Source: Himantopus leucocephalus | Lineage: Eukaryota; Chordata; Aves; Charadriiformes; Recurvirostridae | Assembly: GCA_003993805.1 (NCBI GenBank) | Contig: RSEF01000005.1 | Span: 44,170,907 to 44,234,906 of the forward strand | Length of the DNA: 64,000 nt | Reading direction: 5' to 3' | Shown here: positions 1 to 64,000 of the stretch, piece after piece | How positions within the stretch are numbered: the stretch's first letter is position 1 | Layout: the number at the start of each line of letters is the position of its first letter | The notes under the pieces: generated by a model | The model's database searches: none | Told to the model about the DNA's origin: nothing | The model's input: only the letters and a program-made list of their open reading frames with translations | Made by a program: the position numbers and the translations under genes

Positions 1-107
1 AAACATTTCCACAGGCAAATCTGCTTTTATACACCTTCATCTCTAAAATGGTTATAACCAATTTTTACAACACCAGAAAGAGCAAATCTAAAGGCTACCA
101 GAAGCCA
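1..107 (-). other. Probable 3' UTR start after the terminal exon
   Basis: Minus-strand sequence following the TAG stop at 108-110. No AATAAA is present before the window edge, so the polyadenylation site, if this reading is right, lies outside the window. Confidence 0.35.
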
Positions 108-294
108 CTAGTTAACGGGTTCACCTTGTGGTGGCAGTTCTGCAGAGCTCTTCAGGTTTTTCCAGTTGGCGCCTGCAGCGGGATCCTGTTCCCCATATGC
201 TTGTTTCCTGTAAATCTCACCACCATATGTAGTATTGCCTGTGCTCTTGGCTGTCATCAGACGTATCAAGGGACCCTTACCAGACCCAAATTTC
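108..294 (-). CDS. Candidate terminal coding exon, unknown protein
   Basis: Reverse-strand frame that starts one base after the acceptor (AG at 296-295, preceded by a T-rich tract) and runs 61 codons to TAG at 110-108. The frame has a stop just upstream of the acceptor, so the open stretch fits the splice site closely. It begins KFGSGKGPLIRLMTAK, carries NTTYGGEIYRKQAYGEQD in the middle and ends SSAELPPQGEPVN. Glycine-, lysine- and glutamate-rich, with no membrane segment or motif I recognise. The exon needs an upstream neighbour ending two bases into a codon, which I could not place with certainty. It could also be the end of a different minus-strand transcript. Confidence 0.6.
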
Positions 295-1754
295 CTAGCT
301 CAAGGAATCATAAAAGCATTTTTTTTTACTGCTACCTTATCTGTAAGTTACATCTGTCCATATACCTCAGTGTTTCACAGGATTCTTTCTGAAGTAATTT
401 CTCTAGATACTAACTTCAGTTTCACATGGCTTGCTTGTGATTCATGAGCCTTTTGATCTGGTAAAATGTTCTTGCTTGGATATCATACTTCAGGGCTGAA
501 TTCAGCTTAGGGTCTGTTGTATATATAAACCTGAGACTGAAGAGACCTATTTTGTTCCATCTGTTTATCTTACTACCAAGGTTGAGTCATGCTCCATGGC
601 AGATTTACTATTAACCACTCATCTTATATTGGTGCCAAAAAGTCTCTCTCAGAACTGGGGCTTTACTGTGCTGGGCACTGTGCAAGCAGATGGACAGCCC
701 TTATCCAGGAAGGATAACAAAGCAACAATCAGTGTGCTCAAGTACTGTCCTTGTCTTTCTTCTGTCAATAATAGTGAAAAGCACTGCTGGTTCAGATAAG
801 GAATCTCTCTCCCCTGCCTTCCCAGAAACAAATTCAGAAATTTGTCATGACTGAAGGGCAGATTCTAGAACAACAGCTCTTGTTGCAAAGGCAGAGGCTA
901 TACAGGCCTCCACATGACAAGGAAAAAAGGACCTCGTGCAAGAAAAATGTATCAAAATGACAATTAGGAAAAAAAATCACCTGGACAGAAAAGAGCTTTG
1001 GATAAAGAAGAGCCATAGTGCACTATAAGTTTCTCCTTATACTCTTAAGATCCCTCTTAAAGATGTAGCTTTTGGAACATCACAAAGGGTAATTGACAAT
1101 GATATTACCATTAAGCATCAGTTTCAGTATTTGCCAGGAGTTGTACCTTTAAGACTTGGTTTCAAATTATACCTACTGTGCTTGTATTCTGCACAGTATG
1201 TTTAACTTTGAGAATTTTGTATCCTAGACAGCTATCAGAGAAATAATACCTGAAATCAGAGCTCTTTACACAAAGAGAGTCTTTGCAAGCCTGTTGTTTT
1301 CCAAGGGAAACAGCTACTGGAAAGAAGAATTAAGTAAAGAACTAGATTAAGAGAGAGAATGCAGGAAAAAGATCAAATTTCTGACTTGAATTTGGCATGT
1401 TACTTTGTACTAAAAGTTTATTCATTCTCAATGGAGAGTCAGTGTTTTCTTAGCCAACATTCTTACCAACTGCATCTAAAAAGCCTTTACCTGACCTATT
1501 CCTACCAGGAACACATGTAAAGCTATGCTTTCTGTGCCAACATTGAAATTCATTTAATTTGGAGTCCATTATAACCCTTGCAGTCTGGCAAAGCCATCAC
1601 AGAGGTCCCTTCCACAGAGGTAACTTGTTAAACTGCAAAAGACTATGAAACTGTGGAAAAAACAAAGGCAAGTGTCTTCATTCCTCTCTCGTGCATACAT
1701 CTTCCTCCTCACTGTCACTCTACTGAGGGAGAGAAGGACAGATGAGGTGTAACT

Positions 1755-1787
<33 letters not shown>

Positions 1788-4700
1788 NAAAACAAAAGGA
1801 TTAAGAAGGAGCAAGAATAGGAGAGAGAAAGATAAAGACAGGGAAAGTTCATAGCACGGAAAGACACATATGGGAAACGGACACAGTAGAAACAGATGTT
1901 GATATATAACATCGTCTCATCGTAATGCAATTGACTAAACCTCACCAGAGGTCATACAGCGTAGGAAGAGTTTTCATTTTCATTTGGAGAAAGATAAAGG
2001 TCACCACTCAAACAAACTAGCTGCAGGAAACTTTCCTGTCTGTGTTTCTTTTGCCAAATCATCTTTAAAGTGAGGCCTGGCTCTGCTAGTGAGGCCTGGA
2101 TCTTGTTTAAGGGTGGGACCTGAAACTCTTGTCTTCTTTTTTGTGGAGACTTAAGAGAAGCAAAAAGAAGGCTGTTCGGGATTTTTTTGTTTTGTTTTGT
2201 TTGCATGCTAAGCCTTTCCCTGTGTTTGCTAGAGTTTTTCAGGCATATAGCACTACAGAGGAAACTAAGTAGACCCTCCACACGCAGGAAGATCGAAAAG
2301 GCTAAACTGACGGATAGATAGAGACAGCAGGTACCACAGCCTCCTCCAGGAGTCGTGGGGGATGTACCCACGTGATGGGGCTCTCTGGAGCTAGACAGAA
2401 ACCAAGGGCTGACCAGGTGCCTTAACAAGTGAGGCATTTCCTTAATGAGTGAGAAATTTCCCAGCTTTAACTGACTCCAGAGATTTTTCACTGGTTGTTT
2501 TAGGCAAATTTTCTTGCTACATAATCCTCACTGCAACAAACTTATCCACCTCCTTAAGGTGTACCCTGAAAAGATAGCAGCAACTCTGTTTGCTATAGGA
2601 TGCCTTTTAGCACTGGTGCTTACATCTTCTCCAGCACATAAGGGAGGGAGTGAGGATCACATTGCATGTGTTTTGAAAAGGAGGATAAACAGTAGAATTT
2701 TACTTGGTAGTAAAAAAATTTCAGAATCCATTTATTTTATTTATGAAAAAGTGAAATTATGCACCAATTCTGTAGTGTTATCTTAGACAAATACTGAAAT
2801 GAAAAGCATTAGACTGCATTAAACAGCCAGTGACTCTGAACTCCAGCACTTATGCTGGTCTGAAAAAGGTTAAGTATAAAGAACTACAAATATACCATCT
2901 TTGTTGTTTATGTTCACCTTCTGGTCTTCTGTAAACACTTTAGGACAAGTTTTACTTTCTGTATCACACTGCCAAGACACAGTCGGTGCAAACACAATGA
3001 CCCAGACCCAGAGAATATAATGTAAAAAATGGTGATGTTTCCCCACTAAAATAATTTACTTTTACTGCTGCTGGTTGAGGAGCATAGTAGATAAGTGACA
3101 TTATAGACCCACTCTCAGAACATTTTCAAATGATAACAACCCAGCTTTCTCCTTAAGTCCATTCTTGCAATTTTAGTGCAATTGGCTTCAGTGTAGTTAC
3201 ATGGAGTACATGCCGGAAAACTGAATTTGCCTTCACATATTTAGTGCCACAGCTCAGGTCCGGAATCATTTCCAAGCTATTCCAGGGAGATGTAAGTTGT
3301 GGTACACTTTTCTCTTTCTTCCCCTCAGCGTGCCTAGTACAAAGACATACACGCCCTAAATAGGCATACATTTCTGACCTAGCATTTCCAAACCAAACAA
3401 AGCCCTGAGTGGAGACTGAGTTCAGCGACACAGTAACGTAGCACCTGCACAGCCGGGAGTATCAACAGGCTGACCTCTTATCTACCCTTGTGAGCTTGTA
3501 TCGATATACTGAGTGCAATCCACTTACTGATCTGCAATTAATGGCACTCCTGTAGCATTAAGAGACTGCAAAGAAGAGGTCAGAAGACTTCAGAGGGTAT
3601 TACTTAAAAATTATCTGTCCTTTGTTCAGATTTATACATCCTCCTAGAACATTTCCAGATAAACTCTTAATTTAGATTCTGTTATGAACTGTTCATAACA
3701 TCTGTTATGAAGGACTGCAAGGACATCAAACTGCACACAGGTGTCTCTTGCCTACCTCAAGTTACACCACATCTTTAAAGACCTTTTGTTTCAAACAGTG
3801 GCAAGCACCATTGCAAAATGAAAGAAAGAGAAGGAGAAACTATTGTGCAACTGCAGGGACACTACCACCTGCATCATTAGGAGCAGATGCAGCTAATCAG
3901 TCTCTCCTAGCTGATTAGTGCAATCGTTCTACCTTTGGAGGAAGGTTGAAGCCATGAAAATATATTTAAATGATGCTATTCCGGAGTTCATTGATATTTC
4001 AGGAGGAAGACCACTCTCCTGTACCTGTTACCTTTGTGCCATAGATGTCCCTGTTCAGTGGGGACTGTGTATTACAACACATAAAAGGAAGTTAAAAATA
4101 TGTGCAAAACAAGTCCCAAGGAAAATCTCTACTGTTGAGGGATGTGCCGTTTATTTGCTGAGGATGTGGGGAATGGAAGTTACACAGAAACGGACTAAGC
4201 AAGAAGTATCAAACAGAAAACAAGATGCTGTTTTTTCTAAGCTGTTAAACTTTCCATTCACTCTCAGTGTAAAAAAATTTTTTTTTTTTAGATCAGGTCA
4301 ATAACAAAAGAAAAGTAAATAGTTTCTGTGAGAAAGTACAGCGTGCGTCAATTCTGCAGCCATTAGCAGCAAAATGGGAAACAAAATGACATAATTCCTT
4401 GGAATTTCCAAGTGTATTCCATGAAAAACTGAAGTAACACTATTAGATTAGACAATGTGAAACACAGTCCACCGGGAAGATAAAATGTTTACTGCGATTG
4501 TTTCCTCAACAGAGGGTCCTTGTCTCAAATTAAAAAGCAAATTCTACCCCGGTAAAATGAGTCCTGTCCATATCTGTCTACATGACTTTTCCTCACAATA
4601 GATGGCAATGACTGAGGAAAGCAGAGCATCCTAAGGATGTCTTTGAGAGAGGCACTGTTTCTTCTTTGGTAGCTCTATCAGTCAGAAGATTTTCTTTAAA

Positions 4701-7700
4701 AAGAAAGGAATTACCTTGCTGGAATCCAAGAAAGAATTGTGCTACTCCCCTACAATATTTTTTTTTCTTTCTTTCAGGTTAAAAATTAATAGATTACTAC
4801 ACAGAAGATAAATCCTAACTGGAATGCTTATACTGCAGTAACTATTTGTCATTCAGCTATTGACAATTAAAGTATTAATATTAAACATAAAAATGAGGAA
4901 GCACTGCATGGGTAAGAAGAAAGATGAATAAAGTTAACAAGCTCTAACAAGAACCACAAGTCAAAATTAAAAACAGATTTCTTGCTGAGCTTTCTAAATG
5001 AAAAAGTATCTGGGGTTATATGACTGTAGAGATAGTTTTTTTACTTGGTTCTGAAGTCAATTTTGATATTCCATGTAACATTTTTTTAAAATTGTTTAAT
5101 GACATTACTGGCATATATAAGTCAATACCTAATAGGTCCAGTGACAAAAGTCATCATAATACACCAAATGCATTTTTTTCTGAATTAAATCCATGAGAGT
5201 CAGAAATGAAAGCAGTTCTAAGAGGGCAACTGGAGCTGAATTATAACAATAGAATAATAAAGCAAAGTGGGTCCAAGAACAAAGCCCAACCAGAAAAAAA
5301 ATGTAGAGGAAGAAATCAGATTAAAAATCCATATAACAATAATTGCCTATAGTATGATGAGCCAAATACATCTCTGAAGTTTCATGAGTGTTGAATTTGG
5401 CTTTAAGCAGGATTCTTATTTATGGGGAATTCAGATGATGGGAAAGAACTATAACACAGTACCATTTTCAATGAAAGTTAGCATCATTCAAAAATTAAAG
5501 TGGGAGTTCAGAATGTCATCTGAATCATACAAGCTGTCCTCATCCAAACATTCATATTTGTTGGATTCAGGCAGTAGAAGAATCTACTTCTTTTCATAAT
5601 GATGTGCATACACACATACACAACTACTGGGCTGTTTGTTTATGTAAAAGCACCACAGGAGCAACAAGTCACCTAGAGGAGATTTCTGTACCCCAAGTAT
5701 TCATGTGCCTCCTAGATACAGTACTGCAAGAAGAACAGAAATATTTTCTAAATTATTTAGTGCTGTTACATTGTCATACTTCCAAAGTATTGGTCTATCA
5801 AGGTACATGGATGTTTATCCCCATATGTGTATATATGTGGACACATCTGCTTTTCTGTCTCTTACTTCTCTACCCCTCACAAAAGATGATGCTTCTATTT
5901 TAATATGAAGCTACTTTTTGATCTGAGACAGAATTCAAGCAAAACTACTATAAACATACAAATAGTTACAGGGCTTGTAAACATGTAAGCACTCAGACTT
6001 TCTCTTTTGTGTTGGTACGGTACCTCAGATAACAAGACCTGGCACTACTAGGTGATACTGTAGTATAAATAGAAGTGGATAGACATGTCAAACACTGATT
6101 TTCCTGCAAATCTACAAGGAAAGTTTACAGCCTTAACATAGGTAACATTTCATCTGTAGGTAAAAAACAGTGCTAGAAATCCAGACATTACTGTATACTC
6201 AGCATTGGTTATAGAGGACATACTGCAAACGAAGGTGAAGACCAGAGGCTTATGCATTTAGTGATGTTTTATTAAGTTTCACAGCAGCTTTTAAGTTACT
6301 CTAGCCTTCTGTACAAAGGAGCTTCAGCCAGCATTTAGGCAAGGACAGCTTTTACACTCAGGAAAGTGGGATCCATCCACACCACGACTGCATAACTGTT
6401 GGTAAAAAATCTTTGTATTTAATTTCCTCCCTGTGCTAAGTGCAGACGGTGCACATGCTAGCAACCAGCCCTGTGTCACAGCGTGCTGGGAGACGAAGGA
6501 CACAGCGTGCTGTAGGGAGCTTTCAGTGGGGATCCCCACCACCTAAAAAGGATTAGAGCCACCATTGCATGTAAGTAGGTCCACATTTTCCTCACTTAAT
6601 CAAAGAATTGGAAGACCGGCAATAGGAGAAAAAAAAAAGGGGGGGAAAAAAACCCCTCTCTCCCTTAGAGGAGATTCCCTGTTTGGATGTGCAGAAGAAG
6701 ACTGTAGACAGGCCCTTTCAGCAGCAGCTTGTGTGTCCTGACCCAAACTTCCAATAAGCTGGCTCCTCATCTCTTGCCTGGAAGCGTTCCCAGCCCAGAG
6801 ACAGACATTCCCGTATCACGTGGTCCCTTTTATTCCCACTAGTAAGTATGTTTCGGTCTTGGTGGAGTCAGTTTTTCCTCAGAATTTCCACTCAGACAAG
6901 AGCGAGCGAGCTCACAGCCACCACAATACTCACAGCCATTAGTCCTGTCCAGCTGCAGTAAATCCTGCCCTACTCAGTCAGCTTATTACTGGAATAAAAC
7001 ATCAGCTTCATTCTATCACCCTCTTTGCTTCTCAAGTGTATAATTACAAGTCAACCGTGGGTCATAGCGTTACCATAACACCAAAGAACAGACAGCCTGA
7101 TAAGAGCCAGCAGAACGACTCACACTGATTTTAACGGGATTTGCCTCAAACCCTCAACAGCTATCACACTGGAAAAGTAGCTGCAGGTCATAAGGTTAAA
7201 TCACAGGAGGAGAAAACAGGAGAGCATCTGCATCTCAGACATCATTTAGGCAGCCATTTGCTTCTTGGTGTTTCAGTCTCCATCAGAAATGTGGAGGCAG
7301 TGGTACTGGGTACTTCATGGAGCTGTCGAAAGGCTTTATTCATTTACACGGATGATGCATTTTGTGGGGCTCAAAGGGATGGCACTGACAAGTAATAAGA
7401 ACAGCGAGAGAAGAACAAGGCTTGATGAGGGTCTTCCCCTTTCAGCTTTTCACTCATGTGTGACATTAATAAAGACTAAGTATGACTGTTTTAGTAGTTA
7501 AAGGCCTCAGTGTGGGCATCAGAACGTCTTTTTGGTGATCAGAAACTTTATAATAGCTCTAACACTGTCATAAGCAATGGTGACATTGTCAGGGAGAGGC
7601 TGCCATCCCTGTCATCTAAAAACATTAGAGAGGGACCCCTCAGCCATCCCAAACCAGTCAGGCAACTAGTATGTCAGCAACAGAATGAGTTACAGCATAT

Positions 7701-8512
7701 ACGATTTATTTGTGGCTATGTATTGATATGGGATTAATTTTTACCATGTGTATAAGAATTTTAAACCACAGTGGTGACTGAATTTTCCCAGCAACAGCTT
7801 TAAGACTAGATAACAGCAAACTGCAGCAGAAGTAAATTGGGGTCTAAAATGAGTTTCCTCACTAAAGTTCGTCCTTTGTGCTAGTGTATATGCACATGTT
7901 TGCAAATGAACAACCTAATCCTTTTTTATTGTCTGGTACTCCCTAGTGGCTCCTGAAACCAGTATTTCATTTACGCATTGTATTCTTGGTATCCAGTATG
8001 GTTTTCAAGTTCTTGAGAAAAGTTCTCTACTTCGGTTCTCCACATTACATCACCTTCCAAACATTTAAAAATAATAATTTTAAAACAGGAAGTTGAAGGT
8101 GCAATCTTTTTGCTGGCCTGACCACAAATAAAAATGAGAAAGTATTGGAAAATCATGCTTTTCACCAAGCCATGGAAAACAGATGAAGGTCAAATCACAG
8201 CTATCATAGCTGGAAATTCTTTCAGACATCCTGCAAAGGCATTACATGATTAAATGTTGTGGTTTCTGGCTGTTTTTTCACTCTGGAAAGAGATGTGACC
8301 AGACCTGGGTATACATGGACAGGAAAAGGAATATAGCTCTGCACTGGCATTTAGTCATCTGTGATGCGTTCACATGCTCTTACTTGAGATTTCACTAGAT
8401 ATTAAGCAGAACAAATGGAGCACCGATGCCGAAAGAAGCAATCCTACCTTTTACTGCCACCTGCATGGTGCCACCCACTCCCTTGTCTCTTCTCTGGAGC
8501 TTGTCATTGTTT
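295..8512. other. Intron or 3' region, mostly featureless
   Basis: AT-rich sequence with scattered short ORFs on both strands, including a 179-codon minus ORF at 1952-2491 that lacks coding character. It holds the poly-A tract at 1756-1792. Weak minus-strand exon candidates lie near 3160-3410, 7980-8070 and 8246-8282 (see findings). No recognisable mobile element was seen. Confidence 0.4.
1756..1792. repeat. Poly-A tract with an ambiguous base
   Basis: More than 30 consecutive A residues, an N at 1788, then more A. It could be a homopolymer or the tail of a minor retroposed sequence, but no retrocopy is recognisable beside it. The N probably marks a base the assembler could not settle in the homopolymer. 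Confidence 0.8.
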
Positions 8513-8520
8513 TGCAGAGG

Positions 8521-8580
8521 TTTTACAGAGATGCGTTGTTTTACAGAGATGTACCTTCCTTTACAGAGATGTACCTTCCT
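8521..8580. repeat. Three-copy 19-20 bp minisatellite
   Basis: Three head-to-tail copies of a unit with core TTTACAGAGATG. Copies at 8540-8559 and 8560-8579 are identical, and the first (8521-8539) is diverged and one base shorter. It lies just before a TG microsatellite. Confidence 0.85.
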
Positions 8581-8598
8581 GTGGACTTCAAAAATGAA

Positions 8599-8621
8599 TG
8601 TGTGTGTGTGTGTGTGTGTGT
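8599..8621. repeat. (TG)n microsatellite
   Basis: About eleven uninterrupted TG units, then a T run. Likely length-polymorphic. Confidence 0.9.
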
Positions 8622-10776
8622 TTTTTCACTTTTAGCCCCTTTCACCTGGGGTCCTTCCCATGAGGCGTCACCCTTTTTGTGTCCTTCCTTTTTTCAAATA
8701 CATCTATCCTGCGATTTTCTTTAACACTTTCTGCTCCATAACCCTACTGCTGGTTATAGACAGATTATATAAAACCCCTGTGCGCCAGTTTGACAGAGGG
8801 AAAACTGTAACATATAAAGCTGAAGGGCTTTGAGGCAAAGCTGAGAGCCAACCCCATAGATTCTTATGCTTCACCTCCCTGCACATTTTACACCCAAGTC
8901 TCTGTCTCTTTTCCCCCTCTTATTTACTAATGGCATTTTATTGGACTAGAATAACCTTCGTGACTATGAAAGATGGAGTTATGTTTGGCACTGTTCACAT
9001 TTAGTAAATATTCAAAACACTGTATTTGTTCTTTTGTGCATCTTCTCTGGAGATAAGTATTTTGTCACACCTAAGAGTGGGGGCATGCAATTCTATACTA
9101 TACATACGAGAGAAAAACACTACCTTTGTGTTGCCAGACCAGCTGGCAAGGTAATTCTAAATGAAGAACGTTAAGGGATGAACACCAAATGAAATTATCA
9201 CAAATAAATTCTTGCTAATACTAAAAAAAAAACCCCAAACCAAACATGAGAACCTGCTATGCCTGAAAGAGGTGTAATAATTAGGTAATAACATTTGTCA
9301 TTGTCACTTCAATATTGCACAACTGGCTCAGCCAGCTCAGGAAAGCTGTGGGAAACATGCTGAGGTCTGAGCGGTTGCAGTTATTGCGGACAATACATAG
9401 TACACAGCTGGTAAGCTCCTAAACACAGATTCTATGAAGCACTAACTTAACTCTGGTGGCCAAATTCCTATTAATCCAACAAAAATAATAATAAATAATT
9501 AATAAAATATTTTTTTAAAAAAATCTCATCTTCAGTATATAGTTTCATTCCAGATAGTTGACACTTGACTGAAAGAACCACACCTAAATGTGCTCAGATA
9601 CCACAAGGGTATCTGTTACAAGGCCCTCTAAAACGAGCAGTGCCTCTGGGATACCACCACACAGGGAAATCAAATTCATTTCACAGTGTCAGAAACATTC
9701 CAGCTGCAGGACTAGGTTTATTTGTTTATTTTCACAACTCTCACAAAGGAAATCCATGAAATTCTGTATTGGAGGGAAATCTTTCCCAAGATCTAGTTAC
9801 GAAAAGAAACTCTCCAGACTGTGTGTGGCCTCATTCTCAGCTGTGCCATTGTTCATTAGATGTAACTAAGGAGGAGGCTGAGGATGAGGTCCATAAAAAG
9901 CCAATGTATTTCTCTTATCCTGGGGCCAGTTCCTTGCCAGCCCAGCCCTTCCATAGATGAAAGCAATCCAAGAGCTGCTCTAATCTATACCAGCTGCTTT
10001 GCCAAAGCCCAATGTCTGTCAGAAATTGCTGCAGCACAGAACAGTCAGGTTCCCTTCTTTCTCTATCCCTTGCCACAATCTCCACACAGAAGGCTGCAAG
10101 AGCGCATGGTGTAGGGGGATGACACATAACAGGGAGCTGTGAGCAGAAAGGACCACTTTGCCAGGGAAACCTGGCCGCTCCCCATCCTCCTCTTAACCCA
10201 GCAGCTGTGAAAAGGGAATGAAAGGGAGACCAGTTCCGAGTCTCTGTGCATATCAGATATATTTATTGTTACCCACAGCTCCAGCTCAGTGTTCTTCCTC
10301 AGAAGTCTGCAGAAATGCCCCCCTACACCCACCCCAGGTTTAACGAGAACGTGTCCCATGAAAAGTTACCATAAATCTTAGGACATCACTGTCCTCTAGG
10401 GATTTTACTTGCTGAGGATCTCGGGATTTAGGAGTCAGGAATTCACAGTATGACTTAAAATTTTAAAAATCCGTATGCTAGCTCAGCGCAGCTTAACAAA
10501 TGTAAATGGTTGAATGTATTTCAAAGCTGGTTTTGGACTGCAACTATGAGGTATGCCAACTCTGCAAACCAAAGATCACCTTGGAAGTGGGGGACAGGGA
10601 CGGACAGGCAAAGCCTTTCCTTGGTAGCCAGGTGCCAAGATTTTGTAAGCCCAGTGACAGTAATGCCATTGTTGCCAGCTTACAGATCAGAGCCTGCAAA
10701 TCCATGTAACATTCAGGGTTTGTATCTCACTGTCCCTGCAGTCCACAACATCAACTCAGCAACATACTTGTTATAA

Positions 10777-10811
10777 GAAAAAAAAAAAAAAAGAAAGAAA
10801 GAAAAAAAAAA
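10777..10811. repeat. A-rich / (GAAA)n simple repeat
   Basis: A run of A, then three GAAA units, then A again. Low-complexity sequence. Confidence 0.85.
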
Positions 10812-11744
10812 TGCCACCAAGGGCGCTGAACTTTTAGTCAGAAAGAAATACTTCTGTGCATAAAGTTTCTGGAGATGAAAGACACCATAAGTGGGAGAAA
10901 AGCACAGTGGACCCTTGCACGCCAGTAAATGATTTATCATCAAACGGTCACAACTATTTCTTCTAAGAAGTGATCAAATGTTGTAGACATTACAAGAGCT
11001 TAGAAAAAGGCCTGTGGTTCATTGTGAGATCTTCTTCTTTAGAGTACTCAACCATATAAACTCCATCAGAAAAGTTGGCATTCATGGTAGATGGGCAAAG
11101 TTTTAAAAAAAATAAAAAAAGGTCATTCAACAATTGAGGAGATTTACTACTTTTTTTGCTGTCTGCTGCTGTACTGTTGGTCTCCAGTACAGCCTGATAT
11201 CCTTTTACTGAACTACGCAATAGAAGAATGTTGGTTTGTTTTTTTCTAAAAAAGCAGGGAAGTCCCAAACACTATATGCTAGAAGAAAACAGTTCTTGCT
11301 CTTATTTGGTAGTTTATATCCATGGAAAAGAAACCCTTTTGAAGTAGTGAGTTATGCTTACAGCAAACCCCAATTAAAAGAGAAAAGGCAAAGTTTTTAA
11401 AGAAAAAAATATTTTTGCCACTGAAATTATACTAGAAGTAGTCTTTTGTGTCAACATTTTCTGTTTTGCTCAACCCTCCCCCCCCAAAAACAGACACCAA
11501 AACACATAAACCTAAAAATTTCCATAAAGCTTTCTGTTGAAAAATTGTTCATTATCAAACCTTCACAAACTTGGCAAAATGCTTTTAAAAGTAAAGCTTT
11601 ACTTTTTCAATTTCTTTAGTTATATTTTTAAAAACATTTTCATAGAAAATGAAAAAAATAACATCTTTTAAAATTATTATTATGGAATTGCTCTGTTTAT
11701 GAACTCCTTTAACTACAAATATTATCCCCCCCACACCATTTACA

Positions 11745-11870
11745 GAATGAGAAATGGAAACAGGGTGAAGCTGAATAACTTACAGTATTGCCATGTGTTA
11801 AGTTTGTAGCAGAGTTAGGATGGGAACCCCTATGCCCAGTATTGCTTCCCACACCATCCCTTCTCACTTG
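11745..11870 (-). repeat. Ancient MIR-like core-SINE relic
   Basis: The order of blocks resembles the reverse complement of a MIR/core-SINE: a GAGAAATGGAAACAGGGTGAAG-like start, a TAACTTACAG block, a GCAGAGTTAGGATGGGAACCC block and a CACACCATCCCT-like end. Family named from remembered consensus patterns, not from alignment. Highly diverged. Confidence 0.45.
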
Positions 11871-12359
11871 GGGTGGTGTACAGGGAAGGAACTATTTGGT
11901 ACCTAAATATCACAAATACATATAGTTAAGGTACAGAATTGATATCTCACAGTCCAGCCTCTTTAGCTGAATTTCTCTTCTGTGAACTTTACTCAACAAT
12001 AGGAGTGGCATTTAAGCAAAATTTCAGGTTTAAAATATATTCACAAACTGTTCCACTGTTTCCCTTGCCAAACAGCGTATCGATGGGCTTTGCGTGTTCA
12101 GTGATGTAAGAAAACGCACTGGCAAACACTGGGGAACAGCTCAGAAACCTCCCCACACCCGTTCCCAAGTCAGAACCCCGCACCAGGAGCAGGCAGCATC
12201 CGCCCGGCTGCCCAGCATCCCACAGCATTTGCATTACCACATTTCTGGCATATTTGACGTATAGCATTAAGTTGTGTTTTACTTTGTTGTTAGAGCATCA
12301 CCAACGTAACCTCACCTAAAAACTTGTCAGTGGTATTTTATTCCCAGTGCCTTGCCTAC

Positions 12360-12472
12360 AAGGTGCAGCAGCATTCCTGGAATTACATCTGCAGACTCTC
12401 CGACAGATGGTTTCAGATCACACAGAAGAACTTTAAGTTCCATTACACGCAGGATAAAATGTGAGGCAGTAG
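12360..12472 (-). CDS. Internal or terminal exon, unknown protein
   Basis: The acceptor ends in CTTTTCAG. After two bases that complete a split codon the frame reads TASHFILRVMELKVLLCDLK, then a PSVGESADVIPGMLLHL segment. If spliced at the GTAGGC donor (12359-12354) the exon is 113 nt and ends in phase 0. If read through, the frame continues VGKALGIKYH to TGA at 12329-12327, giving an alternative C-terminus. It is among the most protein-like stretches in the left half of the window. It starts in phase 1, which matches the proposed exon at 13809-13860. Fold suggested by composition is beta/hydrophobic. Function unknown. Confidence 0.5.
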
Positions 12473-13808
12473 CTGAAAAGCTACTATTCGACTTTCTCTA
12501 AACACCCTGAAAAAACTTGCACGGAACTTGAAAACTCTGACTGGGTTTAATAGATGGCTTTGGTTTTTAAGATTAGAAATGTAATGCATTGTCACTGAGC
12601 AACTATTTTAGGGCGTTTTCTGGGTTTGGTCACAAAGGGAATGCATTCACTACTACTTTGTGTATGCAGTTGTTCCTTAGAGCAGTAACAGATTCTTATC
12701 AGATTCCTGGGCTGATGTTTAGAAATCCTACAGGGGTAAGGGTCTCCAGCACTGGTCACCTCATAGCACAGCTCAAAGGTTAGGCTGGCTCCACAGCGAC
12801 GTTTCTTCTAAAAGGTTGAGCTTAGAGGTAGAAAAGGCAAGCCCAGACTTTCATATTTAAACATTGTTCATTCTGTCAGAAGACCTACTGCCAGAGCCCA
12901 AAAATAAGTCAAACACCAATCTTTATAGGATGGAGTACAAGCCACACCTTTGAAAGAGTAAGCACCCAAGTGAATCCCATTTTATCCAAACTATGCTGGA
13001 AAGACACAAATACAGGTTGATTATAAATGTATGAGGATGGCTTTATTTTTTGAGTAGATTTAAGGAAACTTAGTTAAAGGAGAAAAATAACCATTCCTTG
13101 TTTCTTATCAGCAATAACTCGAAGCAAATGAACACCATGACTCCTGGCCGACATCCTTAACTGTTAACACAAACTCCATTCATACATTTAAAAATCAATG
13201 CAAGTGGAAAGCATGATAAACCTGAGATGTGAGACATCAAACTTTCTGCTTTAATTATTCAGATCTGGATCTTGAGCCATGGCCAAGCAGCATTTTGTAC
13301 TACTCAGAACAGGGTACCAGAGTGAATGCATACAAATGGGTTTTAAACCCTGACTTGCCCCTAGAGTGCATCAGAGCAGCCAAAAGTTTGTTCTAATTAA
13401 CACCTGCTACTAATGGTTCCAAAGGGTCATTCTGACATCTGAGGATCCCAGAGCAAAGAACAAGATGGCTTTTCTTGCTTCAACAGTTGTGAAGGAAGGG
13501 GGACTGAACTTTCTTACACCATTCTTGCTGCAAGGGGGGAGAGATCTTCCAATATATGGAAGGACTTGGTTAAAGGAAGTTTTGAGACAAAGGAATGTCA
13601 CAAAATACATTTTGCAGTACTGAAAAAGTTAGGCCTATGATATATTTTGCCACACATAATGAAGATAACCATAAAACCTTTCAGTTTTAGTCAACTTCTT
13701 CAAACGGTCCCGTCTTTGCTAGAGGGATTCATTTGTGGAGATAGGAGAGGGACTAACTTTTTCTCCAAGCTTATTCTTAGCAAAAAGGATGAAAGGGTTT
13801 ACTTTAAC
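12473..13808. other. Intron
   Basis: No repeat recognised. It contains a strong unused acceptor (C-rich tract then GCAG, exon side from 13527 downwards on the minus strand) followed by an open frame to a TAG at 13410. That frame's phase does not fit the chain. Confidence 0.4.
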
Positions 13809-13860
13809 TTAAATGAAATTGATAAGCCCATTTGAGAACAGGTACTTGAATTTTGTTGTC
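13809..13860 (-). CDS. Small candidate exon, unknown protein
   Basis: A strong pyrimidine-rich acceptor (CTCCTCTTCTGAG) is followed by a phase-0 frame reading DNKIQVPVLKWAYQFHL. The phase-0 start matches the end of the exon at 15424-15488. The proposed donor (GTTAAA) is poor but would give the phase-1 end needed by the 12.4-kb exon. The acceptor is convincing and the 3' boundary is not. An alternative donor, GTACCT after CAA, would leave only 15 nt of exon. Confidence 0.4.
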
Positions 13861-15423
13861 CTCAGAAGAGGAGTGAAGATTATCTCTTTCCCAAGCAACC
13901 CAGATCTCCCAGTTACCTTAGAATGAGCTTTTCATCTTCCCATGTTATACAGCCACCAAGCTGTGGACAAACCCATTGTCGCTTAACAGTGTCAATGCCC
14001 CAAGTCCTCCTTTCCTCTCATAACATTCTTTCTGTGGGCTCTTAGTCTCCCATGTCCCACTACTAGGTGCTTGGCAAGAAATCCTGAGTGAGAGGCAAGG
14101 GAAGAGCCAGGTGCTCTCAGTCCATGGTATTTTTTGGGCTCCTAATAATCAATGGGTCTCAGGGAAGCTTGCATCTACTGACATCCCTCACCCTTGGCAA
14201 TACTACTTGAAGTATTTTTATGAGACCTTTCAAGCACGTCTTTATTCCTAAGAAAAAAAAATATCTAGAAAATTAAATGAAAAAAATAAAGTGAATGCAC
14301 TGTTATATTCCTGCAAACATTTATCTAATGACTAATGTTATCCATGCATATACAAAGTTATACAGAGGCATAAATGTTTCAAAATCTGATCCAAGTCTGG
14401 TAAACCACTTTCAAAATCAGGAAATTCCAATGGAAAGGTTAGTTACATTTGCATCTGTATTATTTTCTGCTCTTGATTCCAGTTTTGGTGAAAATTTTAA
14501 TATAATCCTAGTCTCTTAGTCTATACTATAAAACAAATAAAGGGTTTAAGCTTTCATTGAGTCTAAGGTTAATTATGTCACTCAAGCAAGTAAGAGACCA
14601 TGGAGAGGAATTTTGTTTGTTCACATTTAAAGTCTCTTAAAAAAACTAAAGGGATACAAAAATGTTTTATTGTACAAAGAAATCAGACCCAAGTTTTGCA
14701 GAAATACTGTGGTAAAGACCTCAGATCTGGGAAATGTCTGACTAAGAGCCTTTCATCTTAAAAGTCCATTTTTAACATTGGACAAATCTGCCTCTCTGAG
14801 CCAACCTCAGCATAGATGAGCTTAAGCACAATAAAAACAAACAAAAAAACCCTGAGGAAAATCAGAGAGTAATGAACTATTCTGCAAAAATAACTAGTCC
14901 TTATAGTACATCCAGAAACCTGTCAGAACTGAACACCACTGGCTTGCACATTACACGAGCAGGATGCATTTACAGTTTATAGACATAATTCTTAACATAT
15001 TATCAACACTGAGATATATCAGAGTACTTACTGAACTTCAGATTTGGCTCAAACACTTTACAGCATGTGAAAAGGGGAAAGAAGAAAAGGACAGAGGTGA
15101 ATGAGAAGGAAAGAATACTGTGAAGCACTTTGTACTTTGCTACACCTATTCTACACTTATTGTTCAGAGGCATTTCCCTGCTACAGATGCACATGTGCCT
15201 GCATGCAAGAGGGACTTTTCTAGTACACATGGGTACACCAGACTGGTTCCTCCTGCTGCTACACATGTAGCAACAGCCAAACCATAAATGATACCTAGAT
15301 AGATTAAAATTTTACCATATTCAGTATTCTTAAACTACTAGTAATTTGAGTTAGCCCCTAATATTTTTTAAAGGGTTACTAAGGAAGAAAAAAATATTCC
15401 AATAAGTTTCTTGCATGTCATAC
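13861..15423. other. Intron
   Basis: AT-rich sequence between two proposed exons. No repeat or gene recognised. Confidence 0.45.
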
Positions 15424-15488
15424 CTCAGCTGGTACATGGATCAGTGTCATCACAACTTCATGTTTTTCTCCAGGGTCGATTCTTGCAG
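15424..15488 (-). CDS. Internal exon, unknown protein
   Basis: A textbook acceptor (TTTTCTTTTCTCAG) is followed, after two bases, by 21 codons beginning ARIDPGEKHEVVMTLIHVPA. It closes at a GAG|GTATGA donor. The other two frames contain stops. It starts in phase 1 and so joins the exon ending at 29412, and it ends in phase 0. The alternating hydrophobic pattern (HEVVMTLIHV) after a PGE turn looks like a strand in an immunoglobulin-like or MSP-like beta sandwich. That is an inference from pattern only. Confidence 0.7.
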
Positions 15489-18400
15489 CTGAGAAAAGAA
15501 AACCACACTTTCCTTCCACTAGTAATGTACTCCATTTTCTAATGGAGCATATGCAAAGCTAAAGAATGAGGGTGATAAAATAAAGACAACTGGAAAGATT
15601 AACAGCATTCAGCTGTACTGCCAGAGGGGGGATTATCTGATTAGTGCCACACCCCAGCTGTGCTAATTGAAGTGAGGATAAGGTGGGAAAGACCAACCCT
15701 CACAAGATGAGTTCATGTTCTGTTTCATAACAATTCCCTCCAAATTCATCTGCTCTACAGATCATAAAAAACAAAAAAGCACACTAGGAGCAGTCTCATG
15801 TTCCCTCAGTGAAAGTTGTCAGCCTAAAGGAGTGAAGGTCTTATTCAATCACAGAATGTGTACAGTGCGGGAAACTGAATGGAAAGCTTTCTCTACAGCT
15901 TCTTGCCAGTGGGCCTGCTCCCTGCCCTGGAAGAATGATAGATATTTTGAGAAATAAGAACGACCACAATTAGAAATATAAGGGATATATAGAATTCCAG
16001 CGTATAACTTCACCACCAACTCTCCAAACTGAGCAAGAATCATCAACATATGGCCTGGATTGGTGTTTACACCCTCTTTTCAGAGCACTCATATTCTTTC
16101 CTCTCTTTAAGGCAAGGCACTGCATTAGATGGAACAGGCGTCTGGTCCTTCTGCCTTTTGAGTCTGCTGACCCAGCAGCAACTGTACTGTGACCTTGAAA
16201 GATAGATTGATACCGACTAAGAATCCACTACAGTCACCAGTTCATTTCCCAGCAGTGTCAGATGACGGTTGAATTTGTGGCTACTCACAACCAACTCGTT
16301 AACAAGTTCACAGTCACTCACATGGTATGTAGCTCCAAGCTACTCTTTCATTTGGGATTGCTCCTTTGATGGATTATGCATACGGCAACCTGATACAGTT
16401 TACCAGAATCTGATCACAAAGCTATCTTTTCTTTGTGCTCTTTTTTCTAATTATTGCCTTAATTTTGGCTTCTTCCAAACTCTACTGTAAAGTCTTTAGA
16501 GAACGGACCACTATCTACATGTCTGTAGAGTATTTGCCGTTTGTCATATTTTGGACACATATTTTTTATTTTATTTTTCCAGCATTTAATCAAATTGTCT
16601 TATTTGTATAAGAAATTAAAGAAAATTTACTGATTAAATGAAATTAGGAAGGAAATAACAAGACTGTTTGTGTGGGAGAAGAATAAAAACTGAAAGGAAT
16701 GGAATAAAATAAAACACAAACCATTCACAAACGTGCACAGCTTTTCCAAAGACGTCATAGTGTGTCCTTTCCCTGTGGAAATTTTCCAGGCTATGAACTT
16801 CAATGCATGTGGGACATTGGTGCCTATATGCCCTCTGGGGTCTTTCGGTAGTACAACTGCTTTATCTAACCAGCAATCAGGTGGACTAGATCAGATAAAG
16901 TTTCCCATTCAGAACTAACAGCAGCTTGAGGTATTCCCATCTTCACCACTCATTTCTAGACAGTGGTGCAGTATCCCTTCACCGCTGTTGGCACAACTAT
17001 TTGTGGTATCACATTTTAAACTGAATTAGGGAAATGATCTTGCTTCAAAATAACCCAGCAGAAAAGAAGGGTGCTTTTCAGCCCTTGATCCAGTTTATTA
17101 CATGGTCCCACAAAGACTTGTGCCAGCAAAACTGGGAGGGAAGTGCCAATGATAGCGACAAAGTAGGGCAGTGGGTGCTTTGGTTCTTGTCCCATAGGGC
17201 ATGGCCTTCTAGAATGAACCGAGCTTTTTAGAAACTTATTTTAACATTTGGACAGCACTCAAGTTTCAGTGGGAGCAACCACTGAGCTTTTTTAAGCACC
17301 TGGAAGCAGCAGACAAATGATGCAACACATTTTCCTGATAGATAGCCATAGACAAGACTAAATATTAGTTTTCTCTGTTGGGAGTTCATCCAAAAAGCAA
17401 GCAGCAAAATCCCTTTCAACTCACGGTTAGATGTTTTAATCTATGTCTTCATTTGTTTCAACATCATCCCTTTTCTTCCATTTAAGAGTTTCTATATTAT
17501 AATAGGTCCACTGTCTGTCTAATCCAAGAGGCTTGTGTCAGAAGGTTTGGAGAAAAAATAACACCCTTGTGTGTTCTGCCTGTCAGAAGCAGTAGGTACT
17601 CTCCCAGAGGTTTAAGGCTGCACAACTGTCCTTCCCCTGCCTCCAACCCCCCCACTATCAACGGTCTTCAGCATGAAGAATAGTACAGGCCATTAGTGTG
17701 GCATGTGAAATGAGGATAGGGAAAGGGATCTATTCCATTTCATTCAGAATGTTACATCAGTTCCTGCTAATCTTTTCACTGGAAATTCATGACACAGGAA
17801 AGCCATTACAAAGGTGAAAGGATTTCACACACGGGAAGCTTATCTTATCTCCACTGCTCTTCCAAACTTTGTCCTAGATTCCAGGAAGAATTGATTTTTT
17901 ATTTATTTTTACATTACTGGAACAGATTCAAGAGACTCATATTCTGAACACTGAAAGAGGTGAAGGTTTTATATTTTATCTGGGAAAAGCTGGAACGTCC
18001 CAACATTTCACAGTACTCGCTTATCGCTTTCATGAGGCCAGGGCCGTATTTAACAAACTTGGGGCCTGGTATGAAATCATCATAAAGCAGGCAGTAGAGA
18101 AAGATACTTGCAAGGTTCAGGACAAGGAAAGTATGGAAACTAAACTGAGTAAGTAATGTTATGTTGCTGGGTACTGTAAAATTATTTTCTGTGCTTCATA
18201 TTTGCTTGAAGATGGGCAACTTTAAAGGGTATTATAACTACAAATTCATAACACTAAAGTTGATAGCACATAAAATGGTGTAATAAGTCTACAAAATCAG
18301 GAATAGACTAATAAAAAGACAAGAAAGAGCTTCTGAGAGCTGTGTTCAAAGTTGCGAACAAAAAAACAGAACTAGCTCAGCTGGTTTCATTACAAAAATA

Positions 18401-19904
18401 AATGGTGTTCTACAACTGCCTAATCATGTTAAAGTTACTGTATCAATTAAAAATTGATATTCAGAAATGTAGTTCAAAAGTGTCATAAATTTTAGTTCGA
18501 AAATTGGAAATAAGAAAAAAATCTTCACTATCCTCCATTCTACCTGAAGTACCTTCTTTTTTTCTCTTCCGTCTTCTTTTCTCCACTACTGTCCCGTGTA
18601 GAGGCACAGATGGCACAAGCAGCAAGGATTTAAAGATAATTCTGTGTATCAGAGAGTTGTATCAAAGCTTCCTACTCATTCTTACACTGTACTCTGTGCT
18701 CCCTAATCTTTAGTGGGGCTCAAGGCAAAGACCTGTAGATTGAAAACTGAACAACGGATCCAAGGCATTTTTAAATGTTCCATATTAAAACTAAAAGTTT
18801 AATGTATTTAACTTCACAACATCTGTAGTAGCACACAACTCTAAATCCCTTTATTTATTTTTAATGAAATATTTTAAAAAGTAGACATACATCCCATAGT
18901 ATTTATGCCAGAATGAACAGAGATGTACATAAGAAACCACTATGAACCCAAAAAAACAATTGGTGTTTTCCACTTCCTGGAGAAATAGAACATGAAAGTT
19001 AAAGTGGGTTCAGATAGCTTTTTCTTATATAAAGAATTACTACTGAAAAGAAGGAAACTAAAAATAGGAAGAAAAAACGTATACTGAAAGCTGAATATGC
19101 TGAGGATTTATGACACTAATAATCTAAAGGTCAGCTTGTCATAAGCACGTACTGTAAAAATATTTCATGTTGTGTTATCATTTCCAATTATTTCTACAGG
19201 TGGGACATGCAAAGTAACATGCCAGAGGATAAAAAAACATCAGTGCTTGAGCTAAGAGCAGAAGAAAAGCATTCAATTCTGCTGCCCTCTTTTTAATCAG
19301 TAGATAACCTAACCATATTTAAGAACCAAATCTGTAGAAATACATCTCCTGATAAACATTTTTCATTGGCTGACTTTTTATGATGCACCATATTTTAACA
19401 TATAAAAGTAGTGATCTTCAGTTCCATTAAAAAAAAAAGTCATTCATTACATGAGCATGTTGATATTTTCTTCTCTTCATTCTATGTCTGTCTTTCTACT
19501 ATTTGCATCTAGCAAAATGAAATCCTCAGAATAAAGAAAAATATTGACATGAGTCTTTCTTTAAAATATTAAGCTAGCAGAATAAAGTACTGTTTCTTCC
19601 CCCTATACTTCCACACATTTTACTATTTTCTTTCTCAAGACAAGCCGTACACATCCCAGTTGCATCTCTCATATTTCCCATATTTAATCCTCTTTTCCCA
19701 CAACTGCCTTTTGAAGTAACCAGTCAAGTGTTTGAGAAGGAAGCATGCTCCTTGAAAGCCATTGGCACTCATGTCTCTGTTTTTATTTTCCTTTCTTTAA
19801 AGTTCATTTGTAGTATTATTTAAGCCACTGTGCTAGTGAAAATGCTGACTTGCTAATGGGACTAAGATCATCCTAGCAATGGCACTTATTATAAGAGTAA
19901 GAGA

Positions 19905-20055
19905 GATCCATCTGGTGCTTTGGCTGTATGACAGTCCTGAACTGTAAAGATCTGAGTTCAATTTTCTGCTCTACAGTAAACATCCTGTATGCCTTTTAGC
20001 AAAATAGCATGACCCTTAGTCTATCCAAGCTGCATTGGTGACGTATAGGTAACAT
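19905..20055 (+). repeat. Ancient MIR-like core-SINE relic
   Basis: Reads in MIR order: GATCTGAGTTCAATTTTCTG, then a CTACAGTAAACATCCTGTATG block, an AGCAAAATAGCATGACC block and a TGACGTATAGGTAAC tail. This parallels the 'gagttcaaatcc ... tgtgaccttgggcaa ... ctgtaaaatggggataa' layout. Very diverged. Identified by eye. Confidence 0.4.
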
Positions 20056-20464
20056 TTTCCTGCTCTCCTATAGAGCCACATCAAGTGGCCTGGTCACTAG
20101 AAGTACACTCCCTTCCTCTGCACCCCTTATTTCTTTTTATTTTGTTCTGTTCTACAGCCACCCTTCCTATCAGCAGCTCCCTCCCGCAGCTTGGAATGGC
20201 CACCATTTGTTGGATTCTCAGGACAAACTAGTACCACACATAAAGAAAGGCTTAAGAAGCACCAGAAGAAAGCCAGCATGACTAAAAAGCAGGATAAAAT
20301 CAGCTTCTAAAGCAAGAAAGCACCCTTCAGAAAACTGAAGTGCTGGCATGTTAAGTGAAAAAAGCACAGTAAGGCAAGCCAAAAAGAAAAATAAAATAAC
20401 AAAAAGCATGGGAAAAATCTTGCAAAAGACATAAGAAACTAATAATAAGCCATCAACAACTTCT

Positions 20465-21895
20465 GTTCACCCCAAAGTTCTAAGAGAACTCAAGATGAAA
20501 TAGGGAAGCATTAATTGTGGTACACTGCTTCTTGCTGAAAATTGCTTTGGTACTAGAAGATGGCCAACATAATGCCAAATTTTTTTCAGAAGTTCCAGAG
20601 AGACCCAAGAAAGACCTAACCAATGAGCCACACAACCCTCTGGGCAAGTTAGTGGAAGTTATTCTACATAATAAAATTAATGGACATATGGATAAATATG
20701 AATAGGGAAGAGTCAACATGATTTTTTCCTTGTTTTTTTTTTTAAAAGAAAAATTGTGCCTCACAAATTTGTTTAATTTCTCTGAAGAAGCAATAAAAAT
20801 GTGGACAAGGAGTATCCCTTTGATATGGTCTACTTGTATTTCCAAAAGGCATTCAGTAATGTTCTTCACCCAAAGACTCTTAAATAAACTAAACAACATG
20901 GGAACGTCATTGGATGAATAAAGAACTGTTTAGAAGATCAGAAACAGAGCCTAATAATAAAAAGCCAATGGGGACCCATAGGGTTCTGTACTGGGACCTG
21001 AGGTCCTCAGTGTGTTCATAAATGAATGAAAGGGGAAAGAATACTGAGGTGACAAAGAATGGTGATGACACTAAAATATTCAAGGCAATAAAGAGGAGAG
21101 TCAGTTTCAGAAAAGCCTGATGATAACGAGTGACTTGGCAAAGAAACAGCAGATGAAATTCAGCTTAGATAAATGCACATGGGGAAAACCAACCTGAACT
21201 TTACATATAAACCGTTGCTCTGGGCTGACTATTACCAGGCAGGATGAAAATCTTGAGGTTTTAGTAAACAATTTGATGAAAACATAATCTCAATACTTTG
21301 TAACAGTCAAAAAAAGACTGTAGAATATTAGGAATCATGAGGACAGGATTATTCCACTGTATAACTCCCTGACATACTGGTATCATGAAAATCACGAGTG
21401 GGTCTGATCCGTCTTTCCCAAAAGAAATAAGGCAGAATTGGAAAAGGTATCAAAAAAGGACAAGTAGTATTACCAGAGGTAGGGAGTGCAAACCAGAAAA
21501 ACTAACTCACTAAGATTCTTCAATCTGGAACAGGGACCATTTAATCCAAAATATACTAGTGGTTTAAAAGATAAAGAGGGAAATGTAAAAGATTGTTTAG
21601 TGTCTCTTTCAATATAATAACTAGAGAACAGCAAGCAAGATGATCAGGGCTAGATTCAAAAGTGACAGAAGGAAATACTTCTTGACCACTGTGCTGTTTA
21701 AGCTATGGAATTCCGGCCATAGAAAGCTGTGGACACTAAAGGTCATGCAGATTCAAAAAGGGAATGAACAAACCAACAGTAGGAAAATCCATCAGTCTTA
21801 AAGGGATGTGTAGATTCCTGACTGCTGGGAGAGTGTTCTAGGGAAACATCAGTATGCACTTGCCTGTACTTATAATCCTCTCTTTCCACCTTTTA
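20465..21895 (+). mobile_element. Diverged old CR1 LINE, ORF2/RT to 3' region
   Basis: The nucleotide order follows reptile-type CR1 ORF2: a 'GGAAGAGTCAACATG' block near 20705, a decayed RT segment near 20820-20880 ('gtctacttgtatttccaaaaggc' corresponds to the VYLDF.KAF motif) followed by 'caaagactctta', a 'GGTTCTGTACTGGGACC' block near 20980 and a 'GATTCAAAAGTGACAGAAGGAAATACTTCTT' block near 21650. All frames are broken by stops and indels. Non-autonomous fossil. The matching 3' tail appears at 22420-22480, beyond an interruption. Confidence 0.7.
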
Positions 21896-22419
21896 CAGGC
21901 CACCATTTCTTGTTTGGTTTTGAGACATTCATTGTTGCGGCCATGCTGCAAATTTAGAACTGCAGATTCTGAAAGAACTGCTGATTCTTACAGTCCTGCA
22001 TCTTTCCTCAATTTTTAACTCAGCTTCATACTTGGCTTTCCATATTGGTACTCAATGCCTGAATGCACCCTTATTGGCAGCAGTTTTGTACGAAGGAATA
22101 TCAGCTCTATAGCTGTGGGCATCAAGTAGTTGTAGTTATAAATCTTAATAGAATACTTGATCTGGAACACCTTTTCTACCTTCTCTTGCCCATTGCAGCT
22201 GCTTGCTTCCATGGGTAGCAATCAATACTTGTCACCTTGGTGTCTATGTTCTTCACTATTGTGGCCCCATGCAGGGAGCAGCAGGTTTCACGAACATCCC
22301 TGCCTCAAAGATCCTGCTGCAATAAAGCTCAAGCCATGTGAGGGAACCACTGCTCCACTAACGACTCACATTATGACTCCAGTACATAACTTACGCTTCT
22401 TTTCCTGATACAAGTAGTC

Positions 22420-22480
22420 CTGCTGGAGTTAGGACACTAGGTTAGATGGATTTTTGGTCTGACTTGGCATGACTTTTCTT
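22420..22480 (+). mobile_element. 3' tail of the old CR1
   Basis: Contains a degraded 'ggacaggatactgggctagatggacctttggtctgacc' signature (ACTAGGTTAGATGGA then TTTTTGGTCTGAC), which in intact copies ends this CR1 subgroup. It probably belongs to the element at 20465-21895, from which about 520 bp separate it. Confidence 0.55.
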
Positions 22481-23019
22481 ACATTCATCACTAATGCTTC
22501 CCTGTCTCCAGTCTCCTGATCACCTTCTTCCCCCATGCTCTACTTCTCACTGCCTCCTGGAGCTGCTGCTGTGCTTGCCATACTCTAATTGCAAATGCCT
22601 CTGCAATCAGGAATGGCTAAAAGTAGCTGAAGAAGTGGGAGGACACAGTGCACAAGGACATTTCCCAACTTACTGTCTGGGCAACAGTGGCAGTTACTGT
22701 GACTTTCTATCTCTTTCCAAAGAGACAGAAAGGATCAGACTCCTCTTNCAGACTTCTCTTTTTTCATTATTCCACTTTGACAGCTTCTTCTGTTTAGACT
22801 ATCAGTTCTTTGCATTGTATTCTCTCAGAAGTCCGTACCCCTGCTAGCACAAAGGGGCCTTGACACTTGCAAGTGTTGTTGCAATAAAAGTGAAGTTTGG
22901 TAGTCATGCTCATTCTCAGTCTTGACCTTCTGTCCTTCTGCTAGTTGAATCTGGGTAGGATCCTTCAAATCCTGTTCTGCTGTTCTTCATAGCATTCCAG
23001 GCTGGGGAAGTAAAATGAG

Positions 23020-23330
23020 TGATCTGGCAGCAGGTTTAAGGCAAAAACAAGGAAGAATTTTTCACTCAACACATTATTAAAATGGGGAATTCATTGCTGC
23101 ATGATGTGAGCACTAAATAAACAAAAAGGGTTCAGGAAATAGGGTAATGGAAAGTAGGTCTATTATCATGGCTAAAAGTGCTCTGGATGCAGTTTCTAAA
23201 CCACCGCTTCAGGGAAACTGAATCTAGAGTTCACTCGATATATTCTTCTCTAAGAATCTTCTGCTGGACAGTATCACAGGCGGGCTGGTAAGCTACACGG
23301 ATCACTGGTCAGACAAGGAATGGCTGTTCA
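23020..23330 (+). mobile_element. Second diverged CR1 3' fragment
   Basis: Begins 'gcaggtttaaggcaaaaac' and continues with a 'TTTTTCACTCAACACATTATT' block and a 'GGAATTCATTGCTGCATGATG' block. It ends with an 'ATCACTGGTCAGAC' version of the CR1 tail. Collinear with the end of old CR1 elements and separate from the previous copy. Confidence 0.6.
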
Positions 23331-26254
23331 CATGTTACACTAGCATTGCTGTAATTGATGTCTTTAACTCCTTGTCAGTGGGGAAAGGAGGTGAAGGATG
23401 GATTGGATAGTAAAGTAACCTTTGGTAGAACACAGTCTGAAATTCTTGGATGCCATTGTAAATGTCAGTCATTAATGTTTTATTAGACTGGGCACTCCTA
23501 GCACACAGAGCAGCTAAGCTGACAGATTCATACTCAAGCTAATAATACCTGCAAGGGGAAGGTGAAAGCAAGGAAGCTAAGATTACTTTAGCAACCAACC
23601 TGATTGCAGTAGTAAGTAAAGCTGTTTCCTACTTAAAAGACCTAAAAGTCCCAAATATGGACACATTATCTATACTTTTTCTTCTAATATTAAAAAACAC
23701 ACTAACCATTTTTTTCCTTTGGCTAAATATTAGGAAAAATAATTAAAAGCTATTAATATATTATCATATTAGTATTTAGCATGTGGACTGCAATACCCTC
23801 CTGAGGTCTTTGCCAGTGCCAGGACTCACTGTATTCACAACACGACACAGATCTTTGCAAGGACAGTACCGCACTACAAAGGTTACAGCCTAGGAAAGCA
23901 CGTAGTGTACAGAAAATGAGAAGACACGGAAGGAGCCAGGCAAAATATTTTTGTGAACTTCATACTTAAACAATTACTCCCACTGGGACAGCTGTGCACT
24001 ATTGCTCCCTGTGAATATTCAGGAAGAAATGAATAGTGATATTCAAGAATGGACTCTGATCAGTCCTGTCGAGGTCTGCATAAACATCAATAGCACCTTA
24101 GGTAAGTGATATTAAAGGCATGTGCTAAATCTGAGATATTCAGCGTAGGTTCTTCTTCCCTCAACAGGCATTCATCAGTGAGCACAATCAGATCTCTCTC
24201 CACAGAATGCATAATTGTATATGTGAAACTCACATGTCACTGGAGACCCTACACCATGTCTTAAATGAGAGTGAAAACATCAAAACAGGGACATGCTGAA
24301 GATTTTTGTCAGCATCAGAAGACGGTTCTCCATTAGGGAAGCCAAAGGAAACCCAGAAAAAAGAACCCAAAGGAAATTGGCGTCTTGCCTTTTAGATGGA
24401 AGGCATTCAAAAATGAACTTCAGACAATGGCTCTAACACCTCCCCAGTGAGTTTTACCAGCCAAGTAACAATTTGCAGTCACAGCTCAAAACTGTGCCTA
24501 CAGCTCTAAAATGTCATTATGGAGCACTGGCTAATACTAAAGCAAAGATGACAACTGCATTTTGCCTCCGCAGGACTGAATTCTGCAACAATGGAAGCAG
24601 ACACTGCTGTCCAGATTCCAGGGTCTTATGGACTCCTTTCCATTACAGGGTGTGAAACAATGCAAATTAAACACAATGCTCACAAGCAAGAAGTGTTCTA
24701 CCAGCTACACAGTAAAAGCTATTTTCAGCTTCAGAGTTTCATTTCAACTATAGTTTCAGCTGTGACCTTAGGTAGTATATAAGGTAATGAAGGTTGGCCT
24801 ACAAGTTACAGAAACCAAACTGTAATTTCATTTAAAGCTTCTCCACACGAAGAAAATGAAGAGAAAAGTCTGGTCTCCAGACTCTTACAGCTTAAAAATA
24901 ATATAGCTGGAGACCAAAAGCTGTAATACCAGTTTCTTCTGAGAATACAAACAAACGTATCCAGATTCTGCCACACTGATGTTAGTCTCCTTAAATCTCT
25001 GATTTTTCAGTTTTGCTGTTACAAAGTTACTGAAATAATATTTTTTCCCATCTTAAACTGGATTGTACTATTGTAATACTACCTGAAGTACTTAGGACAA
25101 ATCCTGCATGGGACATATAACGTATATATCTGCACCCTACCAATAACTCTCCATCTTAATTTAGAGGTATCAGCTATGATTTTTCATTCCATGAAAAAAA
25201 ACTTTTATTTCATTTTCCTATTCAGCCTACAGTCTTGATTATGGGAGAGTCAGCAAAATCTCAAATTTGTTAGTAGCTCTATTGATGGAAACCTGGATCT
25301 TTGAGTATAACTTGCTCAGGTATGAGCATTGGCCATGACAACAGCTCTACTTCCCAAATTTGTGAGGAAAAGCACATATCAACAGAGGAAATGTGCCTTT
25401 AACCAGAGCTAGTTAGAAGCAGTAACAGTTCCATAAAAAGGTACACATATTAGAAGAGAAATGTACCTTATTTACGTATTTTAACCAATAAAAATTATGA
25501 TGAAGGAAAGAAATGCTTGCTTCTTAACTAATAACCTTTTCAGATTCAGCATTGTCTTGGTAATCTTCAGAAGGCAGCCTGATTTCAACAGCAATCCATA
25601 GCAATGATTTTAATAGCAAAATCAGTAGAGTACTTGAGCTTCCAAAGGTGGGTGGGGAATAGAAAATATACTATAATTACCAAAACCTAAAGGGTTTTCA
25701 GCTTTTTTCTCAACTACAAGTTGTTGAACAGCTTTCTTGAATTCCGGTTAAAAATCACCAACTCATGGCAATTCGGTCAAGTTCTCTCTGTCCCTGGCAA
25801 AAAAGCTAACTCACTGAAGATCTAAAAAAAAGGGTATCCTTTTTCCAGTTTTTGTTAACTACATATTTGGCAAAGTATTCACAAACATTACAAACTAAAA
25901 CATGTTTGATATTAGACATCAGCAGTGAAGTTAGAATGGATTTCGAATTCATGTTGAATGAAGAAATTGTTCAAGGTCAAAGAAATATTGGAAGTCTTTC
26001 TTTTCTGTATGCATAGCTACAAAGTAAAGCTTTTCATGTTTTCTGTAAACATTAAGTGGCATTATTATGAACTGTAAACGACAGTTCAGCACTTTGAAAG
26101 AAGTAAAAATGTCAGTTGCTGCCTCAACAGTAACAACTGTTTGTATTTGCAAGGGCCAACTGTAGACTTCAACACCCTCCATATGTATAGAACAGATATT
26201 ACACTGGGTTCTGACACTGGTCCTGTACTTTGACATACAATCAACAAATGTTTA

Positions 26255-26400
26255 ATGGCGTAGTGATTAAGGATCCCATGACAGAAACAGCCCTTGAGCT
26301 GTTGCTGAGTAGTGCTCAGGACCAGGTTTAAAATCTTTACAATTAAAGAATTGTAGCATCAGCCTTAATGTGCTTAGATTCAGTATCTGTAAAACAGAGA
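26255..26400 (+). repeat. Ancient MIR-like core-SINE relic
   Basis: Starts with a 'GGCGTAGTGATTAAGGA' box typical of a tRNA-derived SINE head. It continues with 'GCTCAGGACCAGGTTTAAAATC' and ends 'ATTCAGTATCTGTAAAACAGAG', matching the usual 'cagtttccccatctgtaaaatgg' end. Identified by eye, heavily diverged. Confidence 0.5.
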
Positions 26401-26869
26401 AAAAAAACCTCAAAAAATCTATGCAGTTGCATTCACCTTCAAAAATGATAAACATATAAGACCAAGAATGTTTATTTTAAAAACAGCTGAAAGGAACATC
26501 TAAGAGAGTTAAATCCTTTCAAGCAGCATGATGTCTATCTAAAGGTGCCCTACTAGAGGCACGTGATGAATGCATACTACTTATTAGGAAGTCTTATGAA
26601 GAAGAAAAATTAAACCAACATGGCCACGTAGGAAGACAATACACATAATTAATAAATTCAGAAAACTAAAATGCTATCCAAAACAAAACAAACAAACAAA
26701 ATATCATTAACTCGTATGAGTTAACATTAAAAATACCATGCAAAGCCACCATGCTGCAGACACAAACTTTGGAAACAACTTTCAAAAAATGGAAAAAACT
26801 TGGAGTAAAATAACTACACGCTGTTGTGTAGCCTCTTGCTTAATATAGTCTTGGTACCTAAGAATGGGA

Positions 26870-27180
26870 AGATGACATGTTTGATGCCAATTCTTAACTA
26901 GTATTCCAGTGGAGAACTGGAGAACTAGGCATCAGTAAAGGACAAGTTTATAGGGTCTGTAACAGAGAATAGAACTAATAAACATGGATAAATCTGATAT
27001 CCTGGGGAAATACTAGGATGACTTTGGTAAAAGAAGTCATGGCTCACAACCATGCTGGAGTTCTTTGAGGAAATCAATAAGCACGTGGGTGGAAGAAGTC
27101 GAACTGGAGTCTATTTGGATTTCCGAAAGACTTTCAGCAACATCCTGTACCAAAGACTCTTAAGGAAAATAAGTAGCCCT
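26870..27180 (+). mobile_element. Old CR1 LINE, left half
   Basis: Matches the start of the old CR1 RT block: 'CATGCTGGAGTTCTTTGAGG', then a residue string GVYLDFRKTFSNILYQRLLR that resembles the conserved VYLDFSKAFD..P...LL stretch of CR1 reverse transcriptase. Frames are decayed. The copy is interrupted at 27181 by a younger CR1 in the opposite orientation and resumes after 27276. Confidence 0.65.
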
Positions 27181-27276
27181 CACAGAATCACAGAATCACA
27201 GAATGGTCAGGGTTGGAAGGGACCTCTGGAGATCATCTAGTCCAACATCCTTGCCAGAGCAGGGTCACCTAGATCA
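27181..27276 (-). mobile_element. Young CR1 3' end nested in the older CR1
   Basis: Reads as the reverse complement of a CR1 3' terminus: three CACAGAATCA/CAGAATCACAG repeats, then 'GGTTGGAAGGGACCTCTGGAG', 'ATCATCTAGTCCAAC' and 'CAGGGTCACCTAGATCACA'. About 96 bp, severely 5'-truncated, as is usual for CR1. Inserted into the older copy around it. Confidence 0.85.
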
Positions 27277-27960
27277 CACAAGAAGATGGTTTTTTTTGAG
27301 AAATTGAAGGTTTGGAATATAGGAAGCAGAGGTATGAGTAAATATGAAGCTTTCATTACAAATGAAGATCACTTGCCAAACTACACAGAGATCTATGCTG
27401 GTCAACATATTCATAAATTACCCAGAAAAGTAAAATTATTAATTGACAAAATTTGTTTATTAAATTAGTCAAGTACTGAAGAGGACTTGAAGAAGCACTT
27501 AACAACTTTAATGTACTAGAGGAACAGAAGATGATATGTAATCTATGTACATGTAAAGTGCCACAGGTGGAAAAAAAGATTAATTCTGGCTTCACATATA
27601 AAATGATGTGACCTGAACTAGCTATTGCCATCCAGGACAGATCTTGTAATCTGCCAATACTTCTGAGAGAATGTCTTCTTAAAATTCAGTAGTGGCTAAA
27701 GAGCAGTTAATATATGAAGAATTATTAGAAAAGGAATAAAAAACAAAACAGAAAATGTCTTTACACTATTATGTGTATTGATGTGGTTCTGTTTTCCCCA
27801 TCTCAAAAAGGATATACTAGCAACGTTCCCAGAGAAGGACAACAGTACTGATCCATACAGCATCCATACAAGTAAGGTCTTCTTGACTCTTCAGTTTGGA
27901 AAATGACAACTGGGATGGTGGTGGAAGCAGGAGATGAGCAGTTTGTCAAATCACTAGTAT
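27277..27960 (+). mobile_element. Old CR1 LINE, right half
   Basis: Continuation of the copy that begins near 26870. Recognisable blocks include 'GGTCAACATATTCATAAATTA', 'CCCCATCTCAAAAAGGATAT' and 'TTCCCAGAGAAGGACAACA', which are diverged forms of the CR1 ORF2 3' region. The right boundary is uncertain. Confidence 0.5.
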
Positions 27961-29411
27961 TAAAGACAGGTTGGAGAGAGACATCGTTTGTTGAAATTCT
28001 AGGTGCACATAGGTATGAACAGGGACAATGAGAACACATGTGCAATTTCTCCATTGAGGCTCTACACTGGGCCAGGCCCTGAATCATCAGTATGGAGTAG
28101 GTGAGCTTTGTTTGACAGATCCAGCCTGGATTATCTGGCCATGTCCTGCTGGTGTTGTTGCTTTCCCTGGGCCATCTAGATGGTTCTCCAACCTCTATCA
28201 GTAGAAATTCCTTGAGACAGTTTCCCAGTTGCCATACTTTAACCCTGTATTTTATCATTTATAGACATTAAGTTTGGCATTAGGTTCCATTCTCTTCACC
28301 GTATCTTGGCTCACAAAGACAAACAGAACATCTCAGATATTTCCATGGCAATAAATGCAAAACTCCTATTCCTGAGTCACATGCTAAGGGACAGATACCT
28401 TCAGAAGTCCCAGGATTCCTCCCTCTCAAACGACACATGGAATGACAAAAGATCATATGAAATGTACCCCTCAAAGAAGCAGGACTTCCCAGTTCCTGCT
28501 AGTTATGAAAGAGAGAATGTCAGATGAGCATGTTCTCTTACCCTGCTTCCAGTATCCCAAAATCTTTTTATGTTGCCCATCCTCCAGCTGGTAGTCATAA
28601 CCTCATCCACCTCAATTCCTCACCTGTCTAATCCTTTCCCCTCTTCGCAAGCATTTGTAGATGCAATGTATTTTATTCATAGGAGTAAGTGGAGAGCCAT
28701 ATGAGTTCTCTGCGTAATTCAGAAAACATTCCTACAAAATAAAACCTCACTTTGACAGACATATTTTAGAAACATATTAACTTAATTTTTCCTCCAACTT
28801 CTAACAAAGGGTGGAGCTAAGTTCAACTGACGCTGGGTATCCTGCCTGTTACAGATCAAGCCCTAGGGCCAATCCATGCCCCTTAAACTACCCACCTCAT
28901 GCAAAAGCCAGCTGTCTGAAAGGCTGTTTGGCTGCTCAGTGCAGACATGTATTGTTTACCCTATTCGACTGTCTTCTGTGGAGCCAAACTTCTTGGAACA
29001 CCACTTAAATGTTGTCTGCCCCAAGGGAGCTCTGGTTTGCTCTCCACAAGGAATAGGACTGGCAGAATCCTCCATTAAAAATCTGTCTGGGAAAGAGTTA
29101 ATATCTCACTAACACAGAGTTTCCAACCCAAGATCATTTAATGAAGAGTGTGGATCCGAAAACAATCCAGCTTCACAGAGAGAGGCTTTCAATTTTCACT
29201 CTGAAGGCTCTGGTATTCTGCTCTAATACCAAAACCATTGTTCTGTTTCTCATCAAAACCAGCAAAACTAGATTTACCACACATTGTATTGATCTAGATG
29301 GTCTCAATTTTAAGATGATTGAAAAGTTTTTTGCATTCAAGTGCAATTCTGACCATTAAAGACCAGGTATCCTCAGTTGGCGTGGTCTGAGTACAGGCAG
29401 GATGCTCTCAC

Positions 29412-29654
29412 CATCTGTCAGGCTTTGAATGTCATACTCATTTCCCAGATGCTTTGGGGCACTGGGAGGGTACTTCTGTGCCAAAGACTTAGCAGGAATT
29501 GTATTCTGTTGTTTAGCTGGCTGGCTGATTTGCTTATTACTTCTCCCTTCAGATGGTTGTTTCTGATTTAAACCATATGTAGCCATTTTTTCAACCTTCA
29601 GGTTCTTCTTCAAAACTAACCACTCCATAATGCAAACAAACCCTGCCATTTATA
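29412..29654 (-). CDS. Large internal exon, frame uncertain (possible 1-nt frameshift)
   Basis: The acceptor CCATAG at 29657-29655 follows a pyrimidine tract and the donor is GATG|GTGAGA at 29411. After the acceptor, a one-base phase start reads INGRVCLHYGVVSFEEEPEG and then hits TGA. One base later a second frame reads EKMATYGLNQKQPSEGRSNK and stays open to the donor, ending HLGNEYDIQSLTD. Start phase fits the 46.8-kb exon and end phase fits the 15.4-kb exon. A surplus T near 29593-29594 would explain the switch. Alternatively the real acceptor is the GGCAG ending at 29645, with the second frame used throughout and an unseen exon upstream. Gln/Ser/Pro/Lys-rich, probably disordered. Confidence 0.5.
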
Positions 29655-32134
29655 CTATGGTACAAATGTAAAGCAGAACCGATAACAATACTCAGAATAC
29701 CTCAAGCTATAAATTACAAATTAAAGTTTTGCTGTTTTTATGTGAAGGCATCTGAAGTAAACTATACCAATTCTGCAAACTGAGTCACTCATCCTAATGA
29801 ATTATCCACTCCACTAGAGATATTAGCTCCTTAGAGCTGTGACTTTTTTTACAGGGCTTTATTTTGTAAAAACATAAAACCAATATGTACATTAATATTA
29901 TAGAGCAAACTGCAAGAATTGGAACTGTGATATGTCTGAATTAATTTCAAAAAGCTTTCAAGTTCAAGCATTGCGAAATTTTTAAGATGGACAAATTTGA
30001 AAAGAGCTGAAAGTCTTGTGATTAGACTATACCTTCTAGGTTGTAGTATGAAATATTGAAATTCAAGTTACTGTTGTAGGACATCAAAAATCCCACCTGC
30101 ATGATCTAAGACCAAACCCTGTGCACTAGATCCTGCACAGGAGCATTGTCAGGGTTCCATTCTTAGTGACTTGGAATCAAAAGACTGGAGATTGAAAGGC
30201 TCCTCAAAGGCACAAGAAAAGGGGATATAGTCAAGATAAAGAAAGAGAATCCCAATTGAGTGTCCTTCCTGAAATAGATGGTAATTTTGCAATGTACTTG
30301 ACTGGGACACAAATTCACCCACGGTCGATATACAGCATCCAGAAACTGAACTTTGATGCCTTGAGGTCTTGCCTTCCTTTTGATTGCAGAGGGTCAAGTT
30401 AGGTGATGTCTCATTTCTAACTAATTTTGCTGAAGAGTGGAAGTTCTGCTTCTCACCTAGTTTTGTTAGACTTCTCTCCCTTCTTTTCAAATGTCAATTA
30501 TCTTCCACCATCTCAGAAACAAACTAGCGGGTATTTAAAATATTTGCCAACAGAATTACCTTAATAAAGAGGTTACGTAAAAGTACAAGCTCAAGCACTG
30601 CCTAATCAGTTTGAATTAAGCACATCAAGTTTTGTTCACTCAACTGGAAAACTAACATTTGCTCAGCTTGGCAACTCTGTGTTTACTGGTGTCTGAACGT
30701 AATGTACAGACCTCTCCAGCACAGTGTTTGTACAGTACCTGTGCAAGCATCCACTGCTTGGTTAGATTAAGCTGACAAACTTCCAAAGGTATTTGTCATT
30801 CCCAAAGAAAATGTTTAAAAAAACCCCCATCTCTAATGCTTGGAAGGATCCTGTTTTCTTCTGTTTCAGATTCTCAGCTGTGGAAATTGGTACGCTTCTA
30901 TTGTCAGTGAGGTTTTGACCCAGTCTCATTTTTTCTTTAACGCGTGCCATTTAAGATGAACAATTCAATTAATAAAAGTTGCACTTCTTTTACCAGAAAC
31001 TCAATAGCTGTGGGCAAGGCTATCCTACTCACAAAGGAAATTCAGACAAGCTTTACATTAGCCTGCTTGGGAGGCAGTCCTGCTGGGGAAGTACAAATCT
31101 TGACAGGCTATATATCCTGGATAAATTGAAAGTCATGTCATGCAGGCTAGCAAAGCATTGCTTTTTCCTTTATTTAGAGTGTATCTGCAGAAGGCTGGCT
31201 TGTTTCAGGAGCATGAGAAGGTATTTTAATATGCACAACAGCGAAGTTTTCATTTTCAGGGACAACCTTAGTTGTTTCTCTCAAAGCTTTCTATGAACAG
31301 TCTGCAAATTGTTTTGACCTATTATTCGTAAACCCGCATTATCACTTACCTGTTTGCCAGTAAACAAAATTATGTTTGCAGTGTTTCTTTATATCTCAAA
31401 CTATTTGTCCTTTCACCCTTTTAGGAAGGCATATAAGAACCTAATTCTTTTTTTTTTCCTTTCTAATAAAATCAGTATTTCTTCCTTAAGTCATCTCAGT
31501 GTTTTCAGCATGCTCTGTTTGGTCTTTGACCCAGGTAATATCATCTTGGGTCATATATTACATTATATCTTAAACCTCTTCCTTGTCTTTTCTCTGCATC
31601 TTACTCAACTTCAATCTTTCTGGTATTTTTCTTAGCTCTGATACTCTTACTTCCTTCTTCCCCTGATAATGTGAAATTTTTCCTACCTATTGTCTCACAT
31701 ATTTGTTCTTGGCATTAGCAAGAACCTCTCACTTCGATATCATTGTTTCCATCTCTAATTTTCTCTCCTAAAGCTGCCAACTGTCTCTTAATTCCTTAGC
31801 AAGCAGCACAGCTACTAGATCTACCACACAAATACAAGATGATGTACATATGCAGAGCAGACATTGTCTTGGGTGACCAAGTTGAATTTCTGCAGTGGCA
31901 ACTCTATCCTCCCACATTCTCTGTCTTCTTTCATTTAGCATCATTTTCTCACTCTGCATTTGATGAATTCTGATTTCATAGTCTCCTTACCAGTCTTTTG
32001 CTGCCATCTCTCCAACAGTTCTGCTGCTCACAAGTCTCTGACTCTCCTCATTCTTTCTGTACTGTTTCATACATGTTCCTAGATCCATTCCTCAGTGTTT
32101 GATAGCTTTAACCTTTTTTTTTTTGCTGGATTTC

Positions 32135-32164
32135 CTTCCATCCATCCATCCATCCATCCATCCT
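32135..32164. repeat. (TCCA)n microsatellite
   Basis: About seven tandem tetranucleotide units. Confidence 0.9.
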
Positions 32165-33883
32165 CCCCATTGTCAATTTTTGCTCTTGCTTTACCAGCAA
32201 CAGTTTGAGGATGGCAGATTCCCTTGGTTTTGTCAGCAGCCCTCTATTCTCTCCACACAGAGACCAGAAAAGGAGATGAGACCGACTGTGTTGAATAAGG
32301 CAGGATGAGAATATGTTCCAGCCAAAACTGGACAGTTGTGCTTAAGAAGCTGTCTCTCAACCTTTTTTTACGGTCAACTAAACTACAAGGCAGAACTCCC
32401 AGAAATATATGGTACTGACCTTTTCTCTTCTGTATATTGTTTAATTTGTCATAAGACCCAAATGATACTGTCTTATGCTGTAAAATAAGCTGAAACTTTA
32501 ATGGAAAATACTGGGCATAACGCTAGCTGTGATAACAGAAACTGAATATAATAAATGCAATAAAAGGAGTATGACCACAGAATTGCAACAAGCAGATAAG
32601 GAATACAGGAACTGATTTGTGTTATGGTCTCCAGACAGACAGCATCAAACTTCTGATGCTTATTATTTTCATGCAGATAGTTTGTAATCGAACAGTACCA
32701 GGTATCTGTGAAGGTGAAAGTGGTATTCAAGAAAAAGGTAAATATTGCCAACTACTTTAAATGGAGAACTGCTCACAGACAGAGCAGCTGAAACTTCCCA
32801 AACTCACACAGGCTATGTCTACATCAGCAAGCAATACAAGAGGATCTGTAGATCAAAGCAGTTGTTCTGAGACTCCTACATCTCAGCTGTCTGCTTTTCA
32901 GGGGATTTTATGCCAGACTAGGTTGATTTTTGTCACCTAGAATGAAAACAGTCATGAATATGGTTTGAAGCTCTCTGAAGGCCCAGTTCTTGGTGCTCGT
33001 GCCTCTTAGGGGTTGCTGTGTGCTGCTGGAGTGAAATTTCTAATTTAATTTCCACTGAATGTAGCCTTGTCCTTATGCACCAAAACTGTTAACTGAACTA
33101 ATATTTAAGAAATATTTTAATGTCTAGCAAATTGTACTCTACCTCAAGCAATGGAGTTTTGATATAAATTGTGGTTAGATACAATGACCTTAAAAGAAAA
33201 TGTCCATCTTTCAAGCTCAGTATCTAGACCCTCAAAAAGGCACATCTGGCACAAAATATTAAAAGAACCATTTGCAATTCTGAAAACTATACTGAAATGC
33301 TGAGGGTTTTTTTCATTTTTAAAGATTGGTGCAAATCAGCCAGCTGTGCATCTGAGAGGTTTTTAAAGCACCTAAAACTTATTTCACTTTAATGACCCAC
33401 AGAAAACCAGGGGAGGTAGTAATGCTAGTTTGCATCTGGTTAAATCCTCAGCTCTCATGTTGTTTGTCTTTCACACGCTGCAAAGTCTTCTGTTTCTGAG
33501 TAGCGTGTAACATTCATCCTCATTCATTCACAGATGATAGTCCACTTTGAGACACATGAAGCAATTTCTATATGAATACAGAAAAAGTCAAAGTGACACT
33601 TAACAGCAATAGCTCCACTTACACAGCCCCTGCGGAAACAAAGTTCAGTTGGAAGCAGTGTGGAAAAGGCAATGCAATCATCATGGTATTTTAAATTACT
33701 CACAATATTGTGTAACCCAATTCGGTTACACTGTATTGGAAAATAAATGTTTTTATAAGGCACTATTTTAGCCAAAGGTGGATAAGAAAGGTTTTATGCA
33801 AGATAAAGATCATAACTGGAACTATCAGTGATTCTCTGCTTTTTTGTTTTTGAACCAGCATAAATTGTATTCCTCCTCGCAGC

Positions 33884-33898
33884 TTTTTTTTTTTTTTN
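33884..33898. repeat. Poly-T run ending in an ambiguous base
   Basis: Fourteen T residues and then N at 33898. Probably a homopolymer-length uncertainty in the assembly. Confidence 0.8.
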
Positions 33899-36414
33899 AG
33901 GATATGTGCCAATGGAAAGTCTGATCAACTTTAAAAAAACAAATAGCTTTGTGTGGCTGTTAGTGATATTCACTGGCCAATTTTTAAGAAAGGTTTGTGA
34001 AATTTTGGGAGCCGAAAGGTAATCATTATTTTTTAAAAGTTCTAATTAAGATGTCAGACTGGGCAGTGGAATGTATTTAGAATCCCATGTAATTTGATTG
34101 TGTTGGCCTATTTAGATAAATTGCTTTGGAAAGACAAATAAACCAGCTACTTAAAATGTCCAAGAGGCCCAGGCTTCGTTCCAGTGTTTCAAGCAATGAC
34201 TGAAGCAACAGCCTTTTGTAACTAACAGCCAATCCAAGGATAGACATCCAAGTGTCAAAGTCTGATACAAAGAATGATACAAGTGCCTGGATCACCGTCA
34301 CTAATAGAATAAACAGTACACAGTGTTATTTAAGCACAAATGCTCAGCTTTTTTCCCCCTTTGAACTGCAGACCTTTGGAGACTAGCATTAAAGGAAATG
34401 AACACCCAAAGTTCGAAACATCTGAAGCTGAGACAGCGTCCTACATAAGCCCCTGGGATTATTTGGGTTTGTTTAGTTAGTGTCATTTCCGTTCAGTAGA
34501 TGTACTAAATCTGTATGACAAACCCAGGATTTACAACATATTAATACTGTGCTGTCAGTAACCTGAGACTCTAAAATCCATAGTACTGTTCTTGAAAATT
34601 CAAAAGAGAATCATCTGACCTGTTAATATATATATACACGTATAGCCAGGTTATCAGTTTGCACCACAATGAACTTTACACTCTCTTGCCTTTTCCTTTT
34701 ATCAGCAGGGACTGTCAAGAGTGGAAAGAGTTAGAAAAGCGTGTTTGATTTCCAGAGGAAGTAGCTTGGTACTTTCTCGTCCTTGCATCCATCGTTGTAG
34801 GGTAAATTTAGGCATGGACAGCTCTCCCAAGAGGAGACAGATGAGCTCCTTGGTAGTGTATCCCAATGGCACACTTTTGGTGCTCATGGAACAACTTTTC
34901 TTCCCCGATCGTTGCTTTTACCTGCTGCTGCTATGCAAAGGGCAGCATTTACGTGCTCGGCAGTGCTTTAGCTTCACTCCTGTTTTGGGATTTTTGTGCC
35001 GTTGATTCCAACCCGGTTTTTCTTGCACTGTGCATCTCATGTGACACAACCACAGCTCAGTTTCAGGGGCTTAGAAGGGGAATTGTGAAGTTGCCAGAAC
35101 AGATGAAACAAAACTTTCTCTTTGAGCTGGGGGCACGGCAAACACAGTAGGGCTCTGTGGCGCTTTGGCATAGCAGCGGGGGCGTGCTGCCTCCCCAGGT
35201 CCCCTTCCTGTTCCCAGGCTGGACTGGGGATTATGCTCTGAACTCCCTCCAGGGGAGCGGGGACACCCGACTACTGTCATGCCAGGCAGCACCAAGGAGA
35301 ATAAGGAAGGTATTTGCTCTTACTTGGGCAGACCTTGGTCGTTCCCTTGATTTTTTTGTTTGGTTGGTTGGTTTTTTGTGGTTGCTGTTGTTAAGAGGGG
35401 AAGAGAACATTTTCCTACCCGGAAGGTGAACAAAGCTTAGAAACAATTTTGCATGTCTTTGCCGCTAATGTACCTGCTCTAACACTGCCTGGAGGCTTTA
35501 TTGGGAGGGATAACTTATACCCGATTTCCGTCCCCCTCATTTGCATCTGAGTTTCCAGAGCTTAATGAAACAAAGTTATATTGAAGTTTAACCTACTGTT
35601 CTTCTCCACCTTTCTTCGCAGATAACAGGGAGAATAAGGCAATAGGATCTGAGAAAGTTATTGCAGCCATTAATTTTATGCTGGTACTCGAAGTATTAAA
35701 TCAACCCAACCTCCAATTCATTAATCAGGTTTAAAGCAACAGGAACAGAGTGTTATGGCACAAAACCAGAATAATCCCAAAGCCTTGGGGAACTGCAGTT
35801 CACATGACAGACACGTATAGGAGCTCCCAGCCAGGGCAGCAGGCAAATTATGTGAAACATTAGATACAGGGTAGGCCCTGGCACGCTCAACTTCCCCAGT
35901 GTGTTATTTTATATAATTAAAACTAAATTCTTCAGATTTCGTTTCTTTCCTTAAATAGCGAAGAAGATTGGGAGCAGGACTGATGTTTCCTGACAGCTGT
36001 AACCAGTCACAGACTCCTGCCTTTTGAAGTATTTTTTTCCTTCCGTGACTTGTGCATTTTCTTTGAAGGCCTTCCTGTGTTGATTTACTCCTAATTCCCC
36101 TAACTGATATCTAATTCTCCTCTGTGCTTGCCATGGCTGTGCCCCCCAGTTGCTCACTTACACGGACTTAAAATTAGCAATGCAAAATCTACAGAGGTAA
36201 TTCAAGCCTCTTGCTAGTTCTCTTTAAAAAATTCAAAATTGGACAGTAGAAAAATATCTTACATTTTCTGCTGAAAAAGGTGCTGCTGCACTCTTTCTTT
36301 CTGCTTAGCGTACTAACAAAGGCAACTTGTTAGACTGCTAATGTCATTTTTAGTGCAGATAAAGAACTTTACCCATAAATACCTTAAGTAGATTACTGCA
36401 GAGTCTTACAGCTA

Positions 36415-36540
36415 AAGCAAGGAGACTTGGGACTAGGACTCTTCCTGGTTTAGCCACAAGCTTGCAGCTTTACTTTGGCCAAGGCACTTCATATACCTGT
36501 GAACTAAGATGAAAGTTAAAAGTAGGTATCACTCCTTACC
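36415..36540 (+). repeat. Possible SINE relic (MIR-like)
   Basis: 'GGACTCTTCCTGGTTTAGCCAC', 'CTTTGGCCAAGGCACTTCATA' and 'CTGTGAACTAAGATGAAAG' follow the order of the MIR 'gggttcaa..gccac..ttgggcaagtcactta..ctgt' core. Weak, judged by eye. Confidence 0.35.
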
Positions 36541-38089
36541 TACCATGAGAAACAAGAGGGCAGATTCAATTACAGGTTTGGCATGTAGGAAGAAAAGCTA
36601 CAGAAACAGAGTGAATAGTAAAACGTTTTGCAGAAGTACCAGCTCGCTGAGGTTGCTCCCTATTTGAGGGGCTAATGTCTACAAAATTATTCTCGAGCGT
36701 AATACTGATTATTTTATTTATCAACCATCTTCATTTCATGCACAGTATTTGGCATGTGGCATTAAAAATATAATAAATAATAATTAAAACTTCATCAAAT
36801 ACACAATAGAGAAGACAAGCAAACACTAAACAGAGTAATGGAGTATTGAAAAGTAGGCTTTTACATCTCATCCCCCGTATAGCTTCCAGCACCCTGCTGG
36901 GACATTGTTTCAGTACTGAAACAGATGGAAGAACAACCCCTCTTGAGTCACCCACATCAGTCCTTCTGGCACCATGGAGGGTACTGCTGTCAGCACTGAC
37001 TTTAGAGAAGAGCAGCCCCTCCTTGCAATACCCTCTCTACTGCCTGTAGCATCGACACCGCTAGCAGTAGGCCAAGACTCCAGTGGTCATAGGAATTGTT
37101 AAGGAAAACCACTCCTATATTCCACAAAACAATGGATTTCCCCAAGAACTGCTAAGTTTGAAAAAACTCGGACTCTTCATGATCAGACAAGGATGAAAAC
37201 ACTTCCAGATATGAGAGCTGATTTAAGAGTCTGGTTGTGTGCAGCAGCGGCTGGTATTCTGCGGATTAAATTTTGTGTATGCTTGAACAAAACTGTGGGT
37301 CTATTGTAGCTTTGCCTGCACACTGTAGTATCTCGCAAATCCTTCCCTGTTAGAGCAGCCTGTTGAGATCCGACAAAGATTGCGTGGGCTTTGAATTCCA
37401 GTCTAAGACAACCATCCAATATGAAACAGCAATCTTCTACTGTTCAATAAAAAGACACGGTTGCAGTTACATACCTGATTAGCCTAGGCTACTTGAGGGA
37501 ACAGGGAACATCATTCCTCCCAGGCTTCACTCAGAAACTCCACTTTGAAGAAAGGAGTTTTGCTAGGCCCCAGGTGTCTTCTGTCCATTCATTCCCTTCA
37601 AGCACCTGAATGAGCTAGTGTCATTTATTTTATTAGCTGATCTTATCTGTTCAGCAGAACAGCCCTGGTTCCTCAGAAAAAAAGGTGTTCTGTTGAGATG
37701 AGGATGTGTCTAAGGGACAGATCCTCCATCAGAGGTCATGGGATCTCTGGTTCACACGTTGTCTTCCAAGTGCCACAGAATAAAGCCAGAAGGGTTTATT
37801 CTGTGGTACTGGAAGAGGGTTACCTCTCTCCAGTGACTAACAACTCCAATAAATCTTTCTTTCATGTTAAAAAATTCCCATCCAGATGGGACCTTTGCTA
37901 CGGAAGCAGTTGCAACATACCAGGCATCCACAGCAGAGACTGACCAGGAAAGAAACAACTTGAATCTTTCATTTTCTCCACTCATTTTAGAAGAGCACAT
38001 TTTATGATAAAAGAACTGTCTTCAAGAGATAAATTCTCTTTTATTATAGCAAGAATTAGGTCACTTGAATTAGAAACTTGCAGGAGGCA

Positions 38090-38415
38090 TATTCGAAGGG
38101 GTGACTACACCCACACTGCATGGTTAAGTAGTAGAACTCTTTGCTGAAGGATCTTATGGATGCTAGAAGTTCATACAGGTTCAAAAAGCGTCAGCATGAA
38201 TTCATGGAAGCAAAAAGAAACCTTGAGACTGTTACTAAATACAAGACTATCACCTCAGGTTCAGGAACTCCATGAAACAAAAATTGTTAGATGTTAGGAA
38301 AATACCCTTAAAAAAACCCGTATGATATATTTGTGAAGTTCTCAATACTGTTCCTTGATATCTGGAGACAGGATTCTAGATTAGATGAAACTTTTGTGAG
38401 AATGGTACCCCTGTT
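38090..38415 (+). mobile_element. Diverged CR1 3' fragment
   Basis: 'GGATGCTAGAAGTTCATACA', 'GGTTCAAAAAGCG', 'AATTCATGGAAGCAAAAAG', 'CTATCACCTCAGGTTCAGGA' and a tail 'GGAGACAGGATTCTAGATTAG' are collinear with the last few hundred bases of old CR1 elements. No coding capacity. Confidence 0.6.
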
Positions 38416-41400
38416 CTTGGGGGTTACATTCCCAAAATGCCTTACTTTGCATTCAGGTACTTTTTCTTTATAACAGAGCATTTAAACCTTGCGTAGTTTG
38501 CTCTGAGCTCAGTTCTTGCCAATAAACGCACGACAAAAGTTGGCTAAATCAGGCGTTACTACCAGCCAGTGCCAGCTGTAGCCATAGCATCAAGATACTT
38601 CAAGGTGGCGATGATGGCACATGTGGAATAGCTGGAACAGAGCAAGAAAGGTTTCCTTTGTGACTCTAACCAGTAAGATCCCCAAGGAGCTGGAATACAT
38701 AACTTTCTCTGGATTATCAAGATGCTTCCTTACCAGAGGGATTATGTGCATATTAAGTAATGGTGTGATATCAAGAAGAAAAAAAAAAAATCTCTAATCA
38801 ACTTCTGACTAGTTAATTGCCTTCTGGTGGAAAAGGAGTAGCTGGCTTCTCCCAGGACAGAGGCTGGAGCTGAGAACAGGAGGCAGGAAGGAGAATTAGG
38901 GGACAGATTAGCATGGCTGGCAGAGAATGAACAGGAACAAGCAAATGAATGAAGATGGACAGGTGCACGTACATAATTGTGCTGAGCAGGGGGCTTGTGT
39001 ACTGAGACCCTGAGGTAAAGGGTAACTAGCAGTACAGCTCCAGCATTTGGCCTGGTCTGAAAAGAGACAGAATACTGAAAAAGAAAGAGCTTGAAGACAT
39101 GGCATGATGGGGCCTTGAGTCAACAAGGGATCATTGTAAACAATCAACCTAGAGCAAATTCCCCCTCCAAGACTACAAATACTTTAAGCAGGAAAAAAGA
39201 GGCGTTGTCAGAACGCAGGTTAGAATAATTACCCTTTCTAAAAAAAGAGAAATCTTAAAATGTTTAAGTAAAACAGAGTAAGATTAAAGGCATCTCTAAA
39301 CAAATTCCCTCCTGCCCACAAATGAGTCCTTTCTTCCAGGCTTGGTCTCAGACCAGCAACATGGTTTTCTGAGATGCAGCAAATGATGCACAGTCCCTCC
39401 TAAGTCCCCAGGAATGTTTATTTCCATCACCTCTCAGGCTTGGCTCTGTGTCTGTTCCCTCCCTCTCTCTGCAATGTCCTATTTTCACCTCTTGCTGAGC
39501 TCTCCCTCTCTGAGCACCCCACCCCACGTACTGAAAACTTCTCTGCCTGAGCACATTCAGTTACTCCTTGGGGAGAAGTCATCTTCCTGCCTTTCTCCAA
39601 AGGTTCCTGACCCCATCAGTCTCTTTTTAAAGAAACATGACGTATAAACTCAAACAAATAAAGCAAATGTGACCCATTGCATGGGGATTACAAGACAAAA
39701 GGATCTGGGAAGTGGAAAGTTGCATGTGCCCTGAGGATAAGATCAACAGATGAGATGTCCAGACAGCAACTCTCAGGAACTCTGAAAAACTGATCAAAAA
39801 CCTGGCCACAAAAATCTGAAAAGTTATTCTCCTAACTTGATTTATTCTGGTAAATTTTGTTATGTCTGTATTCAGTAGATGTCCTAAAAGGTTGAGTTTA
39901 TTCTATTTCTACCGCAAAATAGAGTTTACAATAAACTAAGAGAAATACACTGCTTTTCTAGACTGGGTAGATATGGGGAGAATTTTTGGAACCCTCTCAT
40001 AGCAAGGCCACAGTATAGGTTGTTCCAAGGGACTGTAAGGAAATCATAAGCAGCACCCATCTCTATCACTGTTCATGGTTGCAGCAGTCTATGCTAGATT
40101 CAGTGTCATATATATCATTGCCTGTTTGGAAGTTATCACAAAATTGAGTATTAACTGGCTTGCACATTGCTGTAGATAGACCGTTTCAGAATTCTCAGCT
40201 CCGGAGATAAAATCCAAATTTCGGTTTTCAGTATTGCCTATTGTTCTTATTCCACAGTTCTCAGGAATCTTTTGTAGATCCACTCTTGTACTCTGGTTTA
40301 GTTAGTATCTGAATTTGTGGCACCAGGAGGTACATTGGGCCAGGCCAGGAAGAAACACCACTTTACAGTTCAGTGGGTTCCTGCCTTATAAAACAAGCAT
40401 AACGGTGAGGTCCACACTACTGACCTAGAGCCAGCTGGAGCTTCTATCTGAGGACACAAGAAGTGCATTTTCCTGAGACTACCACTAAAATTCCCATGAA
40501 ACCAATTTGCCCAGTCTTTGTATCAACGTACCTTCCTTACTTATTGAAAAATCTTGTTTGAGCTTCAATGAGGTGCATAGCCAAGTGTATCAGAGATATG
40601 GCTGACTTGTCCTCATAGTCATCCTGTCTTCCGGAGAACCACCGGTGCTTCCAGCAGTGGTTTTCAGGTAGCCTTTTCCAGACAGTATTTACTGCTTTTC
40701 CAGTTCTACCTAAAGATCACATATTCTTAAGGTATCCAAAAAGAGACTAGAATAAACTTCTTCTTTTCACTTGTAAAGGAGCCGGTAGGGTATTTGTCTG
40801 CCATCATGAGACCTCTGTTGTCAGGGGAAGCATCTCAAGCTGAAGTCTTCGTTAGCAGCTGTAGACTGGTACCTCCTTCAAAAGCAATGAACACGTGCCT
40901 CATTACTTTGGGACAGTACACTAGGCCATAACATCATGCTACAGGCCACCAACACAAGACTGCCCCAATTAATGCTGATCGCCATCCAAAATTTCCAGTA
41001 GTTCTGAAATATCTTTCCTCCATACCTGTTGATTCCTGGGAGAATTCTATAAACCAATTTTTAGGAAAGATGAGTTGAAACAAACTGATACAAAATTTAC
41101 ATATACGTTTCTACTTTTAAAAGCTTTTTAAAGGCACCTGTAGTAAGTTTTTTTCTTTTTGTGGTATTTAATACAATGGGATCCTGGTTCCTATCTAAGT
41201 GGTTTAGTAATGCAAACCCCATACAATAGGATGTTCCTGGCATTTTTTTTTTTTAATTGCTGATTCCTAAGACTATTTATTATTCTTTTTGTAACTCTTC
41301 TTCTTATAAAGTTCCAGCAAAATTCCGTAATGTTCTCTCTGGAGTACCTGTGACTTTAACTAAGCACTGACCTTAAAAAACATTTTAAAACATGATGTAA

Positions 41401-42339
41401 CTGCTTTGCTTTCACCATGTGCATTGCAAGCTGCAAAGGGAAATAAGAAACACTGGAAATAAACATCACTAAGAAATTGATAAAAGCAAGGTAAATGCAC
41501 AATATTTTAGAAGTTACAGTGTGTATAGGGGACACCTATTTTTACTTCTTTAAAAAAATCGGGCAAAACCCCAGTATCTTAGAGCTGAAGCTGCTTTTTG
41601 TTCCACTGCAAGGTAAAAATACCAGCCAATATATATTACATAAAACAAAAAAAAAACCAAAACAACCAACCAAACCAAAACAAAATGGATTTGTACTTAA
41701 AATTTGACCTTCAGAAGCAGTGGGAAGATTTTGAAAATAATAGTTTGTTTGGGTAGTGGTTTTTTCCCTCTCTTTAGAACCACTTGAAAACATATTCATA
41801 CTCACCCATTACCAACTACAAATTCATCTTAGGGAAAATGGTGTAAGAAATCCAAGCAGTTCTGGAATTAATAAAGCCAGGTTTCCTATGGCTCTGCCTT
41901 ACAGTGGAACTACAATACCCTGTGGCTGGTGTCACTGCCAGAATTTTGGGGTTTTTGATAATGGGATGGTCTACACGACACCAGGCTTGCTGGTGTCAGA
42001 CGGGATTCACCTTTCTCAAAGGGTAAGAGGGTCTTTGCTCATGAGCTAGTGGGGCTCACTGGCAGAGGTTTAAACTGGGCTTGAAGGGGGAAGGGGATAA
42101 TATCAGGCTTGGCTGTGGCAAGCTCTGGGACGACATGCCAAGGTTAGAGGGATGGGGTGCTAGCGAGGGCCTTCAGACTGTTGCTCTGAGACATGCTGGG
42201 TACTGCAGCACACTTGACGTCTCACAGAGATGAGCCAGGGGGTCCTGAGGTAATAGGAGCCAACAGGGGCACACCAGTAAAATAATTCAAAGGAATTAAG
42301 GTGACACCTCTAAAAAGGTGACACAACTGACAGGCCAGC

Positions 42340-43250
42340 TGAAGTGCCTCTACACCAATGCACATAGCACAGGCAACAAACAGGAGGAGCTGGAAGCCAC
42401 CACGCTGCTAGAAAGCTACAACCTAATTGTCACTACTGAAACTTGGTGAGACAAATCCCATGACTGGAGTGTGGCTATCGATGGCTACAGGCTGTTCAGA
42501 AGGGACAAGAGAGGAAGAATGGGTGGAGGGGTTGCCCTCTACATCAAGTAATGGATAAAAGTGTGAAGAGCTGTCTCTGAAGAATAGCCATGAGCAGGTT
42601 GAAAGCTTATGGGTAAGAATTAGAGACAGAGGCAACAAAGGGAGCCTTGTGTTTGCTGTCTAGTACACCCAATTAAGGGAAGCCTATTGACGAAGCTGCC
42701 TTACTCCAGCTGCAGGAGGCATCGCGCTCACAGACTCTTGTCCTGCTGGGGGACTTCAACCACCCTGACACCTGCTGGAAAAGTAGCATGGCGAGCTGTA
42801 GGCAATCCAGGAAACTCCTGGAGGGCGTTCTTAAGCCAGGTAGTAGATAGCCCTACCAGAGGGGATGCGATACTGGACTTGTTGGTCACCAAGGCAAGTG
42901 AGCTAATCAGACATCAAGATTGGAGGCAGCCTGGGCCACAGCGATCGTGCACTGGTGGAGTTCGCAGTCCTGAGAGATATGGGTCAGGCAAAGAGGAAAG
43001 TCAGGACCCTGAATTTCAGGACAGCAAACGTCCAGCTCTTCAAGGAGTCAGTCAATAGGACCCCCTGGGAAACTGCCCTCAGGGACAAGGTAGCAGAACA
43101 GAGCTGGCAGATCTTTAAGGACACTTTCCTTAGAGCGCAAGAGCTCTTGATCCCCAGGTGTAAGAAATCAGGAAAGGAAGGCAAGGGACTGGCGTGGCTG
43201 AGTCAAGACTTGCTGGTCAAACCAAAGGGCAAGAAGGATATGCACAGGTA
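42340..43250 (+). pseudogene. CR1 ORF2 endonuclease remnant
   Basis: The frame covering 42360-42446 reads TGNKQEELEATTLLESYNL followed by IVTTETW, the conserved TETW region of the APE-type endonuclease. The next expected Trp codon is TGA (42447-42449). Downstream pieces in shifted frames include YRLFRRDKRGRMGGGVALY and LGDFNHPDTCW, the latter near the catalytic GDFN motif. At least three frame changes and several stops separate the pieces. Confidence 0.8.
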
Positions 43251-43430
43251 ATAAACGCAGGGACAGTTGTCCTGGGAATAGTATAGGGGTACTGCCCGGT
43301 GGTGTAGGGATGGGGTCAGGAACGCCAAAGCACAGCTGGAGATGAACTTGGCAAGGGACACAAAGAATAATAAGAAGGGCTTCTACAGGTATGTCAGCCA
43401 GAAAAGGGAGGTCAAAGAAAGCGTACCTCC

Positions 43431-44900
43431 TTGATGAACTTGACAGGCAAACTGCTAACAACAGACAAGGAGAAGGCTGAGGTACTCAGCATTTTTGCCT
43501 CAGTCTTCACTGGCAACCTCTCTCCCCACACAAGTGGATGGACCACAAGGCAGGGATTGGGGGAGCAAAGTCCCTCCCACTGTAAGAGAAGATCCCTTAG
43601 GAACCTGAATATACAGAAGTCCATGGGACCTGACAAGATGCATCCCAAAGTTCTGAGGGAATTGGCTGATGTAGTTGCCAAACCGCTCTCCATGATATGT
43701 GAAAAGTCATGGTAGTTAGGTGAAGTCCCTGGTGAGTGGAAAAAGAGAAACATTGCACCCATTTTTAAAAAGGGTAGGTAGAAAGGAGGACTCTGGCAAC
43801 TACTGACTTGGCAGTCTCACCTCTGTGCCCAGGAAGATCATGGAACAGATCCTCCTAGAAGCTATGCTAAGGCACATGGAGGACAGGGAGGTTGTTCGAG
43901 ACACCCAGCATGGCTTCACCAATGCGAAGTCCTGCCTGACCAACCTCGTGGCCTTTTATGATGGAGTGACTACATCAGTGGACAAGGGAAGAGCTACGGC
44001 TGTTGTCTATCTGGACCTCTCTAAGGCCTTTGACACGGTCCCCCACAACATCCTTCTCTCTAAATTAGAGAGATATGGATTTAATGGATGGACTATCCTG
44101 TGGATAAGGAATCGGCTGGGTGGTTGTGTCCAGAGGCTCAGTGGTAACGGCTCAATGTCCAGATGGAAATCAGTGATGAGTGGTGTCCCTAAGGGGTCTG
44201 TATTAGGACCAGCATTGTTTAATGTCTTCATTAACAACATAGCAAATTTGCAGATGACACCAAGGTGAGTGGTGCGGTTGACATGCCTGAGGGAGGAGAT
44301 GCCATTCAGAGGGACCTGGACAAGCTTGAGAAGTGGGCCCATGTGAACCTCATGAGGTTCAACAAGGTCAAGTGCAATGTCCTGCACCTGGGGCAGGGGA
44401 ACCCCTGGTATCAATGGAGGCTGGGGGATGACAGGATTGAGAGCAGTCCTGCTGAGAATGTCTTGGGGGTACTGGTGAATGAAAAACCAGACATGAGCCG
44501 AGAGTTTGTGCTCTCAGCCCAGAAGGCCAACTGTATCCTGGGCTGCATCAAAAGAAGTGCGGCCAGCAGGTTGAGGGAGGTGATTCTGCCCCTCTATTCT
44601 GCTGTTGTGAGACCCCATCTGGAATACTGCGTCCAGCTCTGGACAAGGAAAGACATGGATCTGTTGGAGCAGGTCTGAAGGAGGGCCACAAAAACGATCA
44701 GAGGGATGAAACACCTCTTGTATGAGGACAGGCTGAGAGAGTTGGTGGTGTTTAGCCTGGAGAAGAGAAGGCTCCGGGAAGAACTTATTGTGGCCTTTCA
44801 GTACTTAAAGGGGGCTTATAAGAAAAATGGGGACAGACTTGTTAGCAGGGCCTGTTGTGATAGGACAAGGAGTAACAGTTTTAAACTAAAGGAGGATTGA
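43431..44900 (+). pseudogene. CR1 ORF2 reverse transcriptase remnant
   Basis: Palm and fingers survive in three frames. At 43431-43715: [20 protein letters not shown]. At 43825-44268: [38 protein letters not shown] and [19 protein letters not shown]. After a deletion and frame shift, SKFADDTK with the catalytic FADD box sits at 44247-44258 and continues through the thumb to a stop at 44677. The last part reads LEKRRLREELIVAFQYLKGA. The deletion removes the residues normally between FIN(D)I and SKFADD, so the protein could not be made as one chain. Confidence 0.9.
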
Positions 44901-46098
44901 TTCAAACTAGATAAGGAAGGAATTTTTTACACTGAGGGTGGTGAAACACCGGCACAGGTTGCCCAGAGAGGTGGTAGATGCTCCATCCCTAGAAACATTC
45001 AAGGTCAGGTTGGACAGGGCTCTGAGCAACCTGATCTAGTCGAAGATGTTCCTGCTGATTGCAGGGGGATGGGACTGGACGACCTTTGAAGGTCCCTTCC
45101 AACCTAAACCATTCAATGATTCTATGATTCTATGACTACCCTCAAGTTCCTTCTCCACATTGTTACTACTGTTAAGATCATATAATTTATTTATAAGCAA
45201 TGTGATTAAAAAACGTGGACCAACAGATAAAATTATAGATTTTATCATAGATTGTGTATACTATATAGTTATATTACAATTATAGATTTATAACCACATC
45301 AATGGCCCTATGCTTCAGAAATCAGTTCTGTGAGACACAGGAAAGCTACATACCACTGTCAGGAATATAGAGCATAGAACAGCTCTAAGTTCAGATCACT
45401 CAGGTTCTCTGTTGCATTTCCCTGCCCTGATACTTTTGGACTAATCTAGCCTTCCTCCCACAGAGAACAGCAGTGCAAAACATGAAGAAAGAATTCTACA
45501 TCCCAGTGAAAGGCCAGAGGGTAGAAAAAGCGTACATAACAAATTAAATTGGAATTTGGCCAGAACTTCCAGGTTACATCATGGAAGCTGGCAAAAATTG
45601 TTGAGAAATCTATCAAGAAAAGTGATGGCCAAAATACTTATGAGGTTTTTTTTTTTAATAATCTCAGTTATGAGCTATTAGAATTGAATATGTTTTAGGC
45701 CAACCCACCCCTAAAACCCCAGAAAATGGGATTAGCAGTGGGCTAGCAGTAGCTGGAGCCAAAGATCACTTTTTTACATCCAGTGAAAAGACAGAATTAG
45801 ATAATGTCTATTACTAAATGTTCCTTTCAAACATCTTTTTTTATAATGCAAGAATGCATTCAAAATATCTTTCTGTAAAATATCTCCTCCGATAAAATAT
45901 AAAACATTCACATTAAAATTTGTCCTTGATGCTGTTTCTGCTGCATTAGTGACTACTCCTATTCATGTACTGCTCGTGTGTAGGAAAACTTGTCAGTTCA
46001 CGATTGCTGTTGACGTAGCTACAGGACACTGTCAAGTATCAGCTGCTTTTTCAACCTTACTGACCTTAGTTTGACAGGTAAAATTAGAACCAGCATAC

Positions 46099-46390
46099 TG
46101 ATGTGTACTGGGCTTGCATGGCAAGGTTTTGGTAGTGGTGAGGGCTGCAGGGGTGGCTGTGAGAAGCTGCTAGAAGTTTCCCTGATGCCCAGTAGAGCCA
46201 ATGCCATCCGGCTCCAAGACGGACCCGCTGGCCAAGGCTGAGCCCATCAGCGATGGTGGTAGCGCCTCTGGGGTAACATATTTAAGAAGGGGGGAAAAAA
46301 CTGCTGTGCAACAACAGCCAGAAGAAAGGAGTCAGAATATGTGAAAAAAACCCAACTCTGCAGACACCAAGGTCTGAGAAGGGAAAAAGA
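46099..46390 (+). mobile_element. Endogenous retrovirus LTR fragment (solo)
   Basis: Resembles an LTR family I recall as common in bird genomes: 'GGGCTTGCATGGCAAGG', 'GGCTGTGAGAAGCTGCTAGA', 'CCAAGACGGACCCGCTGG', 'CCCATCAGCGATGGTGGT', a TATA-like TATTTAA at 46279-46285 and a downstream 'AGAAGAAAGGAGTCAGAATA' segment. No internal gag, pol or env sequence is adjacent, so this is a solo or partial LTR. Clear terminal inverted dinucleotides and a target duplication were not found. Family name not assigned. Confidence 0.6.
46279..46285 (+). promoter_or_regulatory. TATA-like box inside the LTR
   Basis: TATTTAA, followed about 35 bp later by a CAACAACAG-containing stretch. Position fits the U3/R promoter of an LTR. 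Activity today is unknown. Confidence 0.35.
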
Positions 46391-46837
46391 TGTTTGCCGT
46401 AAAACAACTGCAGATCACAAAACTATGTAAAAGACACGCAAGACCTCTTAACTCCAAAAGGCAAGGGAATATGTAATTGAGGAGAACTGAATTAGTAAAA
46501 TAATTACAGGCTTCCAATGAGTGATTTCTCAGGATATAAAAAAACTGTAGTTTGGCCATCTCGTCGTGAGAAACCAGAATAAGAAAATTTCTTTATATGG
46601 AATGATGCAACACATATTATTTTATTTTTGGTTTTACTTTGTATTTTAAAATATAATGCAAGGTTTTGCTTTTCCATGAAATGCTTCCATAGAAATTTAG
46701 CTCTGTGGAACTTTCCAGCAACAATGATTTTTGTTCCATTAAAAACTGCAATGGCTCAATCTCTTTGCACGTTTAACTGCATCCCTTTCCACTGAACCCC
46801 AGTTGTGTCTTTTATTTAAGGAAATAAAAGAACTTAC

Positions 46838-46915
46838 CCTGGAATCCAGATGAAGCACACAGGGATAGACACCACTGCGTGGGTGGACATGGTGAACTCC
46901 GCCTCTGACTTGTGC
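46838..46915 (-). CDS. Internal exon, unknown protein
   Basis: 78 nt, bounded by a GTTATAG acceptor and a strong CCAGG|GTAAGT donor. After one base, 25 codons read HKSEAEFTMSTHAVVSIPV, then CFIWIP, ending with two bases of a Gly codon. Other frames have stops. It starts in phase 2, matching the exon at 52438-52634 (CT plus G gives Leu). It contains an ATG in good context (ACCATGT), so it could also serve as an internal start, but the frame is open through the whole exon. A beta-strand-like hydrophobic stretch (AVVSIPVCFIWIP) dominates. Confidence 0.75.
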
Positions 46916-48371
46916 CTATAACGCAGTCATATGTGTCTAAGGTAGCTGTCTGGTTTCCCTTTTTCCTAAGCAGAGAGCTAGTCAATATAGTTAGAGAAGT
47001 TTGCAGCGATTCATGTGATCAAACCCTGGGTGTTTACTTTGGAGCGACATGAATGATGCCACAGATCCCAGGTTCTCTGTTGACTACAAAGGCAGGTTCA
47101 TTTAGAGTGAGGCACGTGTTCTGTCCAAACCCAAGTTCAGTCAAACGAACCTCATTCACACTCTGTAAGAGGTTAGAGGCACAACAGCCTTGTTCCATTC
47201 AAGGACACCTCTGGAAACACGCAGTGGTTCATGGCCAATGCAAAGACCCACCCCTGTTGTAACACTAAAACATGTTGCCAGATTTATTTTTTGGTCTGTA
47301 ATGGTAAACAAATCTTTTACCTAAATAAGTCTTTCAAACATATACTTTTGAAGAAAACTACTGATTCTCAATGCAAAACTACCGTCTTAGTTTTAAAACA
47401 AATTTTACAGTAGAAGAAAGAAAACAAAGAAAAAATGTGAGAGCATATTGTTCTTAGAGGCAAGTTAAAAAGCAAAATCCGACAACATAAATCCACATTG
47501 CACATCTATATTTCACACAAAACAAAGATCAATTACATAAAACAGGTCTTTACAAAAGTTTGGCAGTGTTAGGCAAATAAATAGAGATGCTATGCACTGC
47601 TTGGAAAAATAATTTATTTTGTTAGCTTACAAAAATGACAACGTTTCATGTTAAACTTTAAATTACGAGTACAGCTAGCAACTTTGATCCTGCAAAGGTA
47701 CTAACTATCTCCTGAGATGCAGTAAACACTTGCGACCTTGCTTTCAGGAATAGCTTGGAGCAAGTCCCAAGTCAGCAAAAAGTAATGAAGTTTGTTATTT
47801 TTGTTACTGCCTCATTGGCTAACATTTTATATTCTGATTGCAGAAAGTAGGTACAAATGTTGACATTAAATTAACATATGAACTTTCCAGGTAGAGCCTT
47901 AACCAAACTTAAACATACCTGCAGACTCTGTGTCAAGCTATCAGTTTGCAGCAACATGCTTACAGCACAATAGACAGCTTTCATACACTTTGCACTGTCA
48001 TCGCTTGACATGATCTCAGCGCTTTGTATTCTGATTGGTACTCATGTTTTATACTTGAGTTTTGATTCTGGCTTCATATTGGTATAAATCAGGCATAGGC
48101 ATTCTGAAGTCAACGCGGCCACACAACAATAAAACTGCCGTGCTGGTGTGACACGTGAGTCAGACCTCGTGTGTGTAACTGAGTACCACAAACTTCACAG
48201 GTTGATGAGGACCTGTGCTTCAGAGTAACACGGCAACAAGCTTCTCCTTATGTACTTCTACAATGCTTTGTACCTAAACCTTCAAGAGGTGTTCTGAAAA
48301 TGCAAATTGTAGGTTTAGTTTTATGTGCATCCATGCAATTCACAGAAAGTAATAGTAAAGCAGTACTTTGA

Positions 48372-48426
48372 TTGGACTTGATGATCTTAAGGGTCTTTTC
48401 CAACATAAATGATTCTATGATTCTAT
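48372..48426 (+). mobile_element. Short CR1 3' tail
   Basis: 'TTGGACTTGATGATCTTAAG', 'TCTTTTCCAACATAAATGA' and two partial ATTCTATG octamers. About 55 bp, the extreme 3' end of a CR1 insertion. Confidence 0.85.
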
Positions 48427-51400
48427 TTTTTTTTAAAATTCATTACATAATTCTCAAGAGAGCTAAGTTGGTTTCCCCTTCCCAAAGATGCCAGATAATG
48501 GAAAAACTGGAATGCAAACACCTTGGGAAGCTATCTTGGAACAAAAATATTATAGGACAAAAAAAAATTGTTAGAGAATTTCTAACAAATGGTCAAAACT
48601 GGTTTTATTTTGTGAGCCTGTTGTTCAGTAAGAAAAAAAGTCTATCAATAGTGTTGGTATTTATATCTAAGGTATAATTCTGCCTACAAATACGAAAATT
48701 CCCAGTTTAGTTACTTAATGAACGACTAGATTTTGTTGAAAACTGATGTGAAACAGAACATTTAGAAGTGAGTGTGAAATACAGTGGATTAATCCTAACA
48801 TATGAACTCTCTCTCCTTTGAGAAGGTTTCATTCTTTTGAAAAAGCCGTAGTAATCCACATTAGAGTGGAACAAAGAGCTGTAATATTTCCAAATTTTGC
48901 AAATTTCATAAGCTTGTATTGAAGCCATTTAGGAGCACAGCAGTTTTCATTATATAATTAAATTTGTTTTAGTCTTCTTGAAAAATAAAAGTACTTATAC
49001 AAGAGCCCAAATAAACTCAAAATCCCATTTCTCAGATTTTGAAAAAATATCTAAAATAGAAAAATGAGACAGTGCCAAATTATTCCAAATGTTTACAGTT
49101 TGCTACGAAATTATTTTTATAAGTTCATGGATTTTTCAGGAAGTATTTGTTGCTCACTAGACCAGCACATATTGTAGACATGCAGACTTCCAAAATGCAA
49201 TGAAGAAGCAGGTTGAGAAAATATTTCTCCCCCCTTTTCTCAAACTCAGAACGAAATCGTAACTCCACTGATATTAGAGACAAGGCCTCTGCTAGCTTTA
49301 GCGTAGTCAGGATTTCTAAGCACAAAAGATTAATTTTCTTTTTGACCAGTAAAGTTTTACAGTGTATGAACATGTTTATGCAGGTCTACGTCTATAAGAA
49401 AGACATGTAATTATGTGAACAGGACTATACATGACGTCTACACACCTATTAAAAGTCTGAACACACCTTTACATTTCAGAAATCAAGTTTGAAGGAAACG
49501 ACAATCGTTCTGGTTACTACAGCCATGTCGGCTTCAACGCGCTGCCTTCTCCAGTGCATTTTACAGGAATGAAAAGTAGCAGCATGTTTATACGTACACA
49601 CAGGATCAAACTCATGAGAAAGGATAAAGAAGATGAAAATTTAACAAAGAAAAGAGAGATACACATTTTTTTCCACACAGATGTCCCTAATACCCTGCTG
49701 AGAGTTGAGCTTACACGACAACATGGTCAGGGAGCCTTTTATATTAAAGCTAGAGCTGGACTCCTTGCTTAACTACTGGCAAAGGTCTTTCAAAGACTTT
49801 ATGCCAGGAAATGATACACCTATCATCTCCATTACATTAACAGGTACAACAAGGTTTAGAAGTATTGAACAGACCTTTCTGACTTCACACCAGTACAGAG
49901 ACATCCTGCATCCATGGAATTTGTTGAAATTCTGCAGATTTCTTCAAGGTCACTTTACAGTGTACTGCAGTGGCAATAGTCGACCGGGAAATGTGATGTA
50001 ATGTGTCCAGCGTCACATGTACAAGACGCCTGGGCAATCTTAGTTTTAGAGTTTCCCAACCTAAATGCTAGATCACAAGACTAATATTGTTCCAGTTTTA
50101 GAATACTAAATGTAAAAAACACTGTGTGTTATTCAAATTAAATGAAAACAAAAGATCTGGAGGCAAATGACTCATGCATCAACTAACTTAATTAGGAGTG
50201 TGTGTAATGAGGTATTAGAATTAGCTGCTTTTTTAGTTATCCCCAAATTAAATGGAAACTGGCAGCATAAAATGACAAAACGTTCCAGAACTCAAAAGTG
50301 ACTAACATATTTTTTTCTCACACTGTCCAAGGACAGAAAACACAAAAAAAATCATCATTTGCTATTAAGCACATGTAGAAATTTCTAACTTCAAAAGTGA
50401 TCCATCTTCAAAAGCACAGTAATACACTGAATGGACACTCTTACCTACAGTCTAAATGTTTATCTATTTGTCACTTTCTTCTGATAATGTAATATTGAGG
50501 CTGAAATTTGAACATCTGATCTACTTGTTAAAATACAATGACCAGCCAGCACTCCATACGTAGCACATCAGTTATTGCCGATGGAATTATTTCAAGTCTG
50601 AGATTCAGTGCACATAAGAGAATTTCCCAAAGTACGGGCATGATTAAGTCTAAATCAAAGTGAGCAAGTCTCTCACAATAAGAGAGGACATGAAGTGGGA
50701 TTGATGTCTCTTGATTAATATATTCAAGGGCTTCAAAGATAGTCTATAGAAGGCTGTCACTCTAGTGAAGTTTAAGAAATTACTCGCATTCTGGAAAAAT
50801 GAAGTGTTTCATGACTTTGATACTTGATTTTTCCGTTTTCACCGAGATATTTTTTTTTTATCTACCAAATATGAATAATTTGTCCCACTTACTTTAAACT
50901 TTGTTGATTAGTCTTTTGTTAATTTATAGACCTCTAATCAATCAACGGACAACATGCTAACAGATTCACATTGCATGGCTGGTGAGTCTCACCGTTGATG
51001 TAGCTTACACTGACTAAGGTTTCTGCACTTTCTAGCTTTATGACTGCACTGGAGACCCCTCCAGTGGTTTCTCCATGGTTTCTGATGGACTTATTGACAT
51101 TCCGTTAGTCAAAACATCTAACAAAAATTCTGCCAGCTATATAGTGGTTGCAGCTGTTTGGATGAGATTGCGTTGTCAGTGCTGCACCCAGCAGTGAAAG
51201 CCTCATTAAAAATGGTGCACTCATTGAGCTCCGTACACAAAATAGCTTATGCCACAGATGCAAACTATTCTTTTGGCCAGCAGTAAAATGCTGCTCATCT
51301 TCATCATTTTCCACACCAAGTACAAAATGGGGTCACTGGTGGTTTCTGTCAAGAGCCTAATGCCAGAACATAAATTAGGCTGGCTTCATAGTTCAATGCT

Positions 51401-51450
51401 TCTTTAACAATGAGTGACACAGAAATCCACATTTGCAGAATGATACTGTG

Positions 51451-51506
51451 TGATCGGTTGGAATTGATGATCTTAAAGTTCTTCTCCAACCTAAATGATT
51501 CTATGA
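51451..51506 (+). mobile_element. Short CR1 3' tail
   Basis: 'TTGGAATTGATGATCTTAAA', 'TTCTCCAACCTAAATGA' and one ATTCTATG octamer. Same type of insertion as at 48.4 kb, independently truncated. Confidence 0.85.
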
Positions 51507-52437
51507 CCATCTTTAGCAAATTTCAGTGTTGCTTCTCAGAGATATTTTAGATGTCATCAACTGTTTCTACTGAGGGCAATTTGATATTGACACACTGAAG
51601 AAACATACTTTGTGATATGAGTCTTTTTTAAGTTCTGGACTAAGCACTTAGGCAGATCTCCCAAATTAGTTGTAGCCTCTTCTTCTGCCTGGAACCAATA
51701 ATATTTCAGCATTATTGGAGCAAAGTCTACCCTTTACAATTTTCCTCTGCAAACTGATAGTAGAATGAATGGTAGCATTTAGAAAAACCTAGAAAAATGT
51801 AGTAAGACATATTTACTTTTCCCTGTGGGATAATCTTTAAAATTAGGCAGCTTGTGATCTGATGTTAGTCAGTTTACCAAGTAGGTTTTATTTCAGTGAA
51901 CAAATAAGAGTGGCAGAATTCATATGAAAAGAGATTATGTTATAAGAAACAACCACCTTCAAAATTAATGTCATTCCCTGGACATATCAACTACCAAAAT
52001 TATTGACATGGGATAAGTGAAGAAATTATGGTATGCCTTCCGACATACTAATGCACTGTAGATGGCAGATGAGAAAAGCAGTCTAAAATCAAAACAACTC
52101 TGGTCTGAAGACAGATGAAAATAACAGACTACTCAGGAACAATTGCTGTACTTATTCAAACAAAATACCTATTGAGGAGCCATATCCCTAAATAAAGAGA
52201 GCAGAATTATCCTAAAAGAGATATCTTTATGCAGTTCTTCTATTTAAATGTAATACTTTAATGAAAACCTGTTTACAATTGGGTTCCAAAAATATTTAGT
52301 TCCAAATAGCACCAAGTAGGTACCTAAATAAAACGACTAGAAATTTTAAAATATCATCACTGCATATTTTCTCAAGGCTCACGATAGTATAGATTTTGCC
52401 ACTATTAAGGCAAGAGAAAACAAAATCTCATTCTTAC

Positions 52438-52634
52438 AGCCCGAGAAATGGCAGATGTGCAACTTCAGTTTTAGAAACTTGAGACCTATTGTTGTTAGCA
52501 CAAATGATAAATGCTGGATGTTGCTGTATTTTAACCACAGCAATCTCTTTCATTTTTGTTGTCAACATTCCCAGTAGCATTACTTTACAGATTTTTGAAA
52601 GACTGAGGTTATCAGAGTCTGCTCTGCTGTACTT
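52438..52634 (-). CDS. Internal exon, unknown helical protein region
   Basis: The longest convincing exon: 65 codons plus two bases, ending at a GGGCT|GTAAGA donor. It opens KYSRADSDNLSLSKICKVML, continues LGMLTTKMKEIAVVKIQQHP and AFIICANNNRSQVSKTEVAH, and ends LPFLG. The acceptor is either the AG of ATACAG (exon from 52634) or the CGTTTTAG 12 nt upstream (exon from 52646, adding CCIQ). Both are phase 0, matching the exon at 53310-53432. It has no ATG-initiated ORF of note at its left. Regular hydrophobic spacing suggests helical repeats. No family assigned. Confidence 0.75.
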
Positions 52635-52646
52635 CTGTATACAGCA

Positions 52647-53309
52647 CTAAAACGTTCTTCAGATTTAAAAATCTAATTTAGTTCTTTACATAGAAAAGCA
52701 AAACACTTCATACTCACAACGGCCTAGACATGCTTACAGTAAAGAGTTGAGATGAGTTGTGCTAGAGTAGAAAGTATTTTAGTATGTAAAAAAAATAAAT
52801 ATCCAAGATGGAATCTTACTTAGGGCTCACTTTTATTTAGAGGTAAATACTAGCTCTAAAGCAGTTTTTAAATTAAGACACCAAGAATAAAAGTGCTCTA
52901 AAATTTTAATCATGAGCTGCTTTCCATTCTTTCTACTACTGGTTTTCCTCTACATCTGCTTCTAAATTCTACAATTAGATCAAAAACACAAGAATTTGTG
53001 TGATGTCCTCCTAAACATCCATTTTTGACAAGGCTGCATCCCTAGATATTGACCTGCAGCTCACATTAACTTCAGTGTCAATTACTTCTGGGAGGTGAAG
53101 ACAGGGCTTAGAGAGAGATAAATATATTACCAACACACTTTGAACACAAAGAGTTTAACACAGCCATCATAAAATTTGACTGTAACAAGCAGTTCCACAT
53201 AAATTCATGAATAAATTCTTCTGTGTGTTGTAGATATGAGAACATACTCAGGTTTCATATTACTAATTTTTAGCCATAAAAATGGTATCAGTGTTACAAA
53301 AATACCTAC
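52647..53309. other. Intron
   Basis: AT-rich, nothing recognised. Confidence 0.5.
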
Positions 53310-53432
53310 TTGTTTACTTTCAGGGTAACAGTGGCATTTTCGTTCATGAAAAATCCATTCAGTGCTCCATTCAGTGCTCCACAGTGCAGAGACTATGCCT
53401 TCTAAGCCAGAGATCAACTGATATGCAGATTC
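53310..53432 (-). CDS. Internal exon with in-frame micro-duplication
   Basis: 123 nt, 41 codons, phase 0 at both ends. Acceptor GAGCTAAG, donor CAA|GTAGGT. Reads ESAYQLISGLEGIVSALW, then STEW twice, then IFHERKCHCYPESKQ. The repeated STEW comes from an exact 12-bp tandem duplication (53355-53366 and 53367-53378 on the plus strand). Helical beginning, then Cys/His-rich end (CHC). Joins in phase to exons on both sides. Confidence 0.75.
53355..53378. repeat. 12-bp tandem duplication inside an exon
   Basis: Two perfect copies of CCATTCAGTGCT on the plus strand. Adds four residues (S-T-E-W) without a frameshift. Confidence 0.9.
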
Positions 53433-54720
53433 CTTAGCTCAAAAGTGGATTTTAGGATAGTATTTTCTTTGTTCTAAGGAATTTTAACATATCTTCTTTA
53501 TTTACTTTGGTGGGATAGCTAGTAAAAATGTGGCTGTGGTTTGAATATCCAAGGAGTACTTTCACCATCACTGAAGACTGGCTTCCATCAAAAATTTGAG
53601 AACAAAATGTCAGAAAATTGCTTTGTTTTACACCGTAACATTTTATTTTTTATCCTGGACTAAGTTTTATTTTTATTTTGATGTTTCTTCTTAGGCTGAC
53701 ATAATTACATCATAAAAATAAATTATTTTGAATACTTAGTAAATACCATCTCAAAAGTAATTAAAAATAAGTACTCTTAAGTCTGCTCTAAAACATTAAG
53801 GAACTGAAGGGCATAAAATTTAAAGGTTATTCAAGGGCCAATTATTTAATGCTGAAATAAAGGGCCAGTGCATTTCTGAAAGCACAATATTGAACCACTG
53901 TATTTCAGGACAGCATTTAAAAACCACAGATGCCTAATATTAGCTCGTTAAATCTGTATGTACTTACTACCTTCATACAAAGTTGCCCGATTTACCAAAT
54001 GCTGAACAGAACAAAGAAACAAACTACCATTTTTAGGTGTGATACCACGTTTTTTGATTATTGAAAACTACTGCTTTGGACAAGAATCGAGGAACAGGTT
54101 ATTAAATGGTTAAAGTATTAAAAAAAAAATCTGTCAGAAGAGACAGCAATTTTTAAAGTCTGAAATATACAAATTGTTTTATTAAAAATTTATCTGTTTT
54201 TCTACTTTAAAAACTGAAACTGGTCAGAGGACTATTATTTTAGGCCAATATGGAAAAAATATTATTTTTTAAACCACAAAGGGACAGTTTCACATAATGT
54301 CATGAACGGAACTTTAGCCTTTAGTAAAAAGGAAACAAAATTCACTTTGTAATATGAACCTCTATCAAAGGTGGAAGAGAGACAAATATTACATGCTATC
54401 TGGACTGCCATGCCAAGAGGGTAAATTTAAGAAAGAATTTCCTGGCTTTGGAGTCTGTAAGCCTACTCATTAAAAATTCCTCCTTTTTTTTTGTGGTTTG
54501 ACTTCTTCCCTTCTGTTCCCCCAGCCCTTTTAGAAATTTTTGAAAAAGGATATAAAACTGCTGAAAACCCAGTCACACGGCCAAAGGCAAATATTCTAAG
54601 CACTGAGCATATTTAAAGTCTTAAATCCAAAATTATTCACCTAGTAGACATTTCTGTCCTGCATAGTACAAAAATCGATTCAATACTTGATGTAATAATG
54701 AGGGAGTTCAGACTGCTTAC
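53433..54720. other. Intron
   Basis: AT-rich with several A and T runs. No repeat family or gene recognised. Confidence 0.5.
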
Positions 54721-54783
54721 CCTTAGTTTTCTAACACTACAAAGCAGTAGTGATACAGCTTTAAGGAAAAATACTTCAGATTT
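54721..54783 (-). CDS. Internal exon, unknown helical region
   Basis: 63 nt, 21 codons, phase 0 at both ends. Strong acceptor (long T/C tract, CTTGTAACTCAG) and donor AAGG|GTAAGC. Reads KSEVFFLKAVSLLLCSVRKL plus R. One other frame has a stop near the end and the third stops at once. A hydrophobic helix with a basic C-terminal end. Connects in phase to the next exon at 53432. Confidence 0.72.
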
Positions 54784-55202
54784 CTGAGTTACAAGTGAGG
54801 AAAAAATGTATAAATACATAAAATGGTAAGAGCAATCAATATCTGGATTTTTACAAATTTCTTAGGAAAAAGAGAGCACATTATTCTTCTGTGTATTACT
54901 TCTCAGCTGAGACTCTTAAAGCCCCATTCATTTACCAACAGGCGCTTTACCTCAAAAATCATTTCAACTTCAGTAAAGTGGGTTGGGCATACATTTATCC
55001 ATCAGCAATCCATGCAGCAGACCTCATTACAAAATGAGGTGTTTTGAGAGCATGATTTACTGTTTTATAATATATTTTAAAATGACCTTTCTATATTTTC
55101 AGCCATAATTTGTAGGTACCATAAAGTCTGCAAGCTGGTGACATTTTATTTTGCAATTTTTTAATGTTTCACCAGACAAACCAGCTAAAATATTTTAAAC
55201 AC
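54784..55202. other. Intron or 3' UTR of the short isoform
   Basis: If the exon at 55394-55495 is terminal, this stretch and the bases up to 55393 hold its 3' UTR. An AATAAA lies on the minus strand at 55145-55150, about 245 nt after the stop. Confidence 0.35.
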
Positions 55203-55225
55203 CATATTTCCAGCTGTGCTCTGAT
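55203..55225 (-). CDS. Candidate 23-nt micro-exon
   Basis: A strong T-rich acceptor (TTTATTTTTTTAATTAG) is followed by 23 nt reading, after two bases, QSTAGNM, then a weak ATG|GTGTTT donor. Its phases (1 to 0) are exactly what is needed to connect an internal splice in the 55.4-kb exon (ACA|GTAAGG) to the exon at 54721-54783. Small size and weak donor make it tentative. Without it, the 56.8-kb exon can join the 54.7-kb exon directly. Confidence 0.3.
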
Positions 55226-55393
55226 CTAATTAAAAAAATAAATTACAAATGTTGGAGACACTTAAAGTAAGTTTAGTTTATGGGAACTGTGGCTTGAGCT
55301 AAACACTGCTTCATGACATCCACACTCTTCGTAGGCCATGACACAAACAGGTTTCTATTTGTCCTGCCTTCTCCAGAGTAGAAGTTTATTTGC

Positions 55394-55495
55394 TTATGTT
55401 TTTGTCTTGGCCTTGTCCTTACTGTTGAGATCAGAAGAGATGGATGTGCCTGTTTTGCTTTCTTGACCTTCTGAATGAGCAGATGTGCCAGAAAT
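55394..55495 (-). CDS. Alternative terminal (or internal) Ser/Lys-rich exon
   Basis: Acceptor GGCTTTTTGCAG, then phase-0 codons ISGTSAHSEGQESKTGTS and ISSDLNSKDKAKTKT to TAA at 55396-55394. Phase 0 matches the exon ending at 56811. Low hydrophobicity and Ser/Thr/Lys/Glu richness continue the style of the three exons upstream. Within it lies a usable donor, AACA|GTAAGG, which would make it internal and leave phase 1. The sequence therefore supports a short isoform ending here, a long isoform that splices inside or skips it, or both. A 78-codon ORF in another frame covers the same bases but does not fit phase. Confidence 0.6.
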   Translation of the reverse strand: MSGTSAHSEGQESKTGTSISSDLNSKDKAKTKT

Positions 55496-56810
55496 CTGCA
55501 AAAAGCCAAATGCCAGCACTACAATGCGCAGCATTATACACATACAAAATGTAAAGAAAACAGTTTTAACCAAATTAGATTTTTTTCTTTAATGGAATTT
55601 AAGCGTATAGAAAATGAAAGGAAAATGAATTCAATTTTTTTCCTCATTTCCTTGTCCAATTTTGATGTTGTCAGCAAGAAGTTCTGTTTGAAACGGGCTG
55701 AATACAAGGGGATTGTCAAGTACGTGCACTGTTCAGAGAACCCACTAGGACTGCAGAACACTTCTTCAGAAAATTAAAAAAAGAAAAAAGAAAAAAGAAA
55801 AGCTCCTATTTTCAGGTGGCACATAGTGACCTGAGAATTATGCCTGAGACACCTACAGTGCTAAGACAGTGTTTCAGAGAAGAAGTAGGCTTCCTAAATA
55901 GGAAAGGAGCCTACAAAACAAAATTATTTCAATGGTGTCCACATTGCTACAGTACTCTGATAGATTTGGCAATTTTTTTTAAGGCACATTAGTAGTGATT
56001 CAACCAGAAGCACTAGAGAGGAGAATAAAACAAGGACCATCAGAAACATTTGCATTTCTTTTGACTGCAGATAATTCTGCTGTGATGTGCTGTTTTGTAT
56101 CTGATTTGTTTAGAATAGAGACATCTGAACAAATACAACTGTGCAATATTGTATTTTCATAACATTTTAAAGTCAATATGACACAGGTCTTCTAATAGAG
56201 GAAAAAAACAGAATAAATAAATGATCATTAACCCCCTATTAAAATTTTCACAACCACACAGCAGTGCCCTTCAACATGCTTAATACAGATGGGTGAGATC
56301 CAGGTGCCGTTAAGTGCCTTACCAGAGGTCATCTGATAAAACCGTTCTGGTCAGAAGAATTATTCTAAACATCTTGCCACAAATATATGCTGAACCTGAA
56401 ATCATGATACGAATTTCCACTAATTTTGAGGAAATTTGGTTTTGTTTAATATTTACCACTTCTTTCCTAAATGATTGTTGCAAACTGAAGAACTTAAATC
56501 ACAAATGTGTCTGCACAACACTGTATAATGACTCTCATAATATTAAGACAAAGGTAATTTCTAAATATTTTTTTCATCATTAATGATGTTATTAAATGTT
56601 ATAAAAAACCCCAAATGTCAGAACAATTCCCATACAGGCGTAAATAAGCTCATAGCAAAGATCAATGTCGCAGGTCTTTCAGAATATTTCAGGAATACAA
56701 TAAATTTAGTTTAGGAGGACTGCAAAAACAAATACAAGAGAATAGCATAATCCCAAAAAACCTTTGGTGTACAAATTACATAAATTGTCACAAGAGTTCA
56801 TTAGACTCAC
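55496..56810. other. Intron
   Basis: Contains an (AAAAAAG)n stretch at 55776-55801 and otherwise AT-rich sequence with no gene or repeat recognised. Confidence 0.5.
55776..55801. repeat. (AAAAAAG)n simple repeat
   Basis: Three to four A-rich heptamers ending in G. Confidence 0.85.
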
Positions 56811-56871
56811 TCTTGGTGCTCCTTCATTTAAGTGTTTGGCAATAGCTGAATCATTACGGGGTGCATCACTC
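56811..56871 (-). CDS. Internal exon, polar linker region
   Basis: 61 nt. Acceptor CTGCTATAG, donor AGA|GTGAGT (strong). After one base, 20 codons read SDAPRNDSAIAKHLNEGAPR. It starts in phase 2, joining the exon at 56965-57067 (CA plus G gives Gln), and ends in phase 0. Charged and polar, probably a flexible linker. Confidence 0.7.
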
Positions 56872-56964
56872 CTATAGCAGATGGAATTACTACTGTTCAA
56901 AACCAAAAGAGTGGAATGGAATTTACCACAGAGAAAGCTGGTGTGTTTTTGTAAAATGTTCTAC
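56872..56964. other. Short intron
   Basis: 93 bp between two phase-compatible exons. It begins with a weak GTAGAA donor. If it were retained, the upstream exon would run into TAG after GKQ. Confidence 0.45.
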
Positions 56965-57067
56965 TGCTTCCCTCTTTCTGCTTGCAGCTTCATATCACTG
57001 ACAGCAACATTAATGGAATCTTCCTTGGTGGCACTTGTATCAAAAGGAATCATTCTTTTCCTGAGTG
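56965..57067 (-). CDS. Internal exon, acidic/polar region
   Basis: 103 nt. Acceptor CGTTTCTAG, then two bases completing a Ser codon, then 33 codons: LRKRMIPFDTSATKEDSINV and AVSDMKLQAERGK. It closes with CA at a weak GTAGAA donor, and the split codon (CA|G) becomes Gln with the next exon. Reading on gives a TAG immediately. Joins the exon at 61685-61793 in phase 1. Confidence 0.62.
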
Positions 57068-57270
57068 CTAGAAACGAGTCAGACAAAAAAAGTAATTAAA
57101 CATCTTCAGAGAAACACATACATTTTGCTGATTGACCATCAATGTTTATATGAAACATATATTTTGTATACAACATTGTAATTTACCCAGCAAGTAATAT
57201 GGTATTAATAAATATTCAACATTCATAATGCTATGAATTAAGAAACTGACTCATTTTTCTAGAGAAAAGA

Positions 57271-57325
57271 TTTTCAGAAGGAGAATGAAATCTTCTTCAT
57301 TTTCAGAAGAAGAATGAAATCACTG
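57271..57325. repeat. 29-bp tandem duplication
   Basis: Two copies beginning TTTTCAGAAG and sharing GAATGAAATC, starting at 57271 and 57300, with a few differences. Confidence 0.8.
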
Positions 57326-60180
57326 TGTTTGGTACATTAGTATAACACTGAGTTATCATTTTTCAGCATAAAGTTTTCGGTATTGGTCCAAAACTATGCT
57401 ACTGTATGCTATTTCAACGGTACCTCCTGTGGTCAGTATTCAAAGTAAAGTGAAAAATCATAAAGGAAATTAATTGCTAAACTAAATCAATTTGCATTTT
57501 TCAAAGTGATGATGTCAAGCTTCCAATCATTCCAGGTTCTTATCCTTGAGCAGCCTTAGAAGGTTTTGTTCTGGAATGGGGTCCCAGAGCATCATGATGT
57601 TACAATGTCTTTTTACTTTCAATTAAGTTACTTATTTATAAAGGTCAATACAGATAGTCTTAAGAGCTTATGAAGAAGTATACATAGAAGGATAAAGACA
57701 GACATTGGCCTACATTGCAGGAGTTAATTGTTACGACAATAAAATCAACATTCAGGACAACTTGTTTTTCATCAACCATGATATCATTCCTACTATATAC
57801 CATGTTGACACAAGAGTGTTGTGTATCACCAGAGCCAAGTGGTCAGAGAAGACTGTGATCCCAACTACAGAAGCTGGGAAAACTGGTGGCTATTTTCTTC
57901 TCCATAAAGTCACAGCTTAGGAAGCCCTGGAACATAAATTCCCAACAACAATAGAAAGCCTGAAAGCCACATGGCTTCTGGGAAACCATCCAGGTTAAAA
58001 CCTTGAAGTGATGAACTGTACAAAGAAAAAGGCAGGACTCAATTCACAAAGCTAATGCAAAGCATGTGTAACTCTAGGGATCTTTGTAATACTAAATTTA
58101 TGAAAAATACAGTGGCCATGAAAAACAATTTCTGAGGATTATTCTTTAGATAACAACTAGTAGTGATTTTTTAGACCAACCATTTTGGTCTGATAATAAA
58201 CCAGATGGCAAACCATATCTAATGAATACTTCCTTGTATAAATTATTTTCTCAGTTAAACTTCTTCCTTTCTAAGAAAATGGGTATAGAAATAAAAGCTC
58301 ATTCCCACAGCATCTTTAAAATAGTTTGTTATGGAAAAGCTGTTATAATTGTAGAAATTATACCAGAAACATGAAGACTAGACATAAACAGAATGTCAGT
58401 GTTAATTACTTTTCCCTTAAACTGCCTGCTGCATTGGCAACTTTTTTGCTAAATATATATATATGGAAGCAGATTGTTGTTCCCTTATTCATCTTTTCAT
58501 ACTTTTTGTCCCTCTTTCTTTAACCAATTTTAAACTTAAATCCCAGGATCCCTCTCATAGATAAATTAAATTACATCAAATGTGTCTGCTCTTCGCGCTG
58601 GTGCTCTCCACAAGTCATAAGAGACCCACATAGGGAAGGGAACTTGTAGTACTACTTATTGACTCTATAATTAACTCCATAAGTTTCATGAATTTAAAAG
58701 AGATGGAGTGGGGAAACATTAAATCACAAAGGTTTGCGAACTGCTCCAAAGAGTAAACAAAAAAAAAGGTCCATTCTTCTGTTTCTGTAGAATTAAGGAG
58801 ATAAATTAATCAGAGAAAATAGGTCATGACATTTATAGGTAGATTTATTAAAAGCTACAGGAGGTTCGGGAGCAAAAGACTTCAAATTATACTTTGCTGT
58901 TAAAGTCTCAAATTATAACTAATTAATATCATTACTGAAATTAAAAGTTCATGGCATTTATGTGACTAACATGACTGAAGTAGCTGATTTTATCATTTGC
59001 CACTCACTGGCAATTACAAGAAAAGCTCCTAAACGTTAATACCGCTGCAGAATTTTCACTGTCCTCAAGAACTATAGCAACAACTTCAAAATACCCATTT
59101 AACTGGTGGAGATCAGGTTCAGCATAAAGGTAAAACATTCAGTCACTAACCAAAGTCTATGGAGTAATTCACATACCTTAGTGCCATAAGCTACCACAGA
59201 CATCCACAAAGGGCTGTGAAAGATGTGATGGGACCGATGGGAAACCTATGCCTTCCTGGAATCACAGCTAGAAGCATACTCTAGGACATCTAAAATGACA
59301 TCAGGCATCTTCAATGGGCACCTGACTTGCTGTCATACTTACTTACTACACATAAAGAACATATAATAGCACTAACTCTTAGGAGAAAAGAATCAGAAAG
59401 TGAGAAATTAAGAGCACCACCTTTATTCTATCAGAGATAAATCAAATCAGAGATAGGAAAAATATTTTTTGCCTACTTCCCTGGTTTAGCTTCAGAAAAT
59501 TTGACTAATGGATTTTTATAGAGTACAAGTAAGAAACTAAAACTCTAAACATTTTTGTATCCAGTTTTTTTCCCTTAAAAACAAATAGGAAAAAGTGAAA
59601 CACATTCACCATTTTCTTACTTTTTTTCTTTTTTTAAAAAAATTATTATTTTTAAAAATAGCTCTTCACCATCTGGGCATAAGAACAAAACTGAAAACAC
59701 TCTCAGCACCATTCTGGGATTTGGAAAATATGAAATATGATGATCAGCTTAATTTATGATGTGGAAAATACCTTCCTAAAAGTTTTAAGCAAGAAAAAAA
59801 AAGTCCCTCAGCCATGCCTGAACATAGTTTCAAAAGAAGCCTTCCTCAAATGCTGAAGACTTTGCAAATATTTCATAATGACCAACACTGAATCACTACA
59901 GTCTTTCATTCATCACTTGTTTTTTTTACCCCCCGAAAGCTTAGTGCTGGTAAAAATCAGTTGAATCAGAGAATAAATACCCAGAACTGGTTCATCATAT
60001 AGGTATTCAGATCACATGGATCCTATTTCTCTGACAACTGCCTAAAATAGATTAAAAAATACTAAAGTAACAAAGTCCTAGCAAGTTTCATTCAGGTTAA
60101 GCAATATAAAGATACTGTAATATTTTAGGAATGTTTATGCTGCAACTTTGAATTTCAGCAAGTTTTTGCAGTGGAATTAC

Positions 60181-60236
60181 ATAGTTGTTGAGGTTGGAAT
60201 GGACCACTGAAGGTCATCTAGTCCAACATGCCTGCA
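60181..60236 (-). mobile_element. Short old CR1 3' tail
   Basis: 'AGTTGTTGAGGTTGGAATGG' and 'GAAGGTCATCTAGTCCAAC' are the reverse complement of a CR1 3' region. Truncated and more diverged than the next copy. Confidence 0.65.
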
Positions 60237-60370
60237 AGATATGGGTTATTTCTTTTCTATACCCCAACCAGGCTGAGCTGAACTTTGACTTGCAAGACGT
60301 TGACAGGGATGAGGTCAGGGATAATGGAAAACCAACTCTGAGTCAGGGAAAACTGTTCCTGACATACAAA

Positions 60371-60724
60371 TCATAGAATGGTTTAGGTTGGAAGGGACCT
60401 TGAAGATCAGCTAGTTCCAACCCCCCTGTCATAGGCAGGGACACCTCCCACTAGACCAGGTTGCTCAAAGTCCCATCCAGCCTGGCCTTGAACACTTTCA
60501 GGGATGGAGCTTCCACAACTTCTCTGGGCAGCCTTACCACTCTCAAAGTGAAAAATTTCTTCCTAATATCTAATCTAAATCTACCTGCTTCCACTTTGAA
60601 GCCATTCCCCTTCATCCTATCACTACATGCCCTTGCAAAAAGTCCCTCCCCAGCTTTCCTGTAGGGCCCCTTTAGGTACTGGAAGACTGCTATAAGGTCT
60701 CCCCGGAGCCTTCTCTTCTCCAGG
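60371..60724 (-). mobile_element. CR1 LINE 3' fragment, ~355 bp
   Basis: Plus strand starts 'TCATAGAATGGTTTAGG', the reverse complement of the CR1 end. The minus strand encodes the end of ORF2, reading LEKRRLRGDLIAVFQYLKG, GLFARACSDRMKGNGFK, RFRLDIRKKFFTLRVVRLPR and APSLKVFKARLDGTLSNLV. The usual residues between VVR and LPREVV are missing, so a small in-frame deletion is present. A younger-looking copy than the 20-38 kb fragments. No function expected. Confidence 0.92.
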
Positions 60725-61684
60725 TGATGAGATGGAGGCATTTGCTCTTATCCTTTATTCCCACTATTGTTATTCAGTATGCTCTACAAAAAGATAGTCA
60801 TCACAACCTGAAGATTCTGAAAGGAAAAGAAACCAATTATCTTTAACCTCATCAGATCAACTGAGGGCTTACTGGTGAGCACTTCCCTACTGCAGCACTC
60901 ATTCGAAGATGCAAAGGTTTGAAAGTGCAATGAAGCCTGAAATAGGACTGTCCATTATGCAGAATGCAATTTACTGAATAGGTTCCCAGTACACAAACTG
61001 GCTACATTGAAAAGAAATGGAAGATGGCATCCTTCTGAAGAAAAGTATTCTGATATCCATGTGCTGATATGCTCAAAAACTACCATAAACCCCTTTTTTT
61101 TTTTAAGTTAGACACTCGTGCAAAGGTGTGCCTGTACCAGATAAAGATCTAATATATGCTATCTTTTACTGAGCAGTTCCTAGCTGTATCAGAGATTCTT
61201 GCAAGACCACAAGTGGTATACACACAAAGGGATAGAAAGAATAGTTAAAAACTATCGAAGTAGAAGCAGAATTAGTGAATTCAACTTTCACTGTTAAACT
61301 GCTACACAAGCACGAGACTAGCTGGTGCAAATGAAACATCTGGGAAAGAATCCTTGACTAAGATGCCTCTCTGGTCCCTGAAAAGATACACAGCTTACAC
61401 AGATATGATTCTTCATGCAGAGATGCAGAATCCAAGTGCAGCCCTTTTTTTGGCATAGGTTTGGATGGCAAACAGAATATATTGTATGTCCCAGTTAAAA
61501 AACCCCAAACAACTATCAGTGGGATGTAATGAAGTACTTCCTAGACAAAGGCATCCATCCTATATCTAAAGCTAAACCACAGCATTTTTTTGTCAAAAAG
61601 TAGTGTCTTACTCTCTCAAGTGAAACAGCTTTAAAAGAGGACAATACATTACTTGTAGATTTTTTTCTGTGAAACAATACTTAC

Positions 61685-61793
61685 AACCTGAATCTGAGAG
61701 CAGTGAGCTGGACAAAAAGCTGTTTTGAGTTTGCCAACTAGAAGAGGGAGGAGCCACTTCTATATCAGAAATTTCAGCATCCAGTTTCACATC
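61685..61793 (-). CDS. Internal exon, Ser-rich acidic region
   Basis: 109 nt. Acceptor TTTGGCTGCCATAG, strong donor GGTT|GTAAGT. Phase-0 start, 36 codons: DVKLDAEISDIEVAPPSSS, then WQTQNSFLSSSLLSDSG and one base. The start matches the exon at 62610-62679 and the one-base remainder matches the CA at the start of the 57.0-kb exon (T+CA gives Ser). Serine-rich with acidic DxE/SD clusters, typical of a disordered, phosphorylatable region. No family recognised. Confidence 0.75.
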
Positions 61794-62609
61794 CTATGGC
61801 AGCCAAATAAAAATAATTTTTATCTGTTAATATCAAGCAGCTGTAAACTTTAACAAAAAACACACAGTAGCACACATAGAGGTAGATGCTGTGATTTCAC
61901 CCATGCTGGAAAATACTGATTTAAATTCTCAGAATTCTCAGTATTGCAGTTAGGTTCAAATTCATTTGCTTGTGAATTTCATGCCCATTTCACTACCACA
62001 AAGTCTCTGCAAAAAACTGCTTTGCCTTGAAAAAAGCATTGGGACCACTGCAAGTTCTTGTCACTGCAGTAAGTTGTAAAAATGCTCTCTTTTCTGTTTA
62101 CTTCACATCCACAGTTCAGGACAAAGCATAGCAGCAGGGCACACATCAGTGAATGATGAATTCCTCATCAATGAATGGTCCACATTAATTCACTGAAGTT
62201 CCAGAAGTAGTAATAAAAATTAAATCCTTTTTCCCTGCCACCAAGGAAATTCAAACTTCATTGATTACTCAGATCAAAATACTTTAACTTGCTTTTCCAT
62301 TTTTTTATTAAATTATTAAATAAAGTCTGAAACACAATGTTACGATTTATGGCTAGACCCATACAGCATAGCTTTTTGGAGAGTAAAGTCATTTGGTTTA
62401 TAAGCTAAAAAAAGATCATTTTAAAAAGGCCATTTAAACAAAAATCTCCGTAAATCTTTATTAGCACTGCAGCAAGTAGTCCCCAGTTGCAATACCTTCC
62501 AAAATAAGATTAAAAGCTTGGCTTGGTATCCAAATTACTCAGCTTCTTGAAATGAGAAGAGATAATAATGCACAAATGCATCAGTTCATAAAACACTCAA
62601 TTTTGCTAC
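61794..62609. other. Intron
   Basis: AT-rich; nothing recognised. Confidence 0.5.
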
Positions 62610-62679
62610 TGAATTCTTATCATAAACAGCCTCAGGGAATTTTGTTAAAACATCTTGCAATTTGTCATTCATGCTGATA
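62610..62679 (-). CDS. Internal exon, helical region
   Basis: 70 nt. Acceptor TTTTGTTTTCAAATCTTAG, then one base and 23 codons: ISMNDKLQDVLTKFPEAVYD then KNS. The donor is a weak TCA|GTAGCA. Without splicing the frame reads VAKLSVL and stops. Start phase fits the exon at 62993 (CT plus T gives Leu) and end phase 0 fits the exon at 61793. Confidence 0.55.
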
Positions 62680-62992
62680 CTAAGATTTGAAAACAAAATA
62701 AAATTCAGCATTAATTTAGTGATACAATGAGCTTTTGTCCCATCACCGAAGAGGGATTTACTCCTATTAAGACTAATGGAATTATACATATTAATCCCCT
62801 TATGTGCTGATGTGACTTAATACCTAAAGTGTACATAGCCCAGTAACAACTTCTAAAGAATAAAAAAAGGTATTGTCTTTTCATTCTGCCTCTAGAAATG
62901 CTATCTCAGAACAGAGCTTTTAAACAAGCAAGGTACTTCTACCAGCACCTGCAATACAAAATGGCTTTCTCTTTACAGAAATTTTAACTTAC
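62680..62992. other. Short intron
   Basis: 313 bp, AT-rich. Nothing else recognised. Confidence 0.5.
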
Positions 62993-63059
62993 AGCATGTG
63001 CCTTTTCTCATGTGCTTCTTTTACAACTACATCTGTGTTTGGCTGTATGCTGTGTTTGA
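62993..63059 (-). CDS. Internal exon, helical region
   Basis: 67 nt if the acceptor is CCATGTAG. After two bases it reads KHSIQPNTDVVVKEAHEKRH, then M and two bases before a strong GCT|GTAAGT donor. An alternative acceptor (CATACAG) would start it in phase 0 at CCA and drop the KHSIQ part, which would match the candidate exon at 63698-63819. The 3' boundary and phase are firm, the 5' boundary is not. Confidence 0.6.
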
Positions 63060-63697
63060 CTACATGGTCAGTTGCTCATGGCAGGCAAACTGTCCTAAAA
63101 TATTTGCATCTATCCATCATAACTTTTATCTTTAGTTTTCCTCCAGCTTTCTCTTTTGATTTTGCTTCAGTTGGTATTCTCTATTATTTATTTTATTTTT
63201 ATACATTATATTTACCTTCTTTTTCCCCAATTTCTTCTTCATCTACTATCACTCAGCCCTTTCTTAGTTGAAAAATCATGATTGTTGTACTTGATGGTAT
63301 TCTGCCAGCCTCTGGCCTCCGTTATTACTGGGAATCTTACATTTTAACGTGTACAAATAGCAATTACGATTTTCCTGGGCTTCTAAGCAACAGGTACTTT
63401 ACAGCCATCGCAAAAGACTACAGAGGTGTAGGAAGATTGAGTGGGGACAAATGAAATCATAAGAAAGGAAGAAAAATAACTGCTTTTAGGGGAACATTCA
63501 ACTTCGGTTTCATTTTTGCTCCTTCAAATGAAAAGAGGCTGGGAAGAAGCTGAAAGAAGTGTATTACAAGAAAGGCTAGAAAGAAGAGCGCAACAGAGGA
63601 GAAAGATTAATTCCGTAAGTAATTTTATCTAAAATGGTCACTGTAAAAATTTTACAAGAGCTCTCTTTTTTAAAACACGCATTTTCTTATCACCTAC
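63060..63697. other. Intron
   Basis: Contains a purine-rich plus-strand open stretch near 63519-63605 ending at a GTAAGT. I judge it incidental. Confidence 0.4.
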
Positions 63698-63819
63698 CAA
63701 ATATCTGTCTTTGTATAGCAGAAGCACTGTGTTGTGTACAGAGCATGAATCAAAACTATCAGAAAGAATGAACTTCGATGTCCTCAAGCCTACACTCTTC
63801 CACCAATCAATTTGAGAGA
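63698..63819 (-). CDS. Candidate exon, unknown protein
   Basis: 122 nt between an AATTGGGAG acceptor (after a T-rich tract) and a good TTG|GTAGGT donor. After two bases, 40 codons read SQIDWWKSVGLRTSKFILSD, then SFDSCSVHNTVLLLYKDRYL. Protein-like, with a beta-rich look. It ends in phase 0, which fits the next exon only with that exon's alternative acceptor. Confidence 0.4.
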
Positions 63820-64000
63820 CTCCCAATTGGCAATAGTAAAATAAAAAAGTTAAACAACAATGCATTTGAGTTAGTTCCAAGGGAGAGTAAGAAAGGCAAG
63901 CACTAAAAAGAGTTTTTTTAGACTAAGCTAGCCTGATCACTGAAATCAGATTAGCACCCGTCTGTTACTTGTTTTTGAACATTCTGTTCTATTTGTAACA
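63820..64000. other. Intron at the right edge
   Basis: Nothing recognised. The upstream exons and promoter of the gene would lie beyond the window. Confidence 0.35.

What the first reader, a model, noticed from the sequence alone, without database searches (positions are those of the whole stretch)
46838..63059. A phase-coherent chain of small exons reveals a hidden minus-strand gene
Ten open stretches of 61-197 nt, each flanked by splice-site-like AG and GT, join in a consistent reading phase at nine successive junctions (62993 to 46838, taking the exon-skipping path or the micro-exon path at 55.2-55.5 kb). Random open frames would agree about one time in three per junction. None of these exons shows up as a convincing ATG-to-stop ORF. 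I do not recognise the assembled protein, which goes from an acidic Ser-rich region to a helical region to a beta-rich region.
Basis: partly seen in the sequence, partly recalled or inferred. Interest (0 to 1): 0.8.

Follow-up and report, generated by a model that had tools for sequence, protein, structure and literature searches.

The report
Tail end of bird CEP128 gene
There really is a minus-strand gene here, but it is the last two coding exons of a well-known bird centrosome gene, CEP128; the long ten-exon chain proposed for it is the kind of pattern that chance gives in any sequence like this.

Summary
Two stretches are genuine exons: 61793-61685 (109 nt) and 57067-56961 (107 nt, ending in TAG). 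Joined, they give 71 residues matching the C-terminus of avian CEP128 (centrosomal protein of 128 kDa); closest is Pluvialis apricaria, 65 of 71 identical. The next CEP128 exon upstream was not found in the window. Phase coherence carries no weight: the 16.3 kb region holds about 8e22 phase-consistent ten-exon chains on the minus strand, 6e21 on the plus strand and about 1e21 in shuffles; under mild splice thresholds the minus strand has a moderate excess. Best reading: the 3' end of an ordinary, known gene. No RNA data were available.

The parts
61685..61793 (-). CEP128 penultimate coding exon, 109 nt, entered in phase 0 and leaving one base (acceptor ...ctgccatag|GATGTG, donor CAGGTT|gtaagt)
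   Evidence: tblastn of bird CEP128 proteins, 80-93% identity; one open frame only; the join to the next exon reproduces DSGSLRKRM as in orthologues
56961..57067 (-). CEP128 last coding exon, 107 nt including the TAG stop (56963-56961); acceptor ...ctcgtttctag|CACTCAGG
   Evidence: 61 of 61 long bird CEP128 sequences carry it as their C-terminus; 6 of 29 short ones carry it, the others being mostly partial records that stop at or near the end of the preceding exon
55130..56960 (-). probable CEP128 3' untranslated region (inferred); poly(A) hexamers ATTAAA 56450, 55593, 55165 and AATAAA 55390, 55150; true end not known
   Evidence: hexamer scan; no protein support for the open stretch 55495-55394 inside it
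57068..61684 (-). CEP128 intron between the two exons (4617 nt), holding a repeat at 60567-60724
   Evidence: exon boundaries; inverted repeat pair with 44756-44913
61794..64000 (-). probably part of the preceding CEP128 intron (inferred); the exon encoding ...LEDSKQRVQQFK was not found here
   Evidence: no tblastn match of 61 long CEP128 sequences at E<0.01 except one run-on from the exon; upstream 60 residues score 31 here against mean 28.7, sd 3.8, maximum 39 in 55 tiles elsewhere

Best explanation
The window holds the 3' end of the avian CEP128 gene on the minus strand. The penultimate coding exon is 61793-61685 and the last coding exon is 57067-56961. They join as T|CA across an intron of about 4.6 kb to give ...SDSG-SLRKRM...AERGKQ-stop, followed by a 3' UTR, probably to the poly(A) signals near 55.15 kb. 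[quoted passage not shown] these exons encode its Ser-rich C-terminal tail, whose own role I did not find described in the passages I saw. The other proposed exons are chance open AG...GT stretches in intron, UTR and intergenic DNA. Shown: homology, in-frame join, stop. Inferred: splicing, UTR extent, function in this bird.
For: A search with three joined candidate stretches hits bird CEP128 proteins, E down to 3.7e-23; of 29 hits, 24 are named CEP128 or CE128 in some form, 1 'hypothetical protein', 4 have no name. tblastn puts the strong matches on these two exons. A second search gave 61 of 65 candidates at E<=1, all annotated as a bird CEP128 (one, P0047, as 'centrosomal protein of isoform B'); all 61 end in the second exon's sequence. 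In one search every HSP at E<0.01 falls on these two exons. The join is in frame, 65 of 71 residues identical to Pluvialis. The 61 were selected by words from the first exon, so the second exon's presence in all of them is independent of the selection. In chicken CEP128 lies with DIO2 within 500 kb of TSHR (PMC4460094, one passage seen).
Against: No RNA evidence was available. Splice scores of the two exons are only moderate in my rough matrices, and a rough exon ranking put 61793-61685 only 18th of 30 listed minus-strand stretches. Pfam finds no domain in the two joined exons, and the PF28367 label shown with the hits was not reproduced by my scan. Only 6 of 29 short proteins carry the second exon. 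Only two exons are in the window, so telling the gene from a partial copy rests on 71 residues.
Confidence: 0.97

Rival explanations
1. One reading: one unrecognised minus-strand gene with ten exons from 63059 to 46838.
For: Two stretches in the region are truly coding and conserved. With mild splice thresholds the minus strand has more ten-exon chains than the plus strand or shuffles (3.1e6 against 2.2e4 and about 1e3).
Against: All 61 long orthologues stop where the codon at 56963-56961 stops. The first exon (part 63042-62993), the 55495 stretch and the 46915-46838 stretch match 0 of 61 and 0 of 29 proteins above shuffled controls. The 55495 stretch scored none of 102 candidates at E<=1 among proteins of about 550-1750 aa. 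The first exon leaves 2 bases and 61793 is entered with 0. No Pfam domain at E<=1 on the minus strand 44.2-64 kb, which is weak evidence, since the true exons were missed too.
Confidence: 0.01
2. CEP128 has an alternative last exon here (55495-55394, ISGTSAH...KAKTKT-stop) used in some transcripts.
For: Acceptor score 3.8, a stop codon and poly(A) hexamers follow; it joins in phase if a donor after 57003 is used.
Against: That donor scores poorly (-1.5); joined straight to 61685 it must be read in another frame; 0 of 61 long and 0 of 29 short proteins carry it; no hit. Isoforms hidden inside 90% clusters were not seen.
Confidence: 0.02
3. A partial CEP128 duplicate or a separate short 'CEP128-like' gene rather than the CEP128 gene itself.
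For: Some bird records are models of 140-148 aa called CEP128-like (P0001, P0002, P0004, P0005).
Against: Long CEP128 sequences of many birds end in the same two exons, so the short models are most simply split pieces. No frameshift or premature stop in either exon here. The host genome could not be searched.
Confidence: 0.03

Closest known systems
CEP128 (centrosomal protein of 128 kDa) of birds, e.g. Pluvialis apricaria P0031 (1099 aa)
   Same: 65 of 71 C-terminal residues identical, aligned over all 71, same end of the protein
   Different: Only the last two coding exons are in the window; P0031 residues 1-1028 have no match in it at E<0.01
Short predicted CEP128-like proteins of Egretta, Empidonax, Melopsittacus and Haliaeetus (140-148 aa)
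   Same: Both terminal exons are present
   Different: Their first 69-77 residues come from upstream of the window; probably split models of CEP128 (inference)

Membership tests
CEP128 | C-terminal sequence conserved with long CEP128 sequences of other birds | tested here: met
   61 of 61 match both exons above shuffled controls (the first exon by construction of the search, the second independently); identity 73-92% over 56-71 aligned residues
CEP128 | Intact reading frame across the junction and a stop at the orthologous place | tested here: met
   The join translates to 71 residues plus stop
CEP128 | Upstream body of the protein in continuity | not testable with these tools
   Not found in the window; own-genome search not answered
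CEP128 | Synteny with TSHR and DIO2 | tested here: inconclusive
   No deiodinase domain listed in the Pfam scans of nearly all the minus strand (a gap of about 200 nt at 44.0-44.2 kb and single bases left out) and of the plus strand to 44 kb; plus strand 44-64 kb not scanned; the TSHR side would lie outside the window
CEP128 | Localisation to subdistal appendages | not testable with these tools
   Described for other species in PMC8061701 and PMC7173962 (passages seen)
New ten-exon gene | All ten stretches conserved as protein in other birds | tested here: not met
   Three stretches that could be located at least in part match 0 of 90 CEP128 proteins above shuffled controls, one of them also none in a wider search; the other intervals were not given

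The most novel reading that the evidence does not exclude
A rare bird CEP128 transcript uses an alternative terminal exon downstream of 56961 (best candidate 55495-55394), giving a different C-terminal tail.
Probability: 0.02. Interest if true: 0.2.

Novelty: already known. Interest (0 to 1): 0.08.

Why it matters
It identifies the hidden gene as CEP128 and gives the coordinates of its last coding exons. It also shows that reading-phase agreement among freely chosen open AG...GT stretches is no evidence for a gene, while protein homology of single small exons is.

Tried and rejected
Pfam scans with stops read as X gave nothing for this locus; elsewhere only hits below the family cut-offs, to an endonuclease domain and to ribosomal protein L27e. 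The same reading of the minus strand 54-64 kb against solved structures gave nothing at E<=1. Pluvialis CEP128 (P0031) has no relative in the PDB by sequence at E<=0.001. Rough splice-site and codon-usage scoring did not single out the gene: 61793-61685 ranked 18th of 30 listed minus-strand stretches, and 57067 was not listed (as a terminal exon it has no donor to score). I first joined 61793-61685, 57067-57003 and 55495-55394 as a candidate tail; the first two led to CEP128, while the third was my error: the exon at 57067 runs on to its own stop, and 55495-55394 found no support. In tblastn with the 29 short hits, matches elsewhere in the window have E 0.012 or worse. Rfam at gathering threshold and tRNA scans were empty. 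A first script failed on N in the window and was mended. Controls are limited: 20 shuffles per threshold, with those above 2500 candidates skipped uncounted; 200 shuffles per stretch against one protein, P0031. Of 90 proteins 61 exceed 600 aa (called long here; 744-1124 aa, isoforms included).

Full report
The finding proposes an unknown minus-strand gene made of ten small exons between 63059 and 46838, on the strength of phase agreement at nine junctions. I tested the statistical argument and the biology separately.

Phase agreement. I listed every open stretch of 61-197 nt between AG and GT in window 46801-63100. On the minus strand there are 2594 distinct intervals (2903 counting frames), covering 80% of the region; on the plus strand 2079, covering 79%. 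In a sample of 300 minus-strand stretches the median number of phase-compatible successors within 2 kb is 96, and 2.3% have none; on the plus strand 80 and 5.0%. Dynamic programming (introns of 80 nt or more) counts about 7.7e22 phase-coherent ten-exon chains on the minus strand and 6.1e21 on the plus strand, with mean log10 21.1 in dinucleotide shuffles; 20 shuffles were made and any with more than 2500 candidates skipped, their number not printed. With mild splice thresholds the figures are 3.1e6, 2.2e4 and mean log10 3.1: the minus strand is richer, but long coherent chains occur in all three (longest 17, 15, and 9-21 in shuffles). With the two stricter thresholds no ten-exon chain remains on either strand: longest 7 and 3 on the minus strand, 8 and 3 on the plus strand. 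The one-in-three argument fails because boundaries are chosen freely.

Homology. I joined three plausible stretches by phase (61793-61685, 57067-57003, 55495-55394) and searched about 5.8 billion proteins. Of 30 candidates 29 scored E<=1, the best at 3.7e-23: 24 carry a CEP128 or CE128 name, one (P0017) is called hypothetical, four have no name. tblastn of the 29 against the window put the strong matches on 61793-61685 and on the exon ending at 56964 just before the TAG; matches elsewhere have E 0.012 or worse. None reaches 55495-55394. A second search, using the first 40 residues from 61793 with candidate lengths set by a reading of about 1100 residues, returned 61 of 65 candidates at E<=1, all annotated as a bird CEP128 in some form, from 36 named species with several isoforms each for some. 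They run from emu and kiwi to manakins and a flycatcher. All 61 end in the second exon's sequence. The closest is Pluvialis apricaria, 65 of 71 residues identical; identity ranges from 73% to 92% over 56 to 71 aligned residues. Since the 61 were picked by words from the first exon, its presence in them is by construction; the presence of the second exon in 61 of 61 is an independent test. Among the 29 short proteins, 28 carry the first exon and 6 the second; most others are partial records that end at or near the first exon's end.

Gene structure. Exon 61793-61685 is open in one frame only, is entered in phase 0 and leaves one base; exon 57067-56961 completes the codon as T|CA and ends in TAG. 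The join gives ...LLSDSG-SLRKRMIPFD..., as in orthologues. The preceding 60 residues of CEP128 do not score above background in 61794-64000 (31 against a mean of 28.7, sd 3.8, maximum 39 in 55 tiles), so that exon probably lies beyond the window. After the stop there are poly(A) hexamers at 56450, 55593, 55390, 55165 and 55150; I infer a 3' UTR of up to about 1.8 kb.

None exceeds its shuffles in any of 61 long or 29 short proteins. The first exon leaves two bases, whereas 61793 is entered with none. A search with the 55495 stretch scored none of 102 candidates at E<=1. Minus-strand Pfam scans of 44.2-64 kb are empty, but they missed the true exons as well. Other intervals of the chain are not named in the finding and were not scored one by one. 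Against my reading: there is no RNA evidence, the splice scores of the two exons are only moderate, Pfam gives no domain for them, and the host genome could not be searched.

Function, from the literature. [quoted passage not shown] its loss impairs TGF-beta/BMP signalling and displaces centriolin, ninein and CEP170, while cilia structure is not overtly disrupted (PMC8061701, two passages seen). It is described as working in a complex with ODF2, and its loss leaves a void of microtubules at the appendage region (PMC7173962, passages seen). Cep128 knock-out male mice are infertile (PMC8927350, abstract and outline seen). In chicken CEP128 and DIO2 lie within a 500 kb region around TSHR (PMC4460094, one passage seen). 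I saw nothing on the role of the C-terminal tail in those passages; I made no search for it beyond one term query in PMC7173962.

Verdict. The locus is the 3' end of a known gene.

Noticed in passing
window 21957-22238, minus strand: Decayed copy of ribosomal protein eL27 (RPL27) in one continuous stretch: the three frames match parts of eL27 weakly (best E 0.002, 0.0008 and 0.022), Pfam L27e E 0.0035, below its cut-off. It looks like a processed pseudogene (inference); such copies are scarce in birds (recalled).
   Followed up: partly
window 42716-44579, plus strand: LINE remnant with endonuclease-like and reverse-transcriptase-like reading frames (weak Pfam hit; open stretches; the name CR1 and the reverse-transcriptase label are recalled).
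   Followed up: partly
window 48372-48420, 51458-51506 and 60567-60724: Repeats within the region of the proposed chain; they look like CR1 3' ends (recalled).
   Followed up: no
proteins P0001, P0002, P0004, P0005: Four bird records carry 140-148 aa 'CEP128-like' models that are probably split pieces of CEP128 (inference).
   Followed up: no
window 61585-61684, minus strand: Unnamed short predicted proteins P0006 and P0016 run on past the donor of exon 61793-61685 into the intron; P0016 matches the window at 86% over 61784-61611.
   Followed up: no
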